A DNA stretch of 32,363 nucleotides from Candidatus Methylomirabilota bacterium. Its GTDB lineage: Bacteria > Methylomirabilota > Methylomirabilia > Rokubacteriales > CSP1-6. Positions within the stretch are counted from its first letter, which is position 1, and the number at the start of each line of letters is the position of its first letter. The stretch spans positions 1 to 32,363 of the forward strand of contig DASTFB010000017.1 of NCBI GenBank assembly GCA_035709005.1, in the 5' to 3' direction. The notes below the pieces were generated by a model. It was not told the origin of the DNA, searched no databases, and saw nothing but the letters and a program-made list of their open reading frames with translations. This document shows, piece by piece, positions 1 through 32,363 of this stretch. Position numbers and translations under genes: made by a program.

Positions 1-190
1 CCGGCGACTCCCGGATCAGCTCCTCGGCCGTGTCGACGACCACGCTCCTGACGAGGAAGAACGGCTCACGCTCGAACTCGTGGTGATAGAAGGTCGAGAG
101 CAGCGCCCAGTAGAGCGGAGCGTGGCCGCCGGCGAGCGGCCCGAACAGGCCGCCCGGCACCTGCGCGAACAGCGGAGGTGGGACGGGCAT
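1..190 (-). CDS. Probable Wadjet JetA-family protein, N-terminal fragment (runs off left edge)
   Basis: The reading frame opens with ATG at 188-190 and stays open to the window edge, giving 63 residues. They begin MPVPPPLFAQVPGGLFGPLA and continue with an LYWALLSTFYHHEFE helix. The pattern 'LF..VP..LF.PL....LY...L' resembles the start of JetA, the MukF/kleisin-like subunit of Wadjet plasmid-defence systems, which is usually the first gene of jetABCD. If so, jetB, jetC and jetD lie beyond the left edge. Neighbouring toxin-antitoxin genes and a tRNA-associated island fit a defence-rich setting. The family call rests on recall of a short N-terminus; a different winged-helix protein is possible. 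Confidence 0.5.
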   Translation of the reverse strand, partial: MPVPPPLFAQVPGGLFGPLAGGHAPLYWALLSTFYHHEFEREPFFLVRSVVVDTAEELIRESP

Positions 191-291
191 CTCGTCAGGA
201 ACCTACCGCATGACGGCCCGCTTGGCCACGCTCAGGTCCACGATCTCCACACCTGCGACTGAGCTCGTACGGCGTGGATCGCGTCAGCACG

Positions 292-621
292 CTATCCAAG
301 CAGTCCTTGCCGTAGGAGTTTCCTGGCGAGTTCGTAGATATCGCTCTTGTCTCTGGATCGCCGACGGCCGACCGCGACAATGAGAACGGTGACCTCTCGT
401 CGCTCGACGCGGTAGACGATGCGGTACCGTTGACCGACGGCGCGGACACTGCGGAAGCCAGCAAGGTCGGCGATCAGCGGCTTGCCCTGTTGCTCGGGCG
501 ATCTGGTGAGCTGATCGGCGCGTTGCGTGATGAGACGTCTGATGCGTTGGTCCGGGATGGCTTCGACGAGCTTGAGCGCGGTCTCAGTCCAGGTGATCGT
601 GAACGCGCGATCCGCGCTCAT
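292..621 (-). CDS. RelE/ParE-family toxin
   Basis: This 109-residue protein begins MSADRAFTITWTETALKLVE. It has the compact RelE/ParE layout: an N-terminal beta strand, two helices (about residues 13-50), then strands ending in FRSVRAVGQRYRIVYRVE and VLIVAVGRR. RelE-type members cut mRNA at the ribosome and ParE-type members poison gyrase; the sequence does not decide which. Its ATG overlaps the stop of the upstream antitoxin by four bases (ATGA), the usual coupling of such pairs. An open frame extends upstream through the antitoxin gene but is not protein-like, so the ATG at 619-621 is chosen. Confidence 0.85.
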   Translation of the reverse strand: MSADRAFTITWTETALKLVEAIPDQRIRRLITQRADQLTRSPEQQGKPLIADLAGFRSVRAVGQRYRIVYRVERREVTVLIVAVGRRRSRDKSDIYELARKLLRQGLLG

Positions 622-887
622 ACGCCGAGACGCTTCTTGGCCTCCGTATGACTGACCGTGCGCCCACGCTTGAAGTCCTCGAGACTTTCTCGGAGCGCCG
701 TGACCATCTCGGGGTCCCCGAGAATCTCCAGTGTTTCGACGATGCTCTCGTAGAACTCCCACGGCAGAATCGCCAGCACGGGCTCGCCGCGACGCGTGAT
801 CGTCACGACGCGCTCTGGCGTCCGAGCGAGCTTCTCGGGGAGCTCCAGGAGAGCCTTGCGCGCTTCGGAAATCGTGAGTTCGGTCAT
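618..887 (-). CDS. Phd/YefM-family antitoxin
   Basis: This 89-residue protein begins MTELTISEARKALLELPEKL. The N-terminal Phd/YefM DNA-binding fold is clear: 'ISEARKALLELPEKL', then 'PERVVTITRRGEPVLAILPWEFYESI'. The C-terminal part, about residue 52 onward, should wrap and neutralise the toxin encoded directly downstream. An AGAGG ribosome site precedes the ATG. A perfect 8+8 bp inverted repeat at 896-917 sits just upstream and is the likely operator for autorepression by the antitoxin-toxin complex. Confidence 0.88.
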   Translation of the reverse strand: MTELTISEARKALLELPEKLARTPERVVTITRRGEPVLAILPWEFYESIVETLEILGDPEMVTALRESLEDFKRGRTVSHTEAKKRLGV

Positions 888-895
888 CGGCGCCT

Positions 896-917
896 CTTGT
901 ACAGACCAATGTACAAG
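896..917. promoter_or_regulatory. Palindromic operator of the Phd/RelE-type module
   Basis: The arms CTTGTACA and TGTACAAG are perfectly complementary and separated by six bases (gaccaa). The element ends 9 bases upstream of the antitoxin ATG. That is the usual place for the autoregulatory operator of Phd/YefM modules, which often bind GTAC-containing palindromes. The symmetry is seen directly; binding by the antitoxin is inferred. Confidence 0.7.
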
Positions 918-1097
918 CGGATGGACGGATTCGCAACCACGAACCGGCTGGAAGGGCTATCGGCATCGTGGACCTCGCAGCCGCGGCGAGGCTCCAGGGC
1001 GGGTCGGGCCGTGGGCCTCGCGGAGGCGTGCTACTTCCGGGGGCCCGAGCCGAGAGGGCGACGGGGTGAGGAGCGTCTACACGCCGTCTACACGCAC

Positions 1098-1136
1098 AAA
1101 ACGGGCACCTCGGAGTCCATCCGAAGTGCCCGTTTT
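1098..1136 (-). terminator. Rho-independent-like hairpin after the truncated tRNA-Lys
   Basis: AAAACGGGCAC at 1098-1108 pairs with GTGCCCGTTTT at 1126-1136, and an inner TCGG/CCGA pair extends the stem. Read on the minus strand it follows the 3' end of the tRNA-Lys remnant and closes with a U-run. It probably was the original terminator of tRNA-Lys before the island inserted. Confidence 0.7.
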
Positions 1137-1139
1137 CAA

Positions 1140-1187
1140 TGGTGGGCCGTCAAGGACTCGAACCTTGGACCCGCTGATTAAGAGTCA
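1140..1187 (-). pseudogene. tRNA-Lys 3'-half remnant (distal att site of an island)
   Basis: These 48 bases are identical to 8202-8249, the 3' half of the intact tRNA-Lys including the encoded CCA. Identity stops abruptly in the anticodon-loop/stem region (cacatcc here against cagctgc there). Tyrosine recombinases commonly cross over in tRNA anticodon or T-loop segments and leave such a displaced 3' end at the far side of the element. It lacks the 5' half and cannot fold as a tRNA. Confidence 0.85.
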
Positions 1188-1330
1188 CATCCGGCAGGGC
1201 AGCATCGGACACCATCGCGCAGAATCCGCAACAATGACGCGGCTGAAACGCGCCGACCTGGGCTCGATTCTGTGCGTTGCTTGATCTGGCTTTTCCCCCA
1301 GTTTTGACCCGCCCAGGTTGCCCGCCGGCA

Positions 1331-1645
1331 TCAGGCGTTGACCGGCTGGCGCCCAAACTTCTGCCGCTTGAGTGTGGGCAGATTCCTGATGGTCTTGCCG
1401 ACTCTCTCCTCGGCTAGCCGCAGCTCATAGAGGCTCTGGAGGTTGAGCCAGAATTCTGGGCTCGTGCCAAAGAAGTGCCCCAAGCGCAGGGCGGTGTCGC
1501 CGGTGAGGGCCCGCTGTCCGTTCAGGATCCCCGTGATGCGGTTCGTCGGCACCTTCACCTGGCGGGCCAGTTCCGCGGCGCTCATACCGAGCGCCTTCAG
1601 TTCTTCAGCAAGATGTTCGCCAGGATGGATCGCCAAGCGTGCCAT
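1331..1645 (-). CDS. higA: HigA-family antitoxin
   Basis: This 104-residue helix-turn-helix protein begins with the family hallmark MARLAIHPGEHLAEELKALG. The XRE-type helix-turn-helix covers about residues 20-45 (MSAAELARQVKVPTNRITGI), followed by 'ALRLGHFFGTSPEFWLNLQ', typical of HigA/VapI antitoxins. It lies 18 bases downstream of the HigB toxin gene, the toxin-first order characteristic of higBA. It should neutralise HigB and repress the shared promoter. A palindromic element upstream of higB is the candidate operator. Confidence 0.93.
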   Translation of the reverse strand: MARLAIHPGEHLAEELKALGMSAAELARQVKVPTNRITGILNGQRALTGDTALRLGHFFGTSPEFWLNLQSLYELRLAEERVGKTIRNLPTLKRQKFGRQPVNA

Positions 1646-1663
1646 GGTTTGCTTTCCCGTCCC

Positions 1664-1948
1664 CTAATGATAGTCCACGATTTCAACATTGACCGGGCCC
1701 ACGGAACCCTCCGGCCACTCGAAACAGATGCGCCACTGGTCGTTGATGCGAATGCTGTACTGGCCCGTCCGGTCGCCGCTCAGCGTCTCGAATCGGTTAC
1801 CTGGCAAGGCAGCCAAGTCCTTCACCGACACGGCCGCGTCAAGACGATCGAGCCTCAGCTGCGCGGACCGTGCGAACCCAGAGAACGCCTTAACTCGCTT
1901 CCCGGCGGCAAATTCTCGAGTGCGCTTGTCCCGGTAGCTGACGATCAT
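1664..1948 (-). CDS. higB: HigB-family (RelE superfamily) mRNA-interferase toxin
   Basis: This 94-residue protein begins MIVSYRDKRTREFAAGKRVK and ends with the diagnostic 'YSIRINDQWRICFEWPEG....VEIVDYH'. HigB/GraT toxins cleave mRNA at the translating ribosome. The central 'LPGNRFETLSGDRTGQYSIRI' matches the family. It is the first gene of the pair, with higA 18 bases downstream. The ribosome site AGGAG lies unusually close to the ATG. Confidence 0.93.
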   Translation of the reverse strand: MIVSYRDKRTREFAAGKRVKAFSGFARSAQLRLDRLDAAVSVKDLAALPGNRFETLSGDRTGQYSIRINDQWRICFEWPEGSVGPVNVEIVDYH

Positions 1949-1966
1949 CTCCTATGGTGGCGTAGA

Positions 1967-1988
1967 TTATGCGTGACGTCAAGCGTAA
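1967..1988. promoter_or_regulatory. Candidate higBA operator/promoter
   Basis: An imperfect 22-bp palindrome, symmetric at 18 of 22 positions, is centred on TGACGTCA with outer TTA/TAA arms. It lies 18 bases upstream of the higB ATG. On the minus strand its end supplies a CATAAT-like -10 box, so repressor binding here would block polymerase. The symmetry is observed; HigA binding is inferred. Confidence 0.5.
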
Positions 1989-2409
1989 CTGTTAGGGATG
2001 GGAGACCTCAACCGCGCCAGCCGTCCTGCCTGCGCGCCGGGAGTTCCTGGTCAGCGCGGGGCGCTCGCGCGGCTGTGGACGGAGGAGCCACTGCCTTTCT
2101 GTTTACCCCGAGTTCACCCGGAGATGGGCTGCGGTCCTCACGCTGGAAACCGACAAGCGTCTGTCATTATGTCTGGTCCCTTCTGTCAGTCGTTGCAGAA
2201 GACGAAGGGACGCGGGCGACGAACGAAGCCGTGTGGCATGCTGGGCGAGCAGCCCCCTATCCGCGGGTCGCGGTCTTTGCCACTCGCCGTCTACCGCTCG
2301 CGGTCATCGGCCGGGGTACAAGCGACGCGAGCGCCGGGTCCGCTGCACTGGGTGGTTCGGGCGGCCCTTGAACGTCCTTGTTCAACCCCACGATCCGGTG
2401 CGTGCTCAT
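1989..2409. other. Non-coding or decayed stretch inside the island
   Basis: About 420 bases separate the higBA operator from the DUF1330 gene. Open frames exist on both strands, but none has a recognisable domain, a convincing ribosome site or protein-like composition. I see no repeats, RNA genes or integrase remnant. It may be scrambled remains of island genes. Confidence 0.4.
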
Positions 2410-2709
2410 CTACCACGTCGAGCCCTCGACAAGGAGAAAATCGAGTCTCGACCCACTCTGGCGCAGCCGGATCAGTGGAGCGTATTCGGGGTCGTTGTAC
2501 CAAGCCCGTGCCTGCTCCATCGACGGGAACTCAATGAGAGTGAGACCGGTGAGCTGAGGTGGGGTGCCTTCAAGCACTTCCCAGGGATCACTCGATCGGA
2601 CGATGTATTTCCCACCGTGCTTCGCAACGAGTTCTCCGACCTTCTCGCGATACGTCGGGCCCCATGAGGCATCCCAAATATTGTAGAGTCCGACCGCATA
2701 GGCTGCCAT
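2410..2709 (-). CDS. DUF1330 domain-containing protein
   Basis: This 99-residue protein begins MAAYAVGLYNIWDASWGPTY. It contains the ferredoxin-like DUF1330 pattern: 'REKVGELVAKHGGKYIVRS' then 'LTLIEFPSMEQARAWYNDPE' and 'YAPLIRLRQSGS'. The family is small, cytoplasmic and of unknown biochemical role, related to dimeric alpha/beta-barrel monooxygenase-like folds. A GGAGGGGG tract directly precedes the ATG. It is the last gene of a minus-strand run of cupins and appears intact, although the gene upstream is frameshifted. Confidence 0.85.
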   Translation of the reverse strand: MAAYAVGLYNIWDASWGPTYREKVGELVAKHGGKYIVRSSDPWEVLEGTPPQLTGLTLIEFPSMEQARAWYNDPEYAPLIRLRQSGSRLDFLLVEGSTW

Positions 2710-2755
2710 ACCCCCTCCATCCGATTCTGTTTGCACGCCAGGTTGTTCGCCCTGG

Positions 2756-2995
2756 TCAGGTGCACGGCGGCGAATAGAGATAGAAGCCGGCGTCGTACCA
2801 AGTTTCCTCGAACCGCGCGCCTCCTCGCCCGCCGGGTGCATGTGCCGGGGCAGGTGGGCATTGGCGTCGAACTTGACGAGAACTGTGCGAGCATCTGTCG
2901 TGTCGTCGTTACGGAGTAGTTTCCAAGCGATCCCGGGCCATTTCGTCGGAACCCAGTCAAAGTTTGCTGGAGTCGATCTCGACAACTTTTGCCAA
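2756..2995 (-). pseudogene. Frameshifted ChrR-like cupin
   Basis: A ribosome site (GAGGAGAGG) and a TTG start give LAKVVEIDSSK. An extra base then shifts the frame to FDWVPTKWPGIAWKLLRNDD and, further on, the cupin metal motif 'HLPRHMHPAGEEA'. A second shift after this leads to 'RFEETWYDAGFYLYSPPCT' and a stop. Read together these pieces form a recognisable cupin barrel of the ChrR type, with two frameshifts and a missing strand. The gene is therefore broken, unless sequencing error explains both shifts. Confidence 0.65.
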
Positions 2996-3176
2996 ATGGT
3001 CCTCTCCTCAACGTCGCCATCAAGGCTGCTACGATCGGGACGGGGCCGTCATTCCGCTGGCACGATACGCCGCCGTGCGCGAGCAGGAACGATCCGGCGG
3101 AGGCGGCGAGGCGCTGACCGTCGAGCCGAAGGCTCAACTTGCCCTCCACGACGTACCAGGCTTTCCGTTGTGGCAT
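2996..3176 (-). pseudogene. Truncated cupin fragment
   Basis: The frame opening at 3176 gives MPQRKAWYVVEGKLSLRLDG and 'QRLAASAGSFLLAHGG', the middle strands of a small cupin barrel. The metal-binding N-terminal half is missing because the intact neighbouring cupin ends at 3217. The later sequence (...RNDGPVPIVA) resembles the end of such a domain but seems out of register. It is probably the leftover of a second cupin gene. Confidence 0.55.
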
Positions 3177-3216
3177 GCGTGTACCAGTTTCCCTGAGTTG
3201 TTCGGGTCGCCACGAG

Positions 3217-3636
3217 TCATTGCACGGGGACGGCCAACGGTTCGCCCTTCTTCGCAACGTGGAAGACCAGGAATTTCAGAGGCGCCGTCTGGCTGGCATT
3301 CTTGTCGTCGTGCACGGTGCGGGGCGGCAGGCTGCCGCTCTGGCCCACAGTAAGTGTGACGGATGGCTTGCCTGCGATCTCCAAGAGCATCGTTCCTTCG
3401 AGGATGTAGGCGAAGGCGTCGCCCGGGTGATAGTGCTTGCCCATGTTGGCGCCGGGCGCAAGCTCGGCCATGAACATGCTGGCTTCCTTCCCATCGCTCG
3501 TGACGAGGTCCGCCTTGTACAGTTCCGCCACGCTCACCTTGCCCTGTTGCATGGCGTTGACGAGCCCGGCTGCCGTGACCCCGAGGACCATTCCGAAAAC
3601 GAGCGCTGCGCCTACCGTGAGCGTTGAGCGTCTCAT
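3217..3636 (-). CDS. Exported single-domain cupin
   Basis: This 139-residue protein has an N-terminal hydrophobic segment (residues 7-29, after MRRSTLTV) that should export or anchor it. A cupin barrel follows: motif 1 'GKHYHPGDAFAYILEG' supplies metal ligands H68 and H70, though the usual glutamate position is shifted or replaced (D73), and motif 2 'LPPRTVHDDKN' gives H109. AGGAGG precedes the ATG. Upstream is a near-perfect sigma54 promoter, and the divergently encoded neighbour is a sigma54-type regulator, so this gene is its most likely target. The substrate is unknown. Confidence 0.85.
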   Translation of the reverse strand: MRRSTLTVGAALVFGMVLGVTAAGLVNAMQQGKVSVAELYKADLVTSDGKEASMFMAELAPGANMGKHYHPGDAFAYILEGTMLLEIAGKPSVTLTVGQSGSLPPRTVHDDKNASQTAPLKFLVFHVAKKGEPLAVPVQ

Positions 3637-3680
3637 GAGAACCTCCTGGCTCCTGAAGGTCGGACGTGACCGACCTCTTC

Positions 3681-3695
3681 GCAACCGTAGTGCCA
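3681..3695 (-). promoter_or_regulatory. Sigma54 (-24/-12) promoter for the cupin gene
   Basis: On the minus strand the sequence is TGGCACTACGGTTGC, matching the RpoN consensus TGGCAC-N5-TTGC, with the invariant GG and GC separated by ten bases. Transcription would start near 3669, leaving a leader of about 33 bases before the ATG at 3636. A short inverted repeat (GGTCGG/CCGACC, 3658-3675) spans the predicted start. Confidence 0.65.
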
Positions 3696-3721
3696 TACGC
3701 CGACCGACGCGGAAGTGCCCG

Positions 3722-3757
3722 CGGCATCCGTAGTTTTCCCTGTTGTCTCGGATGCCG
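3722..3757. promoter_or_regulatory. Inverted repeat, candidate shared enhancer
   Basis: CGGCATCCG (3722-3730) and CGGATGCCG (3749-3757) are perfect 9-bp inverted copies with an 18-base spacer. The centre is about 70 bases upstream of the predicted cupin start and about 75 upstream of the predicted regulator start, where an activator of sigma54 polymerase could serve both. The spacer is longer than in NtrC sites, so the role is inferred. Confidence 0.45.
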
Positions 3758-3788
3758 ACCCGCCATAGACTTCTGGTCGCGCTGGCTG

Positions 3789-3803
3789 TGGTATACCAGT
3801 TGC
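3789..3803 (+). promoter_or_regulatory. Possible sigma54-like promoter for the regulator gene
   Basis: TGGTATACCAGTTGC keeps the GG and GC dinucleotides at ten-base spacing and the TTGC box, but deviates in the -24 part. It includes a 10-bp palindrome, TGGTATACCA, so it could instead be an operator. Its predicted start near 3815 falls inside the ribosome site of the downstream gene, which weakens the promoter reading. Confidence 0.3.
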
Positions 3804-3821
3804 GGCCACGGGAGGGTTCGG

Positions 3822-6800
3822 ATGGCGGATTCGACCTCGCTCCATCCCACGGACCGCATCCTCGGCAACGCCACAGCGATGGCCGAGTTGCGTGCACAGA
3901 TCCGTCACCTCGCCACCTTCGACACCGTAGGAAGTCCCCATGTACCCACCCTGCTGCTGCAGGGCGAGACAGGTACGGGCAAAGGACTGCTCGCGAGGGT
4001 CATCCACGACAGCGGTCCGCGCGCTCACGGGCCATTCGTGGACGTCAACTGCGCCGCCATTCCAGAGCATCTGCTCGAAGCCGAGCTGTTTGGTTTCGAC
4101 GTCGGTGCCTTCACCGACGCCAAGCGCGCGAAGCCCGGGCTGTTCGAGTCAGCTTCCGGCGGCACGCTCTTCCTCGATGAGATCGAAGCGTTGCCGATGA
4201 CCCTACAGGGTAAGCTCCTGCGATCGATCGAGGACAAGCGCGTGCGTCGACTCGGAGCGGTTACCGAGCACGCGGTGGACGTGAAGGTCGTGGCGGCCGC
4301 GCAGCGCCAGCTCCACGAGGCGGTGGCCGAGAAGCGCTTCCGACCGGATCTCTACCACCGCCTTGCCGTCGTCGTCGTCCAGATTCCGCCGCTGCGCGAG
4401 CGGTCTGACGACATCGTTTTGCTGGCGAAGTACTTCCTGAATGTCTACGCCAGCGCACATGGACTCGCCACAAAGCAGCTTGCTCCCGATGCGCAAACGT
4501 GGTTGTGGACGTACGACTGGCCAGGAAACGTACGCGAGTTAGCGCACCTCATGGAGCGGATCACATTGCTCGTGCCTGAGCCGGTCGTCGTTGCACACGT
4601 GCTGAAGCGCCTGTTGGTCACGCATCCGCGTCTCGCAGGTCCATCGGTGCCGGAGACGTCCGTTCCGTCGATTGTCGGCGGGGACGAGGAGCAGATCCGA
4701 GCAGCCATCGCTCGAACCCATGGCAACGTCGTGCGGGCCGCGCGCCTCCTGGGGCTGAGTCGAAACGCGTTCCGCTATCGGATGCTCCGCTATGGTATCG
4801 AGCGTCGGCCCACGGCGCACGCGGACGGTCCTGCCGAACGCCACGCCGAAGTCTCGGAGAATGATTCGGGTGGCGCAGTCCACGTCCACGTGGACGGTGC
4901 GGAGCCGACCTGGGAGAAGAAGCTCGTTGCGGTCGCGACCATCCACCTGACGTTCCCTCGGACAGCGGACATCGATGCGGCGCATCCTCAGCCGTGGACG
5001 CTTGCGAAGCGCTGGGAGCAGATCCTCACGGACAAAGTGCACGGCTTCGGAGGCATCCTCCTCAACAGCAGCCCGTGTTTATTCACCGCGCTGTTCGGTA
5101 TCCCACACACGCTGGAGCAGATGGCGGTACGTGCCTTACACGCTGCGCTCGCAATCCGCCACGCCGTGGCCGAGACGGCGACGGTGGACAGCCCTGAGCT
5201 GCGCGCCGCCGTCCACCTTGGCGACGTGCTCCTGGACCTCCGGCCCCCCTTTATTCCCGCACGGCTTCTCGCTGTTGGCGATACCTTGGCCTATCCCATA
5301 CGGCTGCTCGGTCAGGCTGCAGCCGGCGAGGTCGCCGTCTCGTCCGCCGTCCAGCGTGTCGTCGCGCGCGACTGCTCGCTGGTCGCGCGCGAGATCGTCG
5401 TAGAACTCGGCGGTGCGAGTCCGGATCGTGCGTACATCGTCACCAGCATCCGGCCGGTCGGTGCTCACCGCACTAGCCGGTTCGTCGGACGCGAGCGTGA
5501 GCTCGCGGAACTCTCCCGGATGCTCGACCACGTGTCGCAAGGACGCGGGCAAGTGGTGGCCATCGTTGGCGAGGCCGGTGTCGGCAAGTCGCGGCTGCGC
5601 CATGAGTTCACCGAAGCCGTCCGCGCGTCGTGCCTTGTCGTCGAGGCCGTCTCCTCACCCGGGCAGTCGCATGCGTTTGTGCCGCTCATCGAGATGCTCA
5701 AGCGCTATTTCGCAATCGACGCCCGTGACGACAAACGGATGCGGCGTGAGAAGGTCACCGAGCGAGTCCTCACCCTCGACAAGCATCTCGAGGAGACGCT
5801 GCCGTATCTTCTCCCGCTCCTCGATGTCGTCGATCCTCGCTCGACACTCGCACAGATGGATCCAGCAGCGCGCCGGCGACGCACGTTCGACGCCGTCAAG
5901 GCGTTGCTGCTGCGTGAGAGCCTCAACCAGCCCATCCTCGTCGTCGTGGAGGACCTTCACGGCATCGACGACGAGACGCTCGGGTTCCTGGACGTCCTGG
6001 TCGATGCCGTGCCCGAGGCGCGCGTTCTGCTACTCGTGACGTACCGGCCGGAGCACGGGCATGGCTGGAGCGGCAAGACCTACTACACGCAACTGCGGCT
6101 CGATCCGCTCGATGCAAAACAGGCCGACGAGATGACGGCAGCGCTCGTCGGCGAGGCGCCAGATCTAAAGGAACTCGTCGTGCGCAAAGCGCAAGGCAAC
6201 CCGCTCTTCATCGAGGAAATCGCCCGGGCGCTGCTCGATGGCGGCCCGGACGCGTTCGAGCTGCCGCCCACGATCCAGGGCGTGCTCGCCGCGCGCGTCG
6301 ATCAGCTGGCCAAAGATGAACGCGCGCTGCTTCAGACGCTGGCCGTACTGGGCCACGAGTTCCCGCTTACCCTTGTGCAAAACGTTTGGGATGGTACCGC
6401 CGACGAACTGCGAGTGCTCCTCGCACGACTGCAGGCGAGCGAGTTCATCCGCGAGCGCCCCGCGTTGCCGGAAACAACGTACAGTTTCAAGCACGCGCTG
6501 ACGCGAGACGTCGCTTACACCGCCCTGGATCCCGAGCTGCGGCGCCGCGTGCACGTCCGAGCCGCGGAGGCGACCGAAACGCTCTTCGCCGATGGACTCG
6601 ATGATCACTACCACGTCCTCGCGCATCATGCGCAGCGGGCCGGCCTGACCTCGAAGGCCGTCGACTACCTCGGGCTAGCAGGCCGGCAGGCTGTCCAGCG
6701 CTCGGCCTACGCCGAGGCGATCGCCCATTTTAGGAGCTCGCTCGCGCTGCTGTCCTCGCTGCCGCCCGGCCGTGAGCGAAATCAGCGGGAGCTCGGAGTA

Positions 6801-7919
6801 CAGACCTCGCTGGGCGCCGCGCTCATGGCCACTGAGGGGATGGGGGCGCCGCAGGTCGAGGAGGTGTTCCAGCGCGCCCGCGAGTTGTGCCGCGAGGTCG
6901 GCGAGACGCCACAACTGTTCCGGGTGTTGCAGGGGCTTAGTGTCTTCTATGCGCTGCGCGTCAAGCTGCGGACGTCGGAGGAACTGGCTGACGAGCGCCG
7001 GCGACTGGCCGAGCGGCTCGAGAATCCGGCCCTCGTCCTGCAGGCCCAGATTGCCCGGGGACACGTCTTGCTCGCTCTCGGCGAGCTGCCAGCGGCCCGC
7101 GCCGAGCTTGAGCGGGCGGCAGGACTCTACGACCCACGTCAGCATCATGCATTGGCCTTCGGCGGCGTCGATCCCAGTGGCCGAGACCATGCGGCCATCG
7201 TTCTTTGGTTGCTCGGCTATCCGGACAAGGCGCTGGCGAGCATGCGGCAGATGCTGGCGATCGCTCGCGAACAGCCGCACCCGTTCACGTTGACCGTGGC
7301 TCAGCTCTTCGCGGCGATGCTGCATCAACTGCGCCGCGAGAGCGGGCTGACGCGCGAGTGGGCGGAAGCCGCCACGGTGCTGACGACACGGCATGCTTTC
7401 GCCATGTGGCGGGCCATGGCGCTCGTGCTGAGCGGCTGGGCCTTCGCAGCAGAGGGGGACACAAGCGAGGGCATTCTGCGGATGCGTCGCGGCATCGACG
7501 ACTGGCGTGCGACGGGAGCGGAACTTCTGCGCCCGTATTTTCTGGGCCTCCTCGCCGAGGCGCTCGCGTACTCGGGTGGGCATGACGAAGGGCTGTTGCT
7601 ACTTGGCGAAGCGCTCGATATTGTTCGCCGGACCGAGCAACACTGGTGTGAGGCCGACCTGCTCCGCCTGCAAGGCGACGTCCTGCTCGCCGCCGCGCGT
7701 GAGCGCGAGGCCGCCGCCTCGCTCGACGCCGCGCTCGGGCTCGCTCGACGGCAAGAAGCGAAGTCGCTCGAGTTGCGGGCCGCGATGAGTCTGTCTCGTC
7801 TCTTGCAACGCCGAGGCGACTATGACGAAGCGCAAACGCTATTGGCCGGCGTTCACGGTTGGTTCTCCGAAGGATTCGATACGCCCGACCTGAGGCAAGC
7901 CGCCACGCTCCTCAGGTAG
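3822..7919 (+). CDS. Sigma54-activator-like / cyclase-like / STAND ATPase / TPR fusion regulator
   Basis: This predicted 1365-residue cytoplasmic regulator has several modules. Residues about 12-265 are a sigma54-activator AAA+ domain: Walker A GETGTGKG 48-55, Walker B GGTLFLDE 113-120, DWPGNVREL 232-240. The sigma54-contact loop reads GAFTDA (95-100) instead of GAFTGA. A Fis-type helix-turn-helix follows (about 290-328). Residues about 366-545 resemble a class III nucleotide-cyclase fold but lack the metal aspartates. A second ATPase of the AAA_16/STAND kind starts at FVGRERELAEL (554), with Walker A GEAGVGKS 583-590 and Walker B ILVVVEDLH 705-713. The rest is helical and TPR-like. GGAGGG precedes the chosen ATG; the upstream frame overlaps promoter DNA. 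The likely target is the divergent cupin. Confidence 0.85.
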   Translation: MADSTSLHPTDRILGNATAMAELRAQIRHLATFDTVGSPHVPTLLLQGETGTGKGLLARVIHDSGPRAHGPFVDVNCAAIPEHLLEAELFGFDVGAFTDAKRAKPGLFESASGGTLFLDEIEALPMTLQGKLLRSIEDKRVRRLGAVTEHAVDVKVVAAAQRQLHEAVAEKRFRPDLYHRLAVVVVQIPPLRERSDDIVLLAKYFLNVYASAHGLATKQLAPDAQTWLWTYDWPGNVRELAHLMERITLLVPEPVVVAHVLKRLLVTHPRLAGPSVPETSVPSIVGGDEEQIRAAIARTHGNVVRAARLLGLSRNAFRYRMLRYGIERRPTAHADGPAERHAEVSENDSGGAVHVHVDGAEPTWEKKLVAVATIHLTFPRTADIDAAHPQPWTLAKRWEQILTDKVHGFGGILLNSSPCLFTALFGIPHTLEQMAVRALHAALAIRHAVAETATVDSPELRAAVHLGDVLLDLRPPFIPARLLAVGDTLAYPIRLLGQAAAGEVAVSSAVQRVVARDCSLVAREIVVELGGASPDRAYIVTSIRPVGAHRTSRFVGRERELAELSRMLDHVSQGRGQVVAIVGEAGVGKSRLRHEFTEAVRASCLVVEAVSSPGQSHAFVPLIEMLKRYFAIDARDDKRMRREKVTERVLTLDKHLEETLPYLLPLLDVVDPRSTLAQMDPAARRRRTFDAVKALLLRESLNQPILVVVEDLHGIDDETLGFLDVLVDAVPEARVLLLVTYRPEHGHGWSGKTYYTQLRLDPLDAKQADEMTAALVGEAPDLKELVVRKAQGNPLFIEEIARALLDGGPDAFELPPTIQGVLAARVDQLAKDERALLQTLAVLGHEFPLTLVQNVWDGTADELRVLLARLQASEFIRERPALPETTYSFKHALTRDVAYTALDPELRRRVHVRAAEATETLFADGLDDHYHVLAHHAQRAGLTSKAVDYLGLAGRQAVQRSAYAEAIAHFRSSLALLSSLPPGRERNQRELGVQTSLGAALMATEGMGAPQVEEVFQRARELCREVGETPQLFRVLQGLSVFYALRVKLRTSEELADERRRLAERLENPALVLQAQIARGHVLLALGELPAARAELERAAGLYDPRQHHALAFGGVDPSGRDHAAIVLWLLGYPDKALASMRQMLAIAREQPHPFTLTVAQLFAAMLHQLRRESGLTREWAEAATVLTTRHAFAMWRAMALVLSGWAFAAEGDTSEGILRMRRGIDDWRATGAELLRPYFLGLLAEALAYSGGHDEGLLLLGEALDIVRRTEQHWCEADLLRLQGDVLLAAAREREAAASLDAALGLARRQEAKSLELRAAMSLSRLLQRRGDYDEAQTLLAGVHGWFSEGFDTPDLRQAATLLR

Positions 7920-8164
7920 TAGGCATTAAGAATGAACGCTTTGCGCGTGGCTGCCGGGATCTGAACCGCGATCCGCTGCGGGCTGTTGCTCCCGCGAAAA
8001 GACGGCGCACGCCCAGTCCCCTGTCAGACACTCAAACTCGGGGGACCGGGGCTTCGACGGGGCAACGTCGGGGCAAAATCCGTTCCCCCGTTGCTTGCTC
8101 CAGTAAGCCGTTTCCCCCCGGATTTCGTGCGGCGCCGAGTTATCACCTGCTGATCGAAAATCAG
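7920..8164. other. Intergenic stretch at the proximal island end
   Basis: About 245 bases lie between the regulator and the tRNA-Lys terminator. I find no convincing gene. The minus-strand frame of about 90 codons has no family resemblance. An integrase gene is often found at this position of tRNA islands, but none is recognisable. Confidence 0.4.
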
Positions 8165-8194
8165 CGGGCACTTCCGCTTTTCCGGAAGTGCCCG
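8165..8194 (-). terminator. Terminator of tRNA-Lys
   Basis: CGGGCACTTCCG (8165-8176) pairs perfectly with CGGAAGTGCCCG (8183-8194) around a six-base loop. On the minus strand the stem follows the tRNA-Lys CCA end by seven bases and is followed by a short U-run (GATTTT). The stem shares its GGGCACTTC core with the hairpin at 1098-1136. Confidence 0.75.
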
Positions 8195-8201
8195 TGATCA
8201 T

Positions 8202-8277
<76 letters not shown>

Positions 8278-8286
8278 GTCTCCCCG

Positions 8287-8322
8287 TGGTGCGCCTGGCG
8301 GGAGTCGAAGCCAGCCTGCGGC
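8287..8322 (-). pseudogene. tRNA-Arg 3'-end remnant
   Basis: The 24 bases at 8286-8309 match 9516-9539, at the 3' end of tRNA-Arg(CCG), with a single mismatch. On the minus strand they read ...TTCGACTCCCGCCAGGCGCA then CCA. Matching GCCGCAGG continues behind a five-base insertion. The 5' half is absent. It lies 9 bases from tRNA-Lys, where a complete tRNA-Arg would be expected in a His-Arg-Lys cluster. Confidence 0.65.
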
Positions 8323-8533
8323 TCCCGAGCGGATGCCAGGACGGACATCAGGGTACAGCCAGCGAGAAGCCAAGACAATCCCGACCTTTTCAGAACCGGC
8401 CCGAGTCTCGGGGAGGACCCGTCACTCATCGGCGCTCGCGCCGCGGGGCGAGGTAGATGGTCGCCGGCTTGCACCTGCACACAGGAGAGCGCGGCGACGG
8501 CGAAGCCGATCGCAGCCGCACCAGGAGGCAGTC

Positions 8534-9124
8534 ATGACGAAACCAGCAATCCTCACCGCCGGCGCCCTGGCCATCAACGCCTGCCTCGGCGGCCAGACCA
8601 GTGCGCAGGTGGCGCCGTCCGCGGCCGTCGGCGAGCGCCAGGGCGTGGTGATCGCCGAGCGGGCCACCCTGGCCGCCACCGTGAAGGACATCGACCGGAG
8701 CCAGCGGCTGATGACCCTGCAGATCCGCGAGGACAGGACCGTCAAGCTCGACGTGCCCAAGGAGGTCAAGAACTTCGATCAGATCAATGTCGGCGACGCG
8801 GTCGAGGCCGAGTTCCTGAACGCGGTCGCCATCGCCATGCGGCCTGCCGGGACGCCGGCCGCACCGACCGAGGCGACGACGGTCAAGGTGGCGCCCCGGG
8901 GCGATCTGCCTGCCGGAGCAGTAGTGAAGACCAAGCAGATCACGGCCACCGTGGAGACGATCGACTACGACTCGCGAACGGTGACCCTCAAGGGCCCGGA
9001 GGGCGAGACTCGCACGATCGCCGTCGATCCAAGCGTCGAGCGCTTCCGCGACGTGAAGGTCGGGGACCAGGTCGTCGTGCGGCACACGGAGGCGCTAGCC
9101 ATCATCATCAAGAGAGAGTCCTGA
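8534..9124 (+). CDS. Exported protein with two repeated beta-rich domains
   Basis: This 196-residue protein begins MTKPAILTAGALAINACLGG, a signal sequence with a weak lipobox (INAC). The mature part holds two similar segments, about residues 36-95 and 135-194. Each reads 'tATVk.ID...r.vTL......vkldV......f..vkVGD.V......A.AI', suggesting a duplicated OB-like or beta-barrel unit. No enzymatic motif is seen. AGGAGG is placed well before the ATG at 8534; the upstream extension of the frame is not protein-like. The gene lies between tRNA-Lys and tRNA-Arg on the opposite strand. Its function is unknown. Confidence 0.8.
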   Translation: MTKPAILTAGALAINACLGGQTSAQVAPSAAVGERQGVVIAERATLAATVKDIDRSQRLMTLQIREDRTVKLDVPKEVKNFDQINVGDAVEAEFLNAVAIAMRPAGTPAAPTEATTVKVAPRGDLPAGAVVKTKQITATVETIDYDSRTVTLKGPEGETRTIAVDPSVERFRDVKVGDQVVVRHTEALAIIIKRES

Positions 9125-9206
9125 CCGGAGTAGTGGTGCGCGCAGGCGCCTTGGGGGTAGACTCGTCGGCACCGCGATTGCCCGTGCTCGCGGCTGGAGG
9201 TGGGCG

Positions 9207-9494
9207 ATGCTCGGATTCCTTCTTGGCGTGATCGCTGGCGGGCTGGCCGGCTATTACTGGCGAGGAAACATTCGCGACTACGTTTCTACCCGCGTCCCCG
9301 ATCTCCGTAACCGAGCGGCGGATGGCCTGGGCACCCTCGGCGAGCGGGCCAGCACCGTGCTCGAGCGAGCGCGAACGCGCATCGATACCACCGTACGGAC
9401 GGGGCAACAACGGCTGCGGACGACGGGCAGGACCGAAGGAGAGCCGGGGCAGGGGTCTGGCCTCGGGGCGTCCGGTGCCGGCGAGCACGGATAA
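9207..9494 (+). CDS. Small membrane-anchored protein (YtxH-like)
   Basis: This 95-residue protein begins with one membrane helix (MLGFLLGVIAGGLAGYYWRG). A charged, probably helical stretch about residues 22-80 follows (RNRAADGLGTLGERASTVLE), with a Gly-rich tail. The layout resembles YtxH-type stress proteins but no family motif is certain. GGAGGTGGG precedes the ATG. It follows the duplicated-domain protein by 82 bases on the same strand and may be co-transcribed. The function is unknown. Confidence 0.65.
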   Translation: MLGFLLGVIAGGLAGYYWRGNIRDYVSTRVPDLRNRAADGLGTLGERASTVLERARTRIDTTVRTGQQRLRTTGRTEGEPGQGSGLGASGAGEHG

Positions 9495-9516
9495 CCTCAC
9501 CAACCCGGTGGTGTGG

Positions 9517-9593
9517 TGGTGCGCCTGGCAGGAGTCGAACCTGCGGCCTTTGGCTTCGGAGGCCAACGCTCTATCCAACTGAGCTACAGGCGC
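9517..9593 (-). tRNA. tRNA-Arg (anticodon CCG)
   Basis: On the minus strand the gene starts GCGCCTGTAGCTCAGTTGG. The anticodon stem TTGGC/GCCAA encloses CTCCGAA with anticodon CCG. The T-stem GCAGG/CCTGC has loop TTCGACT. The acceptor is GCGCCTG/CAGGCGC and CCA is encoded. A partial copy of its 3' end is found at 8287-8322. Confidence 0.97.
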
Positions 9594-9610
9594 GTCCGGC
9601 TCCGGTGAGC

Positions 9611-9688
9611 TGGGGTGACCGAGGGGAATCGAACCCCCAACCCCTGGAGCCACAGTCCAGTGCTCTAACCAATTGAGCTACGGTCACC
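9611..9688 (-). tRNA. tRNA-His (anticodon GTG)
   Basis: On the minus strand the gene starts GGTGACCGTAGCTCAATTGG, with the extra G at position -1 paired with C73, a histidine identity element. The anticodon stem CTGGA/TCCAG encloses CTGTGGC with anticodon GTG. The T-stem is GGGGG/CCCCT and CCA is encoded. It lies 17 bases upstream of tRNA-Arg in the transcription direction, probably in one transcript. Confidence 0.97.
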
Positions 9689-9711
9689 GCGGGACTGAGC
9701 GAGGATTCATG

Positions 9712-10617
9712 CTACCGGCGGCCTCCGGGCGTGTCAACCGACGCTCCCTCCGCAAGCGCCCGGCGCATGGCCTCCAACCCTTCCCGGGGCCCCCGCAGCG
9801 GCGTCGTCAGCAGGGCCCGGGCGCGGTCGGTGCGCAGGCCGGCGTTCAGCGGGCGGGGGGCGCGCTGGCTCAGCTCCGCGGTGGGCACCGGGGTCAGCGA
9901 CTCCGGGTCCAGGTCGAACACCTCGCAGGCCGTACGGGCGAAGGCGTAGCGATCGAGAATGTCCGGGCCGGCGACGTGGATCACGCCTCCCACCCCGCGC
10001 TCGGCCAGCTCCACGCTGGCCGCGGCGAGGTCCTCGTTGTAGGTCGGGCTCGAGCGCTGATCGACCGCCACTGTCATCCGCTCGCCCGCTCGGAGCCGCC
10101 GGAGAAGCTGGTAGACGAAGTTCTTGCCCTGCGGCTCGGGCCCGTACACCACGGTGGTACGGACGACAAGGCTGCCGGGATTCGCCTGCACGACGGCGCG
10201 CTCGCCCTCGAGCTTGCTCCGGCCGTAGACGGACAGCGGGTCGGGCTGGTCGGCCTCGCCGTAGGGGCCGGCCCGGCCGTCGAACACGTACTCGGTCGAG
10301 TAATAGATGAAGCGGGCCCCCCGCCGGGCGGCCAGGCGGGCTGCGGCGGCCGGCGCGTCGCGGTTCGCGCGGTACGCCTCGGCCGGGACCTCCTCGCAGT
10401 AGTCGACGTGGATGAGGCCGGCCGCGCAGAAGATCCAGTCGGGCCGGGTCTCGTCGATGATCCGCTCGGTGGCGGCGGCATCGGTGAAGTCGAGCTGCCG
10501 CGTGGACGGCGCTGGCGTCCGGTGGTGGGTGGCGATCACGCGATGGCCGCGGGCGGCGAGGCGGACGCTGAGGGCGGCTCCCACCTGGCCAGAGGCGCCG
10601 ACGACCAGGGCGCGCAT
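9712..10617 (-). CDS. RmlD-like NAD(P)-dependent sugar-nucleotide reductase
   Basis: This 301-residue extended short-chain dehydrogenase has the nucleotide-binding motif GASGQVG at 7-13. It has the RmlD hallmarks 'RPDWIFCAAGLIHVDYCE' and 'FIYYSTEYVFDG' (103-114), and the catalytic Y131/K135 pair in VYGRSK. RmlD reduces dTDP-4-dehydro-rhamnose, but relatives serve other nucleotide sugars and no rml genes are nearby, so the substrate is open. It follows an SDR gene by 9 bases and is probably co-transcribed. It ends 24 bases from the tRNA-His gene. Confidence 0.85.
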   Translation of the reverse strand: MRALVVGASGQVGAALSVRLAARGHRVIATHHRTPAPSTRQLDFTDAAATERIIDETRPDWIFCAAGLIHVDYCEEVPAEAYRANRDAPAAAARLAARRGARFIYYSTEYVFDGRAGPYGEADQPDPLSVYGRSKLEGERAVVQANPGSLVVRTTVVYGPEPQGKNFVYQLLRRLRAGERMTVAVDQRSSPTYNEDLAAASVELAERGVGGVIHVAGPDILDRYAFARTACEVFDLDPESLTPVPTAELSQRAPRPLNAGLRTDRARALLTTPLRGPREGLEAMRRALAEGASVDTPGGRR

Positions 10618-10626
10618 GGGCGCGCG

Positions 10627-11421
10627 CTAGCTTTCCGACTCCCGCGGGGAGGGACCGCCGTCGATCACGATGGTCTCGCCCGTCATGAACGAGGAGGCGT
10701 CCGAAGCCAGGAAGATGGCCGGGTACGCGATCTCCTCCACGCGACCCCAGCGCCCCATCGCCACGCGGGCCGCCACGGCTCGATACGTCTTGTCGGCGTC
10801 GGGATCGGTCTTGCGCAGCACCTCGATGTAACCCTCGGTCTCCACCGGGCCCGGGGCGATGCAGTTCACCCTGATGCCCTGACGAGCCCAGGCCACGGCC
10901 AGCGCGCGGGTGAGGTTGATGACGGCGGCCTTGGCAGCGCCGTAGTGCGGCATCATGGTCGAGCCGTACACGCCCGCGATGGAGGCGAGGTTGATGATGG
11001 CGCCGCCGCCATCCTGCTTCACCATCTGCCGGTAGGCGTGCTTGCAGCCCAGGAACACGCCGTTGAGGTTGATGCCCACCACGGCGTTCCAGCCGCTGAG
11101 CGAGATGTCCTCCGGGCGCGCCCGAAACGAGGCGCCGGCGTTGTTGACCATGACGTCGAGCCGGCCGAACTCGTGGGCCGCGCGCTCCACGAGCGCCTGG
11201 ACCTGCTCCTCGACCCGGACGTCGACGACCATGGCGAAGGCGCGCCGGCCCAGGTCCTTGATGGCCTTGGCCACCGGCTCGACGTGTTCCGCCTTGCGGC
11301 TGCACACCGCCACGTCGGCGCCGGCCCGCGCGAACTCGAGCGCGATCGACTTGCCGATGCCGGTGCCCCCGCCAGTCACGATCGCCGAACGGCCTTCCAG
11401 CGAGAAGGGTGAGCGCGTCAT
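10627..11421 (-). CDS. SDR-family oxidoreductase (FabG-like)
   Basis: This 264-residue classical short-chain dehydrogenase has cofactor motif TGGGTGIG at 16-23 and NNAG at 93-96. The catalytic residues are S147, Y160 and K164 in 'YGAAKAAV'. The C-terminal 'FLASDASSFMTGETIVIDGG' is typical. It probably oxidises or reduces a hydroxyacyl or small alcohol substrate with NAD(P). The start at 11419-11421 is chosen because the upstream frame is low-complexity and the FabG fold begins soon after it. It is the first gene of a two-gene run with the RmlD-like reductase and is divergent from the response regulator. Confidence 0.9.
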   Translation of the reverse strand: MTRSPFSLEGRSAIVTGGGTGIGKSIALEFARAGADVAVCSRKAEHVEPVAKAIKDLGRRAFAMVVDVRVEEQVQALVERAAHEFGRLDVMVNNAGASFRARPEDISLSGWNAVVGINLNGVFLGCKHAYRQMVKQDGGGAIINLASIAGVYGSTMMPHYGAAKAAVINLTRALAVAWARQGIRVNCIAPGPVETEGYIEVLRKTDPDADKTYRAVAARVAMGRWGRVEEIAYPAIFLASDASSFMTGETIVIDGGPSPRESES

Positions 11422-11659
11422 GCGCGGACCATATCTCACGACCGCCGGGGTGTCGAGGGGGTGGCGGCCCGGAGCCGGGCGGCGCGTGTCCCGATGACAC
11501 CCGGGCGGCATCGCGTCGCCGAGGGCCAGTGCCGCGCGCTGGCCGCGCTACGGCAAGCGCATGTTTTCGCTGCGGGCGTCGGACAGTACCAGGCTTGGCA
11601 CCGTCGTTGCTCCCTCGCGCCTCGTGACTGCTCTTTCTCCAGAACGCGAGGTGCTAGCC

Positions 11660-12076
11660 ATGAGCATCGCGGGGTCGATCCACCTGGACGCCACGGCCCA
11701 GACACCGGGCCGGGCCATCCTGGTCGCCGACGACGAAGACGCGCTCCGAACAATGATCTGCGAATACCTGGAGGAATGCGGGCACGAAGTCTTGCCGGCC
11801 GCCAACGGCATGGAGGCCGTCCGCCTCATCGAGCAGGGGCTGTGCGCTGCGGTCGTGCTGGATCTCGCGATGCCGCGGATGGGCGGGCTCGATGCGATTC
11901 CGCGGATCCTGAAGCTGGAGCCCTCGATCCCCATCATCGTCGTGACCGGGTATGCCAGCCCGCGGGCCGTCGGCGAGCTCCAGCACTGGTCGGTGCCGGT
12001 TCTGTCCAAGCCTATCGACCTGCCCCAGCTCGAGGCCATGCTCGCCCGGGGCCTGGGGGCTAGCGGGGCAGCGTAA
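11660..12076 (+). CDS. Single-domain response regulator (CheY-like)
   Basis: This 138-residue receiver domain has no output domain. The acidic pocket is D24/D25, the phospho-acceptor is D68 (VVLDLAMPRMGG), T96 is in VVTGYAS and K117 in LSKPID. It would be phosphorylated by a histidine kinase encoded elsewhere, as no kinase is adjacent. About 16 residues precede the fold. GAGGTG lies before the ATG; the longer frame upstream has no family resemblance. Its 3' end overlaps the convergent secreted-protein gene by 17 bases. Confidence 0.92.
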   Translation: MSIAGSIHLDATAQTPGRAILVADDEDALRTMICEYLEECGHEVLPAANGMEAVRLIEQGLCAAVVLDLAMPRMGGLDAIPRILKLEPSIPIIVVTGYASPRAVGELQHWSVPVLSKPIDLPQLEAMLARGLGASGAA

Positions 12077-12515
12077 TCTCGGCCTGCTTGCGGGGCACTT
12101 CCTGCTCGACGCGTTGCCACAGCGCGCCGAGCTCGAGGCGGCTTCCATTGGCCTCGGCACACCCGGCGAGCTTGTCCACCAGGCTCCGCGCCTCCTGCAC
12201 CCGGCGGCGCGGGGCCTTGGCGGCGCGCCGGACGTCATCGTCGGCGGTGGTCTTCGCCTCCACCCAGGCCTGCTCGACGTGAGCCACCAGTAGCACGACC
12301 CGCTGCAGCTGGTCGTCGACGTACGTGTCCCACTCCCCGGCGCTGGCGAAGCGCGGACAGCGATCGCGCAGGATGCCTTCGAAGTGCTCGGTCAGGCGGC
12401 GCACCTCGTCCAGGTGATGCGCGACGCGCGGCCACACCGCCGCGGCGGGAAGCTCGCCCGCCGTCGCCGGCATGGCCGCCAGGACGACCAGCACCGCGAT
12501 CCGAACGATCCTCAC
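12060..12515 (-). CDS. Secreted helical protein of unknown function
   Basis: This 151-residue protein begins MRIVRIAVLVVLAAMPATAG, a clear signal peptide cut after about residue 19. The mature part is rich in charged helices (HHLDEVRRLTEHFEGILRDR) and has two cysteines, at CPRF and GCAE, that could form a disulfide. I recognise no family. It lies 15 bases downstream of the superoxide dismutase gene on the same strand and is probably co-transcribed, suggesting an envelope stress role, which is inference only. Confidence 0.7.
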   Translation of the reverse strand: MRIVRIAVLVVLAAMPATAGELPAAAVWPRVAHHLDEVRRLTEHFEGILRDRCPRFASAGEWDTYVDDQLQRVVLLVAHVEQAWVEAKTTADDDVRRAAKAPRRRVQEARSLVDKLAGCAEANGSRLELGALWQRVEQEVPRKQAEITLPR

Positions 12516-12530
12516 CCGTGCAGTATAGGG

Positions 12531-13172
12531 TCAGGCCGCCGCCCGGCGCACCGGGGCTTCCTCGCGCAGGCGCCGCTCCACCAGGCCCCAGTCGATGTTG
12601 CGGAAGAAGGCAGCCACGTACTTCGCCCGCTCGGTCGCCTTGTAGTCGCGCATGAAGGCGTGTTCCCACACGTCCATGACGAGCAGGGGCTTGAAGCCGG
12701 CGGGGATCCCCTCCGCGTGCAGCGTGATCCAGTGGTTGCTGAGCCGGTCGGTCACGGGATCCTGGAACAGGACGACCCAGCCCACGCCGCGCATCTCGGC
12801 GATGGCCTGAAAATCCCCCGTCCACTGCTCGACGCCCCCGTAGCCCTGGTCGAGGGCCTGGGCGAGCCCCGAGCCGGCCGGCGGCTTCGCGTTACCGGCC
12901 CGCCGCAGATTCTCGAAGTAGTACTCGTGCAGGATCATGCCGCCGTACTCGAAGCCCAGCCGGCGGGTCAGCTCGGCGAACTCCGGGTTCTTGCCGGACG
13001 CCTTGCCCTGCCCGCGCATCTCCGCCAGCTCCTGGTTGAGCGCGTTCACCTGCTTGACGTAGCCGGCGTAGAGCTGCAGGTGTTCGGCGATCTGGGCGTC
13101 GGAGATGCCGTCGAGCCCGTGGAGATGGTCAAACTGCTGCTCTTTGTAGGTCTTCACGTTCCCTGTCGCCAT
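12531..13172 (-). CDS. Divergent Fe/Mn-family superoxide dismutase
   Basis: This 213-residue protein begins MATGNVKTYKEQQFDHLHGL. Three metal ligands of the Fe/Mn SOD family are clear: H82 in 'MILHEYYFENL', and D167 and H171 in 'VMDVWEHAFMRDY'. The first ligand, normally in EIHHxKHHxxYV, is replaced by a region reading 'IAEHLQLYAGYVKQVN', where H31 is offset by one residue. It is therefore a member of the divergent SOD subgroup, either using H31 as ligand or altered in activity. It has no signal peptide. It is divergent from livK and heads a two-gene run. Confidence 0.85.
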   Translation of the reverse strand: MATGNVKTYKEQQFDHLHGLDGISDAQIAEHLQLYAGYVKQVNALNQELAEMRGQGKASGKNPEFAELTRRLGFEYGGMILHEYYFENLRRAGNAKPPAGSGLAQALDQGYGGVEQWTGDFQAIAEMRGVGWVVLFQDPVTDRLSNHWITLHAEGIPAGFKPLLVMDVWEHAFMRDYKATERAKYVAAFFRNIDWGLVERRLREEAPVRRAAA

Positions 13173-13253
13173 CGTCGTTGACCTCCCAAGCGAAAACGGG
13201 CCGAGTTTTGTATCATCTCGCCGAGCAAATTCTCTGCCCGGCAGGAGGCTTTC

Positions 13254-14429
13254 ATGAAACGTGCCCTCGTGCTCGCCGTCCTCGCTCTGATCGCCGCCTC
13301 CCCCCTGGTGGCGGCCGTGATGGCCCAGGCGCCGGTCCCCGTGCGGGTCGGGGTCATCCAGCCCCTGTCTGGGCCGGTCGCCGCGTCCGGAAATTACATC
13401 CGCATGGGCGCCGAGATCGCCCGCGACTGGATCAACGCGCACGGTGGCGTGCTGGGCCGGCGGATGGAGCTGGTCATCGAGGACAACAAGTCCGATCCCA
13501 AGGAGGCGGCCAGCGCCGCCGAGAAGCTGATCGTGCGCGACAAGGTGCCGGCCATCATGGGGGCCTGGGGCTCCTCGATGACGCTCGCCGCAATGCCCAA
13601 GCTGGAGGAGTACGGTGTGCCCATGGTGGTGGAGACGTCCAGCGCCGCCTCCATCACCAAGCGCGGCAACCCGTGGGTGTTCCGCATCAGCCCGCCCAGC
13701 GAGATGGAGGCGCTCGGCCTGGAGGGCTACCTGCCCAAGCTGGGCATCAAGCGCGCCGACTTCCTGGCCGTCAACACGGACTGGGGCCGGGGCGCCATCA
13801 CGGCCTTCGGCGACATGCTCAAGAAGCACGGGGTGGCGGTCGGCGCCACCGAGTTCATGGACCAGGCGGCCACCGACATGAACGCCCAGATCACCAAGAT
13901 CAAGGGGCTGCCCGGGGACACCCTGTTCCTGACCACCGGCGTGGAGCAGATCACGCTCGTGCTCAAGCAGGCCCAGGAACAGCGGCTGCAGCGCAAGATC
14001 ATCACCACCGGGGGTAGCTCGGCGCCCAATCAGCTCATCAAACAGGCGGGCGCCGCCGCCGACGGCACCTACCACATCCTCTTCTTCCTGCCCTGGTTCC
14101 CGGAGGCGATGCCCGCGGGCAAGCTGGCCAAGGCGTTCGTCGACGAGTGGAACAAGCGCGGGCATCCTTTCGAAGGACTGACCGAGGGCTTCCGCGGCCA
14201 CGACGGCATCGCCACCATCGCCGAGGCCGTCCGCATCGCCGGCAAGGCCGAGCCCAAGGCCATCCGCGAGGCGCTGTGGAAGGTCGGCATCACCGGCTTG
14301 AACGGGCCCATTCGCTTCGCGAAGGACGGGCCGGCCGGCAAGGAAAGCGGCCAGTCCAAGCCCAGCATCTTCATCGTGGAGATCAAGAACGGCAAGGTCG
14401 CGCTGCCCGACTTCCTCGCCAAGAAGTGA
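13254..14429 (+). CDS. livK: Branched-chain amino acid-type ABC transporter substrate-binding protein
   Basis: This 391-residue periplasmic-binding protein of the Leu/Ile/Val (Peripla_BP_6) family has a signal peptide at residues 1-25 (MKRALVLAVLALIAASPLVA). The mature start 'VRVGVIQPLSGPVAASGNYI' and 'GAEIARDWINAHGGVLGR' are diagnostic. It captures an amino acid, amide or aromatic acid for the permeases encoded downstream; the true ligand cannot be read from the sequence. AGGAGG precedes the ATG. It is the first gene of livK-H-MG-F and is separated from livH by a strong hairpin that may favour higher SBP expression. Confidence 0.95.
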   Translation: MKRALVLAVLALIAASPLVAAVMAQAPVPVRVGVIQPLSGPVAASGNYIRMGAEIARDWINAHGGVLGRRMELVIEDNKSDPKEAASAAEKLIVRDKVPAIMGAWGSSMTLAAMPKLEEYGVPMVVETSSAASITKRGNPWVFRISPPSEMEALGLEGYLPKLGIKRADFLAVNTDWGRGAITAFGDMLKKHGVAVGATEFMDQAATDMNAQITKIKGLPGDTLFLTTGVEQITLVLKQAQEQRLQRKIITTGGSSAPNQLIKQAGAAADGTYHILFFLPWFPEAMPAGKLAKAFVDEWNKRGHPFEGLTEGFRGHDGIATIAEAVRIAGKAEPKAIREALWKVGITGLNGPIRFAKDGPAGKESGQSKPSIFIVEIKNGKVALPDFLAKK

Positions 14430-14489
14430 TTCGGAAGCGATGGAGAGCTAGTCCGGAGCGGTGGGGGGCAATCCTAAGCGGTGGGGGGT

Positions 14490-14521
14490 GTAGGGGGGAG
14501 CGGCGCCTCGCTCCCCCCTAC
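14490..14521. terminator. livK-livH intergenic hairpin (attenuator-like)
   Basis: GTAGGGGGGAGCG (14490-14502) and CGCTCCCCCCTAC (14509-14521) form a perfect 13-bp stem with a six-base loop. There is no U-run. It more likely partly terminates transcription or stabilises the livK message, a common way to make more binding protein than permease. Upstream lie short near-repeats of AGCGGTGGGGGG. Confidence 0.65.
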
Positions 14522-14531
14522 GTTGAATCGA

Positions 14532-15404
14532 ATGGACGCGCTGCTGCAGCACCTGGTGAACGGCCTGGTGCTCGGGGGGACGTATGCCCTCCTGGGCATC
14601 GGGCTCACCTTGATCTTCGGCCTCATGAACGTCGTGAACTTCGCCCACGGCGAGTTCTACACGCTGGGCGCGTACGCGACGTTCGCCGCGGTGGCCCTGA
14701 GCAGCCTGCCCTTCCTCGGCGCGCTCGCGGTGGCGGTGGCCGCCGGGGTCATCGTCGGCGCCCTCACCGAGGTCACCCTCCTCCGCTCGCTACGCGGGCG
14801 CTCGATCGACACCGTCATGCTGGTGATGATCGGTCTCTGGATCGCCATGCAGAACGGCGAGCTCTTGATCTGGGGCGGCGTCGCCAAGTCCATTCCCCAC
14901 CCGTTTCCGACGGCGCCGCTGACGCTCGGGCCGCTCAGCATCGCGCCCTTGCGCGTCTTCGTGCTGGCCGCCGCCCTGGCCCTCATTCTCGGCGCCCACC
15001 TGATCGTCCACCGCACACGGCTCGGCCGGGCCATGCGCGCCACGTTCCAGGACGCCGACACGGCGGCCCTCATGGGGGTGCGCATCGGACGCATCCACAC
15101 GGCGACGTTCGCGCTGGGGTCCGGGCTGGCCGCCGCGGCCGGCGCGTTGCTGGGGCCGATCTTTCTCGCCTACCCGGCGATGGGCGACCTGGCCGCGCTG
15201 AAGGCGTTTTCCGTCGTCATCCTCGGCGGCCTGGGCAACGTGGCCGGCGCGACCCTGGGAGGCCTGCTCCTGGGGATCGCCGAAGAGCTGGGCGCGGGGT
15301 ACGTCTCCTCCGGCTACCGTGACGCCGTCGGGTTCATCATCATCATCCTCGTGCTCCTGCTCCGTCCCTCCGGCCTCCTCGCGCGGGCCGAGCGCGTCGG
15401 CTGA
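14532..15404 (+). CDS. livH: ABC transporter permease, LivH type
   Basis: This 290-residue integral membrane protein begins MDALLQHLVNGLVLGGTYAL, the standard LivH opening, followed by 'GLTLIFGLMNVVNFAHGEFY'. About eight hydrophobic segments are visible. The cytoplasmic loop 'GRAMRATFQDADTAALMGV' contacts the ATPase and 'FSVVILGGLGNVAGATLGG' is a family motif. It forms half of the channel with the LivM domain encoded downstream. The ATG just after the hairpin is chosen because the domain starts there. Confidence 0.95.
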   Translation: MDALLQHLVNGLVLGGTYALLGIGLTLIFGLMNVVNFAHGEFYTLGAYATFAAVALSSLPFLGALAVAVAAGVIVGALTEVTLLRSLRGRSIDTVMLVMIGLWIAMQNGELLIWGGVAKSIPHPFPTAPLTLGPLSIAPLRVFVLAAALALILGAHLIVHRTRLGRAMRATFQDADTAALMGVRIGRIHTATFALGSGLAAAAGALLGPIFLAYPAMGDLAALKAFSVVILGGLGNVAGATLGGLLLGIAEELGAGYVSSGYRDAVGFIIIILVLLLRPSGLLARAERVG

Positions 15405-15427
15405 CGGGGCGCGGGGACCGCGCCACC

Positions 15428-17222
15428 GTGGGCCGGCCAGGCGTGCGCCGCGTGGGGCTCGGGGCGCTCGCCGTGCTGTCTCTCAGCATCCCGCTCTGGC
15501 TCGACAACCCGTACTACGTGCACATCCTCATCATGGCCGGCATCTTCGCCGTGCTGGCCCTCAGCCTCAACCTGCTGCTCGGCTACACGGGTCAGCTCTC
15601 GCTGGGCCACGCGGCGTTCTTCGGCATCGGCGCCTACACCTCGGCGCTCCTCACGCTCCGGCTGGACTGGTCCGTGTGGCTGGGGATGGCTGCCGGCACC
15701 GTCGCGGCCGCCGTGGCCGGGTGGGGCATCGGGCGGCTGGCCTTGAAGCTGCGCGGCGCGTACTTCGTCCTGGTGACGATCTCGTTCGCCGGTGTGATCT
15801 CGCTCGTCAGCCTGAACTGGATGGACCTCACCAACGGCCCCCTGGGGCTGCCCGGTGTTCCGGCCCCCGTCCTGGGACCGTGGTCGCTGCGTAGCAAGTC
15901 CGCCTATTACTACGTGGTGCTCGTCGCCGTGGCCCTCGCCTGGCTCGTGTGCTACCGGCTGGTCGGCTCCCGGATCGGACGCGCGTTCGTCGCCCTGCGC
16001 GAGAACGAAGCGCTGGCCGAGGCGGTGGGCATCGACGTCACCCGCTATCTGGTGCTGGCCGCCGTCGTGAGCGCGGCGATGGCGGGTCTGGCGGGTGGTC
16101 TCTACGCCCACTACACGCGCTTCGTGAGCCCCGAGGTCTTCCTCTTCACCTACACGGTCACGATGGTCATCATGGTCGTCGCCGGCGGCAAGGGAACGCT
16201 GGCCGGCCCGCTGGTCGGCGCCCTGCTGTTCACCGCCCTGCCCGAGGCGCTGCGCGAGATGACCTCCTGGCAGTGGCAGATGCTGGCCTACGGCGTCGTT
16301 CTCGTGCTCCTGGTGTACTTCCTCCCCGAGGGCATCGTGCCGGCTATTGAACAGGGCATGGGCACCCGGGCTGAGCTGCGACCTTCGGATCCGATCGCCC
16401 GCCCGCACCCCGCCGGAACCTCGGCCGGCGGCTTCCCCATTGGCCGATCAGCGTCGGGACCTCCCGATCAGAAACTCCAGGTCAGAGAGCTGGCGGTGCA
16501 GTTCGGCGGGGTGCGCGCGCTGGCCGGCGTCTCGTTCGACGTCAGGCCGGGGAGCATCACCAGCCTCATCGGCCCGAACGGCGCCGGCAAGACTACCGCG
16601 TTCAACGCCATCACAGGCTATCTCCGGGCTGGCGGCGGCCGCATCAGCTACGGGGACGCCCCCTTGACCGGGAGGCGCCCGTCGGCGATCGCCCGGCGGG
16701 GCGTGGTCCGGACGTTTCAGAAGACCAGCGTGTTCCCCGCGCTCAGCGTGAGGGACAACGTGATGATCGGCCTTCATCTCCGCGGCCGGGCCGGGCTCGC
16801 CAGCGTCCTGGCCGGCCGGCGCTCGGTGCGCGAGGAGGAAGCCCGGCTCGGCGCGGAGGCCGAGCAGGTCATCGACTTCGTCGGCCTGGGCCACCGACGA
16901 CACGACGTGGCCAGCGCGCTGCCCTACGGAGAGCAGCGGCTCGTGGAGCTGGCCATCGCGCTCGCGGCCCGGCCCACCTTGCTGCTGCTCGACGAGCCCG
17001 CGGCCGGCATGGCCGGCGCCGAGCGGGACGCCGTGAGCGGGCTGGTCCGGCGGATCCGCGAGCAGGGCGTCACCGTGTTGCTGGTGGAGCACGACATGCG
17101 GATGGTGATGGGCATCTCGGACAGTGTCATCGTCCTGAACCACGGCGTGGTCATCGCCGAGGGCCCGCCGGCCACGATTCAGGCCCACCCCGAGGTCGTC
17201 CGCGCCTACCTGGGAGCCGCCG

Positions 17223-17236
<14 letters not shown>
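15428..17236 (+). CDS. livM-livG: Fused LivM permease-LivG ATPase
   Basis: This 602-residue fusion has LivM at residues 1 to about 305 ('LALSLNLLLGYTGQLSLGHA', 'VAGGKGTLAGPLVGALLF'). A Pro/Gly/Ser-rich linker spans about 310-348, and a LivG ATPase follows: Walker A GPNGAGKTT 382-390, signature LPYGEQ 498-503, Walker B LLLLDEP 518-524, switch VEHDM. The start is GTG at 15428, 23 bases after livH. With LivH, LivF and LivK it makes a complete importer. Fused LivMG proteins occur in several lineages, so this is unusual but not unique. Confidence 0.93.
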
Positions 17237-17930
<694 letters not shown>

Positions 17931-18141
17931 AGCAGACGGCCTGCTCAATGCGGCGCCACGCGGTTGCGTCAGATTGTCCCTGCAGGTCAAGGAGTCCCGG
18001 TAGATAGGAGTCATTCCCCAGCCCGCAGCCCGCTCTTGCCGCATAAGCGCTTGATTGCGCGTGGGTTGTAGACCTGGCAACCGATTTGCTGGAACGTTCG
18101 CACCGGAGCAAGGGTCCCATACTCCGAGGAGGTGGCTCGCG

Positions 18142-18765
18142 GTGGTCCGACTCGATCAGAACAGTCTGCTGAAGGCGCTCAACCGGGCGGGAGACGGCGT
18201 CGTGGTGGCCGATGGCGAAGGCCGTGTGGTGCTCTGGAATCGGGCCGCCGAGCGCCTGCTGGGATGGAGCGCGCCGGAAGCGGTGGGCCGGACCTCGTGC
18301 GAGCTGCTGGATGCGCGCAACGACGGCCGACCCTGCGGCGAGGCCTGCCCCATCCGGGCGGCCGCCCGCAAGGGCGACGCCGTCGAGAGCTTCGACGTAC
18401 GGGCGCGGGCGAAAGCCGGCCGTGAGATCCGCCTGAACGTCAGCACCCTGGCCGTCCCGGCCGAGCCCGGGGCGGAAGCCTTCGCGATCTACCTCTTCCG
18501 CGACGTCAGCACGCGGACCCCGGCCACCAACGGCACCGTCATCGAGCGCCCGCCGATGGTTGCGGAGAACGGCGTGCCCCTTACCCGCCGGGAACGCGAG
18601 GTCTTGCGGCTGCTCTCCACGGGCGCCAATACGCGCACCGCGGCCGAGCGGCTGGGCGTGAGCCCGGCCACGATCCGCAACCACGTGCAGAACCTCCTCG
18701 GAAAGCTCGGCGTGCACAGCCGCCTGCAGGCGGTCGCGTACGCCACCACGCACGGCCTGCTCTAA
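18142..18765 (+). CDS. PAS-LuxR transcriptional regulator
   Basis: This 207-residue protein starts at GTG 18142 with AGGAGG nine bases upstream. A PAS sensor covers about residues 8-125 ('GVVVADGEGRVVLWNRAAER'), with cysteines C65 and C69 in 'GRPCGEACPI', a motif seen in some PAS-LuxR proteins that might bind metal or sense redox. A LuxR-type helix-turn-helix follows ('LTRREREVLRLLSTGANTRT', 'LGVSPATIRNHVQNLLGKLG'). No kinase domain is present, so it is a one-component regulator. It stands alone after the liv operon and its target is unknown. Confidence 0.9.
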   Translation: MVRLDQNSLLKALNRAGDGVVVADGEGRVVLWNRAAERLLGWSAPEAVGRTSCELLDARNDGRPCGEACPIRAAARKGDAVESFDVRARAKAGREIRLNVSTLAVPAEPGAEAFAIYLFRDVSTRTPATNGTVIERPPMVAENGVPLTRREREVLRLLSTGANTRTAAERLGVSPATIRNHVQNLLGKLGVHSRLQAVAYATTHGLL

Positions 18766-18821
18766 GCGCCCCGCAACTCGCGCGAGGACCTGCCGAGAGC
18801 CCGTCTGCCGTCAGGCTGGCG

Positions 18822-18840
18822 CCCCGCCGCCTTCGCGGGG
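18822..18840. terminator. Hairpin between convergent luxR-type and YvlD-like genes
   Basis: CCCCGC and GCGGGG pair around a seven-base loop in the 87-base gap between two convergent genes. There is no clear U-run on either strand, so it may be a weak bidirectional terminator. Confidence 0.35.
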
Positions 18841-18852
18841 ACAATGTGACTG

Positions 18853-19230
18853 TCACGCCCGCTCGCGATGAGTGATGACGACGATGCCGCCGCGGTCACT
18901 CACGAAGGCGTTCAGGACCCAGCTCACGAAACTGACCACGAGTGCCCCCAGCACGGCGGCCCAGAATCCGTGGACCTCGAAGCCCGTGACGATGAGCGAC
19001 GTGAGCCAGAGGCAGAGGCCGTTGAGCACGAACAGGAACAGCCCCAGTGTGAGCAAGGTGACGGGGAGAGTCAGGACGATGAGCACAGGACGGACGATGG
19101 CGTTGACGACGCCCAGGACGAGCCCCGCGCCCACGGCCGCGAGAAAGCCGGTGATCACGATCCCCGGCACGATGGCCGCCGTCAGGTAGATGGCCACGGC
19201 ATTGATCACCACGCGGAGAAGGAAGCCCAC
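18853..19230 (-). CDS. YvlD-like / phage holin family 4 membrane protein
   Basis: This 125-residue protein starts at GTG 19228-19230 and begins (M)GFLLRVVINAVAIYLTAAI. Four hydrophobic segments are seen, with the family signature 'VLGVVNAIVRPVLIVLTLPVT' running into 'LGLFLFVLNGLCLW'. PF04020 proteins are small inner-membrane proteins of unknown function, named holin-like only by topology. It is divergent from the ferritin-like/VIT gene with only 27 bases between the starts, so the promoters must overlap the genes. The upstream open frame overlaps that gene and is discarded. Confidence 0.85.
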   Translation of the reverse strand: MGFLLRVVINAVAIYLTAAIVPGIVITGFLAAVGAGLVLGVVNAIVRPVLIVLTLPVTLLTLGLFLFVLNGLCLWLTSLIVTGFEVHGFWAAVLGALVVSFVSWVLNAFVSDRGGIVVITHRERA

Positions 19231-19257
19231 GCGCTCAGGATACTCGAAGGAGGGCGC

Positions 19258-20217
19258 GTGAAGCTCGGTGGTGAAGCCAGGCTGGCGCGGACGCTCGTCC
19301 TCGACGAGCTCTTCGACCTCGCCCTGTACCGGCAGTTGCGGACCATCGCCGGCGAGCGGCTGCGCAGCGTGCTGGACCAGCTCATCCCCATCGAGACCCG
19401 ACACGCCGCCTTCTGGCAGGATTTTTTCGGCCTGGAGATCCGTCGCCTCGATCTCTGGAGAGCGCTCAAGCTTCGCCTCATCATGCTGGTCTGCCGGCTC
19501 TTCGGTGACCGGGCCATCCTCCTGGTGCTGGAGGCGATCGAGATCTACGGTGTCCGCAAGTACCTGACCCTCTGGGAGGCTCATCGACAGGAGCCGCTGG
19601 GCAAGGCCGTCCACACGATCCTCGAGGACGAGCTCCGTCACGAGGATCAGGTCGTCAGCGCCTCGGGCGACCGCCGCGTGGATCCCGAGAGCATCCGCAA
19701 CCTGTTCCTCGGCTTCAACGACGGCCTGGTGGAGATCCTGGGCGCCGTGGCCGGGTTCTTCGCGGCCTTCACCGACACGGCGTCGATCCTAGTCGCCAGC
19801 TCCACGGTAGCCGTCGCCGGCGCCTTTTCGATGTCCGCCGGCGCCTACGTCGCCAGCAGCTCCGAGCACGAGATGACGCGTCTGGAACAGGACCGCCGCG
19901 CCTTCCTGGGCGAGGCGGGCGAGGGCAGCCTACCGATGGCCCGTCCGCTGCGCGCGGCGCTGCTGGTCGGCGTGTCGTACCTGCTGGGGGCCCTCGTGCC
20001 GGTCTTGCCGGTGGCGCTGGGCGCCCGAAGCATCGCCGTCCCGATCGTCACGGGTGCGCTGGCCACCGTCGCCGTCTCGGCGATCCTCGCCTTCCTGTCG
20101 GGCATGCGGCTGGCCCGCCGCCTCGCCACCAACGTCATCATCCTGGGCGCCGCCGTCGCCGTGACCTACCTGATCGGACTGGCCGCCAAGGCGATCTGGG
20201 GCATCTCGGTCAGCTAG
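19258..20217 (+). CDS. Ferritin-like/VIT iron exporter (MbfA type)
   Basis: This 319-residue protein starts at GTG 19258 behind GAAGGAGG. Residues about 5-135 are a ferritin-like four-helix domain with di-iron motifs ExxH at E46-H49 (PIETRH) and E125-H128 (DELRHE). The rest is a VIT1/CCC1 membrane domain starting 'NLFLGFNDGLVEILGAVAGF', with about five helices. Erythrin-VIT proteins such as MbfA bind iron at the cytoplasmic domain and export Fe(II), limiting peroxide stress. The long upstream frame overlaps the divergent gene and is not used. Confidence 0.88.
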   Translation: MKLGGEARLARTLVLDELFDLALYRQLRTIAGERLRSVLDQLIPIETRHAAFWQDFFGLEIRRLDLWRALKLRLIMLVCRLFGDRAILLVLEAIEIYGVRKYLTLWEAHRQEPLGKAVHTILEDELRHEDQVVSASGDRRVDPESIRNLFLGFNDGLVEILGAVAGFFAAFTDTASILVASSTVAVAGAFSMSAGAYVASSSEHEMTRLEQDRRAFLGEAGEGSLPMARPLRAALLVGVSYLLGALVPVLPVALGARSIAVPIVTGALATVAVSAILAFLSGMRLARRLATNVIILGAAVAVTYLIGLAAKAIWGISVS

Positions 20218-20336
20218 CTGTCTCGACACGGTGGCACGTCTGTCAGCCATCCTACGTCAGCCACCGAACAGCGGACCCCGCCTTCCGATGAACCAATGCC
20301 TTCCGGGCGGATGGGGATTGGCACCTGGACTGCTTG

Positions 20337-21008
20337 ATGAGCCTCTCCCGAGTGCCGAGCGCGATCGTCGTCTGGCTCGTCGTCGGCGCCTGTTCCAGCC
20401 TGCCGGCCAGACCCACGGAGCCACGCTCTCCGATGGCGCCGGGTCCGGTCAGCGGGCCCGAATACGTGATCGCCAAGCCCCCGCCCACGGACGCGGTCAT
20501 CAGCCCGGAATCCGAGCTCTTGAGATCCACCGCCGCCGTCTCGCCCGGCGTCCCGCGCCTCGTCTGGGTGCCCGAACGGAAGCTGTATCTGCGCGAAGGC
20601 ATCGACGCCGTCGCTCCGACGCGCACGCATCGCGCGCCGACCGAGCCTCGCGCCGTCGTTCAACTTGCCACCCGACACGTCGGGCATCCGTATGCGTGGG
20701 GCGGCGCCAGCCCCGAGGGCTTCGACTGTTCGGGCTTCGTCATGTACGTCTACGGCAAGGTCGGCGTCGCCTTGCCCCACAACGCCGCGCGGCAATACGC
20801 CTACGGAACCCCGGTCCGTCGCGATGAGCTCGAGCCCGGCGACCTCGTGTTCTTCGATCGCCTCCGTCACAACGGCATCTACATCGGCGATGGGAAGTTC
20901 GTGCACGCCAGCAAGCGCGGCGGCGTCAAGATCTCGCGGGTGAATGGTCACTGGTTTCGCGAGCGCTGGACGGGCGCCCGCCGAGTCCTGCCCCACCGCG
21001 CCCCCTGA
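20337..21008 (+). CDS. NlpC/P60 cell-wall hydrolase lipoprotein
   Basis: This 223-residue protein begins MSLSRVPSAIVVWLVVGACS, a lipoprotein signal with lipobox VGAC (C19). A Pro-rich spacer leads to an NlpC/P60 domain with the catalytic triad visible: C131 in 'FDCSGFVMYVYG', H179 in 'RHNGIYIGDG' and H190 in 'KFVHAS'. It should cut gamma-D-Glu-diaminopimelate bonds of peptidoglycan from the membrane face. A TTG directly before the ATG is an alternative start. It stands alone, 76 bases before the alcohol dehydrogenase. Confidence 0.9.
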   Translation: MSLSRVPSAIVVWLVVGACSSLPARPTEPRSPMAPGPVSGPEYVIAKPPPTDAVISPESELLRSTAAVSPGVPRLVWVPERKLYLREGIDAVAPTRTHRAPTEPRAVVQLATRHVGHPYAWGGASPEGFDCSGFVMYVYGKVGVALPHNAARQYAYGTPVRRDELEPGDLVFFDRLRHNGIYIGDGKFVHASKRGGVKISRVNGHWFRERWTGARRVLPHRAP

Positions 21009-21084
21009 CCGTCGTGGCGCACCCGGTTTATACTGCGCTCCATTCGCCCTCGCCGCCTGGCGAGCTCGCGATGAGGAGGTCGCC

Positions 21085-22182
21085 ATGGAGATGCAGGCCG
21101 CGGTCTTTCGGAAGGTGCACGAGCCGCTCACGATCGAGACGGTCGAGATCGACAAGCCGTGGGGGCGCGAGGTGCTCGTGCGGACGGTGGCGACCGGCGT
21201 GTGCCACAGCGACCTCCACGTCGTCGACGGTCTGGGGCGATGGCCGCTCGATCGTCCCATCGTCCTGGGACACGAGGGCGCCGGCGTCGTCGAGGCCATC
21301 GGCGCCGACGTGACCACGGTGAAGCCGGGCGATCACGTCGTGGCGTGCCTCTCCGGGTTCTGCGGGAGCTGCGCGCAGTGCTTGAGCGGCCACCCCAACC
21401 TCTGCGTGGGCGGCGCCGTCACTCGCTCCGAGTCGGCCCCGCCGCGGCTCGCCCGGAAGGGCGAGGCGCTGCGACAGTTCATCGGCATCAGCAGCTACGC
21501 CGAGCGCATGCTGCTCCACGAGAACTCGGTGGTGAAGATCGATCCCGATCTGCCGCTGGACCGGGCGGCCCTGGTGGGCTGCGGCGTCCTCACCGGCGTG
21601 GGGGCCGCGCTGCGATCCGCGGGGCTGGAGGCCGGCCAGACCGTCGCGGTCTTCGGCTGCGGCGGCGTGGGGCTCTCGATCGTCCAGGGCGCGCGCATCG
21701 GGGGGGCCCGGCAGATCATCGCCGTCGACATCTTCGCATCCAAGCTGGAGATGGCCAGGAGGGTCGGGGCCACCCACGTCGTGGACAGCTCCAAGGACGA
21801 CCCCGTCAAGGCGATCCGCGCGCTGACCGGCGGGGCCGGCGTCGATCACGCCTTCGAGGCCGTCGGCAATGCGACGCTCGTCCGTCAGGCCATCGAGAGC
21901 CTCGCGATCCGGGGCACCGCCACCATCGTCGGGGTCCTGCCCCCCGACGCGATGATCCAGTTCCCCTGGATGGCCATCCGACCGGAGTGTCGGGTCCAGA
22001 CATCCCGGATGGGCTCCAACCGGTTCCGCATCGACATCCCGCGTTACCTGGAGTTCTACCGGCAGGGGCGGCTGCTGCTCGACGAGATGGTCAGCCGCCG
22101 GGGCCGGCTCGGCGATATCAACGAGGCCTTCCGGGCGATGAAGGCCGGCGAGGTCGCCCGCACGGTGCTGACCTTCGACTAG
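21085..22182 (+). CDS. Zinc-dependent alcohol dehydrogenase
   Basis: This 365-residue MDR-family enzyme has catalytic zinc ligands C40 (GVCHSD), H63 (GHEGAG) and C166 (VGCGVLTG). The structural zinc cysteines are C93, C96, C99 and C107, and the NAD motif GCGGVG is at 191-196. It resembles the class III/formaldehyde-type branch, but the substrate is not determined. GAGGAGG precedes the ATG. It is followed after 10 bases by the Tm-1-like gene and then a flavoprotein, an apparent three-gene catabolic operon. Confidence 0.93.
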   Translation: MEMQAAVFRKVHEPLTIETVEIDKPWGREVLVRTVATGVCHSDLHVVDGLGRWPLDRPIVLGHEGAGVVEAIGADVTTVKPGDHVVACLSGFCGSCAQCLSGHPNLCVGGAVTRSESAPPRLARKGEALRQFIGISSYAERMLLHENSVVKIDPDLPLDRAALVGCGVLTGVGAALRSAGLEAGQTVAVFGCGGVGLSIVQGARIGGARQIIAVDIFASKLEMARRVGATHVVDSSKDDPVKAIRALTGGAGVDHAFEAVGNATLVRQAIESLAIRGTATIVGVLPPDAMIQFPWMAIRPECRVQTSRMGSNRFRIDIPRYLEFYRQGRLLLDEMVSRRGRLGDINEAFRAMKAGEVARTVLTFD

Positions 22183-22192
22183 GTGACACGCG

Positions 22193-23440
22193 ATGGCCGA
22201 GGTCGTCGTGGCGGCGCTGGTGACGCTCGACAGCAAGCTCGGGGAGGCGCGCTTCCTGTGCGATGCGCTCCGCCGGGCCGGCGCCCGCCCGGCGCTCGTC
22301 GACGTCTCCCTGCGCCCCCACGCAGTCGCGGAGGCGACGATCCCCGGTCGAACGCTGGCCGAGGCGGCCGGAAGCACGTGGGAGGCCCTGGCCGGACTGG
22401 ACCGGGCTCGGGCGGCGGAGATCATGATCGCCGGCGGGCGGAGCGTGGTCAGCGAGCTGGCTGCCTCGGGTACGATCTCAGGCGTCATCGCGCTGGGCGG
22501 GGCCAACGGGACCAGCGTGGCCTGCGGCATCATGCGCGTGCTGCCGCCGCTCTTCCCCAAGGTGATGGTGAGCGCGGTGGCGGGGACGGCGGCCGTGCAG
22601 TGGTACGTGGCCGAGAGCGACATCGTGATGGTTCCCTCCATCGGCGACGTGTCGCTCAACCGGATCACGCGGTCCGTCATCGACCGGGCCGCCCGCGCGG
22701 TCGTGGCCATGGCGGCGGCGTGGGCGGAGGAATCGCGCAGCGCCGCGAAGAAGACGCCCCTGGTGGCGGTCTCGGCGTTCGGCGGGACGGCGGCCTGCGT
22801 CCAGGGCGTGCAGGCGCGGCTGGAGGCCGCCGGCTTCGAGGTCATCCTCTTTCACGCCTCGGGGCCGGGAGGACGGGCGCTCGAGTCCCTGGCGCGGCGC
22901 GGTGAGCTGGCCGGTGTGGTGGACGTGACCACGCACGAGCTGGCCGACCTGCTGGTCGGCGGCGTCTACAGCGCGGGCGAGGATCGCTTGAAAGGCGCCG
23001 CCGCGGCCGGTCTGCCGCAGGTCGTCGTGCCCGGCGCCCTCGACCACGCGAACTTCTGGGCCGGGATGGTGCCCGAGCGCTTCCGGCAGCGTCAGTTCTT
23101 CCGCTACAACCCGCAGAATCTCTTGATGCGGACGAACGCGGAGGAGCTAGAGGCCCTGGGCGCGATGGTCGCCGAGCGGCTGAACCAGGCGCACGGGCCC
23201 TTCGTCGTCCTCGTGCCCACGGCCGGCTTCAGCGAGCACACGCGTCGGACGGCTCACGATCTGGAAGGCCGCCCGGCGGGGCCGTGGCGTCAGCCCGAAG
23301 CCGATGCCGGCTTCGCGCGCGCGCTGCGGGCGCACCTGACCAGGGGCAAGCTACGAGAGCTCGATCTGCACATCAACGACCCGGCCTTCGCCGACGCGTG
23401 CGCGGACGCGTTCCTGGAGCTGGTGCAGGGCCGGGGCTGA
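22193..23440 (+). CDS. Tm-1-like / UPF0261 ATP-binding protein
   Basis: This 415-residue protein begins MAEVVVAALVTLDSKLGEAR. The first domain carries the UPF0261 motifs 'GVIALGGANGTSVACGIMRV' and 'PKVMVSAVAG', where the plant Tm-1 homologue binds ATP. The second has 'LVAVSAFGGTAACVQGVQAR' and 'PQVVVPGALDHANFW'. Tm-1 itself blocks tobamovirus replication, but bacterial members lie in metabolic operons and their reaction is not settled. Here it sits between an alcohol dehydrogenase and a flavoprotein, so a role in handling a carbonyl or hydroxy-acid intermediate is inferred. Confidence 0.92.
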   Translation: MAEVVVAALVTLDSKLGEARFLCDALRRAGARPALVDVSLRPHAVAEATIPGRTLAEAAGSTWEALAGLDRARAAEIMIAGGRSVVSELAASGTISGVIALGGANGTSVACGIMRVLPPLFPKVMVSAVAGTAAVQWYVAESDIVMVPSIGDVSLNRITRSVIDRAARAVVAMAAAWAEESRSAAKKTPLVAVSAFGGTAACVQGVQARLEAAGFEVILFHASGPGGRALESLARRGELAGVVDVTTHELADLLVGGVYSAGEDRLKGAAAAGLPQVVVPGALDHANFWAGMVPERFRQRQFFRYNPQNLLMRTNAEELEALGAMVAERLNQAHGPFVVLVPTAGFSEHTRRTAHDLEGRPAGPWRQPEADAGFARALRAHLTRGKLRELDLHINDPAFADACADAFLELVQGRG

Positions 23441-23467
23441 GACTCGCTCTAACACACAGGAGAGATC

Positions 23468-25183
23468 ATGGCCTTCGACATCCCGGCGGAGCACCACGCG
23501 ACCGACGTCCTCGTCGTGGGCGGTGGCGCGGCCGCCACGATGGCGGCGTTCGAGTGCGCCGAGGCCGGCGTGGGCGTCATCCTGGCCACCAAGGGGCGCG
23601 CGACCAGCGGCACCACCACCGTGGCCCGCGGCGGCTTCGCCGCGGGCCTGGCCCCGGGCGACGGTCCCGAGCTGCATCTTCACGATGTCCTCCGCTACGG
23701 CGGCGAGCTGATCGACCCCGACCTGGCCCGGACCTGGGTGTACGACATCGTCGAGGTCGTGAGAGACCTTCGGGCGTGGGGCGCGGAGTTCGTGACGAAC
23801 GAGGCGGGGGACCTCGACCTCAAGATGTTTCCCAGCCATCGCCATCCCCGGGCCGTCCACCACTACGACACGACCGGCAACATGCTGACCAAGGCGCTGT
23901 CCCGGAAGCTCCGGGGGGACGCGAGAATCGCCCAGCATTCGAATACGGCCATCCTCGACCTGATCGCGCGGGACGGCCGCGTCGTCGGCGCCTGGGGCGT
24001 GGACTACTCACGCGGCCGCCTGATGTGCTACGCGGCCCGAGAGACGATCCTCTGCACGGGCGGCGGTAGCGGCCTCTTCTACGTCAACGACAACCCCTCC
24101 CAGGTGACGGGCGACGGCTACGTGCTGGGATTCCGCGCGGGCGTGCCCCTGCTCGGCATCGAGATGATCGACTTCCAGGCGATGTGCTGCGCGCCCGAGG
24201 AGCTCTTCGGCTTTCCCCCGCATCCCACGGGCTTCATCAACGCGGGGGCGGTCTTCCGCAACCGGGACGGCGAGCAGTTCCTCACGCGCTACTTCCCCGA
24301 GACGGCCGAGAAGAGCACGCGCAGCGAGGTCATCCTGGCCATGGCCAAGGAGATCCACGCGGGCCGGGCGGGCAAGACCGGCGGCATCTTCATGGACGCC
24401 ACCGCCGTGCCCCTCCCGACGATCCTCAAGCAGATCCCCGCGGTCTACAAGAGCTGCCTGTCGCGCGGCATCGACATCACCAAGACACCGCTGGAGGTGG
24501 CGCCGGGCAGTCACACCTGGCTCGGAGGATTGAAGATCGACGTCGACGGCCAGACGCCCGTGCCGGGGCTGTGGGCGGCCGGGGAGACGGCAGGCGGCAT
24601 CCACGGGGGTAACCGGATCGGCGGCTCGGCGCTGTCGGCCTCACTGGTCTTCGGCCGGCGGGCCGGCCGCGCGGCGGCCGCGCGCACCCGCGCCGAGCGG
24701 AAGCCTGACGCCGCCCCGATCGAGATCCCCGCCGGCGAGCGCGAGTGGGTCGCCGGGCTGCTGGCGCGCGAGCGCGGGCCGCTGCAGGCCGACGTAAGGC
24801 TGCACTGCCGGATGCTCGCCCACGAGCTGCTGGGCCCGATCCGCGACGCCGAGGGTTGCCGGCGGGCCCTGGCTGAATACGAGCGCATTCAACGCGAGGA
24901 CCTTCCCCGGATGCGCCTGGCCGACGAGGCGCGCTCGTCGGAATGGACGCGCGGCCACGAGCTGGAGAGCGCCCTGTCCGTTCGGAACCTCGCCCTGCTG
25001 GGCCGCCTGCTTGCCACGGCGGCGGGCCGGCGGGAGGAGAGCCGGGGCGCCCACTACCGCCTGGACTTCCCGGAAACGGACGACGTTCGCTGGCGCGTGG
25101 TCACCCGGCTGCACGCCGGGGAGGGCGGGGCCATCGAGTTCCACACCGACCCCGTCAGGGAGCACGCCGCCGCGACCAGGTGA
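23468..25183 (+). CDS. Fumarate reductase/aspartate oxidase-like flavoprotein
   Basis: This 571-residue FAD protein has dinucleotide motif GGGAAA (18-23). FRD/SDH-type signatures follow: 'ATSGTTTVARGGFAAG', 'HPRAVHHYDTTGNMLTKALS' and the C-terminal FAD loop 'GLWAAGETAGGIHGGNRIGG'. A helical C-terminal domain as in SdhA/NadB is present (about 430-520). No iron-sulfur or membrane partner is adjacent, so it may act as a soluble oxidase or dehydrogenase of a dicarboxylate-like acid. It ends 13 bases from the convergent MaoC gene. Confidence 0.92.
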   Translation: MAFDIPAEHHATDVLVVGGGAAATMAAFECAEAGVGVILATKGRATSGTTTVARGGFAAGLAPGDGPELHLHDVLRYGGELIDPDLARTWVYDIVEVVRDLRAWGAEFVTNEAGDLDLKMFPSHRHPRAVHHYDTTGNMLTKALSRKLRGDARIAQHSNTAILDLIARDGRVVGAWGVDYSRGRLMCYAARETILCTGGGSGLFYVNDNPSQVTGDGYVLGFRAGVPLLGIEMIDFQAMCCAPEELFGFPPHPTGFINAGAVFRNRDGEQFLTRYFPETAEKSTRSEVILAMAKEIHAGRAGKTGGIFMDATAVPLPTILKQIPAVYKSCLSRGIDITKTPLEVAPGSHTWLGGLKIDVDGQTPVPGLWAAGETAGGIHGGNRIGGSALSASLVFGRRAGRAAAARTRAERKPDAAPIEIPAGEREWVAGLLARERGPLQADVRLHCRMLAHELLGPIRDAEGCRRALAEYERIQREDLPRMRLADEARSSEWTRGHELESALSVRNLALLGRLLATAAGRREESRGAHYRLDFPETDDVRWRVVTRLHAGEGGAIEFHTDPVREHAAATR

Positions 25184-25196
25184 CGGCGGCGCCGCG

Positions 25197-25613
25197 CTAG
25201 GCGAGGAGCAGGCCGCTGGCCGTGCCCACGGCGGTCTTCTCGCCGTGCTGGTTCTGGCACCACACGTCAACGACGACTCGCGCGCCGCCGGCCTCGGGGC
25301 GGACGTCCTTCACCACCCCGTGCACGGTGAGCCGATCGTCCGCGTAGACGGGCGCGACGAAGGTCATGGCGATCGTCCCGCCCTTGACGAAGCCGGCGCC
25401 GAGCAGCCCCGTCATCATTTCCGAGACGTAGGCGGTCGACATCATGCCCTGGGCCAGCGGGGCCCGGAATCCCTTCTGCCGAGCCCACGCCTGGTCGGTG
25501 TGGATGGACCGGGCACGCACGCCGGAGTATGCGTCGATCTTCCGCTGCGAGATCTCTTTCTCGAGGGTGGGCAGGACCTGCCCGACCTTGATCGATCCCG
25601 TCGTAACGGCCAT
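25197..25613 (-). CDS. MaoC-type hotdog protein (second subunit)
   Basis: This 138-residue hotdog-fold protein begins MAVTTGSIKVGQVLPTLEKE. The hydratase-2 region reads 'IDAYSGVRARSIHTDQAWAR': the histidine stays, but the usual SGDxNPxH acids are replaced. The body 'APLAQGMMSTAYVSEMMT' and 'YADDRLTVHGVVKDVRPEA' is typical of the family. It follows the other MaoC gene by two bases. Paired short MaoC proteins usually form a heterodimer that hydrates enoyl-CoA, with catalysis in one subunit and binding in the other. The longer frame upstream is a shadow. Confidence 0.88.
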   Translation of the reverse strand: MAVTTGSIKVGQVLPTLEKEISQRKIDAYSGVRARSIHTDQAWARQKGFRAPLAQGMMSTAYVSEMMTGLLGAGFVKGGTIAMTFVAPVYADDRLTVHGVVKDVRPEAGGARVVVDVWCQNQHGEKTAVGTASGLLLA

Positions 25614-25615
25614 CG

Positions 25616-26038
25616 TCACGCCTCGATGATCATCTGGGTGAATTGCCCCCGGACGAGCGGCGTGCCGTGCTCGTCCTCGGTGACGAACTCCGTGACCATG
25701 TAGGGCTTGCCGCGCCGCCGGTACTTGTCGATCACCCGCCCGCGCGAGCGCACGCGCATGCCGGGCTGGATCGGCTGCAAGAAGTTGAACTCCATCTTGG
25801 CGTGCAGGCCGGCGTGCACGAGGTACCTGCTGTGGCGCAGCCGCAGGGCCTGGTTGCCGAGGAGCGTCGGATGGGCCACGGGGCCACCGAAGGGCGAGGC
25901 CCCGAAGAACCACGGATGATGATCGTCGACGGCGAACGCATAGGTCTCGATGTCCTCGGGCGTGACGAGATGGGTGTCGGACACGAACTCGTCGCCCACG
26001 GTCAGCGCGTCGAACGTCAGCGGCTTGAACGTCGTCAT
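25616..26038 (-). CDS. MaoC-type hotdog protein (first subunit)
   Basis: This 140-residue hotdog protein begins MTTFKPLTFDALTVGDEFVS. It carries 'YAFAVDDHHPWFFGASPFGG', resembling the FAS1-like dehydratase N-domain, then 'PIQPGMRVRSRGRVIDKYRR'. With the partner encoded two bases downstream it should form an enoyl-CoA hydratase-like heterodimer. It lies 24 bases after an SDR gene in the same run. The substrate is unknown. Confidence 0.88.
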   Translation of the reverse strand: MTTFKPLTFDALTVGDEFVSDTHLVTPEDIETYAFAVDDHHPWFFGASPFGGPVAHPTLLGNQALRLRHSRYLVHAGLHAKMEFNFLQPIQPGMRVRSRGRVIDKYRRRGKPYMVTEFVTEDEHGTPLVRGQFTQMIIEA

Positions 26039-26062
26039 CGGTGGCTGGAGTCTAGCACGGGC

Positions 26063-26869
26063 CTACCGGGAGTCGCGCGCCGGCGCCGTGAGCGACGTGC
26101 CCCCGTCCACGACCAGGACGTGCCCGGTGATGTAGCGGGCCTGCTCGGAGAGCAGGAACCGGACGGCGTGCCCGATGTCCCACCCGGTGCCCTCGATCCC
26201 GAGCGCGGAGGCCCGGCGCCGCCGGTCGCGGGCGGCCTCGGACATGCCGCGCCCGTACACCATCGGGGTATACACGGGACCGGGAGCGACGCAGTTGACC
26301 CGGATGCCCTCGGCGCCGTGATCGACCGCCATGGCCCGCGTCAGCGCGATGACGGCGCCCTTGGAGACCGAGTAGGCGGTGAGGCCGCGCGGGCGCAGGG
26401 CGGAGATCGACGACACGTTGACGATGGCGCCGCCCCCGGCCCGGCGCATGGCGGGGATGGCGTGCTTGGCGGCGTGGAACATGCTATCGACGTTGACCTG
26501 CATGACACGGCGCCAGCTCTCCTCGGTCTCGTCGACCACGGAGCCGCGGCTGCCGATGCCGACGTTGTTGTCGAGCAGGTCCAGTCGGCCGAACCGGTCG
26601 AGCGCTGCCTTGACCATGGCCGCGCAGTCGGCCGCCCGCGTCACGTCGGCCTCGAGCGCCATGGCCTCGCCCCCGCCCTCGCCGATCATCTCCACGGTGC
26701 GCTTGGCCAGCGCACCCTCCCGATCGACGACCACCACGCGCGCCCCCGCCTTGGCGAGGAGGATGGCCGCCGCGCGGCCGTTGCCGATGCCCTCGCCGGC
26801 CGCGCCGCCCCCCGTGACGACGGCCACCTTGCCGTCGAGTCCCCACCCATCCGGCACGTCGAGAGCCAC
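26063..26869 (-). CDS. SDR-family oxidoreductase
   Basis: This 268-residue short-chain dehydrogenase has cofactor motif TGGGAAGEGIG (19-29), longer than usual. NNVG (101-104) replaces NNAG. The catalytic residues are S153/S154, Y166 and K170 in 'YSVSKGAV'. 'GHVLVVDGGTS' ends the fold. It lies in the run 2-hydroxyacid dehydrogenase, SDR, MaoC, MaoC, consistent with oxidation of a hydroxyacyl intermediate next to enoyl hydration. The start ATG at 26869 fits the fold. Confidence 0.92.
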   Translation of the reverse strand: MALDVPDGWGLDGKVAVVTGGGAAGEGIGNGRAAAILLAKAGARVVVVDREGALAKRTVEMIGEGGGEAMALEADVTRAADCAAMVKAALDRFGRLDLLDNNVGIGSRGSVVDETEESWRRVMQVNVDSMFHAAKHAIPAMRRAGGGAIVNVSSISALRPRGLTAYSVSKGAVIALTRAMAVDHGAEGIRVNCVAPGPVYTPMVYGRGMSEAARDRRRRASALGIEGTGWDIGHAVRFLLSEQARYITGHVLVVDGGTSLTAPARDSR

Positions 26870-26910
26870 GTTCGTTCCTCCTCCGGCCCTGCCGTGAGGC
26901 GCGACGTCCG

Positions 26911-27888
26911 CTAACGGCCGAGCGCCGCGGGGTTCGCGACGTTGATCGGGTTGCCGTTCGCGTAAGCGAGGATCTGATCGAAGATCGTCGTAAACATGTG
27001 CTCGAGCCCATCGCGCTCCACGTATCCCAGGTGGGGCGCGCAGATCACGTTGTCCATCTTCAGCAACGGATGCTGGCCGCCGAGCACCGGCTCTTCCTCG
27101 TAGACGTCGACCGCCGCCATCCCCGGCCGCCCCGCCCGCAAAGCCGCCTCCAGCACCCCCGGCGCGATCAGGCCAGCCCGGCTGGTGTTGACGATGAGCG
27201 CCGTCGGCTTCATCCGCGCCAGATCGTCAGCGGTGACGATGCCGCGGGTCGCGTCGATCAGCCGCAGGTGCAGCGAAACCACGTCCGATTCCGCGAACAG
27301 CGCCGCCTGGCTCGGCGCCACGGCAAAGCCGTCGGCGCGGGCCTTGCTGATCGACGCCTCGCGCCCCCACGCCAGCACGTTCATGCCGAATGCCTTGCCG
27401 TAGCCGGCCACGACCGCGCCGATCTTGCCGTAGCCGAAGATCCCGAGCGTCTTGCCCCGCAGGCCGATGCCGATGGGGTACGCCTGCCACTTCCCGGCCC
27501 GGAGCGCCGCCATTTCTTGAGGGATGCGCCGGAAGGCGGCGATGATCAGCCCCCAGGTCAGCTCGGCCGTCGCGTAGGAGGGCCGGCCGGGACCGGTCAG
27601 CGCCGACACGATCACGCCGCGCCGCGTGCAGGCGTCCACGTCGATATGCGGATAGACGCCGGCCTGGCTGATCAGCCGAAGCTTGTCCAGGCGCTCCAGC
27701 AGGGGCGCCCGGATCGGTGTGCGCTCGCGGATCAGCACCAGCGCCTCGGTGTCCTTGAGCCGCCCGGCCAGCGTGTCCACGTCCTTGGTGTGGTCGTTCC
27801 AGATCGTCACGTGGTGGCCGGCGACCTTGCCGTAGCAGTTCAGCGTGCGGACCGTGTCCTGATAGTCGTCGAGGATGGTGATGTTCAT
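26911..27888 (-). CDS. D-isomer-specific 2-hydroxyacid dehydrogenase
   Basis: This 325-residue protein has NAD motif GYGKIG (152-157) within '[19 protein letters not shown]'. The catalytic triad R237 (NTSRAGLI), E266 (VYEEEP) and H286 (CAPHLGY) is complete. It should interconvert a 2-keto acid and a D-2-hydroxy acid with NAD(P)H. It is encoded 41 bases before the SDR in the minus-strand operon and follows the Uma2 gene after 18 bases. The physiological substrate is not readable. Confidence 0.93.
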
Positions 27889-27906
27889 GAGGGCCTCGGG
27901 TCCTCT

Positions 27907-28479
27907 CTAGGGCAGGAAGTTGTCGACCGGGACGGACGCCCCGGGCGCCGCCAGCGGCGTGAGCGTCTCGCCTGGCCGCACGACCTGCACCGCGCGGTAC
28001 CTGAAGCGGCCGCGTGCATCCGGGCCTGGCTCCCGGTGAACTTCGATCACGCGGTCGACGAGGTTCACGATCCAGTAGTCGGCGATCCCGGCTCGCGCGT
28101 AGATGCGCGCCTTCGGGCCGCGGTCGAGGGCAAGGCTCGATTCGGCGACCTCCACGACGAGGTCGGCGGTCGTCGGGTGCCCGGCCGGAGCGTCTCGCGG
28201 CGTTCCTCGCAGCACGACGACAGCCGGCTCGGGCGCCGAATCGCGGCCCAGCGCCAGGGGCAGCTGGACGCGCACCCGCCAGCCGCGCCCGAACGCCAGG
28301 CGGAGCGCGTCGGTACCCAGCTCGACGGCCCGGGCGTGAGGGTCGTGTTGTGGCTCGGCGACAACGAGACGGCCCTCGACCAGCTCGATCGGATCATCCT
28401 CGCGCAGGAGGCCCACCTCGATGAGCCGATCGTATTCGTGGCGGGTCCAGCGCCGGGTCCTGACGCGCAGTGCGCCCAT
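27907..28479 (-). CDS. Uma2-family (DUF820) protein, possibly catalytically inactive
   Basis: This 190-residue PD-(D/E)xK-fold protein begins MGALRVRTRRWTRHEYDRLI. Family features are 'LLREDDPIELVEGRLVVAEP', 'VEVAESSLALDRGPKARIYA' and 'AGIADYWIVNLVDRVIEVHR'. At the site usually reading EPDVAVVRG the sequence is 'EPAVVVLRG', so the conserved aspartate is alanine; the later E/K are kept. A GTG at 28542 offers a longer start. Uma2 proteins are often accessory or mobile genes, and it lies at the head of a catabolic run with no evident link to it. Confidence 0.85.
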   Translation of the reverse strand: MGALRVRTRRWTRHEYDRLIEVGLLREDDPIELVEGRLVVAEPQHDPHARAVELGTDALRLAFGRGWRVRVQLPLALGRDSAPEPAVVVLRGTPRDAPAGHPTTADLVVEVAESSLALDRGPKARIYARAGIADYWIVNLVDRVIEVHREPGPDARGRFRYRAVQVVRPGETLTPLAAPGASVPVDNFLP

Positions 28480-28577
28480 CGCGCCGCTACGGTAGCTGGC
28501 CAGTCGGGCTGTCGTCAACGGTGTCGGCGAGATACACGCCACATGCTATCCTGCCGGGGCTCGCAAAGGAGCGACTC

Positions 28578-29600
28578 ATGAAGGTCGGCATCTTCATAAC
28601 GAACCAGAATCCTCTGGGCAGCGACATGGTCTCCGCCCTGGAAGACCAGTACGTGATGGCCCGCCTGGCTCGCGATCGCGGCTGGGATGCCATCGCCACC
28701 GGCCAGCACTACCTCAGCGAAGGGATGAGCCAGGTGCAGCTCATCCCGTTCTTGGCCCGCCTCGCCGCCGAGGCGGACCACATGACCGGCGTCGCCGGGA
28801 TCCTGCTCCTGGGCCTGCACAACCCGGTCGAGGTGGCCGAGTGCATGGCCTCGCTCGACGCCATCTGGCGGGGCAACTTCGTCTTCGGCGTGGGTCTGGG
28901 CTATCGCGACGTCGAGTTCGACGCCTTCAAGGTGCCGCGAGGCCAGCGCGTGCGCCGCTTCGAGCAGTGTCTGGACGTCGTCCGGCGACTGTGGACCGAG
29001 GACAAGGTGACGGTCGACAACGACGTCTGCACCCTGTCGAACGTCACCCTGACGTGCCGGCCCGTCCAGCGCCCCCATCCTCCGATCTGGATCGCCGCCA
29101 ACAGCGACGAGGCCGTCCGGCGGGCGGCGCGGCTGGGGGATGCCTGGTTCGTGAACCCGCACGCCACCATGGCCACGAACAAGCGGCAGATGGCCGTGTA
29201 CCGGGCGGAACTGGCCCGCCTGGGCAAGCCGCTCCCGCGCGTGCGCCCGCTCATCAAGGAGATCTTCTGCGCCAGGGACACCGCCACCGCGCTGGAGATG
29301 GCCGGTCCCTATCTCGCCAGCAAATACAAGGCCTACGCGGCCTGGGGGCAAGACGCGGTCATGCCGAGCGGTGAGACCTTCCAGCAGCCCTTCGAATCGC
29401 TCCTGCGCGACAGGTTCGTGCTGGGCAGCCCCCAGGAGTGCTTTGCCCAGCTACGGCCGTGCTGGGAGGAGCTGGGGACGAACTTCCTCTTCTTCCGCAC
29501 CCACTGGAGCGGCATGCCGCTCGGGCACGCGCTCGCCAGCATGCGCCTGATCAGCGACGAGCTGCTGCCGGCGCTCCGCCAGATCACGCCGGGAGATTGA
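28578..29600 (+). CDS. LLM-class flavin-dependent monooxygenase
   Basis: This 340-residue luciferase-like TIM-barrel protein begins MKVGIFITNQNPLGSDMVSA. 'ARDRGWDAIATGQHYLSEGM' and 'GNFVFGVGLGYRDVEFDAF' are typical, and 'RPHPPIWIAANSDEAVRRAA' is the flavin-pocket signature. Such enzymes use reduced FMN or F420 to oxidise a substrate. AAAGGAG precedes the ATG. It is encoded divergently from Uma2 and upstream of the cyclase gene, from which a strong hairpin separates it. Confidence 0.93.
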   Translation: MKVGIFITNQNPLGSDMVSALEDQYVMARLARDRGWDAIATGQHYLSEGMSQVQLIPFLARLAAEADHMTGVAGILLLGLHNPVEVAECMASLDAIWRGNFVFGVGLGYRDVEFDAFKVPRGQRVRRFEQCLDVVRRLWTEDKVTVDNDVCTLSNVTLTCRPVQRPHPPIWIAANSDEAVRRAARLGDAWFVNPHATMATNKRQMAVYRAELARLGKPLPRVRPLIKEIFCARDTATALEMAGPYLASKYKAYAAWGQDAVMPSGETFQQPFESLLRDRFVLGSPQECFAQLRPCWEELGTNFLFFRTHWSGMPLGHALASMRLISDELLPALRQITPGD

Positions 29601-29601
29601 A

Positions 29602-29624
29602 GGGCCGGCGCGGCGAGCCGGCCC
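29602..29624 (+). terminator. Hairpin after the LLM gene
   Basis: GGGCCGGC (29602-29609) and GCCGGCCC (29617-29624) form a perfect 8-bp stem with a seven-base loop. It lies one base beyond the LLM stop codon. No U-run follows, so termination strength is uncertain. Confidence 0.5.
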
Positions 29625-29661
29625 AATGCAGGCTGGCCGCCCGTGCCGCAAGCGATAGACA

Positions 29662-29691
29662 TTCGACAATCGATTGTCGACGGCTTATCAT
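29662..29691 (+). promoter_or_regulatory. Promoter with 18-bp perfect palindrome upstream of the cyclase gene
   Basis: Bases 29663-29680 are a perfect palindrome whose half is TCGACAATC. A TTCGAC -35-like box (29662-29667) and TATCAT -10-like box (29686-29691), 18 bases apart, enclose it. A repressor bound there would block polymerase. The ACAAT/ATTGT core resembles GntR-family sites, but no regulator gene is adjacent. The predicted start is near the ATG, so the message may have almost no leader. Confidence 0.55.
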
Positions 29692-29703
29692 CCCGCCCGA
29701 CGC

Positions 29704-30546
29704 ATGAGGCTGGTCGATCTCTCACATCCCTGGAACATGCACACGCCCGGCTGGATCGGCTACCCGGGCTCCAAGATCTACTACACGCAGACGCTGCAGA
29801 CCAACCGCATCGTGTCGCAGCGGGTGGAGACCTCACTGCACGTGGGCACCCACCTCGACGGCCCCATGCATGCCGCCGATGGCGCCGGCGACATCGCCTC
29901 CCTGCCCCTCACCAAGCTGGTGCACGAAGGCGTGATCGTCGACGTGTCCGACGCGGTGGAGGACTGGAGCATCATCACGCCCAAGCACATCACCGACCGG
30001 ATGGAGGTGAAGCGCGGCGACATCCTGATCCTCCACACCGGCTATCACCGCTACTACGAGGGCAAGCCCCAGCAAGATCTCACCCGGTACTTCTGCATGC
30101 ATCCGGGGGGCACTCGCGAACTGGCCCAGTGGATGCACGACATGCGGATCGCCTGGTGGGGCGTCGACGCCGGCTCCGGCGACCACCCGATGAACACCAC
30201 CATCCGATACATGCGGCCCGACCTCACGCGCCGGTTCGAGGAGAAGGTGGGCCGCTCGGTGCGTGACTACTTCGGGGAGTACGAGTACCGCCACCACAAG
30301 AGCGGGCGCCTGGTGACGGAAGAGATCTTCCCCATGCACTACCTGGCCTTCCCGGAGGGCTGCGTCCACGCCGAGAACGTGGGCGGCGACATCGAGAAGG
30401 TCCTGAACACGCGCTGCATCATCGGGGCCTTCCCCTGGAAGTTCGAGGGAGGCGAGGCCTGCCCGTGCCGAATCCTGGCCTTCCTCGACGTCGGCCCCCT
30501 CACGGTGGAAGAGGTCCGCGAGGCCGTCGGCAAGAAATCGAGCTAG
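29704..30546 (+). CDS. Cyclase-family (kynurenine formamidase-like) metal hydrolase
   Basis: This 280-residue protein begins MRLVDLSHPWNMHTPGWIGY. The signature HxGTHxDxPxH is complete: H46, T49, H50, D52 and H56 in 'SLHVGTHLDGPMHA'. Members bind a divalent metal and hydrolyse amides, lactones or isatin-like rings. 'RGDILILHTGYHRYYEGK' is also typical. It sits between an LLM oxygenase and a binding protein, suggesting ring-opening of an imported organic compound (inference). A TTG at 29674 inside the palindrome is a less likely start. Confidence 0.92.
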   Translation: MRLVDLSHPWNMHTPGWIGYPGSKIYYTQTLQTNRIVSQRVETSLHVGTHLDGPMHAADGAGDIASLPLTKLVHEGVIVDVSDAVEDWSIITPKHITDRMEVKRGDILILHTGYHRYYEGKPQQDLTRYFCMHPGGTRELAQWMHDMRIAWWGVDAGSGDHPMNTTIRYMRPDLTRRFEEKVGRSVRDYFGEYEYRHHKSGRLVTEEIFPMHYLAFPEGCVHAENVGGDIEKVLNTRCIIGAFPWKFEGGEACPCRILAFLDVGPLTVEEVREAVGKKSS

Positions 30547-30584
30547 CGGGCGCCGCGCGGCGGGCGCGGGCCGAAGAGGACACG

Positions 30585-31496
30585 ATGCGGCTCACCGTGG
30601 CTGACGCCATCTCTCCCTCCTACTTCGTGGCCCTCGCTGCCGTTCAGCTGGGATTCTTCCAACAGGAAGGCATCGAGACGGAGTTCGTGTTCTCGCCGCC
30701 GAATCCATCGCAGGCCCTGAAGGACGGGGCCATCGACTTCTTCGGCGGCTCTCCCTACACCGGCCTGCGGGCCTTCCCCGGCTGGCGGGGCGGCGTCCTC
30801 CTGTGCGCTCTTTCCCACTACAACTACTGGTTCCTGGCCGTCCGCTCCGACATCAAATGCGAACGGGGCGACGTCAGTGCGGTGAAAGGATTACGCCTGA
30901 GCGCGTCGGCCGACCCCGGCCTGACGATGAAGCGGGTGCTCGAGGAAGCGGGCCTCGACCTCCAGCGAGATAACGTCCGGATCGTCCCCAGTCCCCGGCG
31001 CACCAGCCCGAACTGGGCCTGGGATGGAGTCGATGCCATCGAGCAGGGCGTCTCAGATGGCTATTGGGGCAACGGCCTGCGGGCGGACCTGGGCGTGAAG
31101 CGGGGCATCGCCAAGATCCTGCTCGACGTGCGCCGGGGCGACGGCCCGCCCGCGGCCCGGCACTGGACGTTCCCGGCGCTCGCGACCACGGAGCGGCTGG
31201 TCAAGGAGCATCCGGACATCGCCGCAGCGGCCGTGCGGGCGATCGTGAAGACTCAGCGGGCGCTTCGGGCCGACCCGCAGCTGGCCGCGAAGGCCGCCCA
31301 ACGTCTGTTTCCCGCCGAGGAGGCGACGCTCATCGCCTACGAGGTGGCACGGGATGCGCCCTTCTACAACCCGACCATTACCGAGGAGATGGTCGCCCAT
31401 ATCAGCCGGTTCGCCCGCGAGATCGGCGCCCTGGAAGGGGAGGTCCGGTACGGCGAACTGGTCGCGACCCAGTTCGCCCCTCTCTGGCAGGGGTAG
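30585..31496 (+). CDS. NMT1/THI5-like substrate-binding-type protein without signal peptide
   Basis: This 303-residue protein begins MRLTVADAISPSYFVALAAV, directly at the first strand of a type 2 periplasmic-binding fold. 'LGFFQQEGIETEFVFSPPNP' and 'LKDGAIDFFGGSPYTGLRAF' match NMT1/THI5/SsuA-like proteins. There is no export signal, and none in the upstream extension. It may stay in the cytoplasm as an enzyme or sensor, or have lost secretion. It follows the cyclase gene by 38 bases, and no permease or ATPase is next to it. Confidence 0.85.
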   Translation: MRLTVADAISPSYFVALAAVQLGFFQQEGIETEFVFSPPNPSQALKDGAIDFFGGSPYTGLRAFPGWRGGVLLCALSHYNYWFLAVRSDIKCERGDVSAVKGLRLSASADPGLTMKRVLEEAGLDLQRDNVRIVPSPRRTSPNWAWDGVDAIEQGVSDGYWGNGLRADLGVKRGIAKILLDVRRGDGPPAARHWTFPALATTERLVKEHPDIAAAAVRAIVKTQRALRADPQLAAKAAQRLFPAEEATLIAYEVARDAPFYNPTITEEMVAHISRFAREIGALEGEVRYGELVATQFAPLWQG

Positions 31497-32070
31497 GGTC
31501 CGGTGCAAAGCCCGGCGCAGGCGAAGTTTCGTCTGGAGTACGGCGCCCGCCTCGTGGTCAGCTGCTCGAGCTGCCTGCTGCGGCCGAGCGACGCGGATTC
31601 TGCCCGGTGGAGGCGGAGGCCCGTTTTCTGGGCGGCGGCCTCGACTTCGGGCCAGTGCTCGATCCAATGCGAGGCAGGTTGGTAGAGAACGCTGACGTAA
31701 GAAAGTCCAGGGATCAGTTCCTTCAGCAATTCGAGCCGCCGCGCGGTGGCTTCCGGCGCGAAGTAGATGGCGCCGGTCGTGTAGCCTCCCGGACGATCCA
31801 GAGCCGCACGGTGTTACGATCAAGTCGACCTGCGAGCGGATCAACTCGGCAGCGATCCGGATACCTCGCGATCTGGCCATCGGCCCAGCGATACAAGATC
31901 GAGATGATCCGGCTTTCCAGCCCGGGTGAGTGGAACCCGACGGAACCCGACTCGGGGCACCTTTTCTGGCTGCTGGGCCTCGGCCGCGAGCGGTATCGCA
32001 AGAGGTCGAGCGGCAAGCGTCACCGGGGCCATGGCCGGCAGGACGATACGACAGCCGTCCTTCTCGTATT
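31497..32070 (-). pseudogene. Broken TrpX/PF04392-type ABC substrate-binding protein
   Basis: Pieces of one protein occur in order in different frames: an exported N-terminus ending 'LAAEAQQPEKVPRVGF', then 'ISILYRWADGQIARYPD', then 'RIAAELIRSQVDLIVT', then 'LLKELIPGLSYVSVLYQPAS' with 'HWIEHWPEVEAAAQKTGLRL'. These are the consecutive landmarks of the ABC_sub_bind family. At least three frame changes and large losses show a decayed gene. Coordinates are approximate. Confidence 0.75.
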
Positions 32071-32087
32071 GACGCTTCACTCGTACC

Positions 32088-32363
32088 CTATTTGAAATCG
32101 TAAGAGACCAGCTCGGTCTCGAGCATGCCGGCACCGAGATAGTGATTGGCAAATCTCTCCACTCGGTGCTTGATCACGAGGCCCAGGTCACTGCTGTACC
32201 AGAACACGTTCTTGCTGGACGCGCCTCCCAGCGAGATCCGGAAGGCCTTGAAGGTGCCGGCCGGAGTCCTGACGTTCTCCAGGGCCTCGACTTGACCGTC
32301 ATACTGGACGTCATCAAAGCTCCGGTTAAACGTGTAGTCGGAAAAGCGGAAGCGGTTTGGCCA
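32088..32363 (-). CDS. C-terminal part of an unidentified protein (runs off right edge)
   Basis: An open minus-strand frame from the window edge to TAG at 32088-32090 gives 91 residues. It includes 'VRTPAGTFKAFRISLGG', 'FWYSSDLGLVIKHRVER' and 'AGMLETELVSYDFK'. The pattern 'PAGTFKAF ... WYS..LGLVIK ... ELVSY' is known from secreted or periplasmic beta-rich proteins of unknown function resembling DUF3108. The start lies outside the window, so neither the length nor a signal peptide can be judged. Confidence 0.65.
   Translation of the reverse strand, partial: WPNRFRFSDYTFNRSFDDVQYDGQVEALENVRTPAGTFKAFRISLGGASSKNVFWYSSDLGLVIKHRVERFANHYLGAGMLETELVSYDFK

Follow-up and report, generated by a model that had tools for sequence, protein, structure and literature searches.

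A probable sigma54-dependent switch between a one-component activator and an exported cupin in a Rokubacteriales bacterium

The stretch of DNA under analysis (32,363 nucleotides, henceforth the window) comes from a soil-type Rokubacteriales bacterium, apparently represented by metagenomes alone, whose genome (4.59 Mb, 95% complete) carries a sigma54 (rpoN) gene. Two divergent genes, encoding an exported cupin (start at 3636, minus strand) and a transcriptional regulator (start at 3822, plus strand), are separated by an intergenic gap of 185 bp (3637–3821). An earlier note had described three elements in this gap, a sigma54-type -24/-12 box facing each gene and an inverted repeat between them, and had read the whole as a compact two-gene switch. 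The presence of all three elements was confirmed (Table 1). The cupin has an N-terminal hydrophobic segment, and its start codon is preceded by an AGGAGG Shine-Dalgarno sequence. A literature search retrieved no paper combining Rokubacteria and sigma-54.

Table 1. Features of the cupin–regulator locus, in window positions.
Feature	Position	Strand	Basis or remark
Exported single-domain cupin, 139 aa	3217..3636	minus	Pfam Cupin_2, E 7e-14; homologues align from residue 1
Cupin sigma54 -24/-12 promoter (probable), TGGCACTACGGTTGC	3681..3695	minus	Score 14.8; positional conservation at homologous regulator loci
Perfect 9-bp inverted repeat, CGGCATCCG-N18-CGGATGCCG	3722-3730/3749-3757		Possible upstream activator site
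CTGGT-N17-ACCAG dyad, rival candidate operator	3773..3799		Inferred; TGGT/ACCA core as in kin operators
Regulator-side -24/-12 box of the earlier note, TGGTATACCAGTTGC	3789..3803	plus	Score 11.4
One-component sigma54 activator, 1365 aa	3822..7919	plus	Profile matches and translation

The domain order of the regulator is a Sigma54_activat AAA+ domain (PF00158, E 3.7e-60), an AAA lid, a Fis-type HTH (HTH_8, E 2.5e-10), a stretch without Pfam match, AAA_16 and TPR; Walker A and B motifs (GETGTGKG, LFLDEIE) are found in the translation. The sigma54-contact loop reads GAFTDA, and the exact GAFTGA is absent. With an AAA+ domain, a loop variant compatible with sigma54 and a Fis-type DNA-binding domain, the protein has the attributes of a bEBP. 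Because the cyclase–ATPase–TPR part of TOMM system kinase/cyclase fusions (TIGR03903) can be aligned with residues 404–1327 of the regulator, the region without Pfam match was read as a degenerate cyclase-like domain. Judged by its domains, the regulator is thus a bEBP head fused to a cyclase-like/STAND/TPR tail, AAA_16 being taken as a STAND-type ATPase. Only that part aligns with TIGR03903, whose kinase is replaced here by the sigma54-activator head; since the score (390.5 bits) is below the curated cut-off (705.75), the regulator is not a member of the TOMM fusions.

The loop is nearly fixed among homologous regulators, with FTDA or YTDA in 78 of 81 loci. The same GAFTDA loop is found in NorR G266D, which escapes repression by its GAF domain and still forms open complexes in vitro; the NorR variant is a laboratory mutant, whereas the aspartate of the window regulator is native (PMC2941729 for NorR). 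In D. vulgaris, the regulator DVU2106 has a GAFTDA loop and target operons, and was counted as active (PMC4641369). By analogy, the aspartate appears compatible with sigma54 activation, or is at least no argument against it.

The consensus of sigma54 promoters is TGGCAC-N5-TTGC, with invariant GG and GC. On the cupin side, the near-perfect -24/-12 element claimed by the earlier note was found: TGGCACTACGGTTGC conforms to this consensus, including the invariant positions, and would place a transcription start at ~3669. The sigma54 scan used an approximate weight matrix of the consensus. In the same lineage, sites scoring at least 14.7 occur on this scale at a background of ~0.0035 per 185 bp, both strands included.

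Homologues of the cupin turned out to be a poor comparison set. The closest orthologue, which is 79% identical and belongs to another Rokubacterium (G064, QHSU01000081.1), has neither a sigma54 site upstream nor such a regulator within the fetched 12 kb; hence, the cupin is not obligatorily under the regulator's control. More distant cupin homologues likewise lack a -24/-12 box. As promoter and regulator are absent, these homologues carry little information on the regulator–cupin pair and were set aside. No orthologous regulator–cupin pair was found, so the gap elements are not comparable between true orthologues; in 95 genomes of the phylum, no relative of the regulator exceeded ~39% full-length identity. 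A DNA search with the gap sequence gave short matches only; the two whose loci were inspected lay inside long open frames, and all were taken as chance.

The regulator family is expanded in the phylum, and the start regions of ~80 homologues (full-length identity roughly 33–40%, that of the AAA-HTH head mostly 43–54%) were compared. In 36 of 76 loci, the 50-bp bin from -150 to -100 relative to the projected regulator start contains a sigma54-like site on the divergent strand, compared with 1 on the opposite strand and 0.41 expected from background. Treating loci as independent gives a binomial P of ~1e-60; related paralogues violate this premise, but neither how sharp the peak is nor its bias to one strand hinges on it. 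Such a site is present in 25 of 39 full-length fused members, and about half of the homologous loci have no detectable one. The cupin-side site of the window, at -141 from the regulator start, falls inside the peak. These observations support a divergent sigma54 layout kept family-wide in position and direction, and TGGCACTACGGTTGC very probably represents a real sigma54 promoter facing the cupin. Conservation among regulator kin holds for the cupin-facing box and not for the regulator-facing one, as no plus-strand sigma54 peak was detected across kin loci.

The second sigma54 promoter, attributed by the earlier note to the regulator, could not be upheld. The TGGTATACCAGTTGC sequence exists but has no kin counterpart, and its predicted start, ~3815, lies within the Shine-Dalgarno sequence GGAGG (3811–3815). 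On the regulator strand of the kin, TAnnAT peaks sharply, a single 10-bp bin holding 44 occurrences across 79 loci; the motif resembles a sigma70 -10 element and stands ~10 nt ahead of where translation probably starts. Within the window box, TG-G-TATACC (TATACC at 3792-3797) resembles an extended -10. Given the -10 of the kin and the fact that transcription from a sigma54 start would truncate the Shine-Dalgarno sequence, the box is more likely a sigma70-like extended -10; a consensus scan of the gap found no full sigma70 promoter, so this reading of TGGTATACCAGTTGC is inferential. Regulator starts of the kin, for example at L075 and L089, have the -10-like TAnnAT ~10 nt before ATG, suggesting that their regulator mRNAs may be leaderless.

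The 9-bp perfect inverted repeat is indeed near-central: 70 bases separate its centre (3739.5) from the predicted start on the cupin side and 75 from that on the regulator side, in agreement with the distances first proposed. Perfect repeats with arms of at least 9 were obtained in 2.5% of sequences simulated from the gap's own dinucleotides (P ~0.025), which makes the repeat mildly improbable by chance. It is the sole perfect copy in the genome, and weaker matches are not above a reversed-pattern control. A role as terminator was considered and discarded: no T-run follows, and the lone terminator-like match is a 5-bp stem overlapping one arm.

Upstream of the -24 box, kin loci are rich in ACCA/TGGT cores at a distance of 50–70 bp, and the putative operator covaries with the class of recognition helix. 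Helices of the R-A-R class go with GGTGTTCAAxxCTTGACCAC-type dyads (TTGACCA in 14/17, against 0/19 for R-Y-R; P 2e-7), while R-Y-R helices are often accompanied by CCACCACC (8/19, against 0/17 for R-A-R). The recognition helix of the window regulator, SRNAFRYR, is of the R-Y-R type and resembles those of the kin; CCACCACC is absent from the window gap. The repeat has a core different from TGGT/ACCA, and with its centre ~45 bp from the -24 box on the upstream side, it sits closer to the promoter than the putative operators of the kin. TGGT/ACCA cores in the gap are confined to 3773–3799, the site of the dyad. Either the repeat or the dyad could act as enhancer, and we rate the repeat at somewhat below even odds.

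Other features were seen in the kin gaps. The R-A-R dyad is conserved upstream of R-A-R regulators (L071, L076, L083, L179, L201-L206 and similar), overlaps the presumed -35 region of the regulator and has the appearance of an autoregulatory enhancer. Between operator and promoter, ~10-40 bp upstream of the promoter's -24 box, kin such as L103, L102 and L083 repeatedly carry an AT-rich element like CTAAnnnnCTGATTTTT, possibly the site of a bending protein; it is absent in the window.

Our preferred interpretation, to which we assign a probability of roughly 80%, is a compact divergent switch in which the regulator would activate the exported cupin through the sigma54 promoter at 3681-3695. Both this promoter and the switch appear well supported by the comparison. 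Of the two-gene switch originally envisaged, the part that stands is a sigma54-type activator divergent to the sigma54 promoter of an exported cupin; a sigma54 promoter for the regulator itself does not. A sigma70-like promoter just upstream of the regulator's own start codon would supply a basal amount of the protein, and a signal might be sensed through its C-terminal cyclase-like/STAND/TPR tail. An oligomer of the regulator would then occupy either the repeat (3722-3757) or the dyad (3773-3799), upstream in the gap that both genes share, and its GAFTDA loop would contact sigma54-RNA polymerase at the cupin promoter. ATP hydrolysis would open the promoter, and the cupin would be switched on.

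Other scenarios can be weighed against this one. If both genes had sigma54 promoters and the repeat were a shared enhancer, the regulator would also activate itself. Both boxes match the consensus, and the repeat combines a near-central position with a low chance probability; this scenario is nevertheless improbable, as the regulator-side box faces all the difficulties listed above (kin have the TAnnAT -10 in its place, and a sigma54 start would land in the Shine-Dalgarno sequence) and the kin operators differ from CGGCATCCG in both core and distance. Similarly improbable is that the -24/-12 match is a coincidence and that sigma70 transcribes the cupin independently of the regulator. The 79% orthologue does without box or regulator, and four sites of score at least 14.7, the cupin box included, exist within the 32-kb window; a coincidence would, however, have to reproduce the position and direction of a strong family-wide peak, in a gap where the consensus scan found no sigma70-like promoter.

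A more plausible possibility, although still short of an even chance, is a variant of the preferred switch rather than an exclusive alternative: the regulator would drive the cupin promoter from the dyad, which overlaps its own promoter and might thereby permit autorepression, and the repeat would belong to another factor or to chance. The TGGT/ACCA cores are the element enriched in the kin, the distance of the dyad from the regulator start is about that of kin operators, and the recognition helix is kin-like. Against this, the dyad has arms of only 5 bp, which alone are at chance level, and its spacing is unlike that of the kin.

The divergent partners of the regulator family seem to be mostly exported or membrane proteins, a pattern that the exported cupin fits. 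Among 41 putative partner ORFs, which were chosen automatically and may include wrong starts or frames, an uncontrolled count gave 27 with a strongly hydrophobic segment within residues 1–60, and some of the remainder resemble lipoproteins. A Pfam scan of ten partners gave DUF3224, SBP56 and PD40 above cut-off, and five had no match. Exported partners, cupin included, agree with the proposal that sigma54 tends toward control of the cell exterior (PMC3162934). A membrane-anchored partner of ~190 aa recurs at L071, L078, L179, L201 and L204, with no Pfam match in the two that were scanned.

A one-component bEBP divergent from an adjacent sigma54 promoter is a well known arrangement: 6 of 13 one-component bEBP genes of D. 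vulgaris are divergent from an adjacent sigma54 target, and in DVU3142-ohc of Desulfovibrio (PMC4641369) and in NorR-norVW the activator gene likewise lies back to back with the sigma54 promoter of its target. What is unusual here is the C-terminal STAND/cyclase-like/TPR tail, the presumed sensor (that of NorR is an N-terminal GAF domain), together with the near-fixed GAFTDA loop, unlike systems of the type just mentioned. We lean towards the view that this lineage has expanded a class of one-component sigma54 activators in which the GAFTDA loop is native and the sensor tail is of STAND/cyclase-like/TPR type; that their genes are often divergent from one for an exported or membrane protein; that recognition helix and operator have co-diverged between paralogues; and that the cupin pair is one module of this kind. 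An uncultured phylum would harbor a paralogous family with a single geometry, a sensor tail unusual among bEBPs and the loop whose introduction into NorR renders that activator constitutive. With dozens of natural activator–promoter pairs, such a family would allow tests of the regulation of the GAFTDA loop and the evolution of Fis-domain specificity, and its geometry would predict regulator targets in uncultured bacteria.

Elsewhere in the window, three further strong sigma54-like sites are found on the plus strand, at 11596-11611, 18075-18090 and 20319-20334 (scores 14.7-16.3). On the minus strand, the two small gene pairs at 292-966 and 1331-1948 look by eye like toxin-antitoxin modules (RelE/Phd-like and HigBA-like).

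Follow-up and report, generated by a model that had tools for sequence, protein, structure and literature searches.

The 1.2-kb segment that separates tRNA-Arg(CCG) from tRNA-Lys(CTT) in this genome is very likely a small genomic islet anchored in a tRNA gene. Three observations carry this interpretation: the order and orientation of a repeated tRNA-Arg 3' end, the empty site present in related genomes, and the unrelated inserts found at the same junction in relatives. On the other side, the insert is only 1.2 kb long, the contig carries no integrase, the cargo does not look mobile, and the composition is host-like; furthermore, the displaced tRNA-Arg fragment spans 23 nt of the gene, half the fragment length seen in relatives. 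Below, the window is the whole stretch of DNA analyzed, 32,363 nt of contig DASTFB010000017.1 from a Candidatus Methylomirabilota bacterium.

The tRNA Row and the Direct Repeat

ARAGORN places three tRNA genes on the minus strand of the window: tRNA-His(GTG) at 9611-9687, tRNA-Arg(CCG) at 9517-9593 and tRNA-Lys(CTT) at 8202-8277. The tRNA-Arg gene, putatively the restored target, is intact and has the sequence of its counterpart in the relative G030. Between it and tRNA-Lys lie 1239 bp. A direct repeat on the minus strand, identical at 23/24 positions, connects the two genes. One copy, at 9516-9539, belongs to the tRNA-Arg 3' end and adjoins the insert; it would be the attachment half carried in by the latter. 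The other, at 8286-8309, is a displaced 3' fragment (T-loop to CCA plus one base) with a single mismatch in the T-stem, 9 bp from tRNA-Lys. Read on the tRNA strand, the repeat comprises the T-loop, the 3' side of the T-stem, the acceptor strand, the CCA and one more base; hence, it corresponds to the final 23 nt of the tRNA-Arg(CCG) gene, CCA included, with one flanking base. The original prediction had given the recurring block as the last 24 bases of tRNA-Arg with one mismatch: the repeat at 23/24 before tRNA-Lys is there, and the length of the gene portion was off by one.

When both strands of the window are scanned with the 24-nt block, gaps not being allowed, 8286-8309 comes second only to the tRNA-Arg gene. 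The next best places reach 17/24, at the tRNA-Lys 3' end and at the tRNA-Lys fragment described below, followed by 16/24, a score that no site outside tRNA genes or their fragments exceeds. In the complete genome, the 23-mer occurs with at most three mismatches in three places: the tRNA-Arg gene, the fragment at 8286-8309 and the 3' end of tRNA-Arg(TCT) on contig C72. The repeat is real and far from chance.

A longer fragment, reaching the anticodon loop, was also considered and rejected, the extension past the T-loop being without significance (P = 0.49 in the strict form and 0.11 in the loose form, against 1,424 random segments). An 8-nt block of the tRNA recurs just past the fragment, shifted by 5 nt, which leaves open that 8286-8309 is the worn remainder of a fragment that was once longer.

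The Insert and Its Cargo Genes

The inserted segment itself (8310-9515, no strand) is absent from 34 of the 38 readable family junctions and has a host-like composition; 1.23 kb separate the two repeat copies. The prediction of two small plus-strand genes in the 1.2 kb between these copies, amid tRNA genes that are all on the minus strand, holds. The first open reading frame (8534-9124, plus strand, 196 aa) probably encodes a secreted protein with two similar repeats, and the second (9207-9494, plus strand, 95 aa) a small membrane-anchored protein, both as judged by eye. A GGAGG-like motif is visible by eye shortly 5' of the ATG in both cases, and an alternative upstream start of the first gene is possible at 8333.

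Neither cargo gene resembles a mobility gene. Pfam revealed no family above its cut-off in the two reading frames (sub-cut-off matches only, for the first gene) and, in particular, no integrase family. In the own genome, integrases (PF00589) were detected in seven places, none of them on C17, the contig of the window. Matches to the first gene exist in 7 and matches to the second in 12 of 60 genomes, the own genome being counted in both cases; around the loci of the second gene in the 11 other genomes, no tRNA gene lies within about 1.5 kb. Distant relatives of the first gene are present in three Variovorax records, and 24 plasmid records match it, all below 60% identity. A viral nature of the cargo was rejected, as neither protein has a relative in viral contigs (protein search); for the second gene, a search of phage records returned no phage record.

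The tetranucleotide distance of the insert to the right flank is 0.262, to be compared with a mean of 0.260 (standard deviation 0.031) for 108 right-flank segments. The 12 segments of the neighboring tRNA-Lys insertion, at 0.335-0.398, are unlike the host flank. The host-like composition indicates that the islet is old or came from a close relative; together with the missing integrase, it points to an islet that is probably old, and worn or passively carried. When the insert DNA was searched in the 57 genomes of the family, with seven candidate places scored per genome, no second copy was found, the own genome included. Matches at E<=0.001 occur in 22 genomes (own included). Conservation of the spacing and of both genes in distant relatives, named beforehand as the sign of an old arrangement, was not seen in these 57 genomes at seven scored candidates each: the best match outside the own copy is 122 bp long and 73% identical, in G074, where it corresponds to a homologue of the second cargo gene, and the rest are short or weak.

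These results also bear on another explanation, namely that the islet is itself a minimal mobile element and depends for its movement on an integrase supplied in trans from elsewhere. Such an element would consist of what is seen here, two genes that look complete and a flanking pair of attachment-like copies, and the genome does contain other integrases (the seven PF00589 places). However, no second copy was found in the own or the other 56 family genomes (seven candidates scored per genome), nothing related was found in viral contigs by protein search, and the Arg fragment carries a mismatch, so that this explanation is rather improbable.

The Arg-Lys Junction Across the Family

The region 8202-9720 was searched in 60 relatives, none of them from the same genus, and then in 21 further genomes of the family; tRNA genes were called with ARAGORN on the loci and the spacers extracted, with 6 candidates scored per genome in the first search and up to 35 in the follow-up. 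The genome of the window (G000, 134 contigs) is one of the 57 family genomes. The Arg-Lys junction is readable in 38 of these 57, own included. In 34 of the 38, the two genes are contiguous, with a spacer of 9-62 bp (G017 was read from two matches at a contig edge). The remaining four are interrupted: G000 by 1,239 bp, G064 by 7,542 bp, G069 by about 2.0 kb and G075 by 1,354 bp. The count leaves out 19 genomes with no examined stretch holding Arg(CCG) and Lys(CTT) together (G001, G004, G007, G010, G012, G013, G016, G019, G021, G023, G034, G060, G061, G067, G071, G072, G076, G079 and G080). In G022, which belongs to the same genus as G075, the genes are contiguous at 9 bp. In another family of the class, five loci (L026-L030) have the tRNA row in a different order.

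A contiguous His-Arg-Lys (or Arg-Lys) row without the two cargo genes is the usual state in the family. The comparison proposed beforehand, a look in related genomes for contiguous tRNA genes lacking the two small genes, came out as foreseen: of the 38 junctions that could be read in the 57 family genomes, 34 are of this kind. This, and the unrelated inserts in G064 and G069, supports the claim that a His-Arg-Lys cluster was split by an insertion at tRNA-Arg.

Other Insertions at the Junction in Relatives

The Arg fragment of G064 measures 47 nt and precedes tRNA-Lys by 44 bp, at a distance of 7.5 kb from the intact tRNA-Arg. G069 contains a 48-nt Arg fragment about 2.0 kb from tRNA-Arg, followed by a spacer and only the first 15 nt of tRNA-Lys; no tRNA-Lys was called by ARAGORN on this contig, and the Arg fragment was reported by the same program as a tRNA-Pro gene (L111, 2051-2135). 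Both fragments begin around the anticodon loop and lie on the Lys side.

The insert of G064 contains a terminase-like gene (PHROG terminase large subunit, E=3.4e-20), along with genes for a PEP-CTERM protein, a DoxX protein and an FeeM-like acyltransferase; in G069, a metallophosphatase-like gene is present. No integrase was recognized by Pfam among the seven reading frames of G064 and the one of G069 that were considered, which are part of those present. Apart from the fragment region, a single 17-nt match is all that the two inserts have in common, and the insert of the window shares with either of them only the fragment region. A shared ancestry of the inserts was consequently rejected: nothing is common beyond the fragment region, save for the 17-nt match between G064 and G069, and nothing is shared with the gap of G075. 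The latter, 1354 bp long, holds a receiver-domain gene and a PilZ match below the cut-off of that family. No Arg fragment was found in it; hence, not all interruptions of the Arg-Lys junction bear the signature. Outside the readable junctions, contig C215 of G067 (L112) shows two Arg 3' fragments resembling Arg(TCT), at 551-591 and 1406-1437, 0.85 kb apart, which are perhaps tandem islets.

The repeat could, in principle, also have originated as a decayed tandem duplicate, two Arg genes having once stood before tRNA-Lys, one of which was worn to its 3' end, with the 1.2 kb brought in by an unrelated insertion. In some members of the family (e.g., G020, G006, G027 and G077), Arg(TCG) and Arg(CCG) indeed stand together in the row, and the 8-nt tRNA block 5 nt past the fragment, with the loose extension at P = 0.11, would suit a worn gene. 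However, the fragment corresponds to the CCG gene's 3' end, with a sharp stop at the T-loop (strict extension, P = 0.49), most readable relatives have a single Arg gene, including those most similar at the locus, and two separate events would be required where G064 and G069 display an island layout at the same place. A tandem duplicate is therefore very unlikely. That two contigs were wrongly joined at the 3' end of tRNA-Arg has next to no probability: the genomes are fragmented (134 contigs here), and contigs end at most 40 bp from tRNA-Lys in at least five relatives (G002, G015, G017, G031 and G062), but a repeat of 24 nt is short for a false assembly join, the insert does not differ in composition from the right flank, and two other genomes have the same layout with unrelated inserts.

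tRNA-Lys as a Neighboring Insertion Site

The tRNA-Lys gene has its own displaced end in the window. A 48-nt fragment on the minus strand, at 1140-1187, is 100% identical to the final 48 nt of tRNA-Lys, from which it is 7.0 kb away, and is the sign of a separate insertion at tRNA-Lys (1140-8201, about 7 kb). This supports the original prediction that the locus was hit twice at neighboring tRNA genes, and in G064, both tRNA genes are occupied as well, as shown by the presence of Arg and Lys fragments. Fragments of tRNA-Lys of 48 nt occur in the own genome, G029 and G015, and fragments of 46-50 nt on a second contig of G015 and in G064. On contig C11 of G073 (L186, 1084-1923), a tyrosine integrase gene (PF00589, E=2.2e-33) on the opposite strand, cut by the contig end, terminates 66 bp behind an intact tRNA-Lys(CTT). 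The neighboring Arg and Lys tRNA genes are recurrent landing places.

Several further features accompany tRNA-Lys genes and fragments. The own genome has another Lys 3' fragment, followed by a hairpin, on contig C63 (37927-37985, L194), which suggests a tandem arrangement of islands at tRNA-Lys whose outermost fragment has ended up on a different contig. Hairpins resembling the one after the intact tRNA-Lys were observed by eye behind tRNA-Lys fragments (L113, L114, L115, window 1100-1140 and L110 from 12228 onward); the Lys insertions seem to bring or keep a terminator along with the tRNA end. Just beyond the Lys fragment, at 292-966 of the window, lies a pair of genes for a Phd-like antitoxin and a RelE-like toxin, about 80-92% identical to pairs located by tRNA-Lys or its fragment in G064 and G015 (L110, 10986-11651; L115, 3896-4465). 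Inside the Lys insertion, at 1331-1948, a HigA-family antitoxin (TIGR02607, above the cut-off) adjoins a match to a PHROG annotated as toxin of a TA system. Elsewhere in the own genome, a broken piece of an integrase with one internal stop is found about 130 bp behind tRNA-Lys(TTT) (L187, contig C102, 72365-72502).

Probable Origin of the Islet and Comparison with Known Systems

To account for the islet between tRNA-Arg and tRNA-Lys, an element with a copy of the tRNA-Arg(CCG) 3' end would have recombined with the 3' end of the chromosomal gene. This would have restored the tRNA-Arg gene, displaced its old 3' end to 8286-8309 beside tRNA-Lys and left the cargo between. The putative agent is a tyrosine integrase, which would later have been lost or would have acted in trans.

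An intact tRNA gene accompanied by a displaced fragment of its end is described as the signature of islands in tRNA genes and is credited to tyrosine integrases (PMC4383910). The window presents this arrangement, an intact tRNA gene followed on its 3' side by a like-oriented fragment of its 3' end, and the site is empty in 34 of 38 junctions. As in the islands described for Islander (PMC4383910), foreign genes lie between the intact tRNA gene and its same-orientation fragment on the 3' side. Islander also demands an integrase reading frame and a length of 2-200 kb (PMC4383910). There are 1.23 kb between the copies here and no PF00589 match on the contig or in the two reading frames; unlike the islands described there, an islet of 1.2 kb without an integrase is rejected by both filters (PMC4383910).

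The shared block holds the T-loop and stops short of the variable region and the anticodon loop. This suggests Class II (T-loop) integration as the site class, with a putative strand exchange in the T-loop. The combined T-loop/junction class accounts for 1836 of 3919 islands in Islander (PMC4383910), and integration in a T-loop is known, for example, from mycobacteriophage Ms6 (PMC1762012). Like the core reported for Ms6, the shared block of the islet covers the T-loop through the 3' end of the gene; in Ms6, the core extends to the 5' side of the T-stem as well (PMC1762012), a part that the islet does not keep in register. Unlike Ms6 as described in that report, the islet has neither phage genes nor an integrase (PMC1762012).

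Within the family, the islet uses the same landing gene as, or the neighbor of, the insertions in G064, G069, G073 and the own Lys insertion (1140-8201), with the fragment on the 3' side. These family insertions differ from it by their fragments of 46-50 nt, starting around the anticodon loop, and by their larger inserts. The own Lys insertion deviates from the composition of the host flank, whereas the Arg islet is host-like. The match that stops at the T-loop, as opposed to the start at the anticodon loop in relatives, suggests a different class of integrase. The islet has the layout of a tRNA-anchored island and very probably originated in the same manner. Lacking an integrase and failing two Islander filters, it does not amount to a complete integrative element and is most suitably classed as a small relic or islet belonging to an already known kind of insertion.

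Transcription of the Probable His-Arg-Lys Unit

A sigma-70-like site on the minus strand (TTGACA-17-TAGCAT, 9709-9737), 21 nt before tRNA-His, is the probable promoter of the tRNA unit and the only promoter-like site found in 7950-9900. A site with at least 8/12 matching positions precedes tRNA-His in 31 of the 36 family genomes scored, own included, versus 2.7% of 2,280 random 70-mers. At the other end, right after tRNA-Lys, a terminator-like hairpin occupies 8165-8194 (minus strand), with a stem of 12 pairs and a T-rich tail; a second hairpin overlaps it. A weaker one on the minus strand lies inside the insert (8399-8381). In all, four terminator-like hairpins were found in the region on both strands, versus 0.9 expected. 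Hairpins after tRNA-Lys are visible by eye in many relatives, and in G064, one directly follows tRNA-Arg (1 found vs. 0.4 expected). A promoter for tRNA-Lys inside the insert was rejected, since the best site within 150 nt scores 7/12 and other loci reach 5-9/12.

The promoter before tRNA-His and the hairpins after tRNA-Lys indicate that the ancestral layout was probably promoter-His-Arg-Lys-terminator. The insert would then probably split this unit, placing 1.24 kb and two opposing genes between tRNA-Arg and tRNA-Lys. Transcription of tRNA-Lys would now rely on read-through antisense to both cargo genes, or on a promoter that escaped recognition here. The own genome has a tRNA-Lys(TTT) elsewhere, which may buffer a loss of Lys(CTT).

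A wider reading, unlikely as a whole, joins these elements. The His-Arg-Lys row would be a double docking site of the family, into which unrelated elements repeatedly enter at tRNA-Arg and tRNA-Lys, each supplying a tRNA 3' end of its own and, in many cases, a terminator-like hairpin. Entry at tRNA-Arg would uncouple tRNA-Lys from the promoter of the unit, and the islet would represent a minimal form of such an element, devoid of an integrase and moved in trans, that alters the expression of a tRNA gene it did not enter.

Significance

The locus offers a clear and checkable case of two adjacent tRNA genes that have both been used as insertion sites. The islet is a small, worn instance of a well-known kind of insertion. 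Integrase-less islets below 2 kb do exist, and the stated filters of a standard island finder discard them. Should tRNA-Lys lose its promoter through insertion at tRNA-Arg, the entry of an island would alter the tRNA supply of the host, an effect that could be measured.
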